Part shown: positions 1 to 64,000 of the stretch, one piece after another
Layout: every line of letters starts with the position of its first letter
How positions within the stretch are numbered: the stretch's first letter is position 1
Source: Gongronella butleri
Lineage: Eukaryota; Mucoromycota; Mucoromycetes; Mucorales; Cunninghamellaceae
Direction of reading: 5' to 3'
Length of the DNA stretch: 64,000 nucleotides
Assembly: GCA_025201375.1 (NCBI GenBank)
Contig: JAIWZP010000007.1
Span: 186,001 to 250,000, forward strand
Notes under the pieces: generated by a model
Database searches by the model: none
Seen by the model: only the letters and a program-made list of their open reading frames with translations
What the model was told of the DNA's origin: nothing
Program-made: the position numbers and the translations under genes

Positions 1-1506
1 CTCAGGCAATCAACGCGATCACTGCCGCCTTTGCCGCGCTTTGCCGTGGACTTGGGGCTGCTAAGGCTACCCAGTGCACCGGTCAGAGCACACCGGTGAC
101 TCCGAGCGTGGAAAATCAAAGCCATCGTGAAAGACGACTTTCCACTGGAAGCAGCGGATGCACCACGGTTCCTCGTCCTCGATGGTGCGCGAGCCATCAG
201 CAAATTCCATCGTCAGGATGACGTTGTGGTCACGCCCGCGCGCATCCGTGCGGACGCACCGCTCGCTCCTCATTTGAGACGATTAATCATCTACAAAAGA
301 GATATTTTGAGCTCTTCCTTGTCTTTTTTTTTTTTTTTTTTTTTTTTTTGTGACATACTTTCTTGGCGTAGTCCGTGTCCGTCTTGTGTCGATTGACGTG
401 GACTTTGCGACGCTCCTACATTCAAATGATGCATTAGATGGAGTCACCCTTTGATATCCACCCCTTTTAAGCAAAAAGGTGATCCTCATCGCGACACGGC
501 TTGCACTTCACGTAAAACGTTTTCCTGACCAGCGCTCCGCGCGTGCGCACCTCCATGAGTACCGCGATCTCCTTCTCTTCGCGCCAACCCTTCGCGCCGC
601 CACACTTCATACGCGGCACGGTGCTCTCGGTGTGCTCCTTGTTGTTGGTACCTTGTACAATCCAAATAAAATATCATTCTGCATTGCCGCAGAATACACA
701 TGCAAAACAGGGCCAACCTCCTTGACAAAAGAGACATGAATGACCGTGTTCCGCGCCGAGAAATCTCCATTTCCCACATCGAGAGCTTACCAATGGCGCA
801 GGCTTTTGCGCTGACTGCGATGCAGTTATTTTTGAGCAATATCGACCAAGCAGATGGCGAGATGATTGCAAAATAGTACGAATGTGAGCTTTTTTGGTAT
901 TTTCGAGTCTAGCAGAATAAAAAAATTGGCACAAAAACGATATAATGAATATCTGGGTGTTTTTTTTTTGTGCGGGCGCGCGAGCACGCGCCCCCTTGAG
1001 CTTTCAAACCTTTTTCTCGCGGTAGAACATAGAGTGGGTCGTACGCTGCAAGAAAAGAATGTGAGTGCCGCGCGTCAAATCGCGTCAAACTCCATTTTTT
1101 ACTGTTTACCGACGCGTCTTGGGGGCATGGTGGAAATAAAAAGTGAAAAGAAAAGAAGAAAAAGAAAAAAGGTGATAAAGTGGCGATCTGCGCAGTCTTG
1201 AAACGAGTCGGAGTCCGAATCGCGCATCACCTGGTGCACCATGCCGAATAAAAATTTCTTTTTTTTTTTTTTTTTTTTTACGCAAGCAGCTCGCGAGCTG
1301 GCTTGCCCCAATTCCCCCATTATCTCATTCTCGTTGAAATGTGTGCATGGACAGCACGATAGCCGGATGGGAAACGTGGGGCTAGACGGCTGACGCTCTT
1401 TTTTTTTTTTTTTGACAACGACGCGCGCTGCAAGCCCCACTCATGAAGATTTCCAGCATTCCAGGTGACAAAGAGCAGATTAGAAACATGACTTTTTTTT
1501 TTTATT
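1..1506. other. Unassigned region with possible minus-strand Cys-rich remnant
   Basis: No gene could be modelled with confidence. On the minus strand, two open stretches contain paired cysteines that look zinc-binding. One, around 490-660, reads ...MKCGGAKGWREEKE... and ends ...VKCKPCRDEDH. The other, around 67-273, contains EEPWCIRCFQWK and later CSDRC. A short splice-bounded open segment, ERRKVHVNRHK, lies between them near 375-425. I could not join these into one frame: the connecting frames contain stops. The sequence from 840 to 1506 holds T runs (for example 324-349 and about 1258-1279) and no recognisable coding sequence. It probably includes the 3' flank of the Mios-like gene. The pieces could be a decayed gene or exons of a gene continuing beyond the left edge. 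Confidence 0.25.
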
Positions 1507-3699
1507 TCATTCCGAGAATGGCTGGCATTGGCAAGCGCAGTTGCTCACTGGGCAGCTCGAGTGCTTTTTGAACCATTCGGACATGTGGATGGCATGGCCG
1601 CCGTGCCTACAGGTCTGACACCACGTGAACCACATATTCAGACCCGATGGATCTTCTGCAATGGGGAAGAAACCGGTAAATCAAGCGTCCACCTTGTTTT
1701 TTTTTCTTGTTTTTTACTTACCACTGATGGCATTGTTAGTCACAATGGCCTGTCGCATAGCGTCATTGGGTGTGCCGAGATTCAAGAGGCAGAGTGCGCA
1801 CCTCGGGAGGGCTTTGCGGCAGCTGGAGCAGATGTTGATCTAACAAATCGCATAAAAGGGTCGAATCAGATACGCGCTAGGCAGCGAAGCCACGCGCTTT
1901 TACCTTTTGTTTTCCCGCCATCCTGTTGTTCGTCGATGGCGACACGCTGGCTTGCACGTTGACACGCTTGCCGTCGCGACTCTTGACATTGGGTGCGACA
2001 ATGCGATGACCCAGTGTTTGCGCGCAATACGAGCACCGCACATACACCTGCGGCGGTGCCACATCCTCTGTCGCGTGCATCAGCTTGCCGCGTTCAATGT
2101 CAAATTTGGCGCGCTGGCGCCACAATTGCCATCGATCAAGCAATGTGCGGTAGCTACAGCAAAAAAAAAAAAAAAAAAAAAAAAGGCAAAAAAATGAGCA
2201 CCATCTTTTTTTCCCTACTGGTTGACCTACCATTCAACCCATTCCTCGCAGCGCGCGTCTTGGATCTTGCGTGGCATGACAAAGCTGGCGATGAATGCGG
2301 CCGATTGCACGTCACCAGTGCGATCGACATAGTTTTCAAGTAGATTCATGCCGTGGGTATACAAGCCAGTCACCATCAATCCTTGGACGTCGCCTTCTGA
2401 TGTGACTGTGTCCAGCACACGCGCGAGCCAGCCGCTCAACTACGCCAATGCGACCGGAAAACGGTCAGACGTGAACACGTAAAAAAAAAAAAGAGAAAAG
2501 AATGGTACCTGATTGTCCTCGAGAAAGCGGAGCGCGATGACCAGACGTTCTTGAAGTGGTATCAGCGGATCGTCCAGGACGTCTGTCCAGTCATTGGAGG
2601 CAATGTATTTGAAAATGGCGCGAAGGTAGGGCTGCGCGTCCAATTCCTTGATCAGCAAGTCACACAGATGCTGCCATGTAGGATTGCGCGTGCTGTTCCC
2701 CCGACAGCCCTCCAGGACCATGGAAATCAACTTGCGCTGGAAGCCTAAATCAATTGGCCGCGTGAGCAATGATCAGCAATCCTATCCGAATGCCCATTTC
2801 GCTCCTCATACCTTGAGACGGATCTTTGGCGTCCGAGAGGATGTCAATTGCGCGGTCTGGTAACCCATTGAACATGGCCCATGCCGCCGCCTTGTCATAT
2901 TCTTCTTGCTCTTGCAGGCTAATAACAAGAAAAAAAAAAGATAAACGACGCGTTTGTGCAAGGGTAGCTTGGTGTCGTACTCGAGCAAAACTTGATCAAG
3001 TCCACTGATGGTCATGTCAAACCCGCAGGCGGAGAGAGCTGATCGACGCTGGTCAATGTTCTTTGTGTTGGTGTTGATGTAAAGTTGGTCGGCCTTGTTG
3101 TCGGCCATGCGCGGTGAGCTGCCTGGCGACGCCCTGCGGCCCTTGTCTAATCGGATTCTTTGTAAGCTTTCCATTGTATCACTCATGCCATCATTTACCT
3201 GTGCCTGTCCAGATATTGTACACGCCTCGAAAATACACATCCTTCAACGGTGAGTCGTGAATTCCTATGAAAAGGCAAGTCAATGGCTTTTTCTAATTTC
3301 TGTTTCGTCGCCAAGGGTTAGCTTACGCTCTAACCATGTCCAGAGCGACAGCAAACGCGTGTCTTTGGCAACAATTTTCGTGTTGTCTTTGCACTAATTG
3401 GGGGAAAAGCGTGAGCAAGCAATAGCCAGCAAGAAACAAGAGGCAAAGCTCCACTTTACATTCATTTGGTACCCTGCTACCGCTCGCTGGTGCATGAGAG
3501 TGGCGACGTCCGTGTCGTTTCTACAAAAAAAAAAAGTGAACAAAACGACCGGTTTGAGGCTTTTTGGCCACTTTTGCTTATTCCAAAGCCCTTACATTGT
3601 CTTTCCGGGTGCTGACAAGGGGTCACCCCATAATAGGTGGGTGTTAAACGCTACGAAAAGGTGGCTTCCTTGTGGTTGCCAGGATAGTGCTCCCTTCAT
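1507..3699 (-). CDS. SEA4: Mios/Sea4-type SEACAT (GATOR2) subunit, lacking the WD40 half
   Basis: The predicted protein has 510 aa in 11 exons: 3699-3596, 3520-3460, 3393-3327, 3264-3199, 3146-2981, 2918-2812, 2744-2509, 2439-2231, 2153-1904, 1839-1722, 1655-1507. It matches the C-terminal part of Mios, a subunit of the vacuolar SEA/GATOR complex that signals amino acids to TORC1. Seen in the sequence are the alpha-solenoid ([19 protein letters not shown], then [13 protein letters not shown]), a zinc ribbon ([14 protein letters not shown]) and the terminal RING-like module ([18 protein letters not shown], then [10 protein letters not shown]). Human Mios has about 875 aa with an N-terminal WD40 propeller. 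Here only a short first exon precedes the solenoid, and the divergent ERG27 gene starts 198 bp upstream, so no propeller fits. The loss may be a real truncation or a gene split elsewhere. The ATG choice is the least certain part. Confidence 0.88.
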
Positions 3700-3897
3700 G
3701 GTGGAAGAAAGAGGACAAAAAAGAGCGCCAATTGAATTTTTGTGATCAACTTTTTTTTTTTTTTTTGGCCTGTCATTCGGTCACAAGGTCCGAATGCGTC
3801 TGATCCACCCCTTTTTCTTTTTCGCTCGATTTACCCCTGGTGGCCCTTTTCTCTCTTTCTACTCCAAAATCGTCCATTTCATCTTTTTTTGTCACTT
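3700..3897. promoter_or_regulatory. Divergent intergenic promoter region, Mios-like gene / ERG27
   Basis: These 198 bp separate the start codons of two genes read outward. The stretch contains a T run (about 3751-3766) and pyrimidine-rich sequence just upstream of the ERG27 ATG. I see no clear TATA box. Sharing of control elements is inferred only from the spacing. Confidence 0.5.
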
Positions 3898-5191
3898 ATG
3901 CCAGGCACTGCTATTGTTACTGGCGCTAATGCCGGCGTCGGTTATGGCCTGATCCAGCACCTTTTGCAGCGCGATCCCGACATGGGCATCATTATGGCTT
4001 GTCGCAACCCCACAAGGGCAAACCAGGCAAAGCAAGGCTTGCTCGCTGAGTTTCCCGGTGCAACCATCCATATCGAGCTGGTTGACACCAGCAGCATTGC
4101 CAGTGTCCTCGCTTTTTGCGCAGCAATTCGCAAGCAGTAAGACGAAATTCTTCTGCTGCTGCCCTGGACCGCCAAGGTTTTAATTTATTTATTTTATAAT
4201 TTGTAGATTTACCTCCATCAGCCATTTGTTTTGCAACGCGGGCATCCTGAGCTCCACAGGTATCAATTGGTCCCTGACGGCCTACCTGGTTTTCACGGAC
4301 CCGATCGGGCTCATGGAGCGCGCTGACGCCACAAAACAGGCGGTGGGCGAGATGAACAAGGACGGCATGGGCAAGGTCTTTGCCGCTAATGTCTTTGGAC
4401 ACTATGTCATGGTAAGTCGCCCCCTTTTCTGGGCAGCTGCCATGCGTGCCCCGGAAGGACACTCATTTTCGGCCCACGTGAAAAATAGATGCGCGAATTG
4501 GAGTCTCTGCTGGCCAGCTCCGGCGACGGTCGTGTCATTTGGACAAGCTCCATCACCGCAAGTCCCTCGAGCTTTGATATTGACGATTGGCAAGGCATCA
4601 AGTGGTAATTAAAAAAAAAACATCATCTTTGTCTTTGACACATTATCTTTTCTCTCTGTTTATAGCCTTGAGCCATACGAATCGTCCAAATGGGCGTGCG
4701 ATTTACTAGCGGCCGTCAGCACTGAGCGCTTCAAGACGCAGAATATGCCCATCACTTCGTTCACCACATCACCTGGCGTCGTCGCTACTAGTATTGCCGA
4801 CCTCCCCGGGTGGATCAAAGCACTCCGCGTCGTTTTGCATTACATTGTAAGCCAACAAGAGGAGCACATAGCATGCCATGTGCCTATTCCTTTTTTTTTT
4901 TTACGCGCGCTGACTCTTTTCCCTTGTTTTTAGATGCGTTTCATCGGCGTCACATCGCAGAATATCACTGGTTACTGCGGTGCCTTTGCAGATGCATACG
5001 TTGCGTTTGCGCCACTTTTGTTGCTGAATGCCACCATCCGATACCTTGCCTTGACCGACCGGTGGGGCCGCTCCTTCATTGGCGAACAGCCGCTGCCTGT
5101 GGACATGGACATTGCAACGCAACTTAACGACAAATGCGAAAAAATATATCAGGCACACAAAAGCCTTAATAATAAAGAGAGCCTGGAATGA
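3898..5191 (+). CDS. ERG27: Erg27-type 3-keto sterol reductase (short-chain dehydrogenase)
   Basis: Five exons: 3898-4136, 4207-4411, 4489-4604, 4666-4846, 4934-5191. Erg27 reduces the C3 ketone during C4 demethylation in ergosterol synthesis, at the ER or lipid-droplet membrane, using NADPH. The protein opens with the Rossmann motif TGANAGVG. It then has the NAG motif in LFCNAGILS, followed by the GINW segment typical of this subfamily. NVFGHYVM-type sequence (AANVFGHY) and the catalytic YxxxK as YESSKW follow, with VIWTSS supplying the serine before them. The order and spacing match fungal Erg27 and animal HSD17B7 rather than generic retinol dehydrogenases. Exon phases join cleanly. It diverges from the Mios-like gene. 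The C-terminal part, after the MRFIGV exon, is less conserved but has a hydrophobic stretch suited to membrane association. Confidence 0.92.
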
Positions 5192-6439
5192 GAGCTGAGT
5201 TCATTTTGGCTGGAATCAGCGCCATGAACCATGATCAACATCCAGAGCTTGCTAATTAATTCGTATCATATCACATGTATCATACTGTAAAATCACCAGA
5301 GACCAAAATTCTGAAAAAAAAAAAAAAAATACACAGTGTATTCCCCGATGGTGGATCCGTGATCCTGGAACCTGGACCTCTCAAATTTGGTGTGGTTTTT
5401 TTTTTCTGCAAGAGTAAAGCGCGCCTGATACCATCCGATTCGCGAAAAACATGTGTGCTGTACGTATCTTTGGAGAATTGGGTCAGCCATCAACAACTGG
5501 TCCATATTTGGGAACAGATGACCAAGTTTCTGATTGAGGAAGCGGCCCGTTTCACGTAAAGGAGTAAAATCATCACCATTTGGTCTCGTACTGCGGTAAC
5601 GGCTGAGCGCATCAACACGTGAGGACGTGAGGACGCGAGACACCTCCGATGAATCAGGCAATCAGCGGCTAAACGCGGTAAAAGCGCTTGTGGTTTGGGG
5701 CCATCGCGTCGAGCTCGCGGCGGGGGAGTCAGCCTTCAGGGATCGTTTTGACCCTGGTTTAGCCCTGAATTTATGAAAACGCATTTTCTCAGGACTGAGT
5801 GTTCCGATCACTGGGAAAACCTGGATCATTGAAGATTTGAGTCGAGTATTCACTCGTCTACTGTAAATTTGGCGCCATATGGTCAGGCTCATCAGAAGGA
5901 ACGCGTAAAATATTGCTCGGCGCTGGGTTTTCACGAGCAAACACGAATCTCGAGAATTCTCGACTGAGTGATCTGATTGGCAAAAAAAAAAAAAAATGAA
6001 TACCGTTGAGAATTGGGCCCAAGAGCGTGAGTGTCTTTAGAGTTGCTGCCTTGCCACGCTTCAAAGCGTAAAAAAAAAAAAAAAAAAAAAAGAGCCATCT
6101 GCTTGCGTGTCATCGTGCCAAGACGCCGGTGTCACTCATTAGCGATTTCAACGCATGCAATTGCGCCCTGTGTTCACGTGCCGTGCCCTTGGATTGGTTG
6201 AGCATTGACTTGATCCATGACGGATACACAAAACCTACACGCCCCTTCAAAAGTCTATTCATGCGGACCTGCATCCTTTTTTTTTTTTTAATTTCAATCG
6301 CGTTGCCCATGAATGCAGCGAGGCAGCAACCGAGCCACATTGCGATGGCGTTCATTGTGGCTGTTTCATCGCGCAAAAGTGATTGGAAAGTGTGGAAACA
6401 GGGCTGAGCGGAAAACAAAAATAGTCTGGGCTTTGCGCC
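5192..6439. other. Intergenic region with dispersed-repeat fragments
   Basis: I see no gene here. Open frames contain poly-K or poly-F from homopolymers and have no family signature. The segment 5937-5990 is nearly the same as 36282-36335 (CAAACACGAAT, then an AATTCTCG core, then ACTGAGTGATCTGATT). In both places GAGAATTGGG follows shortly after. The same GAGAATTGGG word also occurs at about 5473. This marks a dispersed repeat, probably the end of an old mobile element. Long A runs lie at about 5982-5995 and 6070-6090. Confidence 0.5.
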
Positions 6440-9400
6440 ATGGATCTTTTTTTGGCTCAACGTGAGACAAAAAGCGCTATTTTCTCTAAACTCTTTTCTT
6501 TGTGTGCTCGTCCCCCAGGTCTGAAAAGCATGGTGGCGATGGACTATGACAATTCTCGTTCTTATTTCGAATCATCACAACCGCTCATGGAAGAAGCCGT
6601 CCCTTTGACAGTGACTTCCACGCCTCGAGAAAAGCCCACCAACAAGGGTTGGGTCGACGAGATACCAGCGCATATCGAGGAGTTTCTACACACGCCACCC
6701 ACACAGGGGCTCTCACAAGACCAAGTCAACGAGCGCCTTGCCCGGTTTGGTCGAAATGAATTGCCTGAAAAACGACGCAACAAGATATTGCACTTTTTAT
6801 CCTTTTGTAAAGCGGCAAAAGAGAAACAGAAAAATTGGACGATTGCGCGACAAAAAAAAAGGGGGGATGGCCCTTCAGGGGGGTGTTCACGCACACGCCA
6901 CTCACGGCTTTTTTTTTTTTTTTTTTTTGCGTTAGTCACTGGCGCCATTGCTTATCTTATGATGATTTCTGTGATTTTGACGGCGGTGACCAAGGATTGG
7001 ATTGACTTTGGCATTATTCTTGGCATGCTAATTGTCAATGCGGTGATTGGATACGTGGAGGAGGCGCGCGCAGATTCTGCTGTGGCGTCACTGAAACAAG
7101 GACTCGCCCTGCGGACGAAATGCTGGCGTCAGGGGCAATTGGTCGAGGTTGACGCTGCGGAGCTCGTTGTGGGCGATATTGTCATTCTGCGCCTGGGCGA
7201 CATCATTCCTGCGGATGCGCGTCTGCTTGGTGTGGGCGTGAATGGCGAAATAGCCGAATGCGATCTGTCTGTGGACCAGAGCACATTGACTGGCGAGTCG
7301 TTGCTCGTGAAAAAGGGCAAGGGCGACATTGTATACTCGTCATGCATCATCAAGCAAGGGCAACAGCAGGCTGTTGTGGTGCGCACGGGCAAACATTCGT
7401 TCATAGGGCGCGCCGCCAGCCTGATCACCATCACAACCGACAGCGGCCACTTTCAAAAGGTGATCAATTACATTGGCAACTTTTTGATCTTGGCGACCCT
7501 GCTCCTTGTCATGATCATCTTCATCTTTGACTTGGTGGAACAGAAAATCAAAAATGGCTTTGTGTCAGGCGAACATGTTCTGGCCGCCCTGAACGAGATG
7601 GTTGTCCTCACCATTGCGGCCATTCCCGTCGGTCTGCCGACAGTCATGTCCGTGACAATGGCCATTGGTGCCAAGCAACTTGCGAAGCGCCAGGTGATTG
7701 TGAAGCGCCTGACGGCTGTGGAAGAATTGGCGTCCGTGTCCATTCTTTGCAGCGACAAAACAGGCACACTGACGATGAACCAATTGACCTTTGACGAGCC
7801 ATATCTTGGCGGTCAGCACACCAAGGAAGATTTGATCATGTACGCTTATCTTTCAAGTGAAATGGGCACCAAGGATCCCATTGAAGTGGCGGTACGATCT
7901 GCGGGTGATGGGCAACATCATCTTATTCGCAACGGACACGTCGAGGGCTACACGGTGGTGTCATACAATCCATTCAATCCTGTAGACAAGATGTCGCAAG
8001 CAACAGTGCAACACGGCGATGCGTCATTCCGCGTTGCCAAGGGCGCGCCACAGGCGATTTTCAAGCTCGTCGGTGGTGACGCACAAGCCGAGCAGATGGT
8101 CGAGACGTTTGCGGCGCGTGGACTGCGAGCACTCGGCGTGGCGCGCACGTCAACCACAGATCATCGCTGGGAACTCGTCGGTTTATTCAGTCTGATCGAC
8201 CCGCCGCGTCACGACTCGATGAAAACCATCCAAGAATGCGCCCAGTACGGCATTTCCGTCAAAATGATCACCGGTGACCAGACCATCATTGCAAAGGAGG
8301 TCGCCCAGCGCCTCGGCATGGGCCAACACATTCTCGATGCCGATCATATCGTCGATCCCGCTCTCTCCGAGTCTCAGCTGGCCGAAGATTGCTTCCAAGC
8401 TGATGGTTTTGCACGCGTGATCCCAGGTATAAAAAAAAAAAAAATAGAAAAAAATAAGCTATCAAAAAGCGGATTCGGTCGTCTGAACGTTTTTTTTTTT
8501 TATTATCATTTGTAGAGCACAAATATCGCGTCGTCGAGCTGCTGCAGAACATGGGCCACTTTGTTGCCATGACGGGTGACGGTGTGAACGATGCAGCGGC
8601 ATTGCGCAAGGCCAACGTTGGCATTGCAGTGGAGGGCAGCACAGATGCGGCACGATCGGCATCAGATGTGGTGCTTTTGGAACCTGGTCTCTCTGCGATC
8701 ATCGAGGCTGTCAAAACGTCGCGCGTGATCTTCCACCGATTATATTCATACGCATTGTATCGCATCGCATCCACCTTGCACTTTTTGCTGTTTTTCTTCG
8801 TGGTGACGCTCGCCGAGGACTGGCGAATGCCACCCGTGTTCCTGATTCTGATCTCCGTGCTCAATGACGCTGCGACTCTTATCATGGCCGTCGACAATGT
8901 CGCGATCAACCCATACCCGGAACGCTGGAAGTTGCCTCAATTGATCTTTTTATCCTGCGTACTCGCCATCGCATTGGCAGGCTTCTCGTTTGGCCACTTT
9001 TACATCTTCCGTGATGTGCTCCACTACAATGCGGGCCAACTGGCCACCGTCATGTATTTGCACATCTCTTCAGGTACGAAAAAAAAAAAGAAACAAATCT
9101 CACGTCGCGTCCCATTAACTCCTTTTTTTTTTTTTGCTTTCAGCCCCTCATTTTGTGATCTTTTCGACGCGCGTGGAAGGGTTCTGCTGGAAGAGCATAC
9201 CCTCGTGGCCATTCACTGCTGTTGTGCTTGGCACGCAGGTGATTGCGCTTGTTTTATCCGTTTACGGCATGTTCAACGAGACACCGACGATTCAGGGCAT
9301 TGGATGGCCTGTTGGCATGATCATCATTGCCATCTCGCTTGCCACGTTCCTGATTCTCGATGTGCTCAAGGTCTTTACCATCCGTCTGTGGGACAAGTTC

Positions 9401-9559
9401 ATGGCGCGACGCCATCCGCAATACCACGCCGCCGTCCCTCCCACTGCGGCACCCACACGCGCTCAGCGCTTCATGCAAAAGCAAGAGGAGCAACGATCGC
9501 GCTCAGGTTACGACCGCGCCATCCGACGCGGCTCTGCCAGCTCTCTGCAATCCTATTAA
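6440..9559 (+). CDS. PMA1: Plasma-membrane H+-ATPase (P3A-type)
   Basis: Four exons: 6440-6806, 6936-8426, 8516-9073, 9144-9559, giving 943 aa. A later in-frame ATG at 6539 (MDYDNS) would give 910 aa and is also plausible. The enzyme pumps protons out of the cell with ATP. Seen in order: cation-transporter N domain (GLSQDQVNERLARFGRNELP), TM1-2, actuator TGES (STLTGESLLVKKG), TM3-4 (PVGLPTVMSVTMA), phosphorylation site CSDKTGTLT, nucleotide-binding KGAPQ, hinge TGDGVNDAAALRKANVG and six C-terminal membrane segments. The length and lack of Ca- or Na/K-type inserts fit class P3A. The C-terminus (ARRHPQYHA... to SSLQSY) is Ser/Arg-rich, as expected for a regulatory tail. The first intron interrupts TM1 and restores HFLSFFTGAIAYL when removed. 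Confidence 0.95.
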
Positions 9560-9786
9560 ATCACTTCTTTTTTGTATATTTATTTTTTAAAATCAACCTT
9601 TTTTTTCTTTGCCCACTTTTTTCCTTTTCTTAGTTGGGCAGAAGCACCAATGGCATTCTTGTGTCACGGACGCGAAAAGAAAAAAATAAAAAGCGTGTCA
9701 ATTTTCCCATAGACTCTGATTTTGCCCCCTTTTGCTTTATCATCTCCAGAACCACGCCAAAAAAATCATGCAAAAATAATATAAAT
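9560..9786. terminator. Convergent 3' ends of the H+-ATPase and PP4 genes
   Basis: This short AT-rich spacer lies between two convergent stop codons. It contains several A-rich candidate polyadenylation words (for example AAAAAATAAA near 9680 on plus, and TTTATT on the other strand). No gene fits. The exact cleavage sites cannot be seen. Confidence 0.4.
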
Positions 9787-11273
9787 TTATAAAAAGTAAT
9801 CTGGTACAGATTTTTTTACAGGCACGCCCAGGAAATCCTGCTGAAAAATCAAAAAGAAAACGTGTGAGCGTGGAATTGGTGACACGACGCGGCTCCTTTG
9901 GCTTACCTGAGTAGCGGCTTCAAACATTTTGAAGTTTCTGTTGAGGTTGTGATCCAATTCCAATATCGCAGCAATGTTTCCGCATCTGAAAAAGAAGTGA
10001 ATGAGCATGGCGAAGCGAAAATACGCGCTTGAGGGCGGGGTCGTTTACCTGTAACAATAATTTGGCGCGGACCAAACGGTGACGATCGTGTCGTTGAACA
10101 TTGGCTTGTAGCCTTCCATGACGAGCTGATGCGCACGTGCGATCAATTCGAGCGAATTGGTATGCAAGAACTATGAAAAAGGCGCGTCAGCGTGATCATT
10201 TGCGCGGCAAATGCCTTTTTTTTTTTCTTTTGTCAACGTGATTTGCTTACGCTTCGCACGACCTCTCCACCAAACAGATAGCCGGCACCGCGCGGACTGT
10301 AGCCCCATCCCTCGATTTCTAAAAAAAAAAAAATAAAGTCAACGATACGCCACAATAGCCGTTGTGCGTCCCGGTGCTACCCTCAGGATCCGACCATAGC
10401 AGGTCGCACATGGCGCCATCATGGGGCACTTCTTGCTTGCGGTCGATGGTGCGAATCTGGAGAGAAAATAAACAAAGAGCGCGTCAAAAAGGGGCGCGAT
10501 GGTCATCTTTCGACGTCTTACCTGATCCAACGTGTTGATGCTAGGCGACAGGCCGCCGTGGACACAAAAGATGCGGTCGTCGATGATGGCACTGAGGCTG
10601 AGGTAATCAAAGATTTCGCAGCAGTATCGCCAAACATTCGATGACCCGTACTTTCGCAGACATTCCTCGTAAAAGCCGTAAACTTGGGTGATCTGCCTTG
10701 ATTCGTGGTTGCCGCGGATAAGTGTAATTCGATCGGGGTATCGCACCTTGAGCGCAAGCAAAAGCAAAAACGTTTCCACTGAATAAAAGCCTCGATCAAC
10801 GAAATCGCCTAAAACAAGAAAAATCAATTACCAATTGGCATGTTTTCATCTTTTTTTTTTTTTTTTTACCCATAAATAAGTAATTGGTCGTGGGGCAGTC
10901 GCCACCCACGCGGAACAGCTCCATCAAATCATGGAATTGACCTACAAAATCGTCAATGGCAATGAGACAATGACCTAAATACGAAAAAACAATGATTTTA
11001 CCATGGATATCGCCACAAATCTTTGAAAAGTGAATCTGAGTAAGCAAAACGTGCACAATTGAAAGCAATTCGAAGCTTACAGTGACGGGAGCATCGACTC
11101 GCTGGACATTGCTCTCCTCAATCAGAATTTCTTTTGCTTTGACACAAAGTTCCTTGACTTCTTGCTCGGTGATAATCTCGCCTCGACGCAGCTGGTCCAG
11201 TTGGCTACAAGGGAGAGCGAATGAGCGGGAAAATGGAAAAAACGCTATTGGTTTACCGATCAAGCTGGCCCAT
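9787..11273 (-). CDS. PPH3: Protein phosphatase 4 catalytic subunit
   Basis: Ten exons, several very small: 11273-11257, 11204-11081, 11020-11002, 10941-10870, 10808-10522, 10456-10381, 10318-10251, 10170-10049, 9985-9907, 9840-9787. The total is 305 aa, against about 307 for PP4 of other eukaryotes. It is a metal-dependent Ser/Thr phosphatase acting in DNA-damage recovery and other pathways. Metal and substrate motifs are GDIHG, GDFVDRG, RGNHES and [11 protein letters not shown]. The region [14 protein letters not shown] and the C-terminal VPDYFL place it with PP4 rather than PP2A or PP6. The third exon is only 19 nt and encodes ICGDIH. The final intron has two adjacent CAG acceptors, so one Gln may be present or absent. 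Confidence 0.96.
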
Positions 11274-11475
11274 AGTCGACTGGAAGCAAAGAAAATGGAA
11301 AGAAGAGCGGCTGAAATTTGAGTCATTGGTCTGCCGCCCAAAAAAAGGGCCGGTATTTCGCGTTCCGGACCCCTCCGGCGGGTTTTGAATTCGTTCGACA
11401 GGTATAAATTGGTCCTGTCATTCTTCCATTGTTTTTCTCTCTTGTTCTTTTCACCCTTCAAACCTCAATTTCACT
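11274..11475. promoter_or_regulatory. Divergent promoter region, PP4 / CHCHD2-like gene
   Basis: The two start codons are 202 bp apart and read outward. TATAAAT at 11403-11409 on the plus strand lies about 70 bp before the CHCHD2-like ATG, a position expected for a TATA box. A pyrimidine-rich stretch follows it. No equivalent box is obvious for the PP4 side. Confidence 0.5.
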
Positions 11476-12150
11476 ATGCCCCGCCAAGTATGTTGCGCTT
11501 GTTTTTTTGTTCTTTATTGGGTTTACATAGCCTGACCTTGATTCTTTTTTCTTTTTTTTGCATCGTTTTTTTTATTTCTAGTCTCGCCGCTCTGCCCCTG
11601 CCCAGCAAACCCGCTCGGCCCACACTATGGCTGCCCCTCGTCCCCAAGCGCCTCCTGCCCGCCAAGCACCCCCTCCTCAGCAGCAACACCACGCTCCTCC
11701 TCCCCAGCAGCAACAGCATGCTATGGCTCCCACTGCGTCTGCGCCTCCTGCTATGCAACACGCCCCCCAGCCCCAACAACCTGGTCTTTTTGCTCAGAGT
11801 AAGGCACATATTCCTTTTTTAGACAATGGCACACGTCATCTCACTTGTTTTTTTTTTTAATAGTGGCCACGACTGCCGCGGGTGTCGCTGTTGGTAGCGC
11901 CGCTGGCCATGCGATTACGTCGGGTGTGTCGTCCATGTTTGGCGGCAGCTCCGACTCTGCTCCCCAAGAGCAGCCTCAACAGCAGCAATACCAGCAGCCC
12001 GTCTACCAGCAGGCTCCTCAGGGCGCCTCGTGCGAAGTTGACGCCAAGGCATTCACCCATTGCATGGAAACCAACAACAACGATGTCACCGCCTGCCAAT
12101 GGTATCTTGACCAATTGAAGGCCTGCCAACAGATGGCTAGCCAGTATTAG
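11476..12150 (+). CDS. MIX17: CHCHD2/Mix17-type twin CX9C mitochondrial protein
   Basis: Three exons (11476-11487, 11582-11798, 11864-12150) give 171 aa. The first exon codes only MPRQ. The order of parts is that of CHCHD2/CHCHD10/Mix17: an Arg/Ala/Pro/Gln-rich N-terminus able to act as a targeting segment, then a Gly/Ala hydrophobic segment (GVAVGSAAGHAITSG), then a CHCH domain. That domain shows twin CX9C motifs, CEVDAKAFTHC and CQWYLDQLKAC. In the family these cysteines form two disulfides during Mia40-dependent import into the intermembrane space. The Gln/Pro-rich linker is longer than in yeast. Function in respiration or MICOS contact is by family only. Confidence 0.92.
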
Positions 12151-12399
12151 ATATTTTCCTTTGCATGAATCACCCAAAATAAAATTACACCCCCATAGTA
12201 GAATTAAGGCCACTGAATTCCTCATTTCAGAGAAAATCGACTCCTGCGGAGCCTTTTTAGGGGTTTACTACGGGCCCGGCATACGGGCCCGGCAGGTTTT
12301 TTTCTTCCATATTTGGCTTGTGTTCAAGCGCCGACTTTCTTACTCTCGTTGATGTGACGCGTCTTTGACGTCCTTTGGCGCTCCAAATGGCTACGCGCC
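12151..12399. other. Intergenic spacer
   Basis: This spacer follows the CHCHD2-like gene. It holds a candidate polyadenylation word (AATAAAAT near 12178) and a short imperfect repeat of GGGCCCGGCATACGGGCCCGGCA type near 12270-12295. No coding sequence is supported. Confidence 0.4.
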
Positions 12400-13011
12400 T
12401 CACTGGATGGATCCGACGATGCGCGCATTGTGCGTGGTGATCAATTGGCCAGTCATACGCGTGTGCGCGCGATTGTAGCGCCATCGGCTCGCCTGTAAAT
12501 GAAGCCAAAGACCAAAAAACACGCTACTGGCACCACCACCCGACAGCGCCACGCGAGAATGCTCACCATTGTTATTGTATGTGACATGTTCAGCATCACC
12601 AACGTCAAAAATACGCCTCAGACCGAGCCAAACGTCGTAAAATTACACAAGACACGCATTGGCCTTTTGCATGTCGACGATTTTGTCCAGCTGCGCCTTG
12701 ATGTTTTTTGCAGGAAATTTGTTGTGCTTCGGTCCATTTGCTGCTCCCGGAGCATGCCCGACCGCAAGGCCTCGAGAGTTGGTTCTTGAATTCGTTCAGT
12801 GAGGTCAACATGATTTCGTCCAGGCTTGATCAACAAAATTGACGGAAGTGCCAGCAAATGCTGCACGTGGCTTTCGAGGGTCAGCTTGCCGTCTATGGCC
12901 ATGTCCTTGGAGAGTGTTTGGAATTCGCGCAAACCACGTAAAATGAATCCGCGTCACTCGCAAAATCCAAGTCCTCGAGGACCCTTGCCGCTAGACTTTC
13001 CACATTGATGG

Positions 13012-13246
13012 GCGACGGGGTGGGCGATGGATCGGTGGGCGTAGCGGGGGATGGCGCGGTGGGCGATTGCTCGGTGGACGTGGTGGGCGATTGCTCGGTG
13101 GACGTGGTGGGCGATTGTTTTGTTGGCGCGATGGGGGATGACTCTGCTGGCGCGGTGGGGGATGGGTTGGTGGGCGTGGTGGGAGATGGGTCGGTGGGCG
13201 TGGTGGGGGATGGCGCGGTGGGCGATTGCTCGGTGGACGCCGGTGG
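13012..13246. repeat. GC-rich minisatellite within the zinc-finger gene
   Basis: Imperfect tandem repeats of about 18-30 bp are built on the word GGTGGGCGATNGCTCGGTGG and variants. On the minus strand they code Ser-Pro-Thr-rich repeats (for example TEQSPTTSTEQSPTAP). One further unit lies on the far side of the inserted element, near 13830-13850. This shows that the insertion landed inside the repeat-coding segment. Confidence 0.8.
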
Positions 13247-13256
13247 CCTAGCTAGA

Positions 13257-13812
13257 ATTTTCTGTTCATAAACCGAGAATTGGGCAATCGCATTGGCACT
13301 TTGAGTGCACTTGGCTTCGCATTTGCGATGCTTTGACAGACGTTCTAGGGGTAATTGATGATTCTAAATCGCTGGTAAAGTCTGAAATGCATGTCAGATT
13401 GCTGGATTTTGAGCACTTAAGCGATTTGCGTCGATTTCGCCCTGTCTTTAAAGTTTGCTCTAATACAAGTGCTTCAAAAGTCGCCCAATTCGTAATTCTG
13501 TTTACGTAGCCAGATGTAAAATTTAATTTAGAATTGAATAAAGTTCTCACACGGTATCTGTTAACTTAATAAAATTTCGAGATAATCGCACTTTACGCGA
13601 TTTTACGCGATTTTGGCTTTTGGCGGCGGTAAAAGTGCTATTAGCAGGTGGTTTTACTAAATGAACAAGCTCAAAAGTAACACCATTCGATTCCAAATCA
13701 AATTTTACATCCAGGGGCATTGCGTTAATTCATCTCAGTGCATTCCTGGGCGCTCAGGAAGAGATTGAAGTCAAAATGCAGCTGCTCAATTCTCGATTTA
13801 TGAACAGAAAAT
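13257..13812. mobile_element. 556-bp non-autonomous TIR element (MITE-like)
   Basis: The two ends are a 26-bp inverted repeat with one mismatch. The left end is 13257-13282, beginning ATTTTCTGTTCATAAA. The right end is its complement at 13787-13812. The flanks CCTAGCTAGA (13247-13256) and CATAGGTAGA (13813-13822) agree at 8 of 10 bases and look like an aged target-site duplication. The interior is AT-rich with no open frame above noise, so the element cannot move itself. A duplication of 9-11 bp is typical of Mutator-like elements, but the terminal sequence alone does not prove the superfamily. It sits in the zinc-finger gene and splits it. An interior segment near 13398-13430 resembles 63177-63210. 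Confidence 0.82.
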
Positions 13813-14188
13813 CATAGGTAGACGACGCGCGGTGGGCGATTGCTGTGCTGGTGCGGTGGGGTTGCATGGGGTCCTCAAGCTGCGCAAGGTGATTGGCACC
13901 GGATCGTACACGGGTGTGCCCAACACCTGATGCATCATTCTCAGGTGTACATCAAACGTCTTGTAATTCTTCAGGCTTTTGGGGCACAACGCGCACGGAA
14001 AGCGGCCGCCTTCCTTGTTCACTGTCGTCTCGTCTAAGATTTTGGCAGATGTAAATAAAAAAAAAGGACGAAAACATGGTACAAGTGCTCTTACTTATGA
14101 TAACTTGATTAACATGCACTTGAATTACATGATTGTCCCGCATCGCCTTGTCAATGAAGGACTGCCGGCAATATCTGCACAAAACCAT

Positions 14189-15102
14189 AAGATGCGAGAA
14201 CAAAAGAAAAAAAAACTGGTAGGCCAATCACTCGATGACAGGGCGTGCGCTGCTGCCCCTCTCTTTTGTGGTGCATCTTCTTTCTCTTCATCCTCCCTGT
14301 GGTTTAAAAAAACGCGCGACGACTGTATGTATACAGATTTTTTTTTTTATTTTAGCTTTAAGCTAATTGCCTTGCAAGACCACAAATGAACACAGAAACG
14401 CTTTTTTTTTATTATTTGCACGCGATTACCCCCTTTCCCTGAACGTCACAAAGTCTCAAGATGCGTAAGGGTTCTTGTTATTCAGCGAGCGTATTGACCA
14501 AAATTGCTACAGTGCAAGTTTGGCGCTTAATGGCTCGATTAGTTAACGTCGATTGCCATTTTCTTGCTAGTCTTCATGCAAATGCCTTGCAGCACGTGCC
14601 AATTCCGCGGGCTTGGGTCCGCTGGAGATACTTGAACTGCAGGGCGCGGCGGAATGAACGACAACCGCACGTGACGCTTAAAATAAACAAAAAACATAGG
14701 TTGAAAAGCGACTGCGCGTCTTGCAGCGCGTTGCACGCTGACTTGTTTCGACTAATGGGCGAATTGGCACACTTAATCGAATTTCCAAGCTTTTGTGACA
14801 GCAGAATGCAGATCTCGCAGCCATTGGCGCACTGTGCGTTACAAAAAGAAAAATAAGGGGAGGAAGAAAAAAAAGAGCCATTGGTCCGGGCCTCTTTTGT
14901 TTGAATAGACTGTATGATGACGTGAGGATGAGGCCCTTGGGAGAAGAAAGGGGCACGGCGTGTCAATTTGGTGGGACAAAAAGGCGAGCGGAGATTTAAA
15001 GAAAGGGTGAGAAGCGTTGAACTTAAGAACTCTTTTTGTTTTTTTCTTTTCTCTTTGTTTCCCGTCCCCCTCTCCCACCCCCTTTTTTTCCTTTTCGCAG
15101 CG
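14189..15102. other. Intergenic region with probable 5' UTR of the next gene
   Basis: The open frames here show no family features. Just before the plus-strand gene at 15103, a GTGAGA donor near 15005 and a T-rich tract ending TTTTCGCAG at 15100 suggest a 5' UTR intron. Pyrimidine-rich blocks occur at 14340-14420. No RNA gene was recognised. Confidence 0.4.
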
Positions 15103-15879
15103 ATGGCGCTGTCACCTGTGTTGACTGGGGCACGGGCGAGTGATGACGATGACTCTGACGACAAAGTGCTTCCAAATGTGCTATCCGCACCACCACCGTC
15201 GCCGCAGGACACCTGCCCACTGGATGACCTGTTTGCCCAGCACTTGACGACCAAGTTACAACAATTGCCGCTTGGCCAAGAGGTTGTTTCCCCACTCGCT
15301 CCAGCCGCCGTTGCACCCTGGCTTGCGTTTGACGTTGATACCGCCATGCCTTCGCATGCACCGCCACCACCGGTTGCTGTGCCTCGCGCGCTGCCACTGA
15401 CAAGCACGACCACTTATCACCACCATAGCAAAAAGAAGCCGCAGGCGGGTGTGGACCCACATCAATTGGAATTGCTCCTGCGCAATGTCAGCAAGAGCTA
15501 CAAGACGCATCATCCTTATCAACAGCATCACTCGCATCAGCATCACCATCCGCACCACCACCACCTTCACCGCAGGCGCAGGTCATGGCAGCTGCACCCG
15601 CTGCGCCCGACAATGCGTAAAAAGACCCTTAAACCTTCACACATCCCCGTCCTGGCACGCCGCCACAGGGTCAGTATACCGCCTCACCGAGCCATCGATC
15701 ATACCCCCGCCCTGAGCACCGCCGTCGACCAGTGGAATCACCAACAGCAGGACACAAATAACGCACAAATCTACTCTATGAATCAAATCAATCCAATTGC
15801 CTTCCATCCGCCAAACTCTCCGCCGCCACACGACCTCGACCACATTGTCAAGGACATGCACGATCTTGGCCTTTCCTAA
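15103..15879 (+). CDS. His/Pro-rich hypothetical protein
   Basis: A single-exon frame gives 258 aa from the ATG that directly follows a likely 5' UTR splice acceptor. I do not recognise a family. The N-terminal third is acidic then Pro-rich (ASDDDDSDDKVLP, LDDLFAQHLTTKLQQLP). The middle contains KKKPQAGVDPHQLELLLRNVSKSYK, which could be an amphipathic helix. It is followed by a histidine-rich run (HHPYQQHHSHQHHHPHHHH) and then a basic patch. The C-terminus PPHDLDHIVKDMHDLGLS is predicted helical. The composition suggests a disordered nuclear or regulatory protein. Codon usage and the absence of stops over 258 codons support real coding, but no function can be assigned. Confidence 0.6.
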   Translation: MALSPVLTGARASDDDDSDDKVLPNVLSAPPPSPQDTCPLDDLFAQHLTTKLQQLPLGQEVVSPLAPAAVAPWLAFDVDTAMPSHAPPPPVAVPRALPLTSTTTYHHHSKKKPQAGVDPHQLELLLRNVSKSYKTHHPYQQHHSHQHHHPHHHHLHRRRRSWQLHPLRPTMRKKTLKPSHIPVLARRHRVSIPPHRAIDHTPALSTAVDQWNHQQQDTNNAQIYSMNQINPIAFHPPNSPPPHDLDHIVKDMHDLGLS

Positions 15880-15987
15880 AAACCAGTTCCGTCCCCCTCG
15901 TATCCCAATTGCTAATAAAAAAAAAAGCAAAAAAAAAAAAAACAATAAAATCTTCAAAATTCCATTATTATTCGAATTGGGGGGGGG

Positions 15988-16560
15988 CTAATAATGATCA
16001 TTGACGTGGAAATTGATGGCGGCAGCGTCACCCTCAATGGTCTTGTGACACACTGGACAATCGACCTTGCGGACCTCGGTGCTTTTGAGCAAGGACGAGG
16101 CATCAATTGGTGGATGGCGGTATTGTGGCTGCGCAGGCTGCTGCGGCTGAGGCATTGAGAATGGCTGCTGGGTGTGCATGGGGCTGTAGCCGCCTACAGA
16201 AGGCGGCAGATTGGTATTGAGCGCAGGGTATGGTTGCGATTGCTGCTGCAAATAGCCCACTTGGGGCGAAAATCCATATGGCGATTGCGGCTGCACATAG
16301 GCATTGTTGAGCGGCTGCTGCTGCTGCGGCTGCTGGTATGGCGAGTAGCCGTGTTGCTGTTGAGCTTGTGGCTGCTGTTGCTGCTGCTGGTACATTGGGT
16401 CAAACGCTTGCAAAGCTTGCGACGACAAATTGTACGGCTGAGGCATCTGCTGTGGAAGCTGCTGTTGCTGTTGTTGGCCCTGTTGCTGCTGAAAAGGCGC
16501 TTGGTAACCGTGGTTGCCCGTGCCTTGAGAGCCCTGCGTGCGAAACGGGTTGTGGTCCAT
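15988..16560 (-). CDS. Gln-rich protein with C-terminal zinc finger
   Basis: One exon gives 190 aa starting MDHNPFRTQ. A splice acceptor (CAATAG) lies just upstream of the ATG, so the gene probably has a 5' UTR intron. Residues about 25-150 are a Gln/Pro/Tyr-rich low-complexity region. The last 30 residues contain VDCPVCHKTIEGDAAAINFH followed by VNDHY. This Cys-x2-Cys...His-x3-His pattern with a helix is close to ubiquitin-binding (UBZ4-like) fingers. NPF at residues 4-6 is a possible EH-domain ligand. That combination suggests an endocytic or ubiquitin adaptor, but it is inferred from motifs only. Convergent with the His/Pro-rich gene, 108 bp apart. Confidence 0.78.
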   Translation of the reverse strand: MDHNPFRTQGSQGTGNHGYQAPFQQQQGQQQQQQLPQQMPQPYNLSSQALQAFDPMYQQQQQQPQAQQQHGYSPYQQPQQQQPLNNAYVQPQSPYGFSPQVGYLQQQSQPYPALNTNLPPSVGGYSPMHTQQPFSMPQPQQPAQPQYRHPPIDASSLLKSTEVRKVDCPVCHKTIEGDAAAINFHVNDHY

Positions 16561-16995
16561 TGGGGAGTCTATTGCAAAAACAGAAAAAAAGACAAGTCTT
16601 TGCCAAGCCAAAAAGCGAAATGAAAAAGAAAAAGACAAAAAGAATTGGGCGCCCTCTGAAATCTTTCATGCCGCCCAAAAAAAAAAAAAAAGCAAGGCCA
16701 ATTGACGTCATTTTATAAAAATGCTGTCTCTTTCCAATAGGCAAAAGATGCATTGATCCATGGCATTGGCGAGCCCATTGTTCCTTGTTTTTTGGTTGTG
16801 CTGGCGCCGGTCTTGGCGAGATCGCCTTGTGTGAGAAGCAAATATGGCCAACGCATGCATGATGGCTGGTGCGACGAGGGCGACACGCGTGGCCAAACTC
16901 CGCTGATTGGCCGAAAATTCATTTGGAACTCTTTTTGTTTGCTGCCTCTTTCTCCCTCTTTCTCGTCTTTTTTTTTTCAACCCCCACGTATTATT

Positions 16996-17976
16996 ATGCT
17001 CGCCCCTTCCTCCTGGCTCTTCCAGCAAGCACGCCAAGTCTCGACCAAGGTCCTCCACCCCAAAAAATTTACAAGCAGTAAGCCACACTGGCCAAAAAGA
17101 AAACGACGTCCGCCACCTGTTTTTTATTTTGTTTTTACACCGTGCCTCGATGGAGCAGGGCTTGCTCACGACGTGGTGTTTGCTTTTTTCTAGTTTTGGC
17201 CGACGTGCCGCCGCGCCCGCGCTCGGGTTGGCAGGTTTTCTTGCGCCAAAAGATTGCTGATGGCAAGAGCGAGGGCACGATTGATGCTGCCAAGGCGACG
17301 CGTGTCTACGCTCAACAATGGAAGACCCTTAGTGATGCAGACAAGCAGGTACAATATCATCATGCGGCATTTTCTCATGTTTAGGGAATTTTTATCCCAA
17401 CTTGGATTTTTCTGGGTCCTGGAGGATGGTTGACCACCTCTTTTTTTTTTTTTTTGTTCTAGGTGTATCAACGCCAATTCGAGCAAGAGAAGGAGAAGCA
17501 CTTGTCGGCGCTCAATGCCGCCTTGGAGCGCGCCACGCCCAAGCAGATTCACGATGAAAACATCCTGCGCCGCCGCTACAATGTCAAGGTGCTGCGCGAT
17601 CCCAGGCAACCCAAGCGCCCCATGAATGCCTACATGCTCTATCTCGCTCACCTGCGCGACAATGGCCCTGCCGACTTCCGCGCTCTGCCTACCGCCCAGC
17701 AAACGCGCCAGGGTGCAAAGATGTTCAAGGAACTCCCTCAGCACGAGAAGCAGGTAATGCAATTGAGACATGATACAGTCAGACACACGGGCACCAATGC
17801 CGCTCGCGTCCATGTTTATTTTCTTTCTCATTCGTTTTTTTTTTTTTTGTATTTTTTTATTTTTTTATTTTTTTTTACTTTTACTTTTTATTTTTTTTTA
17901 GCCATATGATGACAAGGCCAAGAAGCTGGCCCAAGAGTATCGCAGCGCAATGGCGCGTTTCAAGGCTCAGCTTTAG
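16996..17976 (+). CDS. Two-HMG-box mitochondrial protein (TFAM/Abf2-like)
   Basis: Four exons (16996-17077, 17194-17348, 17463-17753, 17902-17976) give 200 aa. The N-terminus MLAPSSWLFQQARQVSTKVL is rich in Arg/Ser and lacks acids, as in a mitochondrial presequence. HMG box 1 starts at PPRPRSGWQVFLRQK, and box 2 at PKRPMNAYMLYLAHLR. A helical linker joins them. Size and order match Abf2/TFAM proteins that package mitochondrial DNA. An abundant nuclear HMGB protein is the alternative, but those lack a presequence. Intron 3 is unusually T-rich (17827-17900). Confidence 0.86.
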
Positions 17977-18584
17977 AGAGATCGAAAGCCTGGCGCCCTC
18001 TTTTTCTCTCTCCCTCTCTATTGATTCTCACCCCGCCCGCATCATCAACATCCCCCGCAACTTTTTTTTCCCCCTCCTACGTGTCTTTTTGGTGAATTCA
18101 CGTGTATGCCAGTCCTGGATCAAAAATAAAATGGAATTGTCAACTCCATCCGCCGCTCACGTGTCGGTGCAAAGGCGCCTGCCTTCCCGCCCCTTTTTTT
18201 TGGCGCTCATTTTAAACAGCATGCGCTTTGTTGGGGGTCTGGACGACCTTTACGGGTCGTTCTGCCGTCTGGCGCAGGTCAATGGGCGCAAATTCATGAG
18301 CTTTTTTTCTATTTCATCTTTTTAATAGTTTTGGATACGTGGATGATGCACTTGGAGCCCGAGGAGGAAGCGGTGAGAGGCGTACTACAGCCGGAAGTTG
18401 CCGGCGAGACGCCCGAAATAGGCCGGCGTCTGGATGGCAAGGCGTCCCTTGCGACAATTGGGTTTCAAATTTTGTGTTGGGTGATCAGAAAAAAAAAAAC
18501 TAGAGCTGGGGTATTTTTTGTCTCTTTCTTTTCGTTTCTTTCCTGTTCTTTTACCTTTTTGAATATCAATTTTCAATATACAAC
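17977..18584. other. Spacer and promoter region of PGK1
   Basis: Pyrimidine-rich sequence dominates, with CT tracts just after the HMG gene and again before the PGK ATG. A short open frame near 18219-18325 (MRFVGGLDDLYG) has no family match and hits a stop after a possible splice. I do not call it a gene. Nothing else is recognisable. Confidence 0.4.
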
Positions 18585-20245
18585 ATGTCTTTGTCTAGCA
18601 AGCTGAGCATCCGTGACGTCGCGTTGGCCAACAAGCGCGTCTTGATTCGGTAAAAGCCAAAAAAAAAATCTGGGCCGTTAAGGTGCGCAAGACGCGTGTG
18701 ATTGACTTTTTTTTTAAATTTTTTTTTTAAAAAAAGTGTCGATTTCAATGTGCCTTTGAAAGATGGTAAAATCACCAATGACAACCGCATTGTGCAGGCT
18801 CTTCCTACCATCCAATACGCGTTGGAGCAGGGTGCTGCGTCGGTGGTGCTCATGTCTCACTTGGGCCGTCCCAATGGCCAGGTGCAGGCCAAGTCGTCGC
18901 TCAAGCCTGTTGCCACTCGCCTTGAGGAATTGCTCAAAAAGCCCGTCACCTTTTTGAACGATTGCGTGGGTCCCGAGGTTGAGAAGGAGTGCCAGGCTGC
19001 CACCGGCGGCAAGGTCATCTTGCTCGAGAACTTGCGCTACCACATTGAGGAGGAAGGCTCGGCCAAGGATGCTGAAGGCAACAAGACAAAGGCCGACCCC
19101 GCCAACGTTGAGAAGTTCCGTGCCTCTCTTAGCTCCCTTGCCGATGTCTACGTCAATGACGCCTTTGGCACCGCTCACCGTGCCCATTCCTCCATGGTTG
19201 GCGTCAACTTGCCCCAGCGCGCCGCCGGCTTCCTCATGCAAAAGGAATTGGAGTACTTTGCAAAGGTCCTTGAGCACCCCGAGCGCCCCTTTTTGGCCAT
19301 TCTCGGCGGGTAAGAAAAAAAAAGTGTGAGAGGGAACACGTTTGTAGCAAGCAGAAAGAAAAAGAAAGCGAAAAAAGAACCGCATTGCTCATTCTTTCCT
19401 TAGTGCCAAGGTCTCTGACAAGATCAAGCTCATTGAAAACATGTTGGACAAGGTCAATGCTTTGATCATCTGCGGTGGCATGTCCTTCACCTTCAAGAAG
19501 ACCTTGGAGAACGTCAAGGTAAAAAGAAAAATAAGGAAAAAAAAAAAAAGAGAAAAAAAACGCGTCGTGGCCCGAATTGCGATCAATGGGTCTGACAACT
19601 TTTGGCTTTTTTTTTTTTTTTTTTTTTTTTGCTGTCGCGTAGATTGGCAACTCGTTGTTCGATCAACCGGGCTCTGAGCTTGTGCAGGGTCTGATGGAGA
19701 AGGCCAAGGCCAAGAACGTCAAGATGGTCTTCCCCAGCGACTACATCACCGCGGACGCGTTCAGCCCCGATGCCCAGACTGGCTCGGCCTCCGACGCCGA
19801 CGGCATCCCTGACGGCTGGATGGGCTTGGACTGCGGCTCCGCCTCCAACAAGGTCTTTGCCGAGGAGATCCTCAAGGCCAAGACCATCCTCTGGAACGGC
19901 CCCACTGGCGTCTTTGAGTTTGAAAAGTTCTCTGCCGGCACCAAGAATGCTCTTGCCGCTGTCATCGAAGCTACCCAAAATGGTGCCACGTCCATCATTG
20001 GTGGTGGTGGTAAGAAAAAAAGAAAAGAGAAAAAAAAAAAAGAAAAAGAAAAAGAAAAAAAAAGCGTGTGGACACCCATTCTGATCCTTTTTCTTTTTCT
20101 TTTTCTTTCTTTAGACACGGCCACGGCTGCCCTGCAATGGGGTGCCGAAGGCAAGATCAGCCACATCTCCACTGGCGGCGGTGCTAGCTTGGAGCTGTTG
20201 GAGGGCAAGGAATTGCCCGGTGTTTCCGCCCTTTCCACCAAATAG
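18585..20245 (+). CDS. PGK1: Phosphoglycerate kinase
   Basis: Five exons (18585-18649, 18737-19309, 19404-19518, 19643-20009, 20115-20245) give 416 aa, the usual length. It transfers phosphate from 1,3-bisphosphoglycerate to ADP in glycolysis. Visible motifs are [18 protein letters not shown] (3-phosphoglycerate site), [18 protein letters not shown], the hinge [21 protein letters not shown] and the C-terminal nucleotide site GGGDTATA. The four introns fall at conserved blocks, and removing each restores the motif. Intron 3 holds two T runs and intron 4 holds A-rich and TTTTTC repeats. Codon choice is strongly C/G-ending, as expected for a highly expressed gene. Confidence 0.98.
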
Positions 20246-20353
20246 ATTTAAAAAAAAGCGCGTTGCGCATTGAAGGAATAAAGAAAATCTTGTTTTATTG
20301 GTATACTGGGAATATGCTTTTTTCGTTTCTTTGCGTCCAAGGGAAGGGGGTAG

Positions 20354-20812
20354 CTATTGTAGCTTATGACAGACGTCTCGTTGTTTCATCTTGTTTCCAT
20401 GACAGTTGCATTTTTGGTGGACGCGGAACTTGCGACGCTGCTCGCGGCACGTGTCACATTGACTGATAGGTCTGCCCTTGCGCCGAATTGGGAATAAAGT
20501 ACGCTCGGTGTGCTTGCACAAGGATGATCGGTGCCCCTAAAAAATCAACAAAAAAGGAACATTGAGCGATTTTCGCCTGCGGGATTTTTTTGTCTTGTCG
20601 ATCCAGTAATTGGTGCTTCCTCCCAATGAGAGACCGCCCATTGTTTGCATGAACGGCACCCCCAAACTTACTTTTATGCAGGCTACAAGTGAGTGAAAAA
20701 TGTATGTGAGCTCATCCATTCATTGTCGTTGCTTGGTCGCTCTGTCTGGCACCAAGCCCAAGATTGCAAGCTCACCTGAACAAGCAAATTTGACATTGTT
20801 GATCACGATCAT
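20354..20812 (-). CDS. Minimal copper-fist protein with an 11-nt micro-exon
   Basis: Three exons (20812-20776, 20682-20672, 20536-20354) encode only 76 aa. The protein is a copper-fist DNA-binding domain and little else: MIVINNVKFACSACIKGHRS, then HTERTLFPIRRKGRPISQCD, then the CREQRRKFRVHQKCNC segment. The Cys-x2-Cys, the KGH and the (R/K)KGRP minor-groove motif match Ace1/Cuf1/Mac1. Exon 2 is 11 nt (ACIK), and its inclusion restores both frame and the first Cys-x2-Cys. Copper-regulated activators normally carry a large Cys-rich C-terminal region. None follows here; the stop comes shortly after the domain. It might be a repressor-like short form, or an upstream remnant. TATAAATA lies at 20942-20949 on this strand. 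Confidence 0.87.
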
Positions 20813-20941
20813 GGTTCAAATGTAGGCGAAAAAATGATAAAAAAAGGCACGAGACAACGGGGCGAGTGGAAAAACAAAAGAGACAAAAGCCAAGATTAAA
20901 AAAAGCTGAAAAGAATGAGGATCCCAACCCTCATGCATCTC

Positions 20942-20949
20942 TATTTATA
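20942..20949 (-). promoter_or_regulatory. Candidate TATA box of the copper-fist gene
   Basis: The minus strand reads TATAAATA about 130 nt before the copper-fist ATG at 20812. Position and sequence fit a fungal TATA element. No transcript data were available. Confidence 0.45.
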
Positions 20950-21316
20950 TGGCGAATGGTGCAAAAATGACTCAATTGGGATGAGCATGTTTGGGATGGA
21001 CGATGATTGACAGAAAAAATGAGGGCTTTTCCATCCGTCTGTCTGAAAATGGCTCAATTGGGACATGGTGCTGAGGTGTGTGTGATCATCAACCCCTCAC
21101 TTGTCTTTCCCTTTCTGTCCTCCCCGCCGGGGGCATACCTTGCCTTCATTTTGCCACTCTCCATGGTGCAGAAATTGCCGCGTTTGCTATAATCAGGCGC
21201 TTTTTATTTGCCAATTCATAATGACGCACCTTAGGTGCGTGAATTAAGTATTATTGTAAAGTACGAGCGTAATTAAAAGAGATGAGAAAAAAAAAAGAAA
21301 CACGCGCCCCGATCGA
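20950..21316. other. Spacer with a short direct repeat
   Basis: I see no gene. The word AAATGRCTCAATTGGGA occurs twice in the same orientation, near 20966 and near 21046, about 80 bp apart. It could be a regulatory element of the copper-fist gene, or chance. The convergent membrane-protein gene ends at 21317. Confidence 0.4.
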
Positions 21317-22150
21317 TTAGCGGCGGTAATCGTAGCTTGTGTGGAAACCATACACAAATGACAGGATGCCAATGGCCATGGCAATGCCAAAAAAGATGAG
21401 CCCGAACAGGAATCGTGCCATCGGGCTTTCCTTGGCGGCCTCAAAGATCGAGAAGAACACGGCAAAGCCAAAGTACCTATAGGAAAAAAAGAAAAAGACG
21501 CGTTGTTAGCCGTAGACACGCGATCCACGGTGTTTTAGACGGCCTACACCCAGGTCAGGATCATGACGATGCGTGTGCTGCCTTGACCAATGGTATTGAG
21601 CACCAGGACGCCAAGGAGGAGGAGCACAAGCTCGCCCAAGACGGTCGAAACGCGCGTGAGCCGGATCTACAGCATGGGAATGAGAATAAATCAAAAGATC
21701 AAGCACGGATCTTACGTGAGCGCTAGAGACGCGTGGGGACTGGACCCAGGAGCGGTAACCTGACAAGGCGGCACGTGGCCCAGTGGCCTGGGCGACTGGC
21801 TGAGGCTGCGGAGGTTGAGGCATCTGCTGCTGCGGAGGTTGCTGGTCGCCTGCAGCGGCAGGGACAGTAGACGCCGCTGCAGGGAGCGGGTCCTCACGTG
21901 CGTATGCCGTGGTCGCTGTCGTCGTGTAGGGATATGCGTAATACCCGCGACCAAAGAGATGTCGCACGAACCACACAAACGCCCAATAAGCAAGCAAGGC
22001 AAAAAAGGCAATCCATGCCATTTTGACGTATGGGCTCATCAAAAAGTAATTCAAATCCGTGTTGCGGTCACCACCGCGCCCGCCACCATAGTAGCCATCA
22101 TCATAATAAGGATTGTGATGATCCGACGAAAGAGACGCGACAACAGACAT
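21317..22150 (-). CDS. Multi-pass membrane protein, family unknown
   Basis: Three exons (22150-21716, 21666-21548, 21476-21317) give 237 aa. The N-terminus is Tyr/Gly/Asp-rich. The first membrane segment is about residues 43-63 (MAWIAFFALLAYWAFVWF). A cytosolic Pro/Gln-rich stretch follows (PPQQQMPQPPQPQPVAQ). The C-terminal half has three more hydrophobic segments (VLGELVLLLLGVLVL, ILTWVYFGFAVFFSIF, FLFGLIFFGIAMAIGILS). It ends in the hydrophilic HTSYDYRR. The exon 2 donor is GTAGGC, chosen because it joins WVYFGFAVFF in frame. I could not assign a family. Four transmembrane helices with both ends on the same side is the likely topology. Confidence 0.72.
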
Positions 22151-22565
22151 TGAATGATTGGGTGAAAAGAAAAAGGGGAGAGACAGGTTTCAAGTGAAGA
22201 ACAGAAGGGAGGACGCGGAAGAAATTCGAGGGCTTGCTCTCTTTATACTCTCTTTTTTATTTCGTCAAAGTGTGGGTAGCAGTTTCAGGGATGAGCCTGG
22301 GCAATTTGAAATATTTACAGACTTCAAGCCGAGTAAAAAAGAAACCGGCCAATCTGCCAATGATGATCACGGCGCCTCCTCGCTTGCCCCCCTGTTAAGG
22401 TTCCCGAATGAGATGCCGTTGTCATTTGACGGCGCCCTTTTTTTACGTGCGCATCGGGTCTTTTGCGGAGAACCACGTTTCCTTGCCTCGTGAACACCTG
22501 GATTACTCGCGCACAGATGATGATGTACGTGTTACCGAAAAAAAGGGGGAAACAATCCAATGATC

Positions 22566-22596
<31 letters not shown>

Positions 22597-23402
22597 GTCA
22601 TTTTCGTGACCTGAAAATGGAAACCAGCACTTTTGCCAGTCCCAATCTCCCAAAGTCCGTCATTTTTGAATCAACATATCGTTGTGAATTCTGGCAGAGG
22701 ATGCCCAATATCTAGACAATGAGTTCAACACACGAAATGGCTCACAAGTTGCACTACGAAAGGAAAATAGCAAATGGATGGTTTTTTGGCAAACCAAAAT
22801 ATGCACTGCACCTGCTTTTAATCGCATACAGTATCGAATAATCTGGATGACGCAAACACCATCATCTTTAAAATCAATGAAAATGCAGTATTTTAGCCTT
22901 CACCAATGTCTTTGCTACAAAAGTACATTAAATGCCATTAAATGCTCGCCAAATTTCATTTGATTTGATCCGAAATGAAAACGACTTGAGAATGCTTTGA
23001 TATTGTAAAACGTAAAATTGATACTGTATTTTGGTGCCAATACCCACTTTCAGGTCTCTTCTTTTCCGCCCAGTCAAGCAAAAGCATGCTACAGACTTAC
23101 AGTAGATACTAGATAATGCAGATTGCAGAAGGCCGCTTAAACTATAAGTCTTGCTGCTTACAGCGGCGAGATTCGTTGCCCAGAGCAAGAGCTGCACTGC
23201 AATCATGGGTCGATGGGTGAAACGTAAAAGATCGAGCTTGCAACTTCTGCATGCATTCTGGATTCTCTCTCCGGTCCCGTACTTTTCAATTTTTATTTTT
23301 ATTTGCTACCCATGCACCCGTCTACAACCAACTCGCACGTGGAAATCTTAATTTATTTATTTTATTTTGCACATTTTTCGAAGTTGTGCTGGTGAAAACG
23401 AG

Positions 23403-24080
23403 TGAGAAACGAGCAAATGACCGATGCAAAAAGTTCAACCCCAAGCTAGCGCGCTGCAAGTTATCCCATTCGATGCTTTGCAATAAAAATTGGGGGTCGA
23501 CTAGACCGCTGTAGAGCAAATCGCGATTAAAGATTTTGATGAAAAAGCGGTTTTTTTTTTTTGCGAGTTTTGGCCATACATTGATATGAAACTGGTCTCA
23601 TTCGATAGAGACTGAATGTCTGCTTTCGACATGTTAAAAGCGCCGTGGGTCATCTTGTTCGTTGCCGAGCAAATCGAATTTAAAAATAAATGAAATGTTT
23701 GATCGGATTTTGCAAGCGTGTAAATGTCTTTATTCGGAGTCGCAGACAATCAGGAAATGGCGTCCCAGTATGTCTCTTTTGAAAGATGTCAGCTTCACCG
23801 CGATCCATCAAATATTTCGAGAACCAGTGCTGAAAATACAGTAACGATATTTTGTATTCATTTGGGCAACAGTCTAATACGTCCGGTAAATCTATGGATT
23901 TTAATGATTCATTAAAAAGAGGCACACCAAAACAACCAATAACGCAACAAGTGATAAAGTTTGGAGGCGATCCACCAAGGATTTTTGGTGACTAGGGTCG
24001 CATTTGTGAAATTTCGTGAAAACGGCGTTTGTCTCAACAAGAGTCTGATTGACCTCTGGATTTTACTGGATTTCCAAGAC
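23403..24080. repeat. Decayed dispersed repeat, copy A
   Basis: This copy shares a series of conserved blocks in the same order with copy B at about 45775-46410. Examples are GAGCAAATGACCGATGCAAAA, CGCGATTAAA, CTGCTTTCGACWTGTT and GTTGCCGAG, followed near the end by GACCTCTGG. Copy C near 35870-36335 shares some of the same blocks. The minus strand has broken open stretches, so it may derive from a protein-coding mobile element. No terminal repeats were found. Confidence 0.6.
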
Positions 24081-24605
24081 GACAACGCGCACCGAAATAA
24101 CCAGGGTGTGCTTCAGGGTTTGTAGTTGCTCGAGAATCTTGAGTAAATCACATATCACAATATGACGATTTTTGTCATTTGGCACGGCACACCAGTTTAA
24201 ACAAATTGCATTGTGCACTTACAATATTTTATAAGCATGTCAATGCACCAGTTCAAGCCCTCATGATGTCATGAAAAACTCATTGCCAAGAAAATAATTC
24301 TAGAAAATTTTGATAGAATATTTTTTTGCAATTCCTTGAAATTTCCATTGTTGTCTTAGTGTCCCAAAATGATATGCGCGTAAAACACATAGAATTGGTT
24401 TTTACGCGTCCACCTGGTTCGCCTTGCATTAATGATCTCGGCACGTCATTGTGTCGCGCGAGTCATTTACAGTATTACTTTTCTAGATTTTGCAAAAGTT
24501 GCACAATGATAATTGGTTTTTTTTTTTTTTGCGCTTCTTATTAGGAAGGCGGAATAGCGAGACGACCTCTCGTAACCCAGCGTTTGGTGTAATATTTTAA
24601 AATGA

Positions 24606-24608
<3 letters not shown>

Positions 24609-24650
<42 letters not shown>
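24609..24650. repeat. Pure A homopolymer, 42 bp
   Basis: An uninterrupted A run lies about 65 bp upstream of the Rrp17 start codon. Comparable runs occur at 22566-22594 (A29), 29567-29610 (A44, inside an intron of GCN20) and 50517-50550 (T34). Confidence 0.95.
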
Positions 24651-24652
<2 letters not shown>

Positions 24653-24714
24653 ACTGTGTTTCAATTTTGATCCTTTTCTTTTCCTGTTCTTTTTTTTTTT
24701 TTTCCACGTTCGGC

Positions 24715-25359
24715 ATGAAGCAGAAACACAACAGGGTGAAGAACACCGATCTATTATCAGCCGGATCCAAGATCTATGCAAAGAAACGAAAAGCGAAGAA
24801 GGAGACCGTGGAAAGTGTGGAATTTGACTTTGACAAGCGACAGTAAGGCCCATTTTTGATTCAGGATAGATCCCCACCAATACAAATTGCTTCTCGGTGC
24901 TCACAATGCCATGCTTTTAATTGCTTTTTTTGTGACAGGGAATTCTTGACGGGCTTTCGCAAGCGCAAGCAAGAGCGCAAGCAAAAGACAATTGCGCGGG
25001 CCAAAGAGCGTGAGCGCCAGGAAAAGATCAAATTTCGAGCGGAAACCAAGGCCGAGCGTCAGCGACAGGTTCAGACACGGCTAGCTGAAATGAAAGCCGT
25101 GATGCAAGGTAATTGATCCATGATTCGTTTCAAATGGGCACTCAAACACACCCGTCCTTTTTTTTAAAAAAAAAAAACAAATTTGCGTTGATTAGGAGGT
25201 GTCGACTCGGAAGAAGACGAGGATGAGACGGTGTTCACAGCCAAGGACGAGGCGGAGAGCGATGACGACAAGGAATCGGCCAAGGTGACCGAATTCAAGT
25301 CAAATCAGGCGCTGACCACAGTGACCATCATCGAAGACATGACATTTGACAGCGAATAA
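24715..25359 (+). CDS. RRP17: Rrp17/NOL12-type nucleolar ribosome-biogenesis protein
   Basis: Three exons (24715-24842, 24939-25108, 25196-25359) give 153 aa. The diagnostic segment is FDFDKRQEFLTGFRKRKQER, followed by a long basic coiled coil (ARAKERERQEKIKFRAETKA, then ERQRQVQTRLAEMK). That is the core of the NOL12/Rrp17 family, a 5'-3' exonuclease or RNA-binding factor for large-subunit rRNA maturation. The N-terminus is very basic (KKRKAKKE) and should localise to the nucleus. The C-terminus is acidic (VDSEEDEDETVFTAKDEAES). The length fits small fungal members. Confidence 0.88.
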
Positions 25360-25549
25360 GCATCCCTTTTGTACATAAGCATTTTCTTTCTCCTCATTAT
25401 TGCATCAATGTCGTCTTTTGCCCCATTTTCTCGCATGTGATTCTTGAAAAAATAAAGTTTTGGGTCCCTTCCCTTCTTTCAGGTTTTTTACTCCTCTTCC
25501 GCTCTTTTTTTTCCACTTTTCTTTTCTTTTATACCTGGTCCAAGTTAAA

Positions 25550-27962
25550 ATGAAGCTGTGCGTGTGTTTAAAACATATCTTTCTGTGGAAACTCATCTCG
25601 TCTTCGCTTCTAGTTACACGACAGCGACTTCCTTTGTGGTGGAACACGATGCGGCGGACCTGAAGAAACTTGTGCTTGATCGTGCGTCGGGCTCTCTCTC
25701 CTTGGCTGGTATGGCGCCCTTTTTTTCCTCAATTTTTTTTCATTTTGTACGAGGGCTGACAATATTTTGATAGATGCGGTGCCCAGTGTTGGAGAGCAAC
25801 TTTCAAGCAGCGTGATTTTTGGGATTTTGGGCTGTATCAAACTGCAGGCCGGCGACTATCTCATTGTGATCACGGGCCGCGAGAGCATTGGGGCCATTCA
25901 AGGCCACCACGTGTACCAGGCCACCCAATTTGAGATCATCCCGCTCGCCACCGACATGGCTGATCTGGCGGATGACATGGTAAATCTGCCTTGGCATGCA
26001 CACATGTCAATGGCGTCGCTAATTCCTTTTTTTCTCGTTTTCTAGCAAAAGGATGAGCGCATTTTTGTCGACCTGTTGCAGCAACACTTGAAATCCGGCG
26101 TCATCTACTATTCGCCTGGCTTTGACCTCACTCAAAGCCTGCAGAGAAAGATGGAGCTGGACCTCAGCCTGCCTTTGTGGAAACGCGTAAGACACCACGC
26201 CATCGCGCTGCCCATTGTTGCCATTTTAGAGGTCCATTGTTGCTTACATCTTTTATCAGGCCGATGAACGTTTCTTTTGGAACAAATTCCTTGCTGCCAA
26301 GTTTATCGAGGCTGCCGAGAACGATAGCCAGGTACCATTTTTTGCTCTTTAAACGGGAAAATGAGATATTCACGATGTTTTATAGTTTGATGCGTATATC
26401 ACCCCATTCCTCCAAGGCTGTAAGTGGTTACCCGCGTCTGACTCGCGCCGCTCACGCCTTTTTTTTTAAATGTTCTAGTCGTCAAGGTGGATGTGTGCCG
26501 CATCAACGACAGACCATTTGTCATGGCGTTGATTACGCGCCGCAGCCGCCATCGCCCTGGCACGCGCTACTTTTCGCGTGGCATTGACGCGCATGGCCAT
26601 GTGTCCAACTATGTGGAAACCGAACAGATCATTTTGTACGATGGTCCGAGCGCCAAGCTGCCCTTGGTGGGTCAGAAGCAAATGTCGTACGTCCAAACGC
26701 GCGGTTCCATCCCTGTTTACTGGGCGCAATTGATCAACCTCAAGTACACCCCGCGTCTCTGGGTGGGCGACTCCAAAAAGAGCGTAAGAAAATGACATTT
26801 GACAAGCATTGGATTGCAAACAATTTCGCTTATCTTTATTATTTTTACAGGCTGCTGCGGCCCGCTTGCATTTTGATGAGCAAATTTCTGTGTATGGCGA
26901 TCAGCTCTTGGTGAATCTCGTCAACACCAAAGGATACGAGCTGCCCATGGGTCAGGCTTATGCCAATGTCGTCAAGCAGCTGAACGACCCTCGTTTGCGC
27001 TATACCCACTTTGATTTCCACAAGGAATGCAGCAAGATGCGCTGGCATCGCATTCAGCTCCTTGTCGATGAACTTAATGGCGATTTAGAAACACAAGGGT
27101 AAAGAAAAAAAAAACGAAAAAGAAAAAAAGAAAAAAATTGTGTCCTTGTCCCTAAACGCACTCTTTTTTTTTTTTTTGCTTTTTTAATGATGACAGGTAC
27201 TTTGAGTATGATATCAAGGATGGTGTGATCAAGAAGCAAAAGTCGGTGGTGCGCACCAACTGCATGGACTGCCTAGACCGCACCAATGTGGTGCAAAGCA
27301 CCTTGGCTAAGCATGTTTTGACGAACCAGTTGCGCCAGTTGGCCATCCTGGGCAATACAGACGTTTTGGATGCTCATGAAGACTTTATGACCATTTTCCG
27401 CAACGTGTGGGCCGACAATGCCGACCGCGTAAGCGTCATGTACTCGGGCACGGGCGCTTTAAAGACAGATTTCACCAGGTAACAATGAAATTGACACACA
27501 CAAAAAAAAAGCTCACGCAATGTGCTTGTTTTTTTTTTTCTCATCAGAACGGGCAAGCGCACCAAGGGTGGTGCGCTGCAAGATCTTAACAACTCGATCA
27601 CGCGATATGTAAAGAACAATTTCTTGGATGGCCAGCGCCAGGACGGCTATGACCTGTTCCTCGGCAATTATCGCGTGGGCAAGGAGCCGTCCAATCCGTT
27701 TGTGGCGGCCAAGCCGCTGCGCGTGCGTGCCGTGCCGCCCATTGTACTCTTTGCGCTGGTGATGCTGCTTTTGCATCTGCTGCATCCCTCGTTGTTTGGC
27801 TCACACACTGCCTTCACGTACCTTGCCGTCCTCGTCTTTTGGTTCTCTGTCCTCATCTCGGCTCTCAAATTCGCGTTGCGCAACAGCGATTACTTTGTCG
27901 CCCTCCCTCATTTGCTCAGCCCTCCTCAGACGGTTGAACCCATACATGAGAAGCCCTTGTAA
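25550..27962 (+). CDS. SAC1: SAC1 phosphoinositide phosphatase
   Basis: Ten exons give 601 aa: 25550-25557, 25614-25708, 25774-25979, 26046-26186, 26260-26331, 26386-26419, 26479-26783, 26851-27098, 27197-27478, 27548-27962. Sac1 removes phosphate from PI4P at the ER/Golgi. Visible are the Sac N domain ([20 protein letters not shown]), FYFSTTYDLT-type sequence ([18 protein letters not shown]), the catalytic Cx5R(T/S) in [14 protein letters not shown] and the [20 protein letters not shown] block. Two C-terminal membrane segments are separated by a short loop near residues 540-580. The first exon is only 8 nt (ATGAAGCT) with donor GTGCGT. It was chosen because it alone gives an in-frame Met, so the 5' end is less certain than the rest. 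Confidence 0.95.
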
Positions 27963-28171
27963 TTGTTCACACTCTCCACTTTTTTCCTTGCAATAAAATT
28001 TAATTCTTGGCCATTGGCACCTCTTTTTTTTTTTTTTTGACGCGAGGCATAGAAATGCTGGTCAAAGAAAAAAAAGGCTGATTCAATTGCCGCAGCTTCT
28101 TTTTTTTTTTTTTTGCTCCCCCTCTCTCTTCTTTTCTCCACCTTTTTTTTTCTCTTGTCAACTTTATTGAT
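27963..28171. other. SAC1-GCN20 intergenic spacer
   Basis: This holds the 3' flank of SAC1 (candidate AATAAAAT near 27991) and the promoter of GCN20. Two long T runs lie at 28024-28038 and 28100-28114. No separate gene is seen. Confidence 0.4.
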
Positions 28172-29563
28172 ATGGCAAGCACGCTTATTCGAGAAGCTGT
28201 TCCAGAGGCAGACGAAGCCATTATTGACTACATTGACGGCTATCTGCAAGAAGGCGGCTTTGAAGATGACGAGGACGCGATCCAGGAGTTTGTCAAGCCG
28301 ATTCTCATTGATGCGGGTGGCGACGAAGCGCAGATCGATCGAGTGTGTCAGCAGCTTGCGTCCATGTTTTTAAATACGGCGTCCGCGGGGCAAACGACGA
28401 AAAAGAAGCTGGAAAAGGTGATCAACATGGGTGAACAATCGAGTGTGTCGGCGACGACGGCGCTCGGTCGCACGCAGGTGGACCTGGACCATGTTTCTGG
28501 GCGTCGAGTGCAATCGCAAGTGGATCAAGACAAATTGCGCAAGGCCGAGGCCAAGATTGCCAACAAGATGGCCAAGCGTCAAGAAAAGACGAATCAGCGC
28601 GTGGCATACGAGGCATCGCGTCTATTGGAGACGGAGCGCCAGCTACAAGAAGAATACAAAATGTACAATCCCATTCTGGATTACACGACCACAAAGGGCA
28701 AAAACAAGGACATCAAATGCGAGAACTTTGACATTTCCTTTGCTGGCAACCGCATTCTCACCGATGCCAACCTCACTCTCGCGTTTGGCCGCCGCTACGG
28801 TCTCGTTGGCAAGAACGGTATTGGTAAATCCACCCTTTTGCGCGCCATTGCTCGCCGTGAAATCAATGTCCCCCACCACATCTCTGTCCTCTATGTCGAA
28901 CAGGAAGTACGTGCCCATCTCGCGTCCATTGCTGCTCCAACGAGCTCACTTTTTTTTTATTTTTTCATTTTTGCCTAGGTCCATGGCGACGAAACGCGTG
29001 CCATCGACATGGTGCTGCGTGCTGACGTTTGGCGTGAGCATCTGCTGGAAAAGGAGCGCGAACACACCGCGCAAATCAACGATTTGGAGGAAGATCTCAA
29101 GAACAGTGGCCTGTCCGACAGCGAAAGGGAAACATTGCACTCCCAATTGGATTTTGCCAACAAGGAATTGCGTGACGTCTTCACCAAGCTGCAGGACATC
29201 GAGAGCGACAAGGCCGAGGCCAAGTATGATGCTTGTTCTTTTCTTTTCTTTTCGTTTTTTTTTTTTTTTCTCATCTTTTTTTTTTTTTTCTCATCTTTTT
29301 TTTTTTTTTCTCATCTTTTTTTTTTTAGAGCCTCTGCCATTTTGGCTGGTCTTGGCTTCTCCTCAGACGATCAGAAGCGCCCCACCAAGGAGTTCTCCGG
29401 TGGTTGGCGTATGCGCATCAGTTTGGCGCGCTCTCTCTTCTGCAAGCCTGATGTGCTGATGCTCGATGAACCGGATAACATGTTGGATATCCCCGCCATT
29501 GTGTGGCTCGAGCGCTACCTGCAAACATGGCCCAACACCCTGCTGGTCGTCTCTCACGACCGA

Positions 29564-29612
<49 letters not shown>

Positions 29613-30826
29613 TGAAAGCGAAAACAATAGGAAACACGATGAAATTGACTCTTTTTTCTCTTTTTTTTCTCTTTTTTTTTCGATACCTTTTCTGTTAGAA
29701 TTCTTGGACGAGGTTGCGACAGATATCCTGCATATGCACTCGGAGACGCTCAATTATTACAAGGGCAACTTTACGCAATTTTACGCCACCAAGGAAGAAC
29801 GTCGCAAGAATCAGATCCGTGAATACGAATCGCAGTTGCAATACCGCCAGCACTTGCAGGATTTCATCGACCGCTGGAGATACAATGCCAAGCGCGCGCC
29901 TCAAGCCCAGTCCAAGATTAAAATCCTCGAGAAGCTGCCAGTTCTTGAGCGCCCCGAGGACGAGAAGCTTGTCACCTTCCAATTCAACGATCCCGACCAG
30001 CTGTCGCCGCCAATCTTGCAAATGGACGACGTCACCTTTGGCTACAATGCCACTCGCACTATTCTCAAAGGCGTCAACCTGGACGTGCGCATGGATTCGC
30101 GTGTCGCCGTGGTTGGCCCCAATGGTGCTGGTAAGAATTGACTAGCGAGAGAAAGAGAGAGGGAGAGAGAACAATTGGGATGTACCTACAATAGATGAAT
30201 TTCATACCCCCTTATTTTTATAGGTAAATCCACCATGCTCAAGCTGCTGACGGGCCAGCATCAGGCATCCAGCGGTCTTGTGCATCGCAATGGACGATTG
30301 CGCATGGCGTACTTTACGCAGCACCACATTGACCAACTGGATTTGTCAAAGTCGGCGGTCGCATTCATGGCCGAGAAGTTCCCTGGCAAGACGGAGGAGG
30401 ATTACCGGCGCTACCTCGGCTCTTTTGGCATCACCGGCATGGTCGGCTTGCAAATCATGAAGACACTTTCTGGTGGTCAAAAGTCGCGCGTCGCTTTTGC
30501 CTGTCTCAGCGCACAAAACCCACATGTCTTGGTCCTCGACGAAGTAAGAAGATCAAACGCCGCACTCGTACGCTTATTTTTTTTTTTTAATTTATCATTT
30601 TGTCGTTTTTTTTTAGCCTACCAATCACTTGGATATGGAGTCCATGGACGCGCTCCAGGATGCTTTGGCCCAATTCAAGGGTGGCGTCATCATTGTGTCT
30701 CACGACGAGCGCTTCATCAGCACCGTGTGCCACGAGATTTGGATTTGCGACAAAAATGTGTTGACCAAGTTCATGGGCACAATCAAGGACTACAAGGAGA
30801 TGATCTGCCCCAAGGAGAGTGTGTAA
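28172..30826 (+). CDS. GCN20: Gcn20/ABCF3-type ABC protein
   Basis: Six exons (28172-28906, 28979-29223, 29329-29564, 29699-30130, 30224-30543, 30617-30826) give 725 aa. Gcn20 works with Gcn1 on ribosomes to activate kinase Gcn2 during amino-acid starvation. An N-terminal helical domain of about 190 aa precedes ABC1 (Walker A GKNGIGKST, signature FSGGWRMRISLARSLF, Walker B LMLDEPDNMLD, HDR switch SHDREFLDEVATD). ABC2 follows (GPNGAGKST, LSGGQKSRVAFA, LVLDEPTNHLDM, SHDERFI). There are no membrane segments. In ABC1 the usual Thr/Ser after DEP is Asp (DEPDN). Intron 2 contains three tandem units of a T tract plus CTCATC, and intron 3 has a run of 44 A. Confidence 0.95.
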
Positions 30827-32620
30827 AATAGTGGATCACCAAGATGGCTATGCTACTTGTTACTTGAAAGCCCTCGAATATAGAAAAAAAAAGACATTAA
30901 ATAACAAGTAGACGCTTGATTTGCACCCAAATACGGCTTGCAAGGGTCAATCTTCTGCCAAAGCCCCATCCTCACAACACCATGCGATGTTGAACCCAGT
31001 GGGGTTGATATTGAGGCAAAAAACAGTGACAAAATCTAATTTTACGTTTTAAATATGCGAGTTGTTCGAAAAGCAACGAGGAACCTGGTGTTGCTATGGG
31101 AAGAATAATCGAGGTCCTTGGTTCTCGAATAGCGTTGGTTTTATTCTGAAGCAGCAGCATCATCACAGCGCGAGCAATTGCACAAAAGCGATATATCATC
31201 AATTTCTGCTTTCGCTTGGCCATCCTGACAGCCAATTGGCTGATTTTTCGCGCCACGCTAGAATGGCTGCGATAGGCTTTCATTTGAGCCCACACTGTGC
31301 ATGTCGGCCATGTGGATGGCGAGCAATGACGAGAATTAAAAATGACAAAATAGTTTTGGATAGCCCTCTGGTCAATAATCAAAAATAAGTCACTGGATCG
31401 CAACAAAACCTGGAGGGCAGAGAGTCGCGCTACCCTCTTGACTTTTCATTTTAGCGGTCTCGCCAAAATGACTAGGTCATTGTGGAGAGAAAAGCGGCAC
31501 CAGAAGCGAAAAATACTCCGTTTTTAAATGAATGACATTTGATAACGGCGTGCTACGGCGGACTCAAAAACAGGAGTCTCGCGTATTTCTACCGCGCGCG
31601 TTCGATGGTGCCGGTGATCACCCGAAAAACACGCTTATGCGTGATTTAGGACGCGTCGAGTACCATTTGATTGTGAACGCATCCAAATTCTGATCGTACA
31701 ATTTGATCAGAGCACGCAGTTCATGAATATGGACCGTTGAACGATTTTCTCCCCGTAAATGCCGATCGTTTGGCTCGCGCACGTTTCATTTCATAGTCGT
31801 GTGACTAGCAAAAGAGCATTTCTGGCGCATTCAAAACGATGTTTTCTCAAAGTCAAACTTACCTCACTGTTACTACCTTGTAGTGGCATCCACCATCTCG
31901 CCAAATTTGTGGATGATCCAAGGAGTGGATGATTTTTTTTCAGAATCACTGCTGCTGCGTGCCAAATTTTAAACAAATATAATGTACTTGCTCTAATTGT
32001 GCACCCACAGACTCAAAAGAAGAGCTCAAATGAAACGCCTGCTTCATGTTTCATTTGTAACAAGTGGCGCATGAATTTTTTGTGCCACTAAACGATTGCA
32101 CGACGTTTGCGCGTAAAAATTGAACATCTGTCTCTTTTGTTATTTTCTGTCACCTTTTTTTGCTTTTGATTCTGTGCAATCTGTTGCTTGTCGTTGTCCT
32201 GTATTCAACATTGATATTATTGTCTACTGTAGTTTCGTCTGCAAGAATTCTGCAAAAAAAAAAAAAAACACGGTTATCTTCCCAATCCGCAACTTTATGT
32301 CTTTTTTTTAGCTTAGGTCTACATGAAAACACGGCAGCTATGGATGAAACCGAGAACTCAGAATTGCGCGGTGGTGTCAGGACGCACACATTTGCAATTC
32401 CTATCAAATAACAATCTCCTATATTAAACAGTTTGATTCGCAATTCGCGTTTTATACCTTTGGACGTGTCAAAGCGTGTTAAATTCACGGATTTCCAGAA
32501 TTTCACCAATAAATCAAACAGATAACATTCATATCAATAATTTTTTTTTATTTCAAGAGAAAAAAAAATCAAAAGCAAGTAAGGCAGTCAGCAAATCTGC
32601 ATGCGCATGTGCCGTTTCAG
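30827..32620. other. Intergenic region without recognisable genes
   Basis: About 1.8 kb. The longest open stretch is a minus-strand frame at 30972-31406. It has no domain I recognise and an overlapping plus-strand frame at 31062-31388, so coding is not supported. The composition is mixed, with no clear inverted ends. The segment 32521-32580 is AT-rich and may hold the 3' end of the secreted-protein gene. Confidence 0.4.
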
Positions 32621-33634
32621 TTACTGGATCTTGCCACCGCTCTTGATCAGATGCTTCACAATATCTAGAAGCGCACCCTTGAGCTGGGCAGGATCGAACG
32701 CCTTCTTGATATCAGCAACCAACCATGCAGGGGCGTTGAGGCGCGTGGCAACGTCGACAATCGCCTCCTCGAGGTGCTCAGGTTGAACCGCCTTGTCAAT
32801 GTCATCCAAAACCCACGAGGGAGCATTGAGCTTCGTGGCAACATCCTTGAGAGCAGGAATCAATCCATTGGGTTGGAATGCCTTTTCGATGTCTTCAACG
32901 ACCCAGCTAGGCAGGTCGAAATGCGAGGCAATATCAATCAATGCGCTCTTCAGCTGACCGGGCTTGAACGCGTTCTCAATGTCGGTCATCAACCACGCGG
33001 GCGCACCGAGATGCTTGGCAGCGTCCTTAACAGCGGCCTCAATGTCCGACAAAACACCACTGCTGGCCTTTTCGAGGTCTTGGATGATCCAGGCAATGTC
33101 CTTGAGGGCACGCTCGTCCACCTCACGCTTTTGAATCTTGCCGCCGCTCTTGATCAGATGCTTCACAATATCTAGAAGCGCACCCTTGAGCTGGGCAGGA
33201 TCGAACGCCTTCTTGATATCAGCAACCAACCACGCAGGGGCGTTGAGACGTGTGGCAACGTCGACAACTGCCTCTTCAAGGTGCTCAGGTTGAACCGCCT
33301 TGTCAATATCATCCAAAACCCACGAGGGAGCATTGAGCTTCGTGGCAACATCCTTGAGAGCAGGAATCAATCCATTGGGTTGGAATGCCTTTTCAATGTC
33401 TTCAACGACCCAGCTAGGCAGGTCGAAATGCGAGGCAATATCAATCAATGCGCTCTTCAGCTGACCGGGCTTGAACGCGTTCTCAATGTCGGTCATCAAC
33501 CACGCGGGCGCACCGAGATGCTTGGCAGCGTCCTTAACAGCGGCCTCAATGTCCGACAAAACACCACTGCTGGCCTTTTCGAGGTCTTGGATGATCCAGG
33601 CAATGTCCTTCAAGGCACGCTCCTCATTGGCAGC
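32621..33634. repeat. 507-bp tandem duplication inside the secreted-protein gene
   Basis: Two adjacent copies are offset by 507 bp (169 codons). For example, the word CTTGATCAGATGCTTCACAA starts at 32642 and again at 33149. The copies differ at only a few positions that I noticed (for example C/T in CATGCAGGGG versus CACGCAGGGG). The duplication is therefore young or homogenised by gene conversion, and it keeps the reading frame. Confidence 0.9.
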
Positions 33635-33811
33635 CATCGACACGTCGCGACTTTCCATCTGAGCGGCGGCGCCATATTGGACCGTTTTGGCGATTGCGTA
33701 CGACAGATTCTCGAGCGAATTGTCGCTGGCGCTGCTGACGGGAGCGGCATTCACAATGACAAAGGGCACAGCAATTGCTTGAGCAGCAAGGCAGATCTTG
33801 GCAAGACGCAT
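32621..33811 (-). CDS. Secreted protein with a tandem-duplicated helical-repeat block
   Basis: One exon gives 396 aa from the ATG at 33811. Residues 1-22 (MRLAKICLAAQAIAVPFVIV...) form a signal peptide ending at VNA/APVS. After about 65 residues comes a block of about 165 aa, present twice with near identity. Each block has four units of about 41 aa sharing the pattern P-x-W-[LV]-x-x-D-I-[ED]-x-A followed by F-x-P, for example LPSWVVEDIEKAFQPNGLIP. They look like amphipathic helices. The two blocks are joined by IQKREVDERA, which contains a Lys-Arg dibasic site of the kind cut by the Golgi protease Kex2. I know no named family. Processing to two similar products is inference. A TATA box precedes it. 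The opposite strand also has long open frames over the repeats, but those lack a signal and are shadows. Confidence 0.85.
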   Translation of the reverse strand: MRLAKICLAAQAIAVPFVIVNAAPVSSASDNSLENLSYAIAKTVQYGAAAQMESRDVSMAANEERALKDIAWIIQDLEKASSGVLSDIEAAVKDAAKHLGAPAWLMTDIENAFKPGQLKSALIDIASHFDLPSWVVEDIEKAFQPNGLIPALKDVATKLNAPSWVLDDIDKAVQPEHLEEAVVDVATRLNAPAWLVADIKKAFDPAQLKGALLDIVKHLIKSGGKIQKREVDERALKDIAWIIQDLEKASSGVLSDIEAAVKDAAKHLGAPAWLMTDIENAFKPGQLKSALIDIASHFDLPSWVVEDIEKAFQPNGLIPALKDVATKLNAPSWVLDDIDKAVQPEHLEEAIVDVATRLNAPAWLVADIKKAFDPAQLKGALLDIVKHLIKSGGKIQ

Positions 33812-33863
33812 GATGTTATTGCTCTTGAACAAAGTACAAAAAAATCACACCAGCACAATACCA

Positions 33864-33870
33864 TTTTATA
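33864..33870 (-). promoter_or_regulatory. TATA box of the secreted-protein gene
   Basis: The minus strand reads TATAAAA about 55 nt before the ATG at 33811, in the context GCTATAAAATGG. A strong, well-placed box is unusual among the other genes in this window and suggests regulated, high expression. Confidence 0.6.
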
Positions 33871-34146
33871 GCTTGCAATTCGGTAAAATTGACGGATAGG
33901 CACGCGTCAGTGTTGTTTTATGTGCAGAACACGGCACACTGAACGCACATGGCGTGTCAGAAATCACGGCACAGCACCGGTCATGCTTTTCTCATTATTA
34001 CATCGCGTGTACAAATGTGTGTTAAAATAAAGCATTCAGGAGCACGGCAAGAATAAAAACCGGAAAACAGCCAGTCTCCACCGAATTAATCATTTTAATC
34101 GGCATATTGAGTATGAACAGCATGAATATGGAGCATTGACATTTCG

Positions 34147-34854
34147 TCATCGGTCCAAGGGCGATCCGTGCTCTTGATCCAGCACAAACCATGCCGGTAG
34201 TGTCATTGGTAATGTCACCAGATCCAGATCAAACAATTCAATGAATTGCTCATTGACATAACGCGCCTTTGTTCCAGCAAATGAGCGATACTATGATGAA
34301 CATGAAAAAAAAAAAAAGAGAAAAAAAAACCTGTAAAAAAAAACCTGCGGCCAAAATGACCAATGTCTTTTTACCTCAGTGACAATGGAGCTAAAGTTCC
34401 AACCTTCTAATTTCCGCAAACATCCAACCAATGTGCCAGTTTCGTGAATGCCAGAGGTGCACATGATCAAAATGGGGTGTGTTTTGGCATTTAGAACAAG
34501 CTCGAGGCCTTCTTTGATCAATTCCTCGCTCACTGGGCGCCAGGTAGCCGGTTGCGTCGGCTTCCACGTAGTCATCCCGAGGTGAACCTAAAGAAATTCG
34601 CGGTGAGCCACTTTGACAGACCTTATATCATTGTCTTTGTCCCTTTTTTTTACCATTTTTATGTCGGCTTCTTCTATTAAGTTGACCGTGACTCTGGGTG
34701 GCAACTCTGGTGACAACATGAGCACTGTTTTGAATCCAAACTGCTTTATAAACGGAAAGTGTACGGGAAGAAGCATGTCCGACCGATATAAGCCAGGCTC
34801 TACCATACCAAATTGTTCTGGGGGCGTATATAAATTGGCTGTATCGGATGACAT
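34147..34854 (-). CDS. Oca/Siw14-family phosphatase homologue with altered active site
   Basis: Three exons (34854-34654, 34587-34375, 34290-34147) give 185 aa. The sequence follows the plant-and-fungi atypical dual-specificity phosphatase family (Siw14, Oca1, Oca2, Oca4, Oca6): YTPPEQFGMVEPGLYRS, KTVLMLSPELPP, TWRPVSEELI, VGCLRKLEGW, then YRSFAGTKARYVNEQFIELF and DLDLV. In active members the loop is Cx5R. Here it reads CTSGIHETGT, with Glu at the Arg position, so catalysis is doubtful. Loss of Arg also occurs in some Oca proteins, which act as complex subunits. The name within the family is left open. Confidence 0.88.
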
Positions 34855-34922
34855 GGCACGTTTGAACAAGAAATAAAAAACAGAAGCCAAAAAAAAAAGG
34901 CAGATTTATTCAAAGCGCGTTT

Positions 34923-35710
34923 TCAAATGGGCAAGATCATTGTTTCATCGTCTGCGGGTGCCTGCCCTCGGCGATGCTTTATCAATTGGACGAAATCGAG
35001 GGCTGAAATGTCCAATACAAGATCATTTTCAAAAAAAAATTCATCCTGGCTGCTAGTGTTGGTGCTATTGGTATCTGGCGCGCCTTGTGCGCGCTGCTGT
35101 TGAGGAATCATCAGGCCAAAGGGCGTGCGTTGGCCAAGGGCAGAGGCAAGCACAGGAGGAATGCGAATCATCATAAGCGCAGCTTCGCGATCTGAAGCCG
35201 GGGACGATCTGACAATGTCATTTGTGATTTGATAAAGCACACATGTTCGCAGGAATTGGAACATTAGCAACGTTATATCTAGCAGACAAAGCTGCCTCCG
35301 CGATGGCGCCGCATCTATTGAAAAGAAAAAGGCTTAGTGCCACCGCCCCATCTACGACAATTATCTTACAATTGCCGATAAAGTCGATGATGATGCCGGG
35401 CTGGCCGGGCAGAGAAACAGCGTGGTATATTAAGCTCAGCCCGCATATCAAAGAGCAAATGAGCATGGACGCGTGTAACGAGCGATGGTATAACGAGCTT
35501 GACGACAGCAATTGCTATGCACAAAAAGGTCAGACTTGTTGATCTTGTACTTTTTACGCCATCAAATATGAAACTCACCAGTTGCAAAAAGAGTCGCATA
35601 ATAAGAAAGAGGAACGATCCGTCCAGGAAGTACATGTACGTTATGTAGCAGTAGAGCACATAGTCTATGGACTGTAAAATATGTCTCTTCCCTCGCATTG
35701 CTTGAGACAT
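34923..35710 (-). CDS. DUF1746 membrane protein (Dsc4-like)
   Basis: Three exons (35710-35579, 35514-35370, 35314-34923) give 222 aa. The order MRGKRHILQSIDYVLYCYIT, SFLFLIMRLFLQL, then PGIIIDFIGN followed by LCLLDITLLMFQFLRTCVL matches the DUF1746 domain. In fission yeast a DUF1746 protein is, to my recollection, subunit Dsc4 of the Golgi Dsc E3 ubiquitin ligase; that link is less certain than the domain call. There are three to four hydrophobic segments in the N-terminal 130 residues. The C-terminal tail is hydrophilic with Gln/Asn-rich sequence and ends DDETMILPI. The 5' end has a plain ATG at 35710. Confidence 0.75.
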
Positions 35711-35749
35711 TGAAGAAGAAAAAAGAAATAGAAAGGCACACTAAAAAAA

Positions 35750-36604
35750 AAAAAAAGGGCGTCGGCCAACGCCAATTTTATGCAGTTGCACGCCCACGCA
35801 AGTCATCCCAAATTTAAAGTTCAGCCCGCACCTGCTCTTAAAAACCTGAAAAAATCAACTTTTTGCATATTTGATTGGCAAACATTGCAATGCATCTGAA
35901 ATTGGTCTCATACTCTTTGACAGGGTAGCAGCAGACCAGCAGTTGCTTTCGACAGATCAAATACAGTAGTGTAGTCATGAATCGTCGTGTCCGCCGCTGA
36001 GTAAATCGTGGTTGTTGGAAGCTGATGACATGTTTGATTGATGATTGGATCTTTGTACAATATGATAATCGTACAAACGTCGTCCATCGGGCAAGTAAAC
36101 AATCAGAGTGAATCAGACAATGACACCTGACGGCCTGAGTGTGTTCTTTCAAATGGCGTCAATTTCTGCACAATCCAATTACAGTATTGTACAATTTGGA
36201 AAGCCAGTGCTGTGTACTTGCATTTGCAAAAATACATTTTTTCAGGGGTTTTCACTACGTCACTATGGTACACTACTATAGCAAACACGAATTTCGAAAA
36301 TTCTCGGGACTGAGTGATCTGATTCGCGAAAAAACTTAACATCGCTGGAGAATTGGGTGTATGGTTTTATCATTCCATCAATGGATCGGATCACTGCTGG
36401 TCTGCTGCGCCAGCACTATCAAATAATTGCATTTTGGTACTGATGCATTGCCAAATTTCGTAGGTTTTCTGTTTATTGTTACATACACTACATTCAATGA
36501 TTCATTTGTCGGTCGACAACCATCAGGCTACCCACAAAGGTAAGGTTCTATTGATTTCACAAAAAAAAAAAAAAAAAGAATTAGCATGTTGAACGTATCA
36601 CTGG
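35750..36604. repeat. Decayed dispersed repeat, copy C, and flanks
   Basis: From about 35870 to 36335 short blocks match copies A and B: GAAATTGGTCTCATAC, TTGCTTTCGACAG, CATCGGGCAAGTAAAC and AAGCCAGTGCTG. The block 36282-36335 matches 5937-5990. The word TACAGTA occurs at about 35964 and 36180. Minus-strand open stretches are short and unassigned. No terminal repeats were found. The rest up to 36604 shows nothing recognisable. Confidence 0.5.
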
Positions 36605-38716
36605 CTAATTCCCGTCCCCAACGAGGTTTACCATCTTGGATCGGACTTCCACAATGTCTTCAGGAACCAGGAAAATGGTGGCGCCCAGCTTTCTTGCGAT
36701 AGAAATGGCAAGGCGAGCATTGTTGAATGCGTCTTCATCCGAAATGCCACGAGTCACCATAGAATAGTCCACGATGCCTGGCTTCATGCCATTCAAGACA
36801 TCCAAAAAGAAAACACCAGTGCGCAGGGACGGGTCGCGGAAGGATTGCATCTTGCTGGATTTGCCACCGCGCACAGCACATTCATTGGCCCATCGCACCA
36901 TGTCTTGGTCTGTCACTGGACGATTGCCCTTGGCCAGCGATTGGAGCGTAAAGATGATGTTTTCGCGCATCATTTGCCACACCAAACCCAATGTCAATGT
37001 GCGTTGTTCGTCGACGATATCCGCACCTTGGATGCCAACAAGGGAAAAGCGACGCTCCTGGCCAAGAGTCACAGCATAATTGCAATTTTCAATCATTTTG
37101 AATCGGCTGAGCGGTTGCTTTTGGCCAACCATGCGCCAATTGACCAACCCAGGGACGATCTTGTCGAACGCTTGCAATAGGACCAATCCGTCCTTGAGAT
37201 CCTCAAACAGATTGTACACACCAGGATCCACATTCAGCGAATTGAGCCAAAGAGTAAACACTAAGAGAAAAAAAGGCAATGGGTCAATACAATCACAGAT
37301 TCAGTGCCAATTGAACAGGGCAACTCTTACTGCGTGCTTCTCGTTCGCCTTCAGCATCAAACGGTTCGATTTCAGGGGCCTCCTCCTCCGTCAATGGGTC
37401 CAGGCCAGGGTACGTGTTGAAGAGGTGCGCGACAAAGGCCAAGTTCAACTTGGGATTGCCAGCAACCATGGCCTTGGCGGTGAGATATTTTCGGCATCCG
37501 ATTCGATCGGCATTTTCGAGAACCTGCTCAGCACGGCGCAGCGTATCTTGCTCCTGCAGTGGCGCCAAGGAGCATTGATCAGGCTTGAGTTGGTTCAACA
37601 GCACGGCATAATTGGCACCATCCGATACGTCCTTGGAGAAATTGTTAACACGGCGATCCCAACCGGCATTTTTCAGGTGATAATTGAACCAGCGCAGCAG
37701 GATTTGATCAGGGGGCAGCTTCAAAAAGTCCTCCAGGGATTCCCCGTCCTCGAGCAAGCGGTACAGCTCGGGATGCAACTTGATGTCAATCTTGGACAGC
37801 AGACCACGCTTGATAATCTGCCAAATAAGGCCAAGAATCAAATGCTCTCTGGCCTCCATGATGTCCGAGGAGCCGATATTCACAACCGAGCACCCAATGG
37901 CCTTGGCGGAATTGATGACAATGTTGTTGTTTTCAACCATTTGGAATTGATTGATCTTTTTGCCCGCATTCAATACGCGCTCATCGATTGTATCAGGCAC
38001 CGCGTCATTGATAAGTTTACACAAGATGAGACCATCTAAACAACAAGACATCGCATGAGTTCCAGTCCATCGAATATTAAAAAGAATCATTTCACACAAA
38101 GTTACCTCGGCATTCGTCAAACAATTGCATGGTGTTTGTAGGGATCGGCAATCGGTGGCCAATGTGCACGTCGCCAGCAAGGACAGCATTGATGTGATGG
38201 GTGAATTCCGTGCGTTCGTCTTCGTTGATTGTGTGCGTCACATTGGCATTTGTTCCTTGAACCTTGATTTTGTGTTGATGCACATCAAAGGCGCCCTTGT
38301 TTCGGCCCTCCTTGAGCTTGGCAGCGAGCTAATGATGACGAAAAAAAAACATGAGCGGTCTTGGCATTGTGGTGCATTGGGTGGTATTTTTTTTTTTTTT
38401 TTACCTCGACAAATTCCTCAACATCGACCTTGTTCGCAGAGCTGGTGCTAACTTGCTTCAGAGTTGCGCGGATTTCATCATAATCAGTGCTATACCCCGT
38501 GGACTTGCAGGCTTCTTGAATTTCGCGCGAATCCAAGTAGCCGTCGCCGTCGAGGTCGCACTCGCTACAACAAAAGCACACTTTTGGTTACGAAAAACGC
38601 GCGCCAAGTTAAAACGCGCACAATATTTACCTGAATTGGTCAATAAGCGAGGTGATATCATTCACCTGGAGCTGAGGATACTTCTTTGACAGAGTAAACG
38701 CGTTAATGATTGGCAT
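36605..38716 (-). CDS. SAC6: Fimbrin/plastin actin-bundling protein
   Basis: Five exons (38716-38631, 38564-38405, 38328-38106, 38035-37331, 37260-36605) give 609 aa, the usual fimbrin length. Fimbrin cross-links actin filaments in endocytic patches. The N-terminal EF-hand pair has one canonical loop (DLDGDGYLDSRE) and one degenerate loop (STSSANKVDVEEF), so one calcium site at most is likely. Four calponin-homology domains follow. Typical segments include FDECRDGLILCKLINDAVPD, INQFQMVENNNIVI, VFTLWLNSL-type sequence (MFTLWLNSLNVDPGVYNLFE) and VDYSMVTRG near the end. It diverges from the MARVEL gene. Confidence 0.95.
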
Positions 38717-38931
38717 GGGACAGAGATAAAAAAGAAAAAGAGCAGATGAAAGAAAGAAGAAAGAAGAAATCTCGCACGCACGACCTTTTTCATTTTTGTC
38801 GACGGGTGTGTTTCGTATTTGAAACTCAGATTTCTACTTGACTCTTTTTTTTTTAATCTTGGGTTTTTAGGCCCTTTTTTTTTTTGAAGCTTTTCACTTT
38901 TTTTTTTTTTTTCCTTGTGTTTGTTTTGAGA
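38717..38931. promoter_or_regulatory. Divergent promoter region, fimbrin / MARVEL gene
   Basis: These 215 bp separate outward-reading start codons. T runs of 8-15 bp alternate with short mixed sequence on the MARVEL side. No clear TATA box is seen. Confidence 0.45.
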
Positions 38932-39849
38932 ATGGCAAATCCTTTTGAACAGGATGGAGCGAATCCTTGGTCGAACGAGGCGTCCTCGGGTCCTCGCTTT
39001 GGTAATGCTTATGAAGCAGGCAGCAGCAACAATTCTTGGAGTGGCAAGATGCCATCCCCGACGCAATATCGTCAGCCCCCTCGCGTGGAGAGCAACAAGA
39101 CAGAGTTTACGCCCGAGGTGCACGACACAAACAACAATAATGCTTATGAATTCAGCGGAACTCGCTTTGGAAATCAGGAGAATTCGGTGAGCAATGCTTA
39201 TACGGCCACACCCACCCTTTCTGCGAGCTCCCCGGCGCCACCCCCTGTTCCGACGACGCCAAGACCGACCAACGAAACAAATGACGACAATAATACTGGC
39301 GGACTGCCTCCTGCCTGGGACGACAGGCGAATGCACCCTTCCAAATGGCGCTTGTTGTTGCGTTTTATTCAATTTATCGCATCCATTGGTCATCTTGGCT
39401 TTGCTGCAGGTGCTTCCCCCGTAAGAACACATGTTTTTTTTAAAGTTGGTGCGTTACAAAAGCTGACATTGCATTTCCCCTTTGGATCTTAGTACTCGGG
39501 CGAACCAGTGCCATTTGACAGCGCCGCTTGCTTTTATTACTTGTTCGCAGTGGCCATTTTGAGCATCATTTGGTCGTGTTTTCAAATGTCGCACTACTGC
39601 ATGCGCCGTTTTTCCAAGTCGGCCAAAATGAATCGTCCTATTATGCTCGGTATCGACTTGCTCCTGACGCTGCTTTGGGGCATTGGCGTCATTGTTGAGG
39701 TGGCGAAATACAACTGCCCCCCTGGCACCCACAATGGATGGTGCAACTTTTACAATGTCAGCATTTTCTGGGGCTTCTTGGCGTTTGCATCCTTCATTGC
39801 GGCTGTCGGCTGGGACACTGTTGGTGGCTGCATCACGCACAAACGATAA
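38932..39849 (+). CDS. MARVEL-domain membrane protein
   Basis: Two exons (38932-39420, 39493-39849) give 281 aa. The N-terminal 130 residues are polar and Asn/Ser/Pro-rich, and begin MANPFEQ. NPF is a ligand for EH domains of endocytic adaptors. RFGNAYE and RFGNQEN repeat within this tail. The C-terminal 150 residues hold four membrane segments starting LLLRFIQFIASIGHLGFAAG, with CPPGTHNGWCNF in the second luminal loop, as in MARVEL/SCAMP-like proteins of eisosomes and secretory vesicles. The exact subfamily is not clear. Confidence 0.75.
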
Positions 39850-40047
39850 ATCTATGAACCCAATTTCAACTCTTTCTACCAAATGTTATACTTTACAAAT
39901 ATCTTTTTTCTAATCACACGCAAATAAATTCGCCTCACTTTGCCGCGCGTAGCGCAATGGCTGTATGAACCTTTCATTGACCGCTTTTATCATGTGTTTG
40001 AGCTCATTTTTGCTTTTGTTTAGACAATGATCAACGATTTATTGTTT

Positions 40048-42604
40048 TCAAAGTCCATGGATAGAGTCAATTGACCTTCGTAGAATGACATCTTCGGTTG
40101 CTTGCCGCCGTAAAACATTTTCAAGCACTTCCTTGCGTTCTTTGTGGCTCTAAAAAGTAAATAAGCGTCATCAGTAATCGATTCGCGTAAGCTTCTATTC
40201 AAATTCACCTCTATACGCTCCAAAGTGCGCGTGATCATGCTGTCGCGTCGGACCAACAGCTGCTCCATACGGCGTAAATCTTGCAATGATTGAGAATAGT
40301 CCTGCTCCAAGCCTTGCAACTTTTGATAATCACCTTGGATTTGCTTGTCGCGATCTTCCAGCTTTTGATACAGCTCCTGATTGAGCTTTGTCAGCAGTTT
40401 GGTGGCCTTTTCCAACCGGCTGTCCTCATTTTTCTAAAAAAAAAAAAAAAAAAAAAAAGACACACAAATGTCATTTAGAAAAGATGTTTGTCCCTTTTTT
40501 TTTTTTTCTTTGTACTTACGTCCGAGGTATCCAACAATGACATGAGAAGTTCATTGCGCTTGCGGACAATTTGAAGGTGCTGTTCTAGTATTTGTTGATT
40601 GTTGATTTGCTGCTGTAGCGTCATGTTGGCAGAATCGCGTTCGTTTGTGAGCTGCTCGATCGTATCGCGCATTTGCTGCGAATCAGCCGTTGCTGTACTT
40701 CCACCGCTTGGCCAGAGTGTACATGCATCGGGGTGTTGTCTGAGCTGGTCTTCCAACTCTTTGACTTGCTCTTGAAAAAGGAATTTCTCACGTTGCATTG
40801 TGTCTTGTTGGGCTCCGACGTGAGATTCTAATTGGGCGATTTGAACCTCGCGTTCGCGCAATTGCTGCTTCAGCTGCTCGACCTTGGTCTCCAGCGTATG
40901 CGTGTCTGTGTCATATTGCTTTCTGGCCTGGTCATGCACTTGCTGCATATCTTGGGTATCTTGATCCTTGGATTTCATTGCCTTGGTCATCATCGTGGAG
41001 AATTTGGCTTCCAAAGTAGTCAATTCCAATTCTTGCTGCTTTTGAGAATTTTCAAGTTGCCGCACATAAGAGTGGATTGTCTTGTTTTTTTCACCCAATG
41101 CAGCTTCGAATTCAGCTTGCTGCTTGCGGTGTGTGGCCTGGGCGCGCTCAAGCTTCTCTTCCAGGTCCTCGGAATGGGACACCAGTTTTTCAACTTCCGA
41201 TTCCAAAGCCAGCAGGTCCTTGTCGCGTTGATCGAGGGCGGAGCGCAGCTGCTTGTTGTCATCTTGCTGTTGAAGCAATTGATCCTCCAATTCATTTGCC
41301 TCGATTTCTAATTGATGGCACTTGTTGTCCAATTGATCGCGCCATTCTCTGTTTGTTTTTTCCGACTCATTGACACGCTTTGTCAGGCGATCATACTCGC
41401 GCTGGATATCCTTGACTTGCTGAGTGCGCTCGCGCAATTGCTCAAGCAACTCTTCTGGTTGTGGGCTGTCATTGATCCTAGCGGTCGTGTGTTGCTGGAT
41501 GGCGCTTCGTAGACGGTGTATGGTATTCTGTTGCTCTTGGATCGTTTGGCGCGCTTGCAGCCAGGATGCCTTGTAGTGTTCGGCGTCCGACTGCTGCTGG
41601 GAATGCTGGGAATAGGAGGTTTGCTGATGATGGGATGATGATGATGTTGGTGAGGGAAGCACGGACGGTTGTTGCTGCGGGGAGGACGGCAATGACTTGC
41701 TGGAAAGACGCTGAGATGAAATGAGGCGCAAGCGTGCGTTTTCCATTCGCTGCTCGGAAATCATCTTTTGCAATTGCTCATTTTCGGACCGAAACGCGTC
41801 GGCGGCGGCGAGCGCGTCTTCAAATTCCTTCTTGTCCTGCTCTGTCATGCCTTGCTGTTGCTGCAAAATGGCCATGGCGCCATTAAGCTCCAATATCATC
41901 TTTTTGTATTTCTTCAGCTCATGACCCAAGGTTTGAATGCTGACCTTCAAATCAATGTTCTAAAGTAGAAAAAAAACAACGCCATTTATTCTCATATTCA
42001 TTCTCATATTCCATTGATTTTTTTTACCTCACGAAGAGCATTGTCGTTTTGATCAGGTGATAATTCGTCCAGCCGCTTTTCCAAATAGTATATTTTCATT
42101 TTCAACCCAAAATTCTCTTTTTTCAAGGTATCAATCGTCTAGAAAATGATGAATAAGCATAGAATCATTGGGGGGTCTTCGTTTTTGTACCTTTTCTTGT
42201 TCATTCAGGGTCAGCGTGGTCGATCGACGGTGGCCCTGGACGCTTTTCTCTTTGGCAAACGAGGGGCTTTCCTGTTGCAACTCATTCGGAGACGTAGCCA
42301 GCTGAAAGGACAAAAAATCGATGTTTGTATCAATGGCGTCCGGGACTTTGGTCCTGTTTGTTGTTGATTTGGATGGAGAATCGTCGGTATGCAGCCGGTG
42401 GAGCGGTGAAGCCAAGGGAGACATTGGCAAAGGGGAGTTTGTTTCAGCTGCTGGTGGGTGGACCGTGTATTCTTCAAATACGCGCGTCGGAGGATCCATA
42501 TCTTCCAGCAGTGATATTTGAGTGTATGAAGGATCTGATAAAAACGACTCGCTCACAATGTGTTCAGGTTGGTCATGAATGGCGGACTCTGCAAGCTGTG
42601 CCAT
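40048..42604 (-). CDS. mto1: Mto1/ApsB-like microtubule-organising protein (CM1 domain)
   Basis: Five exons (42604-42191, 42138-42028, 41959-40520, 40433-40209, 40149-40048) give 763 aa. The Centrosomin N-terminal motif 1, spanning exons 1-3, is clear: LNEQEKTIDTLKKENFGLKM, then IYYLEKRLDEL, then ENIDLKVSIQTLGHELKKYK. In Mto1, Pcp1 and ApsB this motif recruits and activates the gamma-tubulin complex. The rest is a long Gln/Glu-rich coiled coil broken by a Ser/Pro/Gln linker near residues 265-305. The last intron is small. Removing it replaces an open read-through by SHKERKEVLENVL, which continues the coiled coil, so I prefer the spliced form. Assignment to Mto1 versus a spindle-pole paralogue is by CM1 position only. 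Confidence 0.82.
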
Positions 42605-42671
42605 GCGAAAAGAAGATAAAGAGAAACGAGGAATTCCTAATTTTCAACTCCTGGATTCTTATTTTGGCAAT

Positions 42672-43708
42672 TTATTTTTGCTTTTGCACCTTTTGAGCCA
42701 TTTCCCATTGCCGCCAATCCGTAAAAGTCCCAAGGTAAGCAATGGGAGGTCTTTCTCTAGCGCCAAATCGCTGATCAACGTGATTCGCGCACAATAAAGA
42801 AAGAATAATTACGACAATATGCACACCCAAGATGGCAAATGCAATTGTGAACGTCGACCTTAAAAAACTTTCTTCAAACACGTAATATTTGTGGTGACAT
42901 CCTGGCAAAAGGGACTCTGACCAGCACCTCGCAAAGTAAGCAGCATGATCCGAAGGATTGTCAAATCCACAGCAATGTAACTGAGAAAAAAAAAAATGCG
43001 CGATGAATATCCAACCATTTTAGAATTTCCACGCGCCTTACGTTGTCTTGGAGAGCCTGACGATCTGTGAGAGAATATTCATGCCGCCATTGCATACCAA
43101 GTTTGGCTTTCAAGTTCCAAGTATGACCTTTGAACGCCATGTAGCCAACGCAAGTGATCAAAATGAAGCATGCCCAGAGCGATAGGCAATAAATAGCCAG
43201 ACAAGTCCTCTGACGTTTGAGAATGCCAATGAATCCAAGTAGAGCAGTTGCCAAGCACACCAGCGAGGCAACAAACGCAACTAAAAGAATCTTATGGCAT
43301 CAATTGACATTACTCTGCTGGTATTTATCCGTGCTTGTTACCAATGACAATGTTCATGTTTGCGATTAAAACCACGGTTGCTCTTTGATATCCTGTGTGA
43401 CAAAAAAAAAAGTCGTCAAGCGTTTAAAGTTTTGTTTGATTCTGGATCTATCCGGCCATACGTTTGGCAAAGGTAGCAACTGCAAACACAAAAAACATCA
43501 ATCCGTACACTAGCAGCTACGTGATGATAGATGGGATCAAAGCATTAGCTGAAAATTCTACGTTGTCATATCAGTTTACCAAAACGTTTGCCAATAAAAG
43601 TATCCATCTCGCTACTGTCCAGCCAAGACATTGAAGATCTCGAGGCTGGGTTCTCGATTTGCATCGCGTTGCATCAGAGTGCTTCCTCTCTGCAAACGGG
43701 ATTGTCAT
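42672..43708 (-). CDS. Tetraspanin
   Basis: Five exons (43708-43580, 43516-43462, 43392-43342, 43280-43042, 42980-42672) give 260 aa. TM1 is ARWILLLANVLLLVYGLMFF and crosses the first splice. TM2 and TM3 follow (VASLVCLATALLGFIGIL, LSLWACFILITCVGYMAF). The large loop contains the CCG hallmark in LHCCGFDNPSDHAAYFARCW and the last Cys in LLPGCHHKY. TM4 is TFTIAFAILGVHIVVIILSL. This is the full tetraspanin architecture. Fungal members (Pls1, Tsp2, Tsp3) act in polarised growth. I cannot say which it is. The intron phases support the joins strongly. Confidence 0.92.
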
Positions 43709-45130
43709 TAGTAAAGATGAACAATTTAAATTCTTTTCAAAAAAAAAAAAAAAAAAAGACGGCCATAAAAACAAGTTCTTGTTTGTTTGCTGCCGTGATT
43801 GCATCCAGCAAGCGGCCCGTCATGCTGCCTGCCCAAGTTGGGTGCGATAGGAGTTTTTTTTTTTTCTCCACGTTGGCACGCATACAGTATGAAATGAAAT
43901 AGCAAGAAACGCGTACGAAATCTGTGGCACAAAATCATTAAATAGATTCAGTATGACATCACTCGTAGAACTGTACACCGTATGATACAGCATGTTCCCG
44001 ATTGAGGATTGATACTGTATACTGTATTGTATACACGATAGCGGTCCAAAATATATACCTACAATGCCTTCACTTTACCGGAAAATGCACTTTTTGTTCA
44101 CAATAATGCAGACTGGGGCACTGGGCAATCACACACGACACATCTCCTGTCAAATTTGGCAAGTTTATTTTTAATTTTAGTGGACAACCTCTGGCATGCG
44201 CCATCACTTGTCGAACTTTTGTTTTTTTGTTTCATCGCACTACAGTGTCCAAATCTCTAAAACCGACACATTTGCCTTTTGAGGCTCGACAATGCGTGTT
44301 TTTCAGATTTTGGCGGCCTGTACTTGTGCCTGGGGGCTGGGGCCCTGGACCCTGTACAGTAGTGCCTCCACCCTCCGGATTTTTTTTACATCCTGCTTGC
44401 TCGCCAATGAAACCTGCATTTCACAGCATACAGTACCTACTGTAAACTCGAGCCCCCGAGTGGTGGCCCAGTTCTCAAGAGTTCAATACTGACCGTCTGA
44501 CCCGCCGCCGCGCCACCTGCGACGTGCGCACGTGCCCGATTTTTTTTTCTCGGAGGACTCGAACTCGATCACTCGAAAATGGCAAAATCCAAAATGCCAA
44601 AAAAGCTCCTACTACTGTACAGTATTTTTACAGTACTATCATACTGTATATTATTGCATTCATCTCGCCATCTGCATGGTCGACCGCTCGACCCTGCTCA
44701 AAAATAGCTGCATCGAGTTCAGCGCAAAATTTGCAAGTACTCAAAAAAGCTTAGACCTCGACCTGGATCGCTGCATGAAGCATGATGAAAGCGCTACGAG
44801 CCTCCTCCGGCCACTTTTGAAAATCTCAGGACATCAGGGATCAATCAGGGGTCACACATTTCAATCTCAGAAAATGCCTAATTTAGGGAATTTCGAACTC
44901 CGAGTGATCAATGCATCCCAAACAGGTAACTCCGATGATTTGCTGCTGGCAGACAAAATGGCAGGTCACCCCTCGCCCCAAGGAACTTGAGCAAAAAGCC
45001 CAAAAAGCGACGCATGAACGGTGATCGACTGAGATTATGATCCAGTACACCAATAGTGCCTACGTACTGTGCTTTGGGCAAGTTTTTTTTGGCAAAAATT
45101 TAAAGTTGAGACTTCCAATGTTCCAAATTA
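43709..45130. other. Repeat-rich region with many TACAGTA/TACTGTA words
   Basis: No gene is recognisable. The palindrome-like words TACAGTA and TACTGTA and close variants occur many times between 43.9 and 46.1 kb. Dense groups lie at about 44018-44036, 44419-44436 and 44610-44650. This suggests a shared repeat origin. Open frames here have no family features. T runs occur at 43741-43757 (A on plus) and 43854-43865. Confidence 0.45.
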
Positions 45131-45651
45131 GGGATGATGTACCGGTATTTCAAACAAATTCAAGCTCACTCTAAGCTGTTTGAACTTGTTTGAAAAAAAA
45201 ACTGTTTGAGCTCGTTTGAAATCGGATTTTTCGAGCTTGATTGAAAAGCTTGAAAAAGCTTGAAAATACTGTATTTTTGCACGTGATTACCCAAGATGCT
45301 GAACATCTGTGATCTCCCTGCCTGTGTGCCAGTGAAATTCCTCATAAAGGATGAATCAAGCTTCAAGCCGAGCTTGATTGAAATTTGAAAAAGCTTGTCC
45401 GAAAGCTTGAAAACGCAAAAAAGTCTCAAGAAAAAATTGAAGAACACGCCACCAAAATGATGAAAATTCAGAGAATACCGGTAGGCACCTTTATTATTTT
45501 TTTCAAGCTTCTTTCAAGCTTTTTCAAACACCAAAAAAAACCTTGAGCTTGTTTGAAATAAAATTTTGCATGTTTGAGCTTGAGTCAAACCAAACTTTTT
45601 CAAACAAGCTTTCAATTTTCAAACACATGTTTGAAATACCGTACATCCTTA
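45131..45651. mobile_element. 521-bp inverted-repeat element with 10-bp target duplication
   Basis: The left end reads GATGTACCGGTATTTCAAAC (45136-45155). The right end reads its near complement, GTTTGAAATACCGTACATCC (45629-45648), with a small indel. TTCCAAATTA flanks the element on both sides (45121-45130 and 45652-45661), an exact 10-bp target-site duplication. The interior is full of AGCTTG/CAAGCT and TTTGAA/TTCAAA words in both orientations, so the strand could fold back on itself. It carries no open frame of note and must be non-autonomous. Duplications of 9-11 bp point to a Mutator-like mobiliser, by inference. Confidence 0.85.
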
Positions 45652-46656
45652 TTCCAAATTACAGTAAGTTGTATGGATTGCATGGAATTTTTTTATTTTT
45701 TATTACTGTACTGTACTGTATGCTGTAGTTTATTTTTGTGCGCTGGGGCCGTGGGCTGCAGCCCGCTGAAATGAGCAAATGACCGATGCAAAATGTTCAA
45801 ACCCAAGCTACAGTACGTAGCGCGCTGTAAGTAGTCATCCTATTAGATGCTTTGTTCACCTGTACAGTAGACCTGTTATTGTTATTATCCGCAATGAAAA
45901 TCACAGGTCGAATGGGCGTACAGCATGGGCCGCTGTCGAGCAAGTCGCGATTAAAAGGTTTACCTACAGTATGGCATTGAAAAGGTGGATTTTCTCTGCG
46001 AGGTTTAGCCATCCAACGATGAAAATGGTGTTATTCGAAATAGAGATTGAACAGCTGCTTTCGACTTGTTTGATGTTACTGTAAAGCCCTAAATGGGCAT
46101 GTGTCGTCCTATCATATCGGTTGCCGAGAACATCGAGGTTAATTTTTTTGAATGCTTGAACGGCTTTCACAAGCCGACAACAAGCGTACAAAGCTCACGC
46201 ATCGCGCCTGCTTCGCCGGCATCGGGCAAACAAACGTTCCAGAAATGACGTCTGAAGTCTGAATCTGTTTGATTCGAAAAATGCAAAATTGCAAATTTCA
46301 TGGCAGTCGAAGAAGAATTTGACCAAGACATTGGTACAATGATTATTGTGAAAATGTCGATTTTTGGATTCATCTGCACAACGGCTCAGTCGACCTCTGG
46401 TTTATGAACGTCTCGCTGAAATCTGACGAGCCGACATTGCTTAATACAAACTTTTTCTTTTTTTTTTGGGGGGGGGGTTCCAACCATAATTTTACGATGT
46501 TGAAGACTATATTTGTGAAAAGCTACAGTGCTCAGTAGAAGAAATTGATAGGCACGAGAGTCGGACTTGCTCCTTTGTGTAAATCAGCGCTGGTTTTTTT
46601 TTTTTTTTGTTTCTTTTTCTTGTTGCCGACTTTTTTTTTTTTTTTTTTTTCCCACA
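45652..46656. repeat. Decayed dispersed repeat, copy B, and flanks
   Basis: Between about 45775 and 46410 this matches copy A (23403-24080) in order: GAGCAAATGACCGATGCAAAA, TAGCGCGCTG, AAGTCGCGATTAAA, CTGCTTTCGAC, GGTTGCCGAGAACATC and TCGACCTCTGG. The copies differ by many substitutions and indels, so the insertions are old. Minus-strand open pieces (for example DVLGNRYDRTTHAHLGL) may be remnants of a coding region. The last 100 bp before the kinase gene contain two long T runs. Confidence 0.55.
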
Positions 46657-48223
<1,567 letters not shown>

Positions 48224-48395
48224 CCTTTTTTTTTCGGGGTAGAGACACGCGTCTTTGAAAAAAAAAAGATTTCAATGGACGCGTCGCGAATCGCATAAAA
48301 AGAATTAAAAGGGTGGTGGTGGTGGTGGTGCTTGTGTCCGAGGGAGACTATCAAAGGACAATAAAACAAATCCAGAATCTTTATTATTTTTTCTG
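48224..48395. other. Convergent 3' spacer
   Basis: This is the spacer between convergent stops of the kinase and the transcription-factor gene. It includes a GGT trinucleotide run at 48312-48329 and AATAAAA near 48359. No gene is seen. Confidence 0.45.
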
Positions 48396-50465
48396 TCAAA
48401 AGGCATTGGACGAGGAAAACTTGGTAACATCTTCAAAGACAAACTCCTGGGTATCGTTGCTGCGGTGTGCTGGGACAGATGATACGTTTCTCGGCTGCAG
48501 CTGGCGGTCAAACATCATGAAACTTGGATTCAAATAGCTCTGCACCGGCATAGAAGTATTGTCGCACATTGATGATGAGGTCTGCTCGATGGAAGCCGCA
48601 GACGCCACGTTCAGGACATTCAAATTGCCATCAGTCCACAAAGTTTCGGGTATGGCAGTGCCTTGCGCAGATGTCGCTTGTGGTGGTGCATTGATTTCAG
48701 TGGTCAACACTTGTTCAATCTGATGCACCATGCCGATGCAAATATCATCTTGCCATTTCAGCTCTTCGTATTGGCGCAGCACACGCAATGCCCGCATCAA
48801 ACACAGCTGACATCGACTTGTGATCTCTGGATCGCCAAATTTCATGCAAGAGATGAGCATTTCAATGGTCCGCTTGTGCTCACCGGGCCAGGTTTGGCAG
48901 GGCGCAAATTGGACCAGTGTTCCCCTCACGCGCACGAATTCAATGGACGAATCAACAACGGATAATACGGCCTCGCGTTGCCATGGGTTCAGCGCATACG
49001 GCTTGCCATTCTGTGCATTCAGATCGGCGTCCGTTGGAAAGAACAATCGCATGAGCAAGCTCATATTGGTGCATCGTTCCATGGCCAGCACATAACACAC
49101 TTCCCGAGCAATCAAATCATCTTCGGCGCCAATGGTCGTCAATGTCAATTCCGGGGGGAGCTCGGCTTGCCATTGGCGCATGGTGTCGCGTACATTTTGC
49201 ATCAAGGATATCATTTTTGCGTCGTCCGATGGATCAGCTTGTTCAATTTCTTTTGCTAATCTTCGTCGAAACAGCCACAGCTTTAAAATGTTGTTCCAGC
49301 CAAGCGCACCAAGCGCTTCATCGGGCTCATCCATGCTGCACGGCAGCGGTCGCTGGAGCTGCAAAATCGCGTCATGATCGTCGGACCTCGGGGACAAGAT
49401 GGAATTGGGAATCGTGCCTGATTCCAACAGAAAATGATCGGCATGAAAAAGATACCACCATGTACGATTGGCAAGCTCAGCCTCCACGGTGGTCGGTCGT
49501 TCCACAGGTCGTACACCGAGCATCATCGCCATGCGCACCGCCACTGTATGCCAAAGAGCTTTTTGCTCAGTCGGTATCCGATTCGTCATGTTGCACAATG
49601 TCAATGCATAGCTACCAAGTGGATCAATTAGCGCCCCTCCTTTTTTTTTTTGCCGCAGCATGAAATGATCAATTCTTACACGTGATGCAAATGAGGGTCA
49701 TCAAAGCAATCAGAAAGCGCTTCACGCACCAATTGAGCAAGTTTGAATTGAACAGTGTCTACAATGGCATTGTCACGCGTCTTGAGTAATGCGGCTGGAA
49801 AATGATGAATAAACACATGACGCGCCCAAAATAAACCCAGCGCAAGCACCAAAGGATCCTTGGACGGGTCGCGGAGTTTGCTGTACCAGGGCATCATCAC
49901 CCGCTTGGGAATGACTGAAGAAAGATGATTAACTAGTCAAATTTTACACCACATCTTTTGCAATTCAAGCAATACCTCCATAGTAATGGTTCATGCAGCA
50001 GCAAATGTAATGAACGCAGTCATCGAGAATGGTGGGCAGCACAGCATCAAAGAGGGTCCATGTCGATTGCGGTCTCCATATTCCAGATGCATATAATTCA
50101 CCATGAAAATGCACATAGGGCAACACAGAATGCCGCACTTTGGTGAGAGCCGACGAAGAGGGCGAGGCCGGAGGCATGCCATGAAGGCTGAAGCGCTGAT
50201 CCACTAGCGTTCCAAGAATGTGCATAAAGTGGAACAGAAAATGAGGGTCAAATAGCTTTATAGTGTAGATGCCAGGCTGCGACTCTTCCACCGTCCACTT
50301 GTCGCTCATGGATGCCATTCTTAGGACGTGCAGCGGGTTGCTCAGACTTGTAAGTCGCATAGTGGTCTCAAGCATCTTTCTCTCGTCTTCTCGTCGTATT
50401 CGTGGTCGGCGAGGGTATTTTCCGCGAATAACAAGGCCATTGTGTCGTCCAAGAACAAGCTCCAT
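48396..50465 (-). CDS. Fungal-specific transcription factor domain protein without a zinc cluster
   Basis: Three exons (50465-49976, 49914-49680, 49611-48396) give 646 aa. The central region is the fungal-specific regulatory (middle homology) domain of Zn2Cys6 factors. Recognisable parts are LWHTVAVRMAMMLGVRPVER, ELANRTWWYLFHADHFL and the helical blocks that follow. The expected N-terminal Cys6 cluster is absent. The protein begins MELVLGRHNGLVIRGKYPRR with no cysteine pattern, and the divergent gene starts 177 bp upstream. A missed short upstream exon is possible. Without it the protein could be a co-regulator or a silent remnant. The C-terminus is polar and ends EDVTKFSSSNAF. Confidence 0.8.
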
Positions 50466-50514
50466 GGTGAGAACAAATTGGAAAAAGGAACAAAAAAGCC
50501 AGACTGTGTGGGGA

Positions 50515-50551
<37 letters not shown>

Positions 50552-50642
50552 GGAAAATTCAAAACTCCGTTCTTTTGCCCAATTTTATTTTTTCAATGGG
50601 CGTCGCACTTTTTCTCTTTCACACTTTTTCTCGACATAAAAC
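50466..50642. promoter_or_regulatory. Divergent promoter region with T34 run
   Basis: These 177 bp lie between outward-reading start codons of the transcription-factor gene and the beta-adaptin gene. A T34 run (50517-50550) occupies the middle. Such runs exclude nucleosomes in other fungi, so a shared open promoter is plausible; this is inferred. Confidence 0.5.
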
Positions 50643-53032
50643 ATGTCGGATGCGAAATACTTTCAGAGAGGTATCATGGCATTGTTGGTGTGAATATGCA
50701 ACGAGACTTACACAGTGTCATAGGCAAGACGCAGGAGCTGCGTGCCGAGCTGAATTCCGACAAGCGCGACCCAAAGCACCAGCGAAAAAAGACCGTGATG
50801 AAAAAAATTGTGGCCAACATGACAATGGGAAACGACATGTCGCCTTTATTCCCTGATATCCTCAATGTCATGAACGTGCCTATCTTGGAAATCAAGAAAA
50901 TGGTGTACCTCTATCTCATCAATTACGCGCGTAGCAAACCTGACATGGCGATGATGGCCATTACCATGTTTATCAAGGTAAAAAGGCCAAAATTCCCATT
51001 TTTTTTTCAATGTGGTGTGCCTGATTTTTTTTTTTAAATTGCGCTTTTAGGATGTTGAGGACCCCAATCCCTTGATTCGTGCGTTGGCGATCCGTACAAT
51101 GGGATACATTCAAGTGGAAAAGATTGTTGATTGCTTGATTGAGCCTTTACGACATTGTCTCAAGGATAAAGACCCATACGTGCGAAAAACGGCAGCAATT
51201 TGTGTCGCGAAATTGTACATGTACGACAATGTCTTGGTGGAAAGCGAGCGTTTTATTGACATGCTTCGCGACCTTTTGAGTGATCCTAATCCTACGGTAA
51301 TACACAATCCACATATGCAGTACGAGAAATACTCATTCATTCACGACGTGATCTAGGTCATCGCCAATGCAGTGGTTGCTCTCACTGAAATCTCGGAACG
51401 ATCTGAAAATATTCAATTGAAATTGAATCACAGCATTGCAAGCAAGCTGGCGGCTGCCTTGAATGAATGCTCAGAGTATGTATTCCGCTTTGTATTGTCG
51501 CTGCTGTGTGCTCATTTTTTTTCCTTGTTTCGCAGGTGGGGCCAGACTTATATTTTGGAAGCCCTGATGTATTATGTCCCACAAGAACAAGGCGATGCTG
51601 AAATGCTGGCGGAGCGCATTGCCCCACGACTGCAACATGCCAATTCGGCTGTTGTTTTGACATGCGTCAAAGTCATGATGTATCTGATGAATTACATGAA
51701 AAACGAGAACGATATCGTCTCGTTTTGCCGTAAACTCAGCCCTCCACTTGGTAAAATACGCTCTTTTTTTCCCCGCATGCATGTGAAATCTCGATCAAAA
51801 CTCACGCGTGTTTCCTTTTTTTAATTTTCCTAGTCACCCTGCTATCCAATGGCCCCGAGGTTCAATATGTGGCATTGCGAAATATCCTGCTTGTGATTCA
51901 GCGGCGCCCCGAGGTGTTGCGAAACGATATAAAGGTGTTCTTTTGCAAATACAATGATCCAATCTATGTCAAGCTCGCCAAACTGGAAATCATCTTTCGA
52001 CTGGCCAGCAGCAACAATGTGGATCAAGTGTTGAGCGAGCTAAAGGAATATGCAACGGAAGTCGACGTTGATTTTGTACGCAAAGCGGTGCGGTCCATTG
52101 GACGACTTGCTGTCAAGATCGAATTGGCCGCCGAGCGTTGCATCAAGACACTCTTGGACCTCATCCACACAAAGGTCAACTATGTGGTGCAGGAAGCAAT
52201 TGTCGTCATTCGCGACATCTTCCGGAAATACCCAAACAAGTACGAAAGCATCATAGGCACTCTCTGCGAGAATTTGGACAACTTGGACGAACCTGAAGCC
52301 AAATCCGCCATGATCTGGATTATTGGCCAATACGCTGACCGCATTGAAAACGCTGACGAGCTCTTGGATGACTTTTTGTACACGTTTTTGGATGAACCTG
52401 CAGAGGTCCAGCTTGCGCTTTTGACCGCAACCGTGAAACTATTCATAAAACGCCCCACTGCCGGCCAAGACCTGGTGCCAAAGGTTCTAAAGTGGGCAAC
52501 CGAAGAAACAGACAACCCGGACTTGCGCGATCGTGGCTACATTTATTGGCGCTTGCTCTCTACGGACCCAACCAGTGCAAAGGTAACTTTTTAAAAAAAA
52601 GAGAAACATATTTCTTTTTCTTGTACTGACATCTTTTGCTAGGCAATCGTGTTATCCGACAAGCCGTCCATCTCTACAGAAAGTGATAATCTTGATTTTA
52701 ACTTCTTGGATGAGCTGTTGCTGCACATCTCCAGCCTGGCATCCGTGTATCACAAGAGCCCAACGACCTTCATTCATCATTACAAGCCGCGGTTCTTGCT
52801 GCCTTCCCCAGTGCTTCAAACACCCAATCAAATTCACGAAACCTCTTCGTCTTTCGCCTCGGACCAACTGCAACAGCAATTTGCATCCAACGACAGCACT
52901 AGTGTCACCGTGAATCGCCTTTCCTTCAATGGCGCCATCCAATCTTCAAATCCATATGCTGCCGATGTCATCCAGCCTGCCACTACAAGCGCAACAAACG
53001 GCGGAAATGTTGATTTGCTTCTCGATTTGTGA
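50643..53032 (+). CDS. APL2: AP-1 complex beta-adaptin, without appendage domain
   Basis: Seven exons (50643-50670, 50724-50977, 51051-51296, 51357-51475, 51536-51750, 51834-52582, 52643-53032) give 666 aa. Beta-adaptin is the clathrin-binding large subunit of the AP-1 adaptor at trans-Golgi and endosomes. The trunk is well conserved: [26 protein letters not shown]-type sequence ([20 protein letters not shown]), [20 protein letters not shown] and [11 protein letters not shown]. After the trunk comes a hinge of about 110 residues, ending [16 protein letters not shown] is a clathrin-box motif. The C-terminal ear of animal beta-adaptins is missing, which also occurs in some fungi. AP-1 versus AP-2 is not fully separable by eye. 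Confidence 0.9.
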
Positions 53033-53189
53033 AAAATAAAACGCTGAGTGGCGCCTCGCCGCCATCACTTTAGATTAAAATAATTTGCAAACACCTTGTC
53101 GAGACAGAGAAAGTCTGAATAAACCAATCAATCAGCAACAAAAAAATAAAAATAAAAATGAAAAAAAACGAGTAATCCTCAAAAAAGAC
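53033..53189. other. Spacer between APL2 and tRNA-Ala
   Basis: This AT-rich spacer includes the probable polyadenylation word AATAAA just after the APL2 stop and A-rich tracts near 53140-53170. On the minus strand the A-rich sequence gives a T run just after the tRNA 3' end, fitting RNA polymerase III termination. Confidence 0.45.
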
Positions 53190-53261
53190 TGGACCCGGAG
53201 GGAATCGAACCCCCGATATTCTGCATGCAAAGCAGACGCCATACCCCTAGACCACAGGCCC
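53190..53261 (-). tRNA. tRNA-Ala (anticodon TGC)
   Basis: The 72-nt minus-strand sequence starts GGGCCTG and ends CGGGTCCA. The 7-bp acceptor stem includes G3:U70, the alanine identity pair. The anticodon stem TCTGC/GCAGA closes the loop TTTGCAT, giving anticodon TGC. The T arm contains GGTTCGATTCC, which also serves as B box, and TGGTCTAGGGG fits an A box. There is no intron. CCA is not encoded. Confidence 0.93.
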
Positions 53262-53324
53262 CGAATTGATTTTGAACGATTTTAGAATTCCTTAAGTCAA
53301 TTCAACAATTTTTTACCTGCTGCT

Positions 53325-55490
53325 CATCTGGGGGAAAAGGGAAAATCGACGGCAATCCGGCGCGTCGTCACGTGGGCTGTGTCGACGGTAAATAGACGGA
53401 ATCCGACGCTCGGCGGAGTTCGACGGCTCGTTTTGTAAAATCTCGACGGATGCTAGACGCTGATCGGCGCACGGCGCCGTTCGACGGAAATGGGCACCAA
53501 TTCGTCGCATGCTCGACGGTGTTCGTCACATTTGCTTTTTTTTTTATGTATTGCAATACAGGAAGACCTTTGTGAATCGCTCACTTCATTTTTCATACAT
53601 CTTTCGCATTTTCTCTGTTTTTCTTTCAATCTATCTATCTTTTTTTATATAAATCGCATTCAAGCTTTCTCGATTTGCAAAGCGTCTTTTATTGTCACCG
53701 CAGCCTTTTTTTTTTACTGCTTTTTTTTTAACTTGTCGCAAGAGCTGTCTTTTTTAATTTTATGATAACAACTTCACGTTGTGTTTTTTTAATACCCGCT
53801 TCTTACGCGCCCCAACTTTGAAACAAAACACGCCAGGGGCACTCATTTCGTTTCATTTTTCTTTTCTTTTTCTTTTTCTTTTTTTTTCTTTCCATCCCTT
53901 CATCCACACTTCTCTATATCTTTATTTTTATTGTCAGTGGCAATGCTATGACGCCTTCACCTTCAACTTGCACGCGCTTCAGCAAGATATGCGAATAGAT
54001 TTTTTAGACTAGAAGTATGCTTACGACTGTGTGAGCAATTGGCGTCCCAAAGCCAGCAGCCACTCGCTCCAGCTTGACAAGACGTGAGGACTTGCTTTGT
54101 ACCAACGAATAAAGGCAAACCAATGCACTTTTTGCTCGCTGGGTGTTCCAAAAACCACGTCGTGGTGCTCTCCCTGTAAAAAAAAAAAAAAAAGGAATCA
54201 GTCATCGACCTTTTTCATCGCTCTTTGTCATTTTTTCACGTTGCCTTTGCAGAGCTGGACGACCTCGAGATCTCTGTGCAATGCCGTGTAGAAATCCACG
54301 GCGCCTGGTGCCCAATTGACGTCATTGAGCGATCCTTGTCTGCCAAATCAATGAAAGTGCAAGCCGCGCCAAGAACTTCGCTTCCTGTGGCGGTAATAAC
54401 AAGGCCATGAACACGTACACGTCTTTGTAAGGTTCATTTCCGACATGTGCGCCAATTGCAAAGGTAAAAAAAAAAAAAAGCACATTAACATTACGAGCAA
54501 CAGACAATAGGGAAAGACGCCAAAAAAAAAAAAAACTACAACTCACCAGAAGCCTCATTGTCTCGTTCTATTTCTTCAAGTAGGTCCACTTGTTGATCGC
54601 CATTGAAGAGATCATCATCGGGATTGTCAAGCAACAATTGTTCCTCCAGCTGCTCGGCTAGGGTCAATTGGCTGCGATCATCCTCCTTGTACTCCAAGCC
54701 AGCGTCATGCTAATTGTCATCTTGGTCGTCGATGTCCATGGCGTCTGCAATCAAGGCAATATAAGTCAACTTTTTTTTTTTATTATTTACCAAAAGAATC
54801 GTCAACGAGATGGTCATCCGCAATTTTTTCGTTGCAGGTCCATTGGCGTTGCCTATATCTTGGGTAAGTCCTTCGTTTCAACTTCTTGCTTTTTTTCTCA
54901 TCCAATCTCATCTCGTTTAGGAATATATGCCCTTGGATCTGTCTGCCCTGTTACGACGGAAGCGCGTGGGTCGCGATACTTTTCTCGAACCATGTGGACC
55001 CTCGCTACACAACGAGCAAATGCAACCGACCTGTTCATCAATGGCTGCTTTGCGTCTTCTCTTTTAAAAAAAACGCATTGCTGAGGTAATGCTTTGCAAA
55101 AAAAAAAGTATCATACCCGCCGTTTCGCGTACTGCAGCATAGAATCATCCAATAGCAAATAAAAAACGCGTGCATGAACCATATTATAAGCCAATCAGAT
55201 ATTATATGTGGGCCTGAAGAGCCAATGGTATGGGCAAAAATAATAGTAAATCGTCGCAAAAACGACGCATCGATTTGGAATGGATCGACGCCATCGGTCG
55301 CCGTCGAGAAAAGCGACGCCAATCCGCGGGTAATGAATCGATGTTGCAACGCGCCGTCGATCACCGTCGAGAAAATCGTCGGATTGCCGTCCAATTGCAA
55401 AATCCGACGCGCCGATTGCCGCCCATTTTGTGAGTTTCCCCCGGTGGCTCGCTCATCAGCGCTGCTGCTGCTGCTCACCGGATAGAGCTC
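53325..55490. mobile_element. Candidate DNA transposon with CGACGG-rich inverted ends
   Basis: The blocks at about 53330-53530 and 55240-55480 are similar to each other in opposite orientation. Both read, from outside inward, a GCTCATC-type word, GGGGGAAA, then GCGGCAATC or GACGGCAATC and GGCGCGTCG. Both then have several CGACGG words at irregular spacing. Repeated short motifs near inverted ends are usual binding sites for a transposase. Between them lies a broken minus-strand gene (next entry). The outermost limits and target duplication could not be fixed. The tRNA-Ala lies 64 bp to the left. Confidence 0.6.
54021..55075 (-). pseudogene. Broken gene inside the CGACGG-flanked unit (possible transposase remnant)
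   Basis: Splice-bounded coding pieces can be read on the minus strand. The first, near 55060-54920, contains CICSLCSEGPHGSRKVSRPT, with a Cys-x2-Cys. Others are QWTCNEKIADDHLVDDSF near 54840, DDRSQLTLAEQLEEQLLLDN near 54640, DVNWAPGAVDFYTALHRDLE near 54290, and a terminal exon 54173-54021 containing EQKVHWFAFIRWYKASPHVL. An in-frame TAG lies near 54712, and one central join has no convincing acceptor. The Cys pair followed by an acidic linker recalls large fungal transposon proteins, but I cannot name the family. It may be an internally deleted element. Confidence 0.5.
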
Positions 55491-55668
55491 AAATTGCACG
55501 TATCTCGCAGGGAATTATTGTTTGATCATATTGCGCGATCATGCGTTTCGCTAGAGATGAAATTGCTTAATCGGATGACAATTCATGATTTTTTATTTTT
55601 GACAATGAATATTCATGTACATACTAAATGGGGGAATAGGTATGAGGGTGTTGTGGAGGAGTGGAGCA
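55491..55668. other. Spacer left of the HNH-family gene
   Basis: This AT-rich spacer holds the 3' flank of the HNH gene on the minus strand (candidate AATAAAA-type words are absent; ATGAATATT is present). Nothing else is recognisable. Confidence 0.35.
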
Positions 55669-58034
55669 TTACATGACAAGCTGAATGCAAATTTTGTTTC
55701 GCGTCTTGCCTTTCCATTTCATGAAGACGCGCATGGGGGGTCGCGTCAAGGTTGCGACGTGATTGATATTTTTTGGGAGATGTTTTTTCAATGTGCCAAC
55801 TTGCACGTTTAGAGAAGCAGCCGCATTCGGACCGCCAAAGACAATTTCGGCAGGCTGCTCATTATCTGTTGGGTCCCAAATCTTGTATTGGCGGGCTCGG
55901 GGTGGCGTGAGTTCGGTGATGTCGCCTTTATATAATGGCTCGTACTTTTCAGGGACAAAAAAAAAGAACAAAAAAGATGGTGAGATGGCAGCCAGGGTTG
56001 TATCCAAGTTGATGAAAAGTTACCTCTTTGTTCAATCGCAAAACGACAAGAATGGGCCGCACGACGTTGCGCCACGTGGCTTTCTTGATGACTTTGTACG
56101 TCTGGTCTGCGCGCAATTGAACCTGGCGACGACCGACCGCCTCAGACATGTCGACGTTGCTGTCGTAATTGCTGAAGATGTTGGGCTCGCGAGGGTCAAT
56201 CACTCGGAATTTTGAACCTGTCGCCGCAACCGTGTTTTGGCGGACCGTCTTGAATTCCAGATTTTGCAGACGATTGTTGCCTTTGTTTTCATCAAGGTGG
56301 TCCAAGACGAGACCTTCGGCTGTTAATCGCATGCATCGTTCGTACGTGGTTTCTTCTTCTAAAATTTTAAAGAGGTAGGATGAGACACCATCCTGGGCAC
56401 GCGTCGCGAGCTCGCTTTTCGTCGGACTTACTTGGAGATGCGGGAACAATACTGTCATCATTGCCATTTCCGCTGGCAGATTCGTCAAATTGGCGCTTTT
56501 CGTCGTAGTCGTCGTCAAATTCATATTGTTCGCGATTTTCGACATTTTCGTCGTCGTTATCAGCGCACTCCGAAATGGACATTGCAGATCGCACGCTTGC
56601 ATCGTCGTCCACAGACATGGTCATTGCACGTCGCACGGTCGTGTTGTCGTCGACGGACATGTCCATTGCAGATTGCACGCTCGCGTCGTCGTCGATGGAC
56701 ATGGCCATAGGAGATTGTGGGGATGTGTACGCGAAAGAATTGGTGTTCATGAGCGACGAGGGTGCCTGGGAGCGAGAAGGCGATGAGGATGCCTTGTAAA
56801 CAGGGATGAAGAAACGCATTGCCATCATTCGATGAACAGGGATGGTTTTGACCTCGCCGACGCGAGTCTTGAGTCTCGTGACAAAATAGTTGCCTTGGCG
56901 GTCAAGAGTACGCTTGATGAGTCGCTTGGACACGGAGTGCCGTTGGTTGCCGGAAACTGACAAGTCATATTCACCAAAGTCATCTTGTCCAAGCTGGCCA
57001 ATATTAAACCAAGAATTTTCATCCTTGTCAAGGGGGTCCAAGGGTGGCTCGTATGACTTTTTGTCGATAATGGCATATCGCGGGGCTCCTGGTGCACGCG
57101 GCTTCACCAAGTTGTCGTACTTGGAGAGGGCTTGCAAATTGTCGATGGCATTGTTGCTGGGATCTGAGTCCGTGTGGTCAATTTCCAAGCTGCGGTCGAA
57201 ATCAGGACAAAAGGCTGCATAGACAACGCGGTTCGAGAAGCGTTTGACGGGTTTTCGGTCAATCTTGCTGAAGAAGTGCACACTTTTGCAACCAAAGTCA
57301 TCTGTGTATTGCGTGAGCTCGGTCATGGATGTAGACGTCAAAATGGCACCATCTGAGCGGACAATGTAATGATCCTCGATCTGAGCTTCAGGCTCGTTAT
57401 ATGGTACGTGCCAAAACTCTTTGTTATTGTCCTAAAAAAAAAGAAGTGAGCAGGCGAATTTCACTTTTTTAGTGAATGAAGAGCACGTACATTTAGCCAT
57501 TGAATGTATGCCTTGCGCATCTCGGCCCTACTGACTATCAAAAGATTGGCTGCGGCGGAATTTTGGCTGTTGAGGTCCTTGAGCACGATGATGTAGTCAC
57601 TATAGCTGTCTTTGATACCAAAAAAAAGTACACGCAACGGCCTTGGTGTTCTGTACATTGCAGCTGGTACTATTGGGGCCATAGAGCGTGACGAAACCAA
57701 CGGGATTTTCGCGCGTTTTCAATCCGGTCATAATTGTCTCGCGCTTGCTCATCTGACCTTGCTTGCCAAACTGACCTTTTTTGAGCACATGAATGGTGCC
57801 ATCCAATGCGACCCATGGTTTGCTCATTGTTTCAAAGTCCTCGACTGCTGCATCAACATACTCCAGCGGCCCTTAAAAAAACGCGTCAAAATGCTTGAAA
57901 CAGCGCCTTATTATTATTGTTATTTTTTGCTGAATCATACTAATGGCAGGGCCAGGCAAGATGGGTAATCCGAGTGTCTGTGTCTCTTTCAGCGCGCAAA
58001 GCCGCGCTGCATGTGGTGCCGGAAGATGTGGCAT
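55669..58034 (-). CDS. Dual-HNH protein with possible NUMOD-like C-terminus, locus 1 (most complete copy)
   Basis: Exons: 58034-57941, 57871 to about 57622, about 57621-57491, 57431-56432, 56358-56024, 55944-55669. The main exon contains HNH motif 1, AFCPDFDRSLEIDHTDSDPS followed by NNAIDNLQALSKYDNLVK. A repetitive Asp/Ser/Met segment follows, with four units like AMSMSVDDDASVRSAM. The next exon has a second HNH-like motif, EGLVLDHLDENKGNNRLQNL followed by EFKTVRQNT. The last exon includes FGGPNAAASLNVQVGTLKKH, reminiscent of the NUMOD1 DNA-binding motif of homing endonucleases. The N-terminal part (TLYGPNSTSCN) is unknown. Around a T8 run at 57622-57629 the frame shifts by one base. An unusual 34-nt intron or an error could explain it. 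If bridged, the protein is about 690 aa. Activity is untested inference. Confidence 0.68.
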
Positions 58035-58665
58035 TTCAAGGGAAGAAAGAGAGCAATGGCAAGGTGAAAAAAGAACAAAGAAAAGAAAGAGAGAAGAAAA
58101 AAGGCGAGACCACAATCAAAAAGTAAAAACGAGCCTCTTGGCTGCTCAGGATGGTCAATGTTCCCTCACGCATTTAACGTGCTGATCATTTCATTGTTGA
58201 AGAAAAAACCTTGGTAGTGCCACTTTCTAGCACGTCGCCGTGTGGCAATTTCGTCTTGTCGGAGTTGAAAGACGCGTCGAGTATATTTTCAACCTGCTGC
58301 GCCCCCATTCCCACTGCCCAGGGCTGTCACCTACGGTGTGGCACAATTTTTTTTCCATTTATACCGAATGGGTGCATGCTTCATGCCAATAACATTTTAC
58401 GCGCGTGAAAAAAAAACAAAAGTTGTGCCATGCGGTGGGTGACAGCCCTGGACAGCACCGGGGATTGTCACACAGCGACGTGTTATTATTATTTTTTTTT
58501 TTAAAAAATGAAATGAGCAGCACACCAAATGGGGAAAAAACAGCGGCCAACCTGAGCGGCCAAGGGGCTCGTTTTTGCTTTTTGATTGTGCTCTCCCCTC
58601 TTTCCTTTTTTTATTGCTCCTTTTTCTCCTTCCCTTATTTTTATATTTCACCTGGCCCTCTTTAC
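58035..58665. promoter_or_regulatory. Intergenic region between head-to-head HNH-family copies
   Basis: Locus 1 (minus) and locus 2 (plus) start outward from this 0.6-kb stretch. Its two edges are inverted copies of each other. For example, CCTGAGCGGCCAAGGGGCTC near 58551 resembles the complement of 58130-58152. The middle has a second inverted pair, GGGCTGTCACCTACGGTGTG near 58321 against the complement of CGGTGGGTGACAGCCC near 58432. This could fold into a large hairpin. No other gene is seen. Confidence 0.5.
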
Positions 58666-60016
58666 ATGTCACCTCGCCCGACACCACATGCAGCGCAGCT
58701 ACGCGTGCTGGAAGAGACACAGACATTCGGATTACCCATCTTGCCTGGGCCGGTTATTCGTACGATTTAGCAAAAAAAGAAGCGCCGTTTCAAACATTTT
58801 GACGCGTTTTTTCCTTTTTAGGACCGCTGGAGTACGTTGATGCAGCAGTAGAGGACTTTGAAACAATGAGCAAACCATGGGTCGCATTGGATGGCACCAT
58901 TCATGTGCTCAAAAAAGGCTAGTTTGGCAAGCAAGATCAGATGAACAAGCGCGCGACAACTATCACTGGATTGAAAACGCGCGAAAATCCCGTTGGTTTC
59001 GTCACGCTCTATGGCCCCAATAGCACCAGCTGCAATGCATACAACACCAAGGCCGTTGCGTGTACATTTTTTTTGGCATCAAGGACAGCTATAGTGACTA
59101 CATCATCGTGTTCAAGGACCTCAACAGCCAAAATTCCGCCGCAGCCAAATCTTTTGATCGTCCGCAAGGCCGAGATGCGCAAGGCGTGTATTCAATATTC
59201 TGAGCACACATCCCCGTAATCCCCCATGGTCATGTCCGTCGACGACAATGCGAGCGTGCAATCTCTAATGTCCATTTCGGAGCGGGCTGATGACGACGAC
59301 AACGACGAAATGCGCCAATATGACGAATTTGACAATGATGACAGCATTGTGCCCACGTCTCCAAGTACGTTCAACAAAAAGCGAGCGTGCTTATTCCCAC
59401 TGGAAAATCCGAAATTCAAGGCAATCCGCCTAAACACGGTTGCGGCGACGGGTTCGAAATTCCGTGTGATCGATCCTCGCGAGCCCATCATCCACAGCGA
59501 TTACGACAGCAGCGTGGACATGTCCAAGGCTGTCGGTCGATGCCAGGTACAATTACGCGCAGATCAGACGTACAAGGTCATCAAGAAGGCCATGTGGCAC
59601 AGCATCGTGCGCCCCATTCTCGTCGTTCTGCGCTTGAACAAAGAGGTAATCTTTTTATCAGCTTGAATACAACCCTGGTTGCCATCTCTCTCTCTCTCTC
59701 TCTCTCTTTTGTGTGTGTTTGTGTGTGTCTGTCTCAAAAGTATGAACCACTGTATATCGGCGATATCACCGAGATCGAGCCACCCAGAGGACGCAAATTG
59801 AAGATTTGGGATCCCAAAGATGCCAGTCAGCCAGCCGAGTTTGTCTTTGGCGGCCCAAATGCCGCTGCTGCTTTGGGCGTTCAAGCTGGCACACTGAAAC
59901 CACATTTGCCAAAGCAGATCAACCACGTTGTGACCTTGACCCGACCTCCCCTGCGCGTTGCAATGCAATGGAAAGGCAAAATGCGCAACAAAATCTGCAT
60001 CCAACGCATCACATGA
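58666..60016 (+). pseudogene. HNH-family locus 2, degenerate, both HNH motifs lost
   Basis: The copy follows locus 1 exon by exon. It starts MSPRPTPHAAQLRVLEETQT, a splice joins GPVI to RPLEYVDAAVEDFE, and GFVTLYGPNSTSCN follows. Breaks are an in-frame TAG at about 58919-58921, the same one-base shift at a T8 run near 59069, and a deletion that removes the whole HNH-1 exon core. The second HNH signature is also gone (CLFPLENPKFKAIRLNT instead). The C-terminal part, GSKFRVIDPREP through KICIQRIT, including FVFGGPNAAAALGVQAG, is intact over two exons. A CT/GT microsatellite lies in the last intron (59686-59735). Conservation of the C-terminal module after loss of the nuclease motifs is notable. 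Confidence 0.8.
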
Positions 60017-61140
60017 ATCTTCAAGACATCCTTGTCCTCTTCCTCCATTAGTCTGTGCACGAATACCATTGTCAAAAAAAATCACGAATTGTCTCCAGCA
60101 ACTAGCTCACAAGCGGGCCTACAGCCCTTTGATGCACGTTTGCTACATGTGTTTATCACGCAAGGTCTGTACCTCACTTGAAATAAAGAAGTCTTTAATT
60201 AATTAATAATAATAATTAAAAAGGAGTGTTGCAAACGTTAACGCGGCAATTGTAATTGTGTAGCGTTTATGTAAGGCAGAAAAGTACGCAAGCAATGAAA
60301 CAAGACAAAACAAAAGCGACATTAAATTTTTTTTTGTTTTACCCGGCCGTGGCCGCTTGGCCCGCCTTTTTTTTTTTTTTTGGCTAAACATCATACCTCG
60401 AGCCCACACGAGTCGTGTATGGTAAATTAGATGGCACGATGGCACGGTGGTGCCGCACGCTCGCGCTTGGTCTTGCTGGGCGTGGAAAAAAAACAACGCA
60501 CACGCCCTTTTCCGACTTTTGTTAGACATGGATCAGGCAAGGTGGTACAAACTCTCGGTTCATCAGGGGCTGGTGACACGAACAGAGTGCGTGTCGGCCA
60601 ATGGAGGCCGTGATGTTTTTTTGCACCAATCAGAAAATCCAATTTCCGAAAGTTTCGACGGCGCATAGGTCCGCAAAATAAAAGACAACGCGCCAAAGTC
60701 TGTCGGACAAAGTTGCTCAGAATCGGATTCTCTACGCATCTACTTGATCGATGGCACCTGAAAATTCAAAAGTGTACTCGGAAAGCGCGCAAAAAGGATT
60801 GAGCTAACAGAATGCCAGAAATCGCACTTTTCGACCGCGTTCAGCTCGGGATTTTCGCAGGTAAGGCCCAAGATGAATTAATCAGAGTTGCTCAGAATTT
60901 TTTTTTCTACAAATGCTCTGAGCCTAGCTCTCGCAAAAAAAAAAAAAAAAAAATCAAAAGCGCGAGCTCAATCGCCGTTCAAAGGTTTTTTTTTTTTTTT
61001 TTTTTGGCTGTAAAAATACAATTTTCAAAAGGTGCGAACCTACAGAGCACGGTTTCTGGGTCTCCCAAGGCGCAGCTTCCAGGAAACACTCTTAACATAA
61101 ATTGTAGCATTATAATATAAAGTCACAATGCGGCGACTCT
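60017..61140. other. Intergenic region, nothing recognisable
   Basis: A short plus-strand frame at 60528-60668 begins MDQARWYKLSVHQGLVTRTE and contains GRDVFLHQSEN. It is too short and has no match I recognise. T and A runs lie at 60367-60381, 60936-60953 and 60987-61005. Repeats of the word GCTCAGAAT occur near 60714 and 60890. No RNA gene was found. Confidence 0.4.
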
Positions 61141-62030
61141 TCAGAGATGGAATTATAGGATGTCACTTTTATTTTTATTTTGGGCAAAGATTCTCATGCA
61201 CAAGCTAATGGGGGAAGGGATAATGGTTGTTTTGGAGCACAGCATGATGCGCTGTATTACAACGCTGCGCGAGTCTTGAGGCTCGTGAAAAAATATTTGC
61301 CGGTGCGGTCGTCCATCGGACGGGCAAACAATCAGAAAATAACACCCGAGTGCGTCTCTTTCGGACGGTGCCGGTTTCAAACGTGCGCCTGACGAGTTGC
61401 TTTGACGCCGTATGTCGTTGATTGCCGGAAATGGGCAAGTCGTAATCGCCGAAATCATTTTGACCGAGCATGCCGATGTTGACCCAAGAATTCTCGTCCT
61501 TGTCAACCCGGTCCAAGGGTGGCTCGTAAAACTTATTGTCGACGATGGCATATCGAGGGGCGTCTAGTGCACGCGGCTTGACCAGGTTGTCGTACGAAGA
61601 AAGGGCTTGTAGGTTATCGATGGCGTTGTTGCTGGGGTCCAAGTCCATGTGGTCGATTTCCAAGCTGCGGTCGAAATCAGGACAAAAGGCTGCATAGACA
61701 ACGCGGTTCGAGAAGCGCTTGACGGGTTTTCGGTCATTCTTGCTGGAAAAGTGCACACTTTTGTAACCAAAGTCGTCAGTGAATTCAACGAGCTCCGTCA
61801 TGGACGTGGACGTCAAGATGACACCATCGGAGCGAACGACGCAATAATCATCAATCTCCGCTTCTGGCTCGTTGTACGGCACATGGTAGAATTCCTTGTC
61901 ATTGTCCTAAAAGAAGATAAAAAAAAAAAAAAGGGCGTGGGCAAGCGATATTCATCTTTTTTTAATATGTGAGGGGCACGTACATTGAGCCATTGGATGT
62001 AGAATCCGAGTCAAATCTGACTCGGATGAC
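61141..62030 (-). pseudogene. HNH-family copy 5, truncated after HNH motif 1
   Basis: The minus strand carries the end of the short exon (YIQWLN followed by GTACGT at about 61984), the splice acceptor near 61908, and then the large exon. HNH motif 1 is intact: CPDFDRSLEIDHMDLDPSNN then AIDNLQALSSYDNLVKPR. The frame continues past NFGMLGQNDFGDYDLPISGN-like sequence to FETGTVRKRRTRV. It then diverges and stops at 61205 without the Asp/Ser repeats, HNH motif 2 or C-terminal module. A stretch of AT-rich sequence follows. Confidence 0.78.
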
Positions 62031-62120
62031 ATGACGTATCCAAGTCGAGTCTGAGTCGATTCCAAGTCGATCCGAGTCATCCGAGTCTGCGAGTCAACGA
62101 GTCGAGTCACGGGTCACGAG
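62009..62120. repeat. GAGTC-rich satellite inside an HNH-family exon
   Basis: About 110 bp consist of repeated GAGTC/GACTC words (CCGAGTC, AAGTCGAGTC, GAGTCGATTC and so on). On the minus strand it separates NLVIVSRVEK from YIQWLN, two parts that are adjacent in locus 1 (NLLIVSRAEMRKAYIQWLN). It therefore arose or was inserted within that exon. Confidence 0.8.
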
Positions 62121-63035
62121 TAAATATGACAAGTGCTAATTTCTCGACCCTACTGACGATCACAAGATTGACCACAGCGGGACAATCAGAAAATGACACC
62201 CGAGTGCGTCTCTTTCGGACGATGCCGGTTTCAATCGTGCGCCTGATGAGTCGCTTGGACGCAGTGTGCCATTGATTGCCGGAAATTGACAAGTCAGAGT
62301 CGCCGAAATCATCTTGGCCGAGCTTGCCAATACTGAACTAAGAGTTCTCGTCCTTGTCAAGGGATCCAATGGTGGCTCGTACGCTTTTCGGTCGACAATG
62401 GTACATTGCGGGGCGTCCAGTACACGCGGCTTCACCAAGTTGTCGTACGAAAAAAGAGCTTGCAAGTTGTCAATGGCACTGTTGCTTGGGTCCAAGTCCA
62501 TGTGGTCAATTTCCAACTCGCGGTCGAAATCAGGACAAAAAGCAGCATGCGCAACGCGATTGGAGAAGCGCTTGACGGGTTTTCGGTCAATCTTGCTGTA
62601 GAAGCGGACACTCTTGTAGTCAAAGTCATCCGTGTATTCGGCGAGCTTGGTCATGGACGTGAACGTCAAAATGGCACCATCTGAGCGGACAACGTAATAA
62701 TCATAGATCTCTGCTTCCGGCTCGTTGGCACATGGTAAAACTCCTTGTCATTGTCCTGATAAATGATCCAAAAAAAAAAGGCGTGAGAAAGCGAATTTCA
62801 CCAATCAATCACTTTTTTTTTAATTGGTGAGGGGCACGTACGTTGAGCCACTGGAAGTACGCCTTCGCATCTCGACCCTACTGACGATCACAAGATTGTC
62901 CGCAGCGGAATTTTGGCTGCTGCGGTCCTTGTACACGGTGCAGTAGTCGCTATAGCTGTCCTTGATGCCAAAAAAAAAAAAAAGAAAGAGAAAGGGTAAA
63001 TAAGAGCGCGTCGCGAGCTCGCTTCTCCTTGGACT
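62121..63035 (-). pseudogene. HNH-family copy 4, chimeric with copy 5
   Basis: The minus strand begins near 63035 with the short exon (GIKDSYSDYCTVYKD, then NLVIVSRVEMRR). After a splice at about 62757 comes the large exon with HNH motif 1: CPDFDRELEIDHMDLDPSNS and AIDNLQALFSYDNLVKPR. A small deletion and frame breaks lie near 62725 and 62337. Just after KRRTRVSFSDC the sequence jumps to AVVNLVIVSRVEK, which belongs to the previous exon of the next copy. Unequal recombination between tandem copies explains this junction. Confidence 0.75.
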
Positions 63036-63643
63036 TACCTTGAGGCGCGACAAAGTATGAATTTGTCACCTCGACCCCCCCCACCTACCGGGTTTTGAAC
63101 AGCACCACGAGTTTCTGCACCTTCGAGAACATCAAAACACCAGTACAGCTTCATCACGATTGACCATATTGCATGTCCAATTGCTGGATTTTGAACACTT
63201 GGCGATTTGGCGATGAATTTTGCGATGAAAAAGAGGGAAAAAAAGGGAGAAAATACAAAAAAACGATTCTTTGAAAGCATAGGGTGCTTTTCAATTGTTG
63301 TGCTCCCATCTCCCAGGGCCATCATCGCCGCATGACGACGTGCGTCATGCGGCATGAATGTGTTGAAAATTTTACTGATTTGGGAATAGACCGAAAAAAA
63401 ATCACCAGCGAGAAATTTATCATACTCGAGAGGGGCAGCCAAGAAATGAAAGCTGGCTTGACGTGGGAAAAAAAAGGTGGCAACCTGAGCAGCCAAGGCG
63501 TGTTTTTGCAAATCTTTCTTGAAAAGAGGAAAAAAAATGGACTCCGTCCAAGGAAGCAACAATGGACCTGCCATTTTCCTTTTTTGTTGCACCCCTTTCC
63601 CCCTTTTTTTTCATCTCGCCACAGTCCTCTTTTTCCCTTTGAC
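63036..63643. other. Spacer with an element fragment
   Basis: The segment 63177-63210 (ATTGCTGGATTTTGAACACT and onward) resembles 13398-13430 inside the 556-bp TIR element. The flanking CAACCTGAGCAGCCAAGGCG near 63480 matches the 5' flank of locus 2 (58549-58570). This shows that the promoter region was copied with the family. No gene is seen. Confidence 0.45.
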
Positions 63644-63830
63644 ATGTCACACCGTCAGGCGCCACACGCAGCGCGGCTTCGCGCGCTGGAAGAGACACAG
63701 ACACACGGTCTACCCACCTTGTGTGACCCTGTCATTCGTACAATTCAGCAAAAAAAGGGCGCCGTTTCAATCATTTTGACGCGTATTTTTTCTTGTTGAT
63801 GCTGCCGTGGAGGGCCTTTAAAATGGTAAA
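63644..63830 (+). pseudogene. HNH-family copy 3, 5' remnant only
   Basis: ATG at 63644 starts MSHRQAPHAARLRALEETQT, matching the first exon of loci 1 and 2. The splice donor (CATTCGTAC) is present. After the intron only VDAAVE-like sequence (GTTGATGCTGCCGTGGAGG) remains; the usual RPLEY codons and acceptor are deleted. The match ends near 63830. The rest of the window to 64000 shows nothing recognisable. Confidence 0.75.
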
Positions 63831-64000
63831 AAGGATAAACTCGATTTTCTTTTTTGATCCCTGTGTCATTCACGAAAAAAAGTAAACAAAAAAATCAAAA
63901 CGGTGGTTGGATGGGCAAGGAAAATCTACAATGAGTCGCGTCGTTTCTCGACGACCAAGCGCGTCAGATCCTCCAAATTAAAATCACGCAAACTTCAGCG

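Follow-up and report, generated by a model that had tools for sequence, protein, structure and literature searches.

The nuclear genome of Gongronella butleri carries, as the first-pass annotation of this stretch had proposed, a locally amplified family of intron-bearing genes with two intact HNH motifs per chain. Our favored reading, held with moderate confidence, is an old, host-resident nuclear endonuclease family built from repeated I-HmuI-type HNH units, in which units B and C are proposed nickers and whose copies have duplicated and decayed locally. The members would follow one plan, in which a decayed unit A at the N-terminus is followed by the intact units B and C, the latter split by a low-complexity insert, and then by two tail units related to each other. 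Phage enzymes that nick one strand with a single unit are the best-known form of the I-HmuI type. A fungal family of three to five units, with two sites apparently intact and another decaying, could be a natural experiment in the passage from nicker to two-site cutter, and it also bears on how phage-type nucleases settle in eukaryotic chromosomes.

A cluster of HNH genes and gene fragments

The window, the whole 64,000-nucleotide stretch analysed (G000:C78:186001-250000), belongs to a 33.0 Mb assembly of 110 contigs. Tblastn with a paralogue from contig C37, together with DNA self-comparison, located five related stretches at 55.6-63.8 kb of the window, 77-83% identical over pieces of at least 600 bases. 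The five related copies within 8 kb that were initially described are thus present as related stretches; of these, locus 1 alone approaches full length.

Locus 1 lies on the minus strand. Exon 1 (57941..58034), aligned with exon 1 of the C37 gene and followed by the donor GTATGA, encodes a short N-terminal peptide (MPHLPAPHAARL...). Exon 2 (57491..57871) encodes module A, a decayed HNH-like unit with its His replaced; on translation it shows a frame break with stops in this assembly, and the homologous exon of C37 is intact. Exon 3 (56432..57431) holds module B (HNH_3, motif at about 57108-57230), the N-terminal half of module C and an Asp/Ser/Met-rich linker; exon 4 (56024..56355) holds the HNH core of module C (about 56231-56317) and tail unit 1; and exon 5 (55669..55944) holds tail unit 2 (FGGPNAAASLNVQ...) and the stop codon. 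The four introns (69, 59, 76 and 79 bases) are all GT-AG and occupy the same places as the introns of the annotated paralogue, in agreement with the ordinary nuclear introns first described; the linker is likewise present as described. Both HNH motifs originally noted in locus 1 score above the Pfam HNH_3 gathering cut-off of 24.8 bits (module B in exon 3, 31.9; module C in exon 4, 29.1).

The other four stretches are pieces. Locus 2 (58494..60093, plus strand), delimited by tblastn and DNA self-comparison, is inverted and internally deleted: it keeps exons 1 and 2, parts of the linker, the end of exon 4 and exon 5, and lacks the exon 3 stretch before the linker and the HNH motif of module C. 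Locus 3 (about 61260..62001, minus) is truncated to mainly exon 3 with its HNH_3 motif, which scores above the cut-off (30.8 bits); locus 4 (about 62182..62977, minus) is a broken copy of the end of exon 2 and exon 3 that contains stops and scores below it (21 bits). Loci 3 and 4 form a direct repeat of about exon 3, and locus 5 (63606..63797, plus) is an exon 1 fragment only. The cluster probably arose through duplication in place, both inverted and tandem, with truncation afterwards.

The cluster is flanked on its left by an adaptin gene (Adaptin_N, window 51755-52591) and a tRNA gene (window 53190-53261, minus; Rfam RF00005, 58 bits), and on its right by a class II tRNA synthetase gene (L054:3520-4212). 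Contamination or an organelle origin was rejected on the GT-AG introns and the Adaptin_N and class II tRNA synthetase flanks. The HNH gene sits between other genes, with its own GT-AG introns, and not inside a self-splicing intron or intein, a location that free-standing homing genes could also have. Blastn comparison of the cluster with the remaining window sequence and the 8.4 kb that follow found no outside sequence repeated inside it; the sole repeat recovered was local, a 148-base tandem repeat of 2.3 copies just right of the window (L054 1559-1902), between the cluster and the tRNA synthetase gene. A 433-aa open frame at window 48399-49697 (minus) had no Pfam match at E<=0.001.

Paralogues on other contigs

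A profile search of the contigs found at least 29 HNH_3 matches over ten contigs, at least 22 of them above the cut-off, and an eleventh HNH contig, C35, was picked up with the C24 protein as query. Intact paralogues of locus 1 are among them. C37 holds one complete and one broken copy; C22 holds two complete neighboring copies (C22a and C22b) and, outside this pair, two-unit pieces; additional gene models of the family come from C42, C56 and C24. Matches are partial on C23 and C89 and broken on C28 and C67, and C35 has a degenerate two-unit frame.

The C37 gene, spliced by hand, gives a 697-residue product 100% identical to BC940DRAFT_320827 of G. butleri, and the exon plan of locus 1 matches its plan. 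BC940DRAFT_306416 and the C42 model are 100% identical, and C22a has 94% identity with a two-member cluster shown as BC940DRAFT_353852. In the genome search C37 was also the best off-contig relative of locus 1, at 65% protein identity. When the whole genome was searched with locus 1, C24 and C42, a query set without C22 and C56, no close copy of any of the three was found on other contigs.

Several of these loci have features of their own. On the minus strand of C37 (L009), a frame that by eye resembles a Tc1/mariner-type transposase adjoins the broken copy. The two-unit pieces outside the C22 pair (plus strand; L047 1400-2400 and L055 1278-2360) keep the His and have lost the preceding Asp. 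On C35 (match 175233-175664; L064), a 331-aa frame has two HNH-like units without Asp and His, and a NUMOD4 match slightly below the cut-off (21.6 versus 23.4 bits). The C24 gene model (L045, G000:C24:213500-219500, about 1800-4220) has five HNH-like units in one protein, with Asp and His retained in just the final two.

Repeated I-HmuI-type units

The alignment profile of five family members (A1) had one match in PDB at E<=10: I-HmuI (1u3e), at E 6.4e-18 and in two stretches. Module B aligned with chain residues 5-100; residues 68-149 were covered by module C and the beginning of the tail. A single-sequence PDB search returned 1u3e only at E 0.3, alongside three unrelated matches. Locus 1 is recognized by the HNH_3 / I-HmuI-type family model, and the beta-beta-alpha-metal fold of HNH_3 / I-HmuI-type His-Me finger nucleases is found in the family. 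The predicted structures, that of the C37 paralogue among them, were of low confidence.

Units were also searched with an HMM built from 18 viral HNH segments, which is not fully independent because the segments were fetched by likeness to A1. It found five units in C24 (14.6, 14.0, 17.2, 53.3 and 48.7 bits, in order), three in C42 (18.3, 50.7 and 27.2 bits), and two clear units each in C37, C22a, C56 and exons 3-5 of locus 1; shuffles of five proteins (400 each) never reached 10 bits. Module A alone is weak, at 1.4 bits in C37 (reached by 11 of 1000 shuffles) and 1.9 in C22a (10 of 1000), and in C56 this HMM did not detect it. A module A profile from C37, C22a, C22b, C42 and C56 (four genes, five sequences) matched the viral HNH profile with a probability of 87%, compared with 99.6% for the module B profile, and matched the fungal B profile with a probability of only 24%. 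When 26 units were placed in one tree, those of type A from C37, C22a, C42 and C56 separated from the remaining 22 with 96% support, the internal branches being weakly supported. These results suggest three HNH-like modules in the family of locus 1 rather than two, and five in C24; as a full unit count, the two HNH motifs of the first-pass annotation were rejected on the unit searches.

Module C appears to be a unit split by a low-complexity insert. Its N-terminal half ends at residue 341 and its HNH core starts at 430 in both C42 and C22a; in exons 3-5 of locus 1 the corresponding residues are 207 and 347. Scored alone, the N-terminal half of C42 had 3.6 bits, a value reached by 1 of 1000 shuffles; that of locus 1 had 5.8 bits (0 of 1000), and that of C22a -1.6 bits (87 of 1000). 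The insert in the C42 model (residues 343-438) has a pLDDT below 50.

Could annotation have fused separate single-HNH genes into one? The introns are predicted from sequence alone, which would allow such an artefact. We nevertheless regard it as very improbable, given that B, C and both tails lie in a single open frame in C22a and in C42 (the last intron being in frame), that C24 units 3-5 likewise share one open frame, and that unit order and intron places recur across independent loci.

Catalytic residues and a possible mechanism

The Asp, His and Asn of HNH units, which we take to be base and metal ligands, are those characteristic of HNH_3 / I-HmuI-type enzymes, and they are present in the family. 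Counts were made on the unit alignment plus the module A frames of locus 1, with C22b and broken copies other than locus 1 excluded. The His is kept in 6/6 B units, 7/7 C units and 1/5 A units, and the Asp before it in 5/6, 6/7 and 0/5, respectively. In C37, locus 1, C22a, C42 and C23, units B and C each retain all three residues. C56 has lost the Asp in B and C, C24 keeps Asp and His in units 4 and 5 and not in units 1-3, and both C35 units are altered at catalytic residues.

This pattern leads us to infer that one chain holds two intact active sites. Since I-HmuI and related enzymes nick a single strand (PMC3428280), two sites could yield a double-strand cut. Under our favored reading, B and C would each nick one strand in I-HmuI fashion, giving paired nicks or a double-strand break from one chain, and unit A and the tail would help to bind and choose the target. 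In the cell, the enzymes might serve to control foreign or repeated DNA, take part in repair, or cut at one specific locus. More speculatively, and in our estimate quite improbably, the proteins could be single-chain, multi-headed HNH enzymes in which some units cut and decayed ones read DNA, diversified by duplication and loss and used by fungi to target selected sequences.

The losses also invite the opposite view, that the genes encode domesticated DNA-binding proteins that no longer cut, the HNH units serving as a scaffold with catalysis lost or irrelevant. The absence of the His from four of five A units and of the Asp from B and C of C56, and the alterations in C24 units 1-3 and both C35 units, all fit it. 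We consider this unlikely: a pure scaffold would have no need of the Asp, His and Asn that remain together in B and C of five members.

Tail units

The segment of exon 5 read earlier as NUMOD1-like, FGGPNAAASLNVQ, is unrecognized by Pfam, exon 5 having no match at E<=1. Genome-wide, NUMOD1 (PF07453) gave one match, below the cut-off and away from the family loci, and the segment was rejected as a Pfam NUMOD1. No match in the genome to NUMOD1, NUMOD4 or the I-HmuI NUMOD-like family (PF22083) exceeded the cut-off. The profile search that the first-pass annotation had proposed thus upheld the HNH assignment and not, at Pfam level, the NUMOD1 one.

The two tail units are related to each other (probability 90% in profile comparison), and the alignment of A1 with 1u3e extends into the C-terminal NUMOD-like domain of I-HmuI. 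Profile matches to viral NUMODs were weak, with a probability of 51% for tail 1 and 39% for tail 2. The tails of C42 (4.1 bits) and C24 (2.8 bits) barely exceeded the best of 300 shuffles; the other four tails did not.

Age and residence of the family

Between window copies, dN/dS was 0.12-0.25 (Nei-Gojobori; five comparisons of 79-174 codons, in-frame stretches only), and the fragments therefore derive from copies that were selected before breakage. Silent sites are saturated between locus 1 and C37; for this pair, pN is 0.61 in the Asp/Ser/Met-rich linker, which by this measure is fast evolving, compared with 0.23 for the structured part of exon 3. The local pair C22a and C22b differs at 18 sites in 400 codons, with a dN/dS of 0.57. 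These comparisons show purifying selection in the family, whose copies arise and decay locally. The intron that follows module A is in phase 0 at identical alignment columns in C37, C42, C56 and C22a, and the N-terminal intron is in phase 1 in C37, locus 1, C42 and C56. Since these positions and phases are common to paralogues of 20-30% identity, the multi-unit plan predates their split.

These data bear on whether the genes are still selfish, as an unorthodox homing element with a life style like that of the yeast WHO elements, whose clusters of intact and decayed copies would stem from repeated homing beside a target. HNH nucleases are classical homing enzymes, and near-complete and broken copies are mixed in the window and on C37, much as in the clusters of intact genes and pseudogenes described for WHO elements and HO endonuclease, nuclear nuclease genes of yeasts (PMC7282813); the best window copy here itself has a frame break. 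WHO proteins, however, are intein-zinc finger proteins with a different nuclease, and WHO clusters can contain fragments of the target gene, as with FBA1 (PMC7282813). A WHO-type target fragment was looked for by the blastn comparison above and rejected, no piece of the outside flank (adaptin and class II tRNA synthetase genes) recurring in the cluster. Locus 1, C24 and C42 have no close copy on other contigs, the sole close pair, C22a/C22b, is local, and the common intron positions speak for an old resident gene. Continued homing therefore strikes us as unlikely. Of the original alternatives, domesticated or still selfish, neither domestication nor homing is shown by this one genome; shared introns, purifying selection and the lack of a close off-contig copy lean toward long residence, as our favored reading of a host-resident endonuclease family would have it.

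Relation to known systems

No named family with this domain order was found, the matches being labeled 'hypothetical protein' and giving no NCBIfam match, which agrees with the initial remark that the architecture was unfamiliar. No fungal multi-HNH nuclear family appeared in the literature by title or abstract start, and the words 'HNH', 'endonuclease' and 'transposon' are absent from the main text of the paper on the G. butleri draft genome (PMC9117579). Among the protein matches listed, none showed this architecture in another species; the protein searches required shared 5-residue words and left 30%-identity paralogues unlinked, so relatives in other Mucorales are possible. Within these searches, nothing else combined three to five units, a split unit C and a nuclear gene.

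KolobokP transposons (PMC9587614) are eukaryotic nuclear elements of animals that also carry a His-Me finger nuclease, with a single I-PpoI-like unit and a DDD/E transposase, whereas the units here are of I-HmuI type and repeated. Long terminal direct repeats of the KolobokP kind were absent from the window self-comparison matches.

I-HmuI itself (PDB 1u3e), an HNH homing endonuclease of a Bacillus phage, has one unit in 174 residues and is encoded in a phage group I intron; the fungal genes are instead nuclear and free-standing, contain spliceosomal introns and encode three to five units. P0003 was matched by 797 records of the phage collection, none covering 80% of it. A decayed-plus-intact pair is not peculiar to the fungus. 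ORF18 of Staphylococcus phage Golestan101-M (BCG66279.1, 302 aa, 'hypothetical protein'; LC557520.1 487-1395) carries a unit that lacks the DH motif (13.2 bits) and, after it, an intact unit (42.3 bits), as A precedes B in the fungus; P0003 residues 64-265 align with it in one tblastn match (25.7% identity, E 6e-4). Unlike the fungal genes, ORF18 is a continuous phage frame with no unit C and no split insert. Because such a pair also exists in phages, it may be the origin of A and B, which could have been taken over as a pair.

Single units prevail among the other relatives. Among the matches listed, 74 viral frames comprised 72 with one unit of at least 14 bits, one with two (L106) and one with none; L088 was mis-cut. 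L106 (IMG/VR, IMGVR_UViG_3300021399_000107, match 3001-3522; 294 aa) resembles the fungal family in carrying two full HNH units per chain, but both are strong and there is no split third unit. The Gordonia phage GMA4 nuclease gene has one unit, and P0002 (377 aa, metagenome), the other protein match beside the C37 product, has a single HNH.
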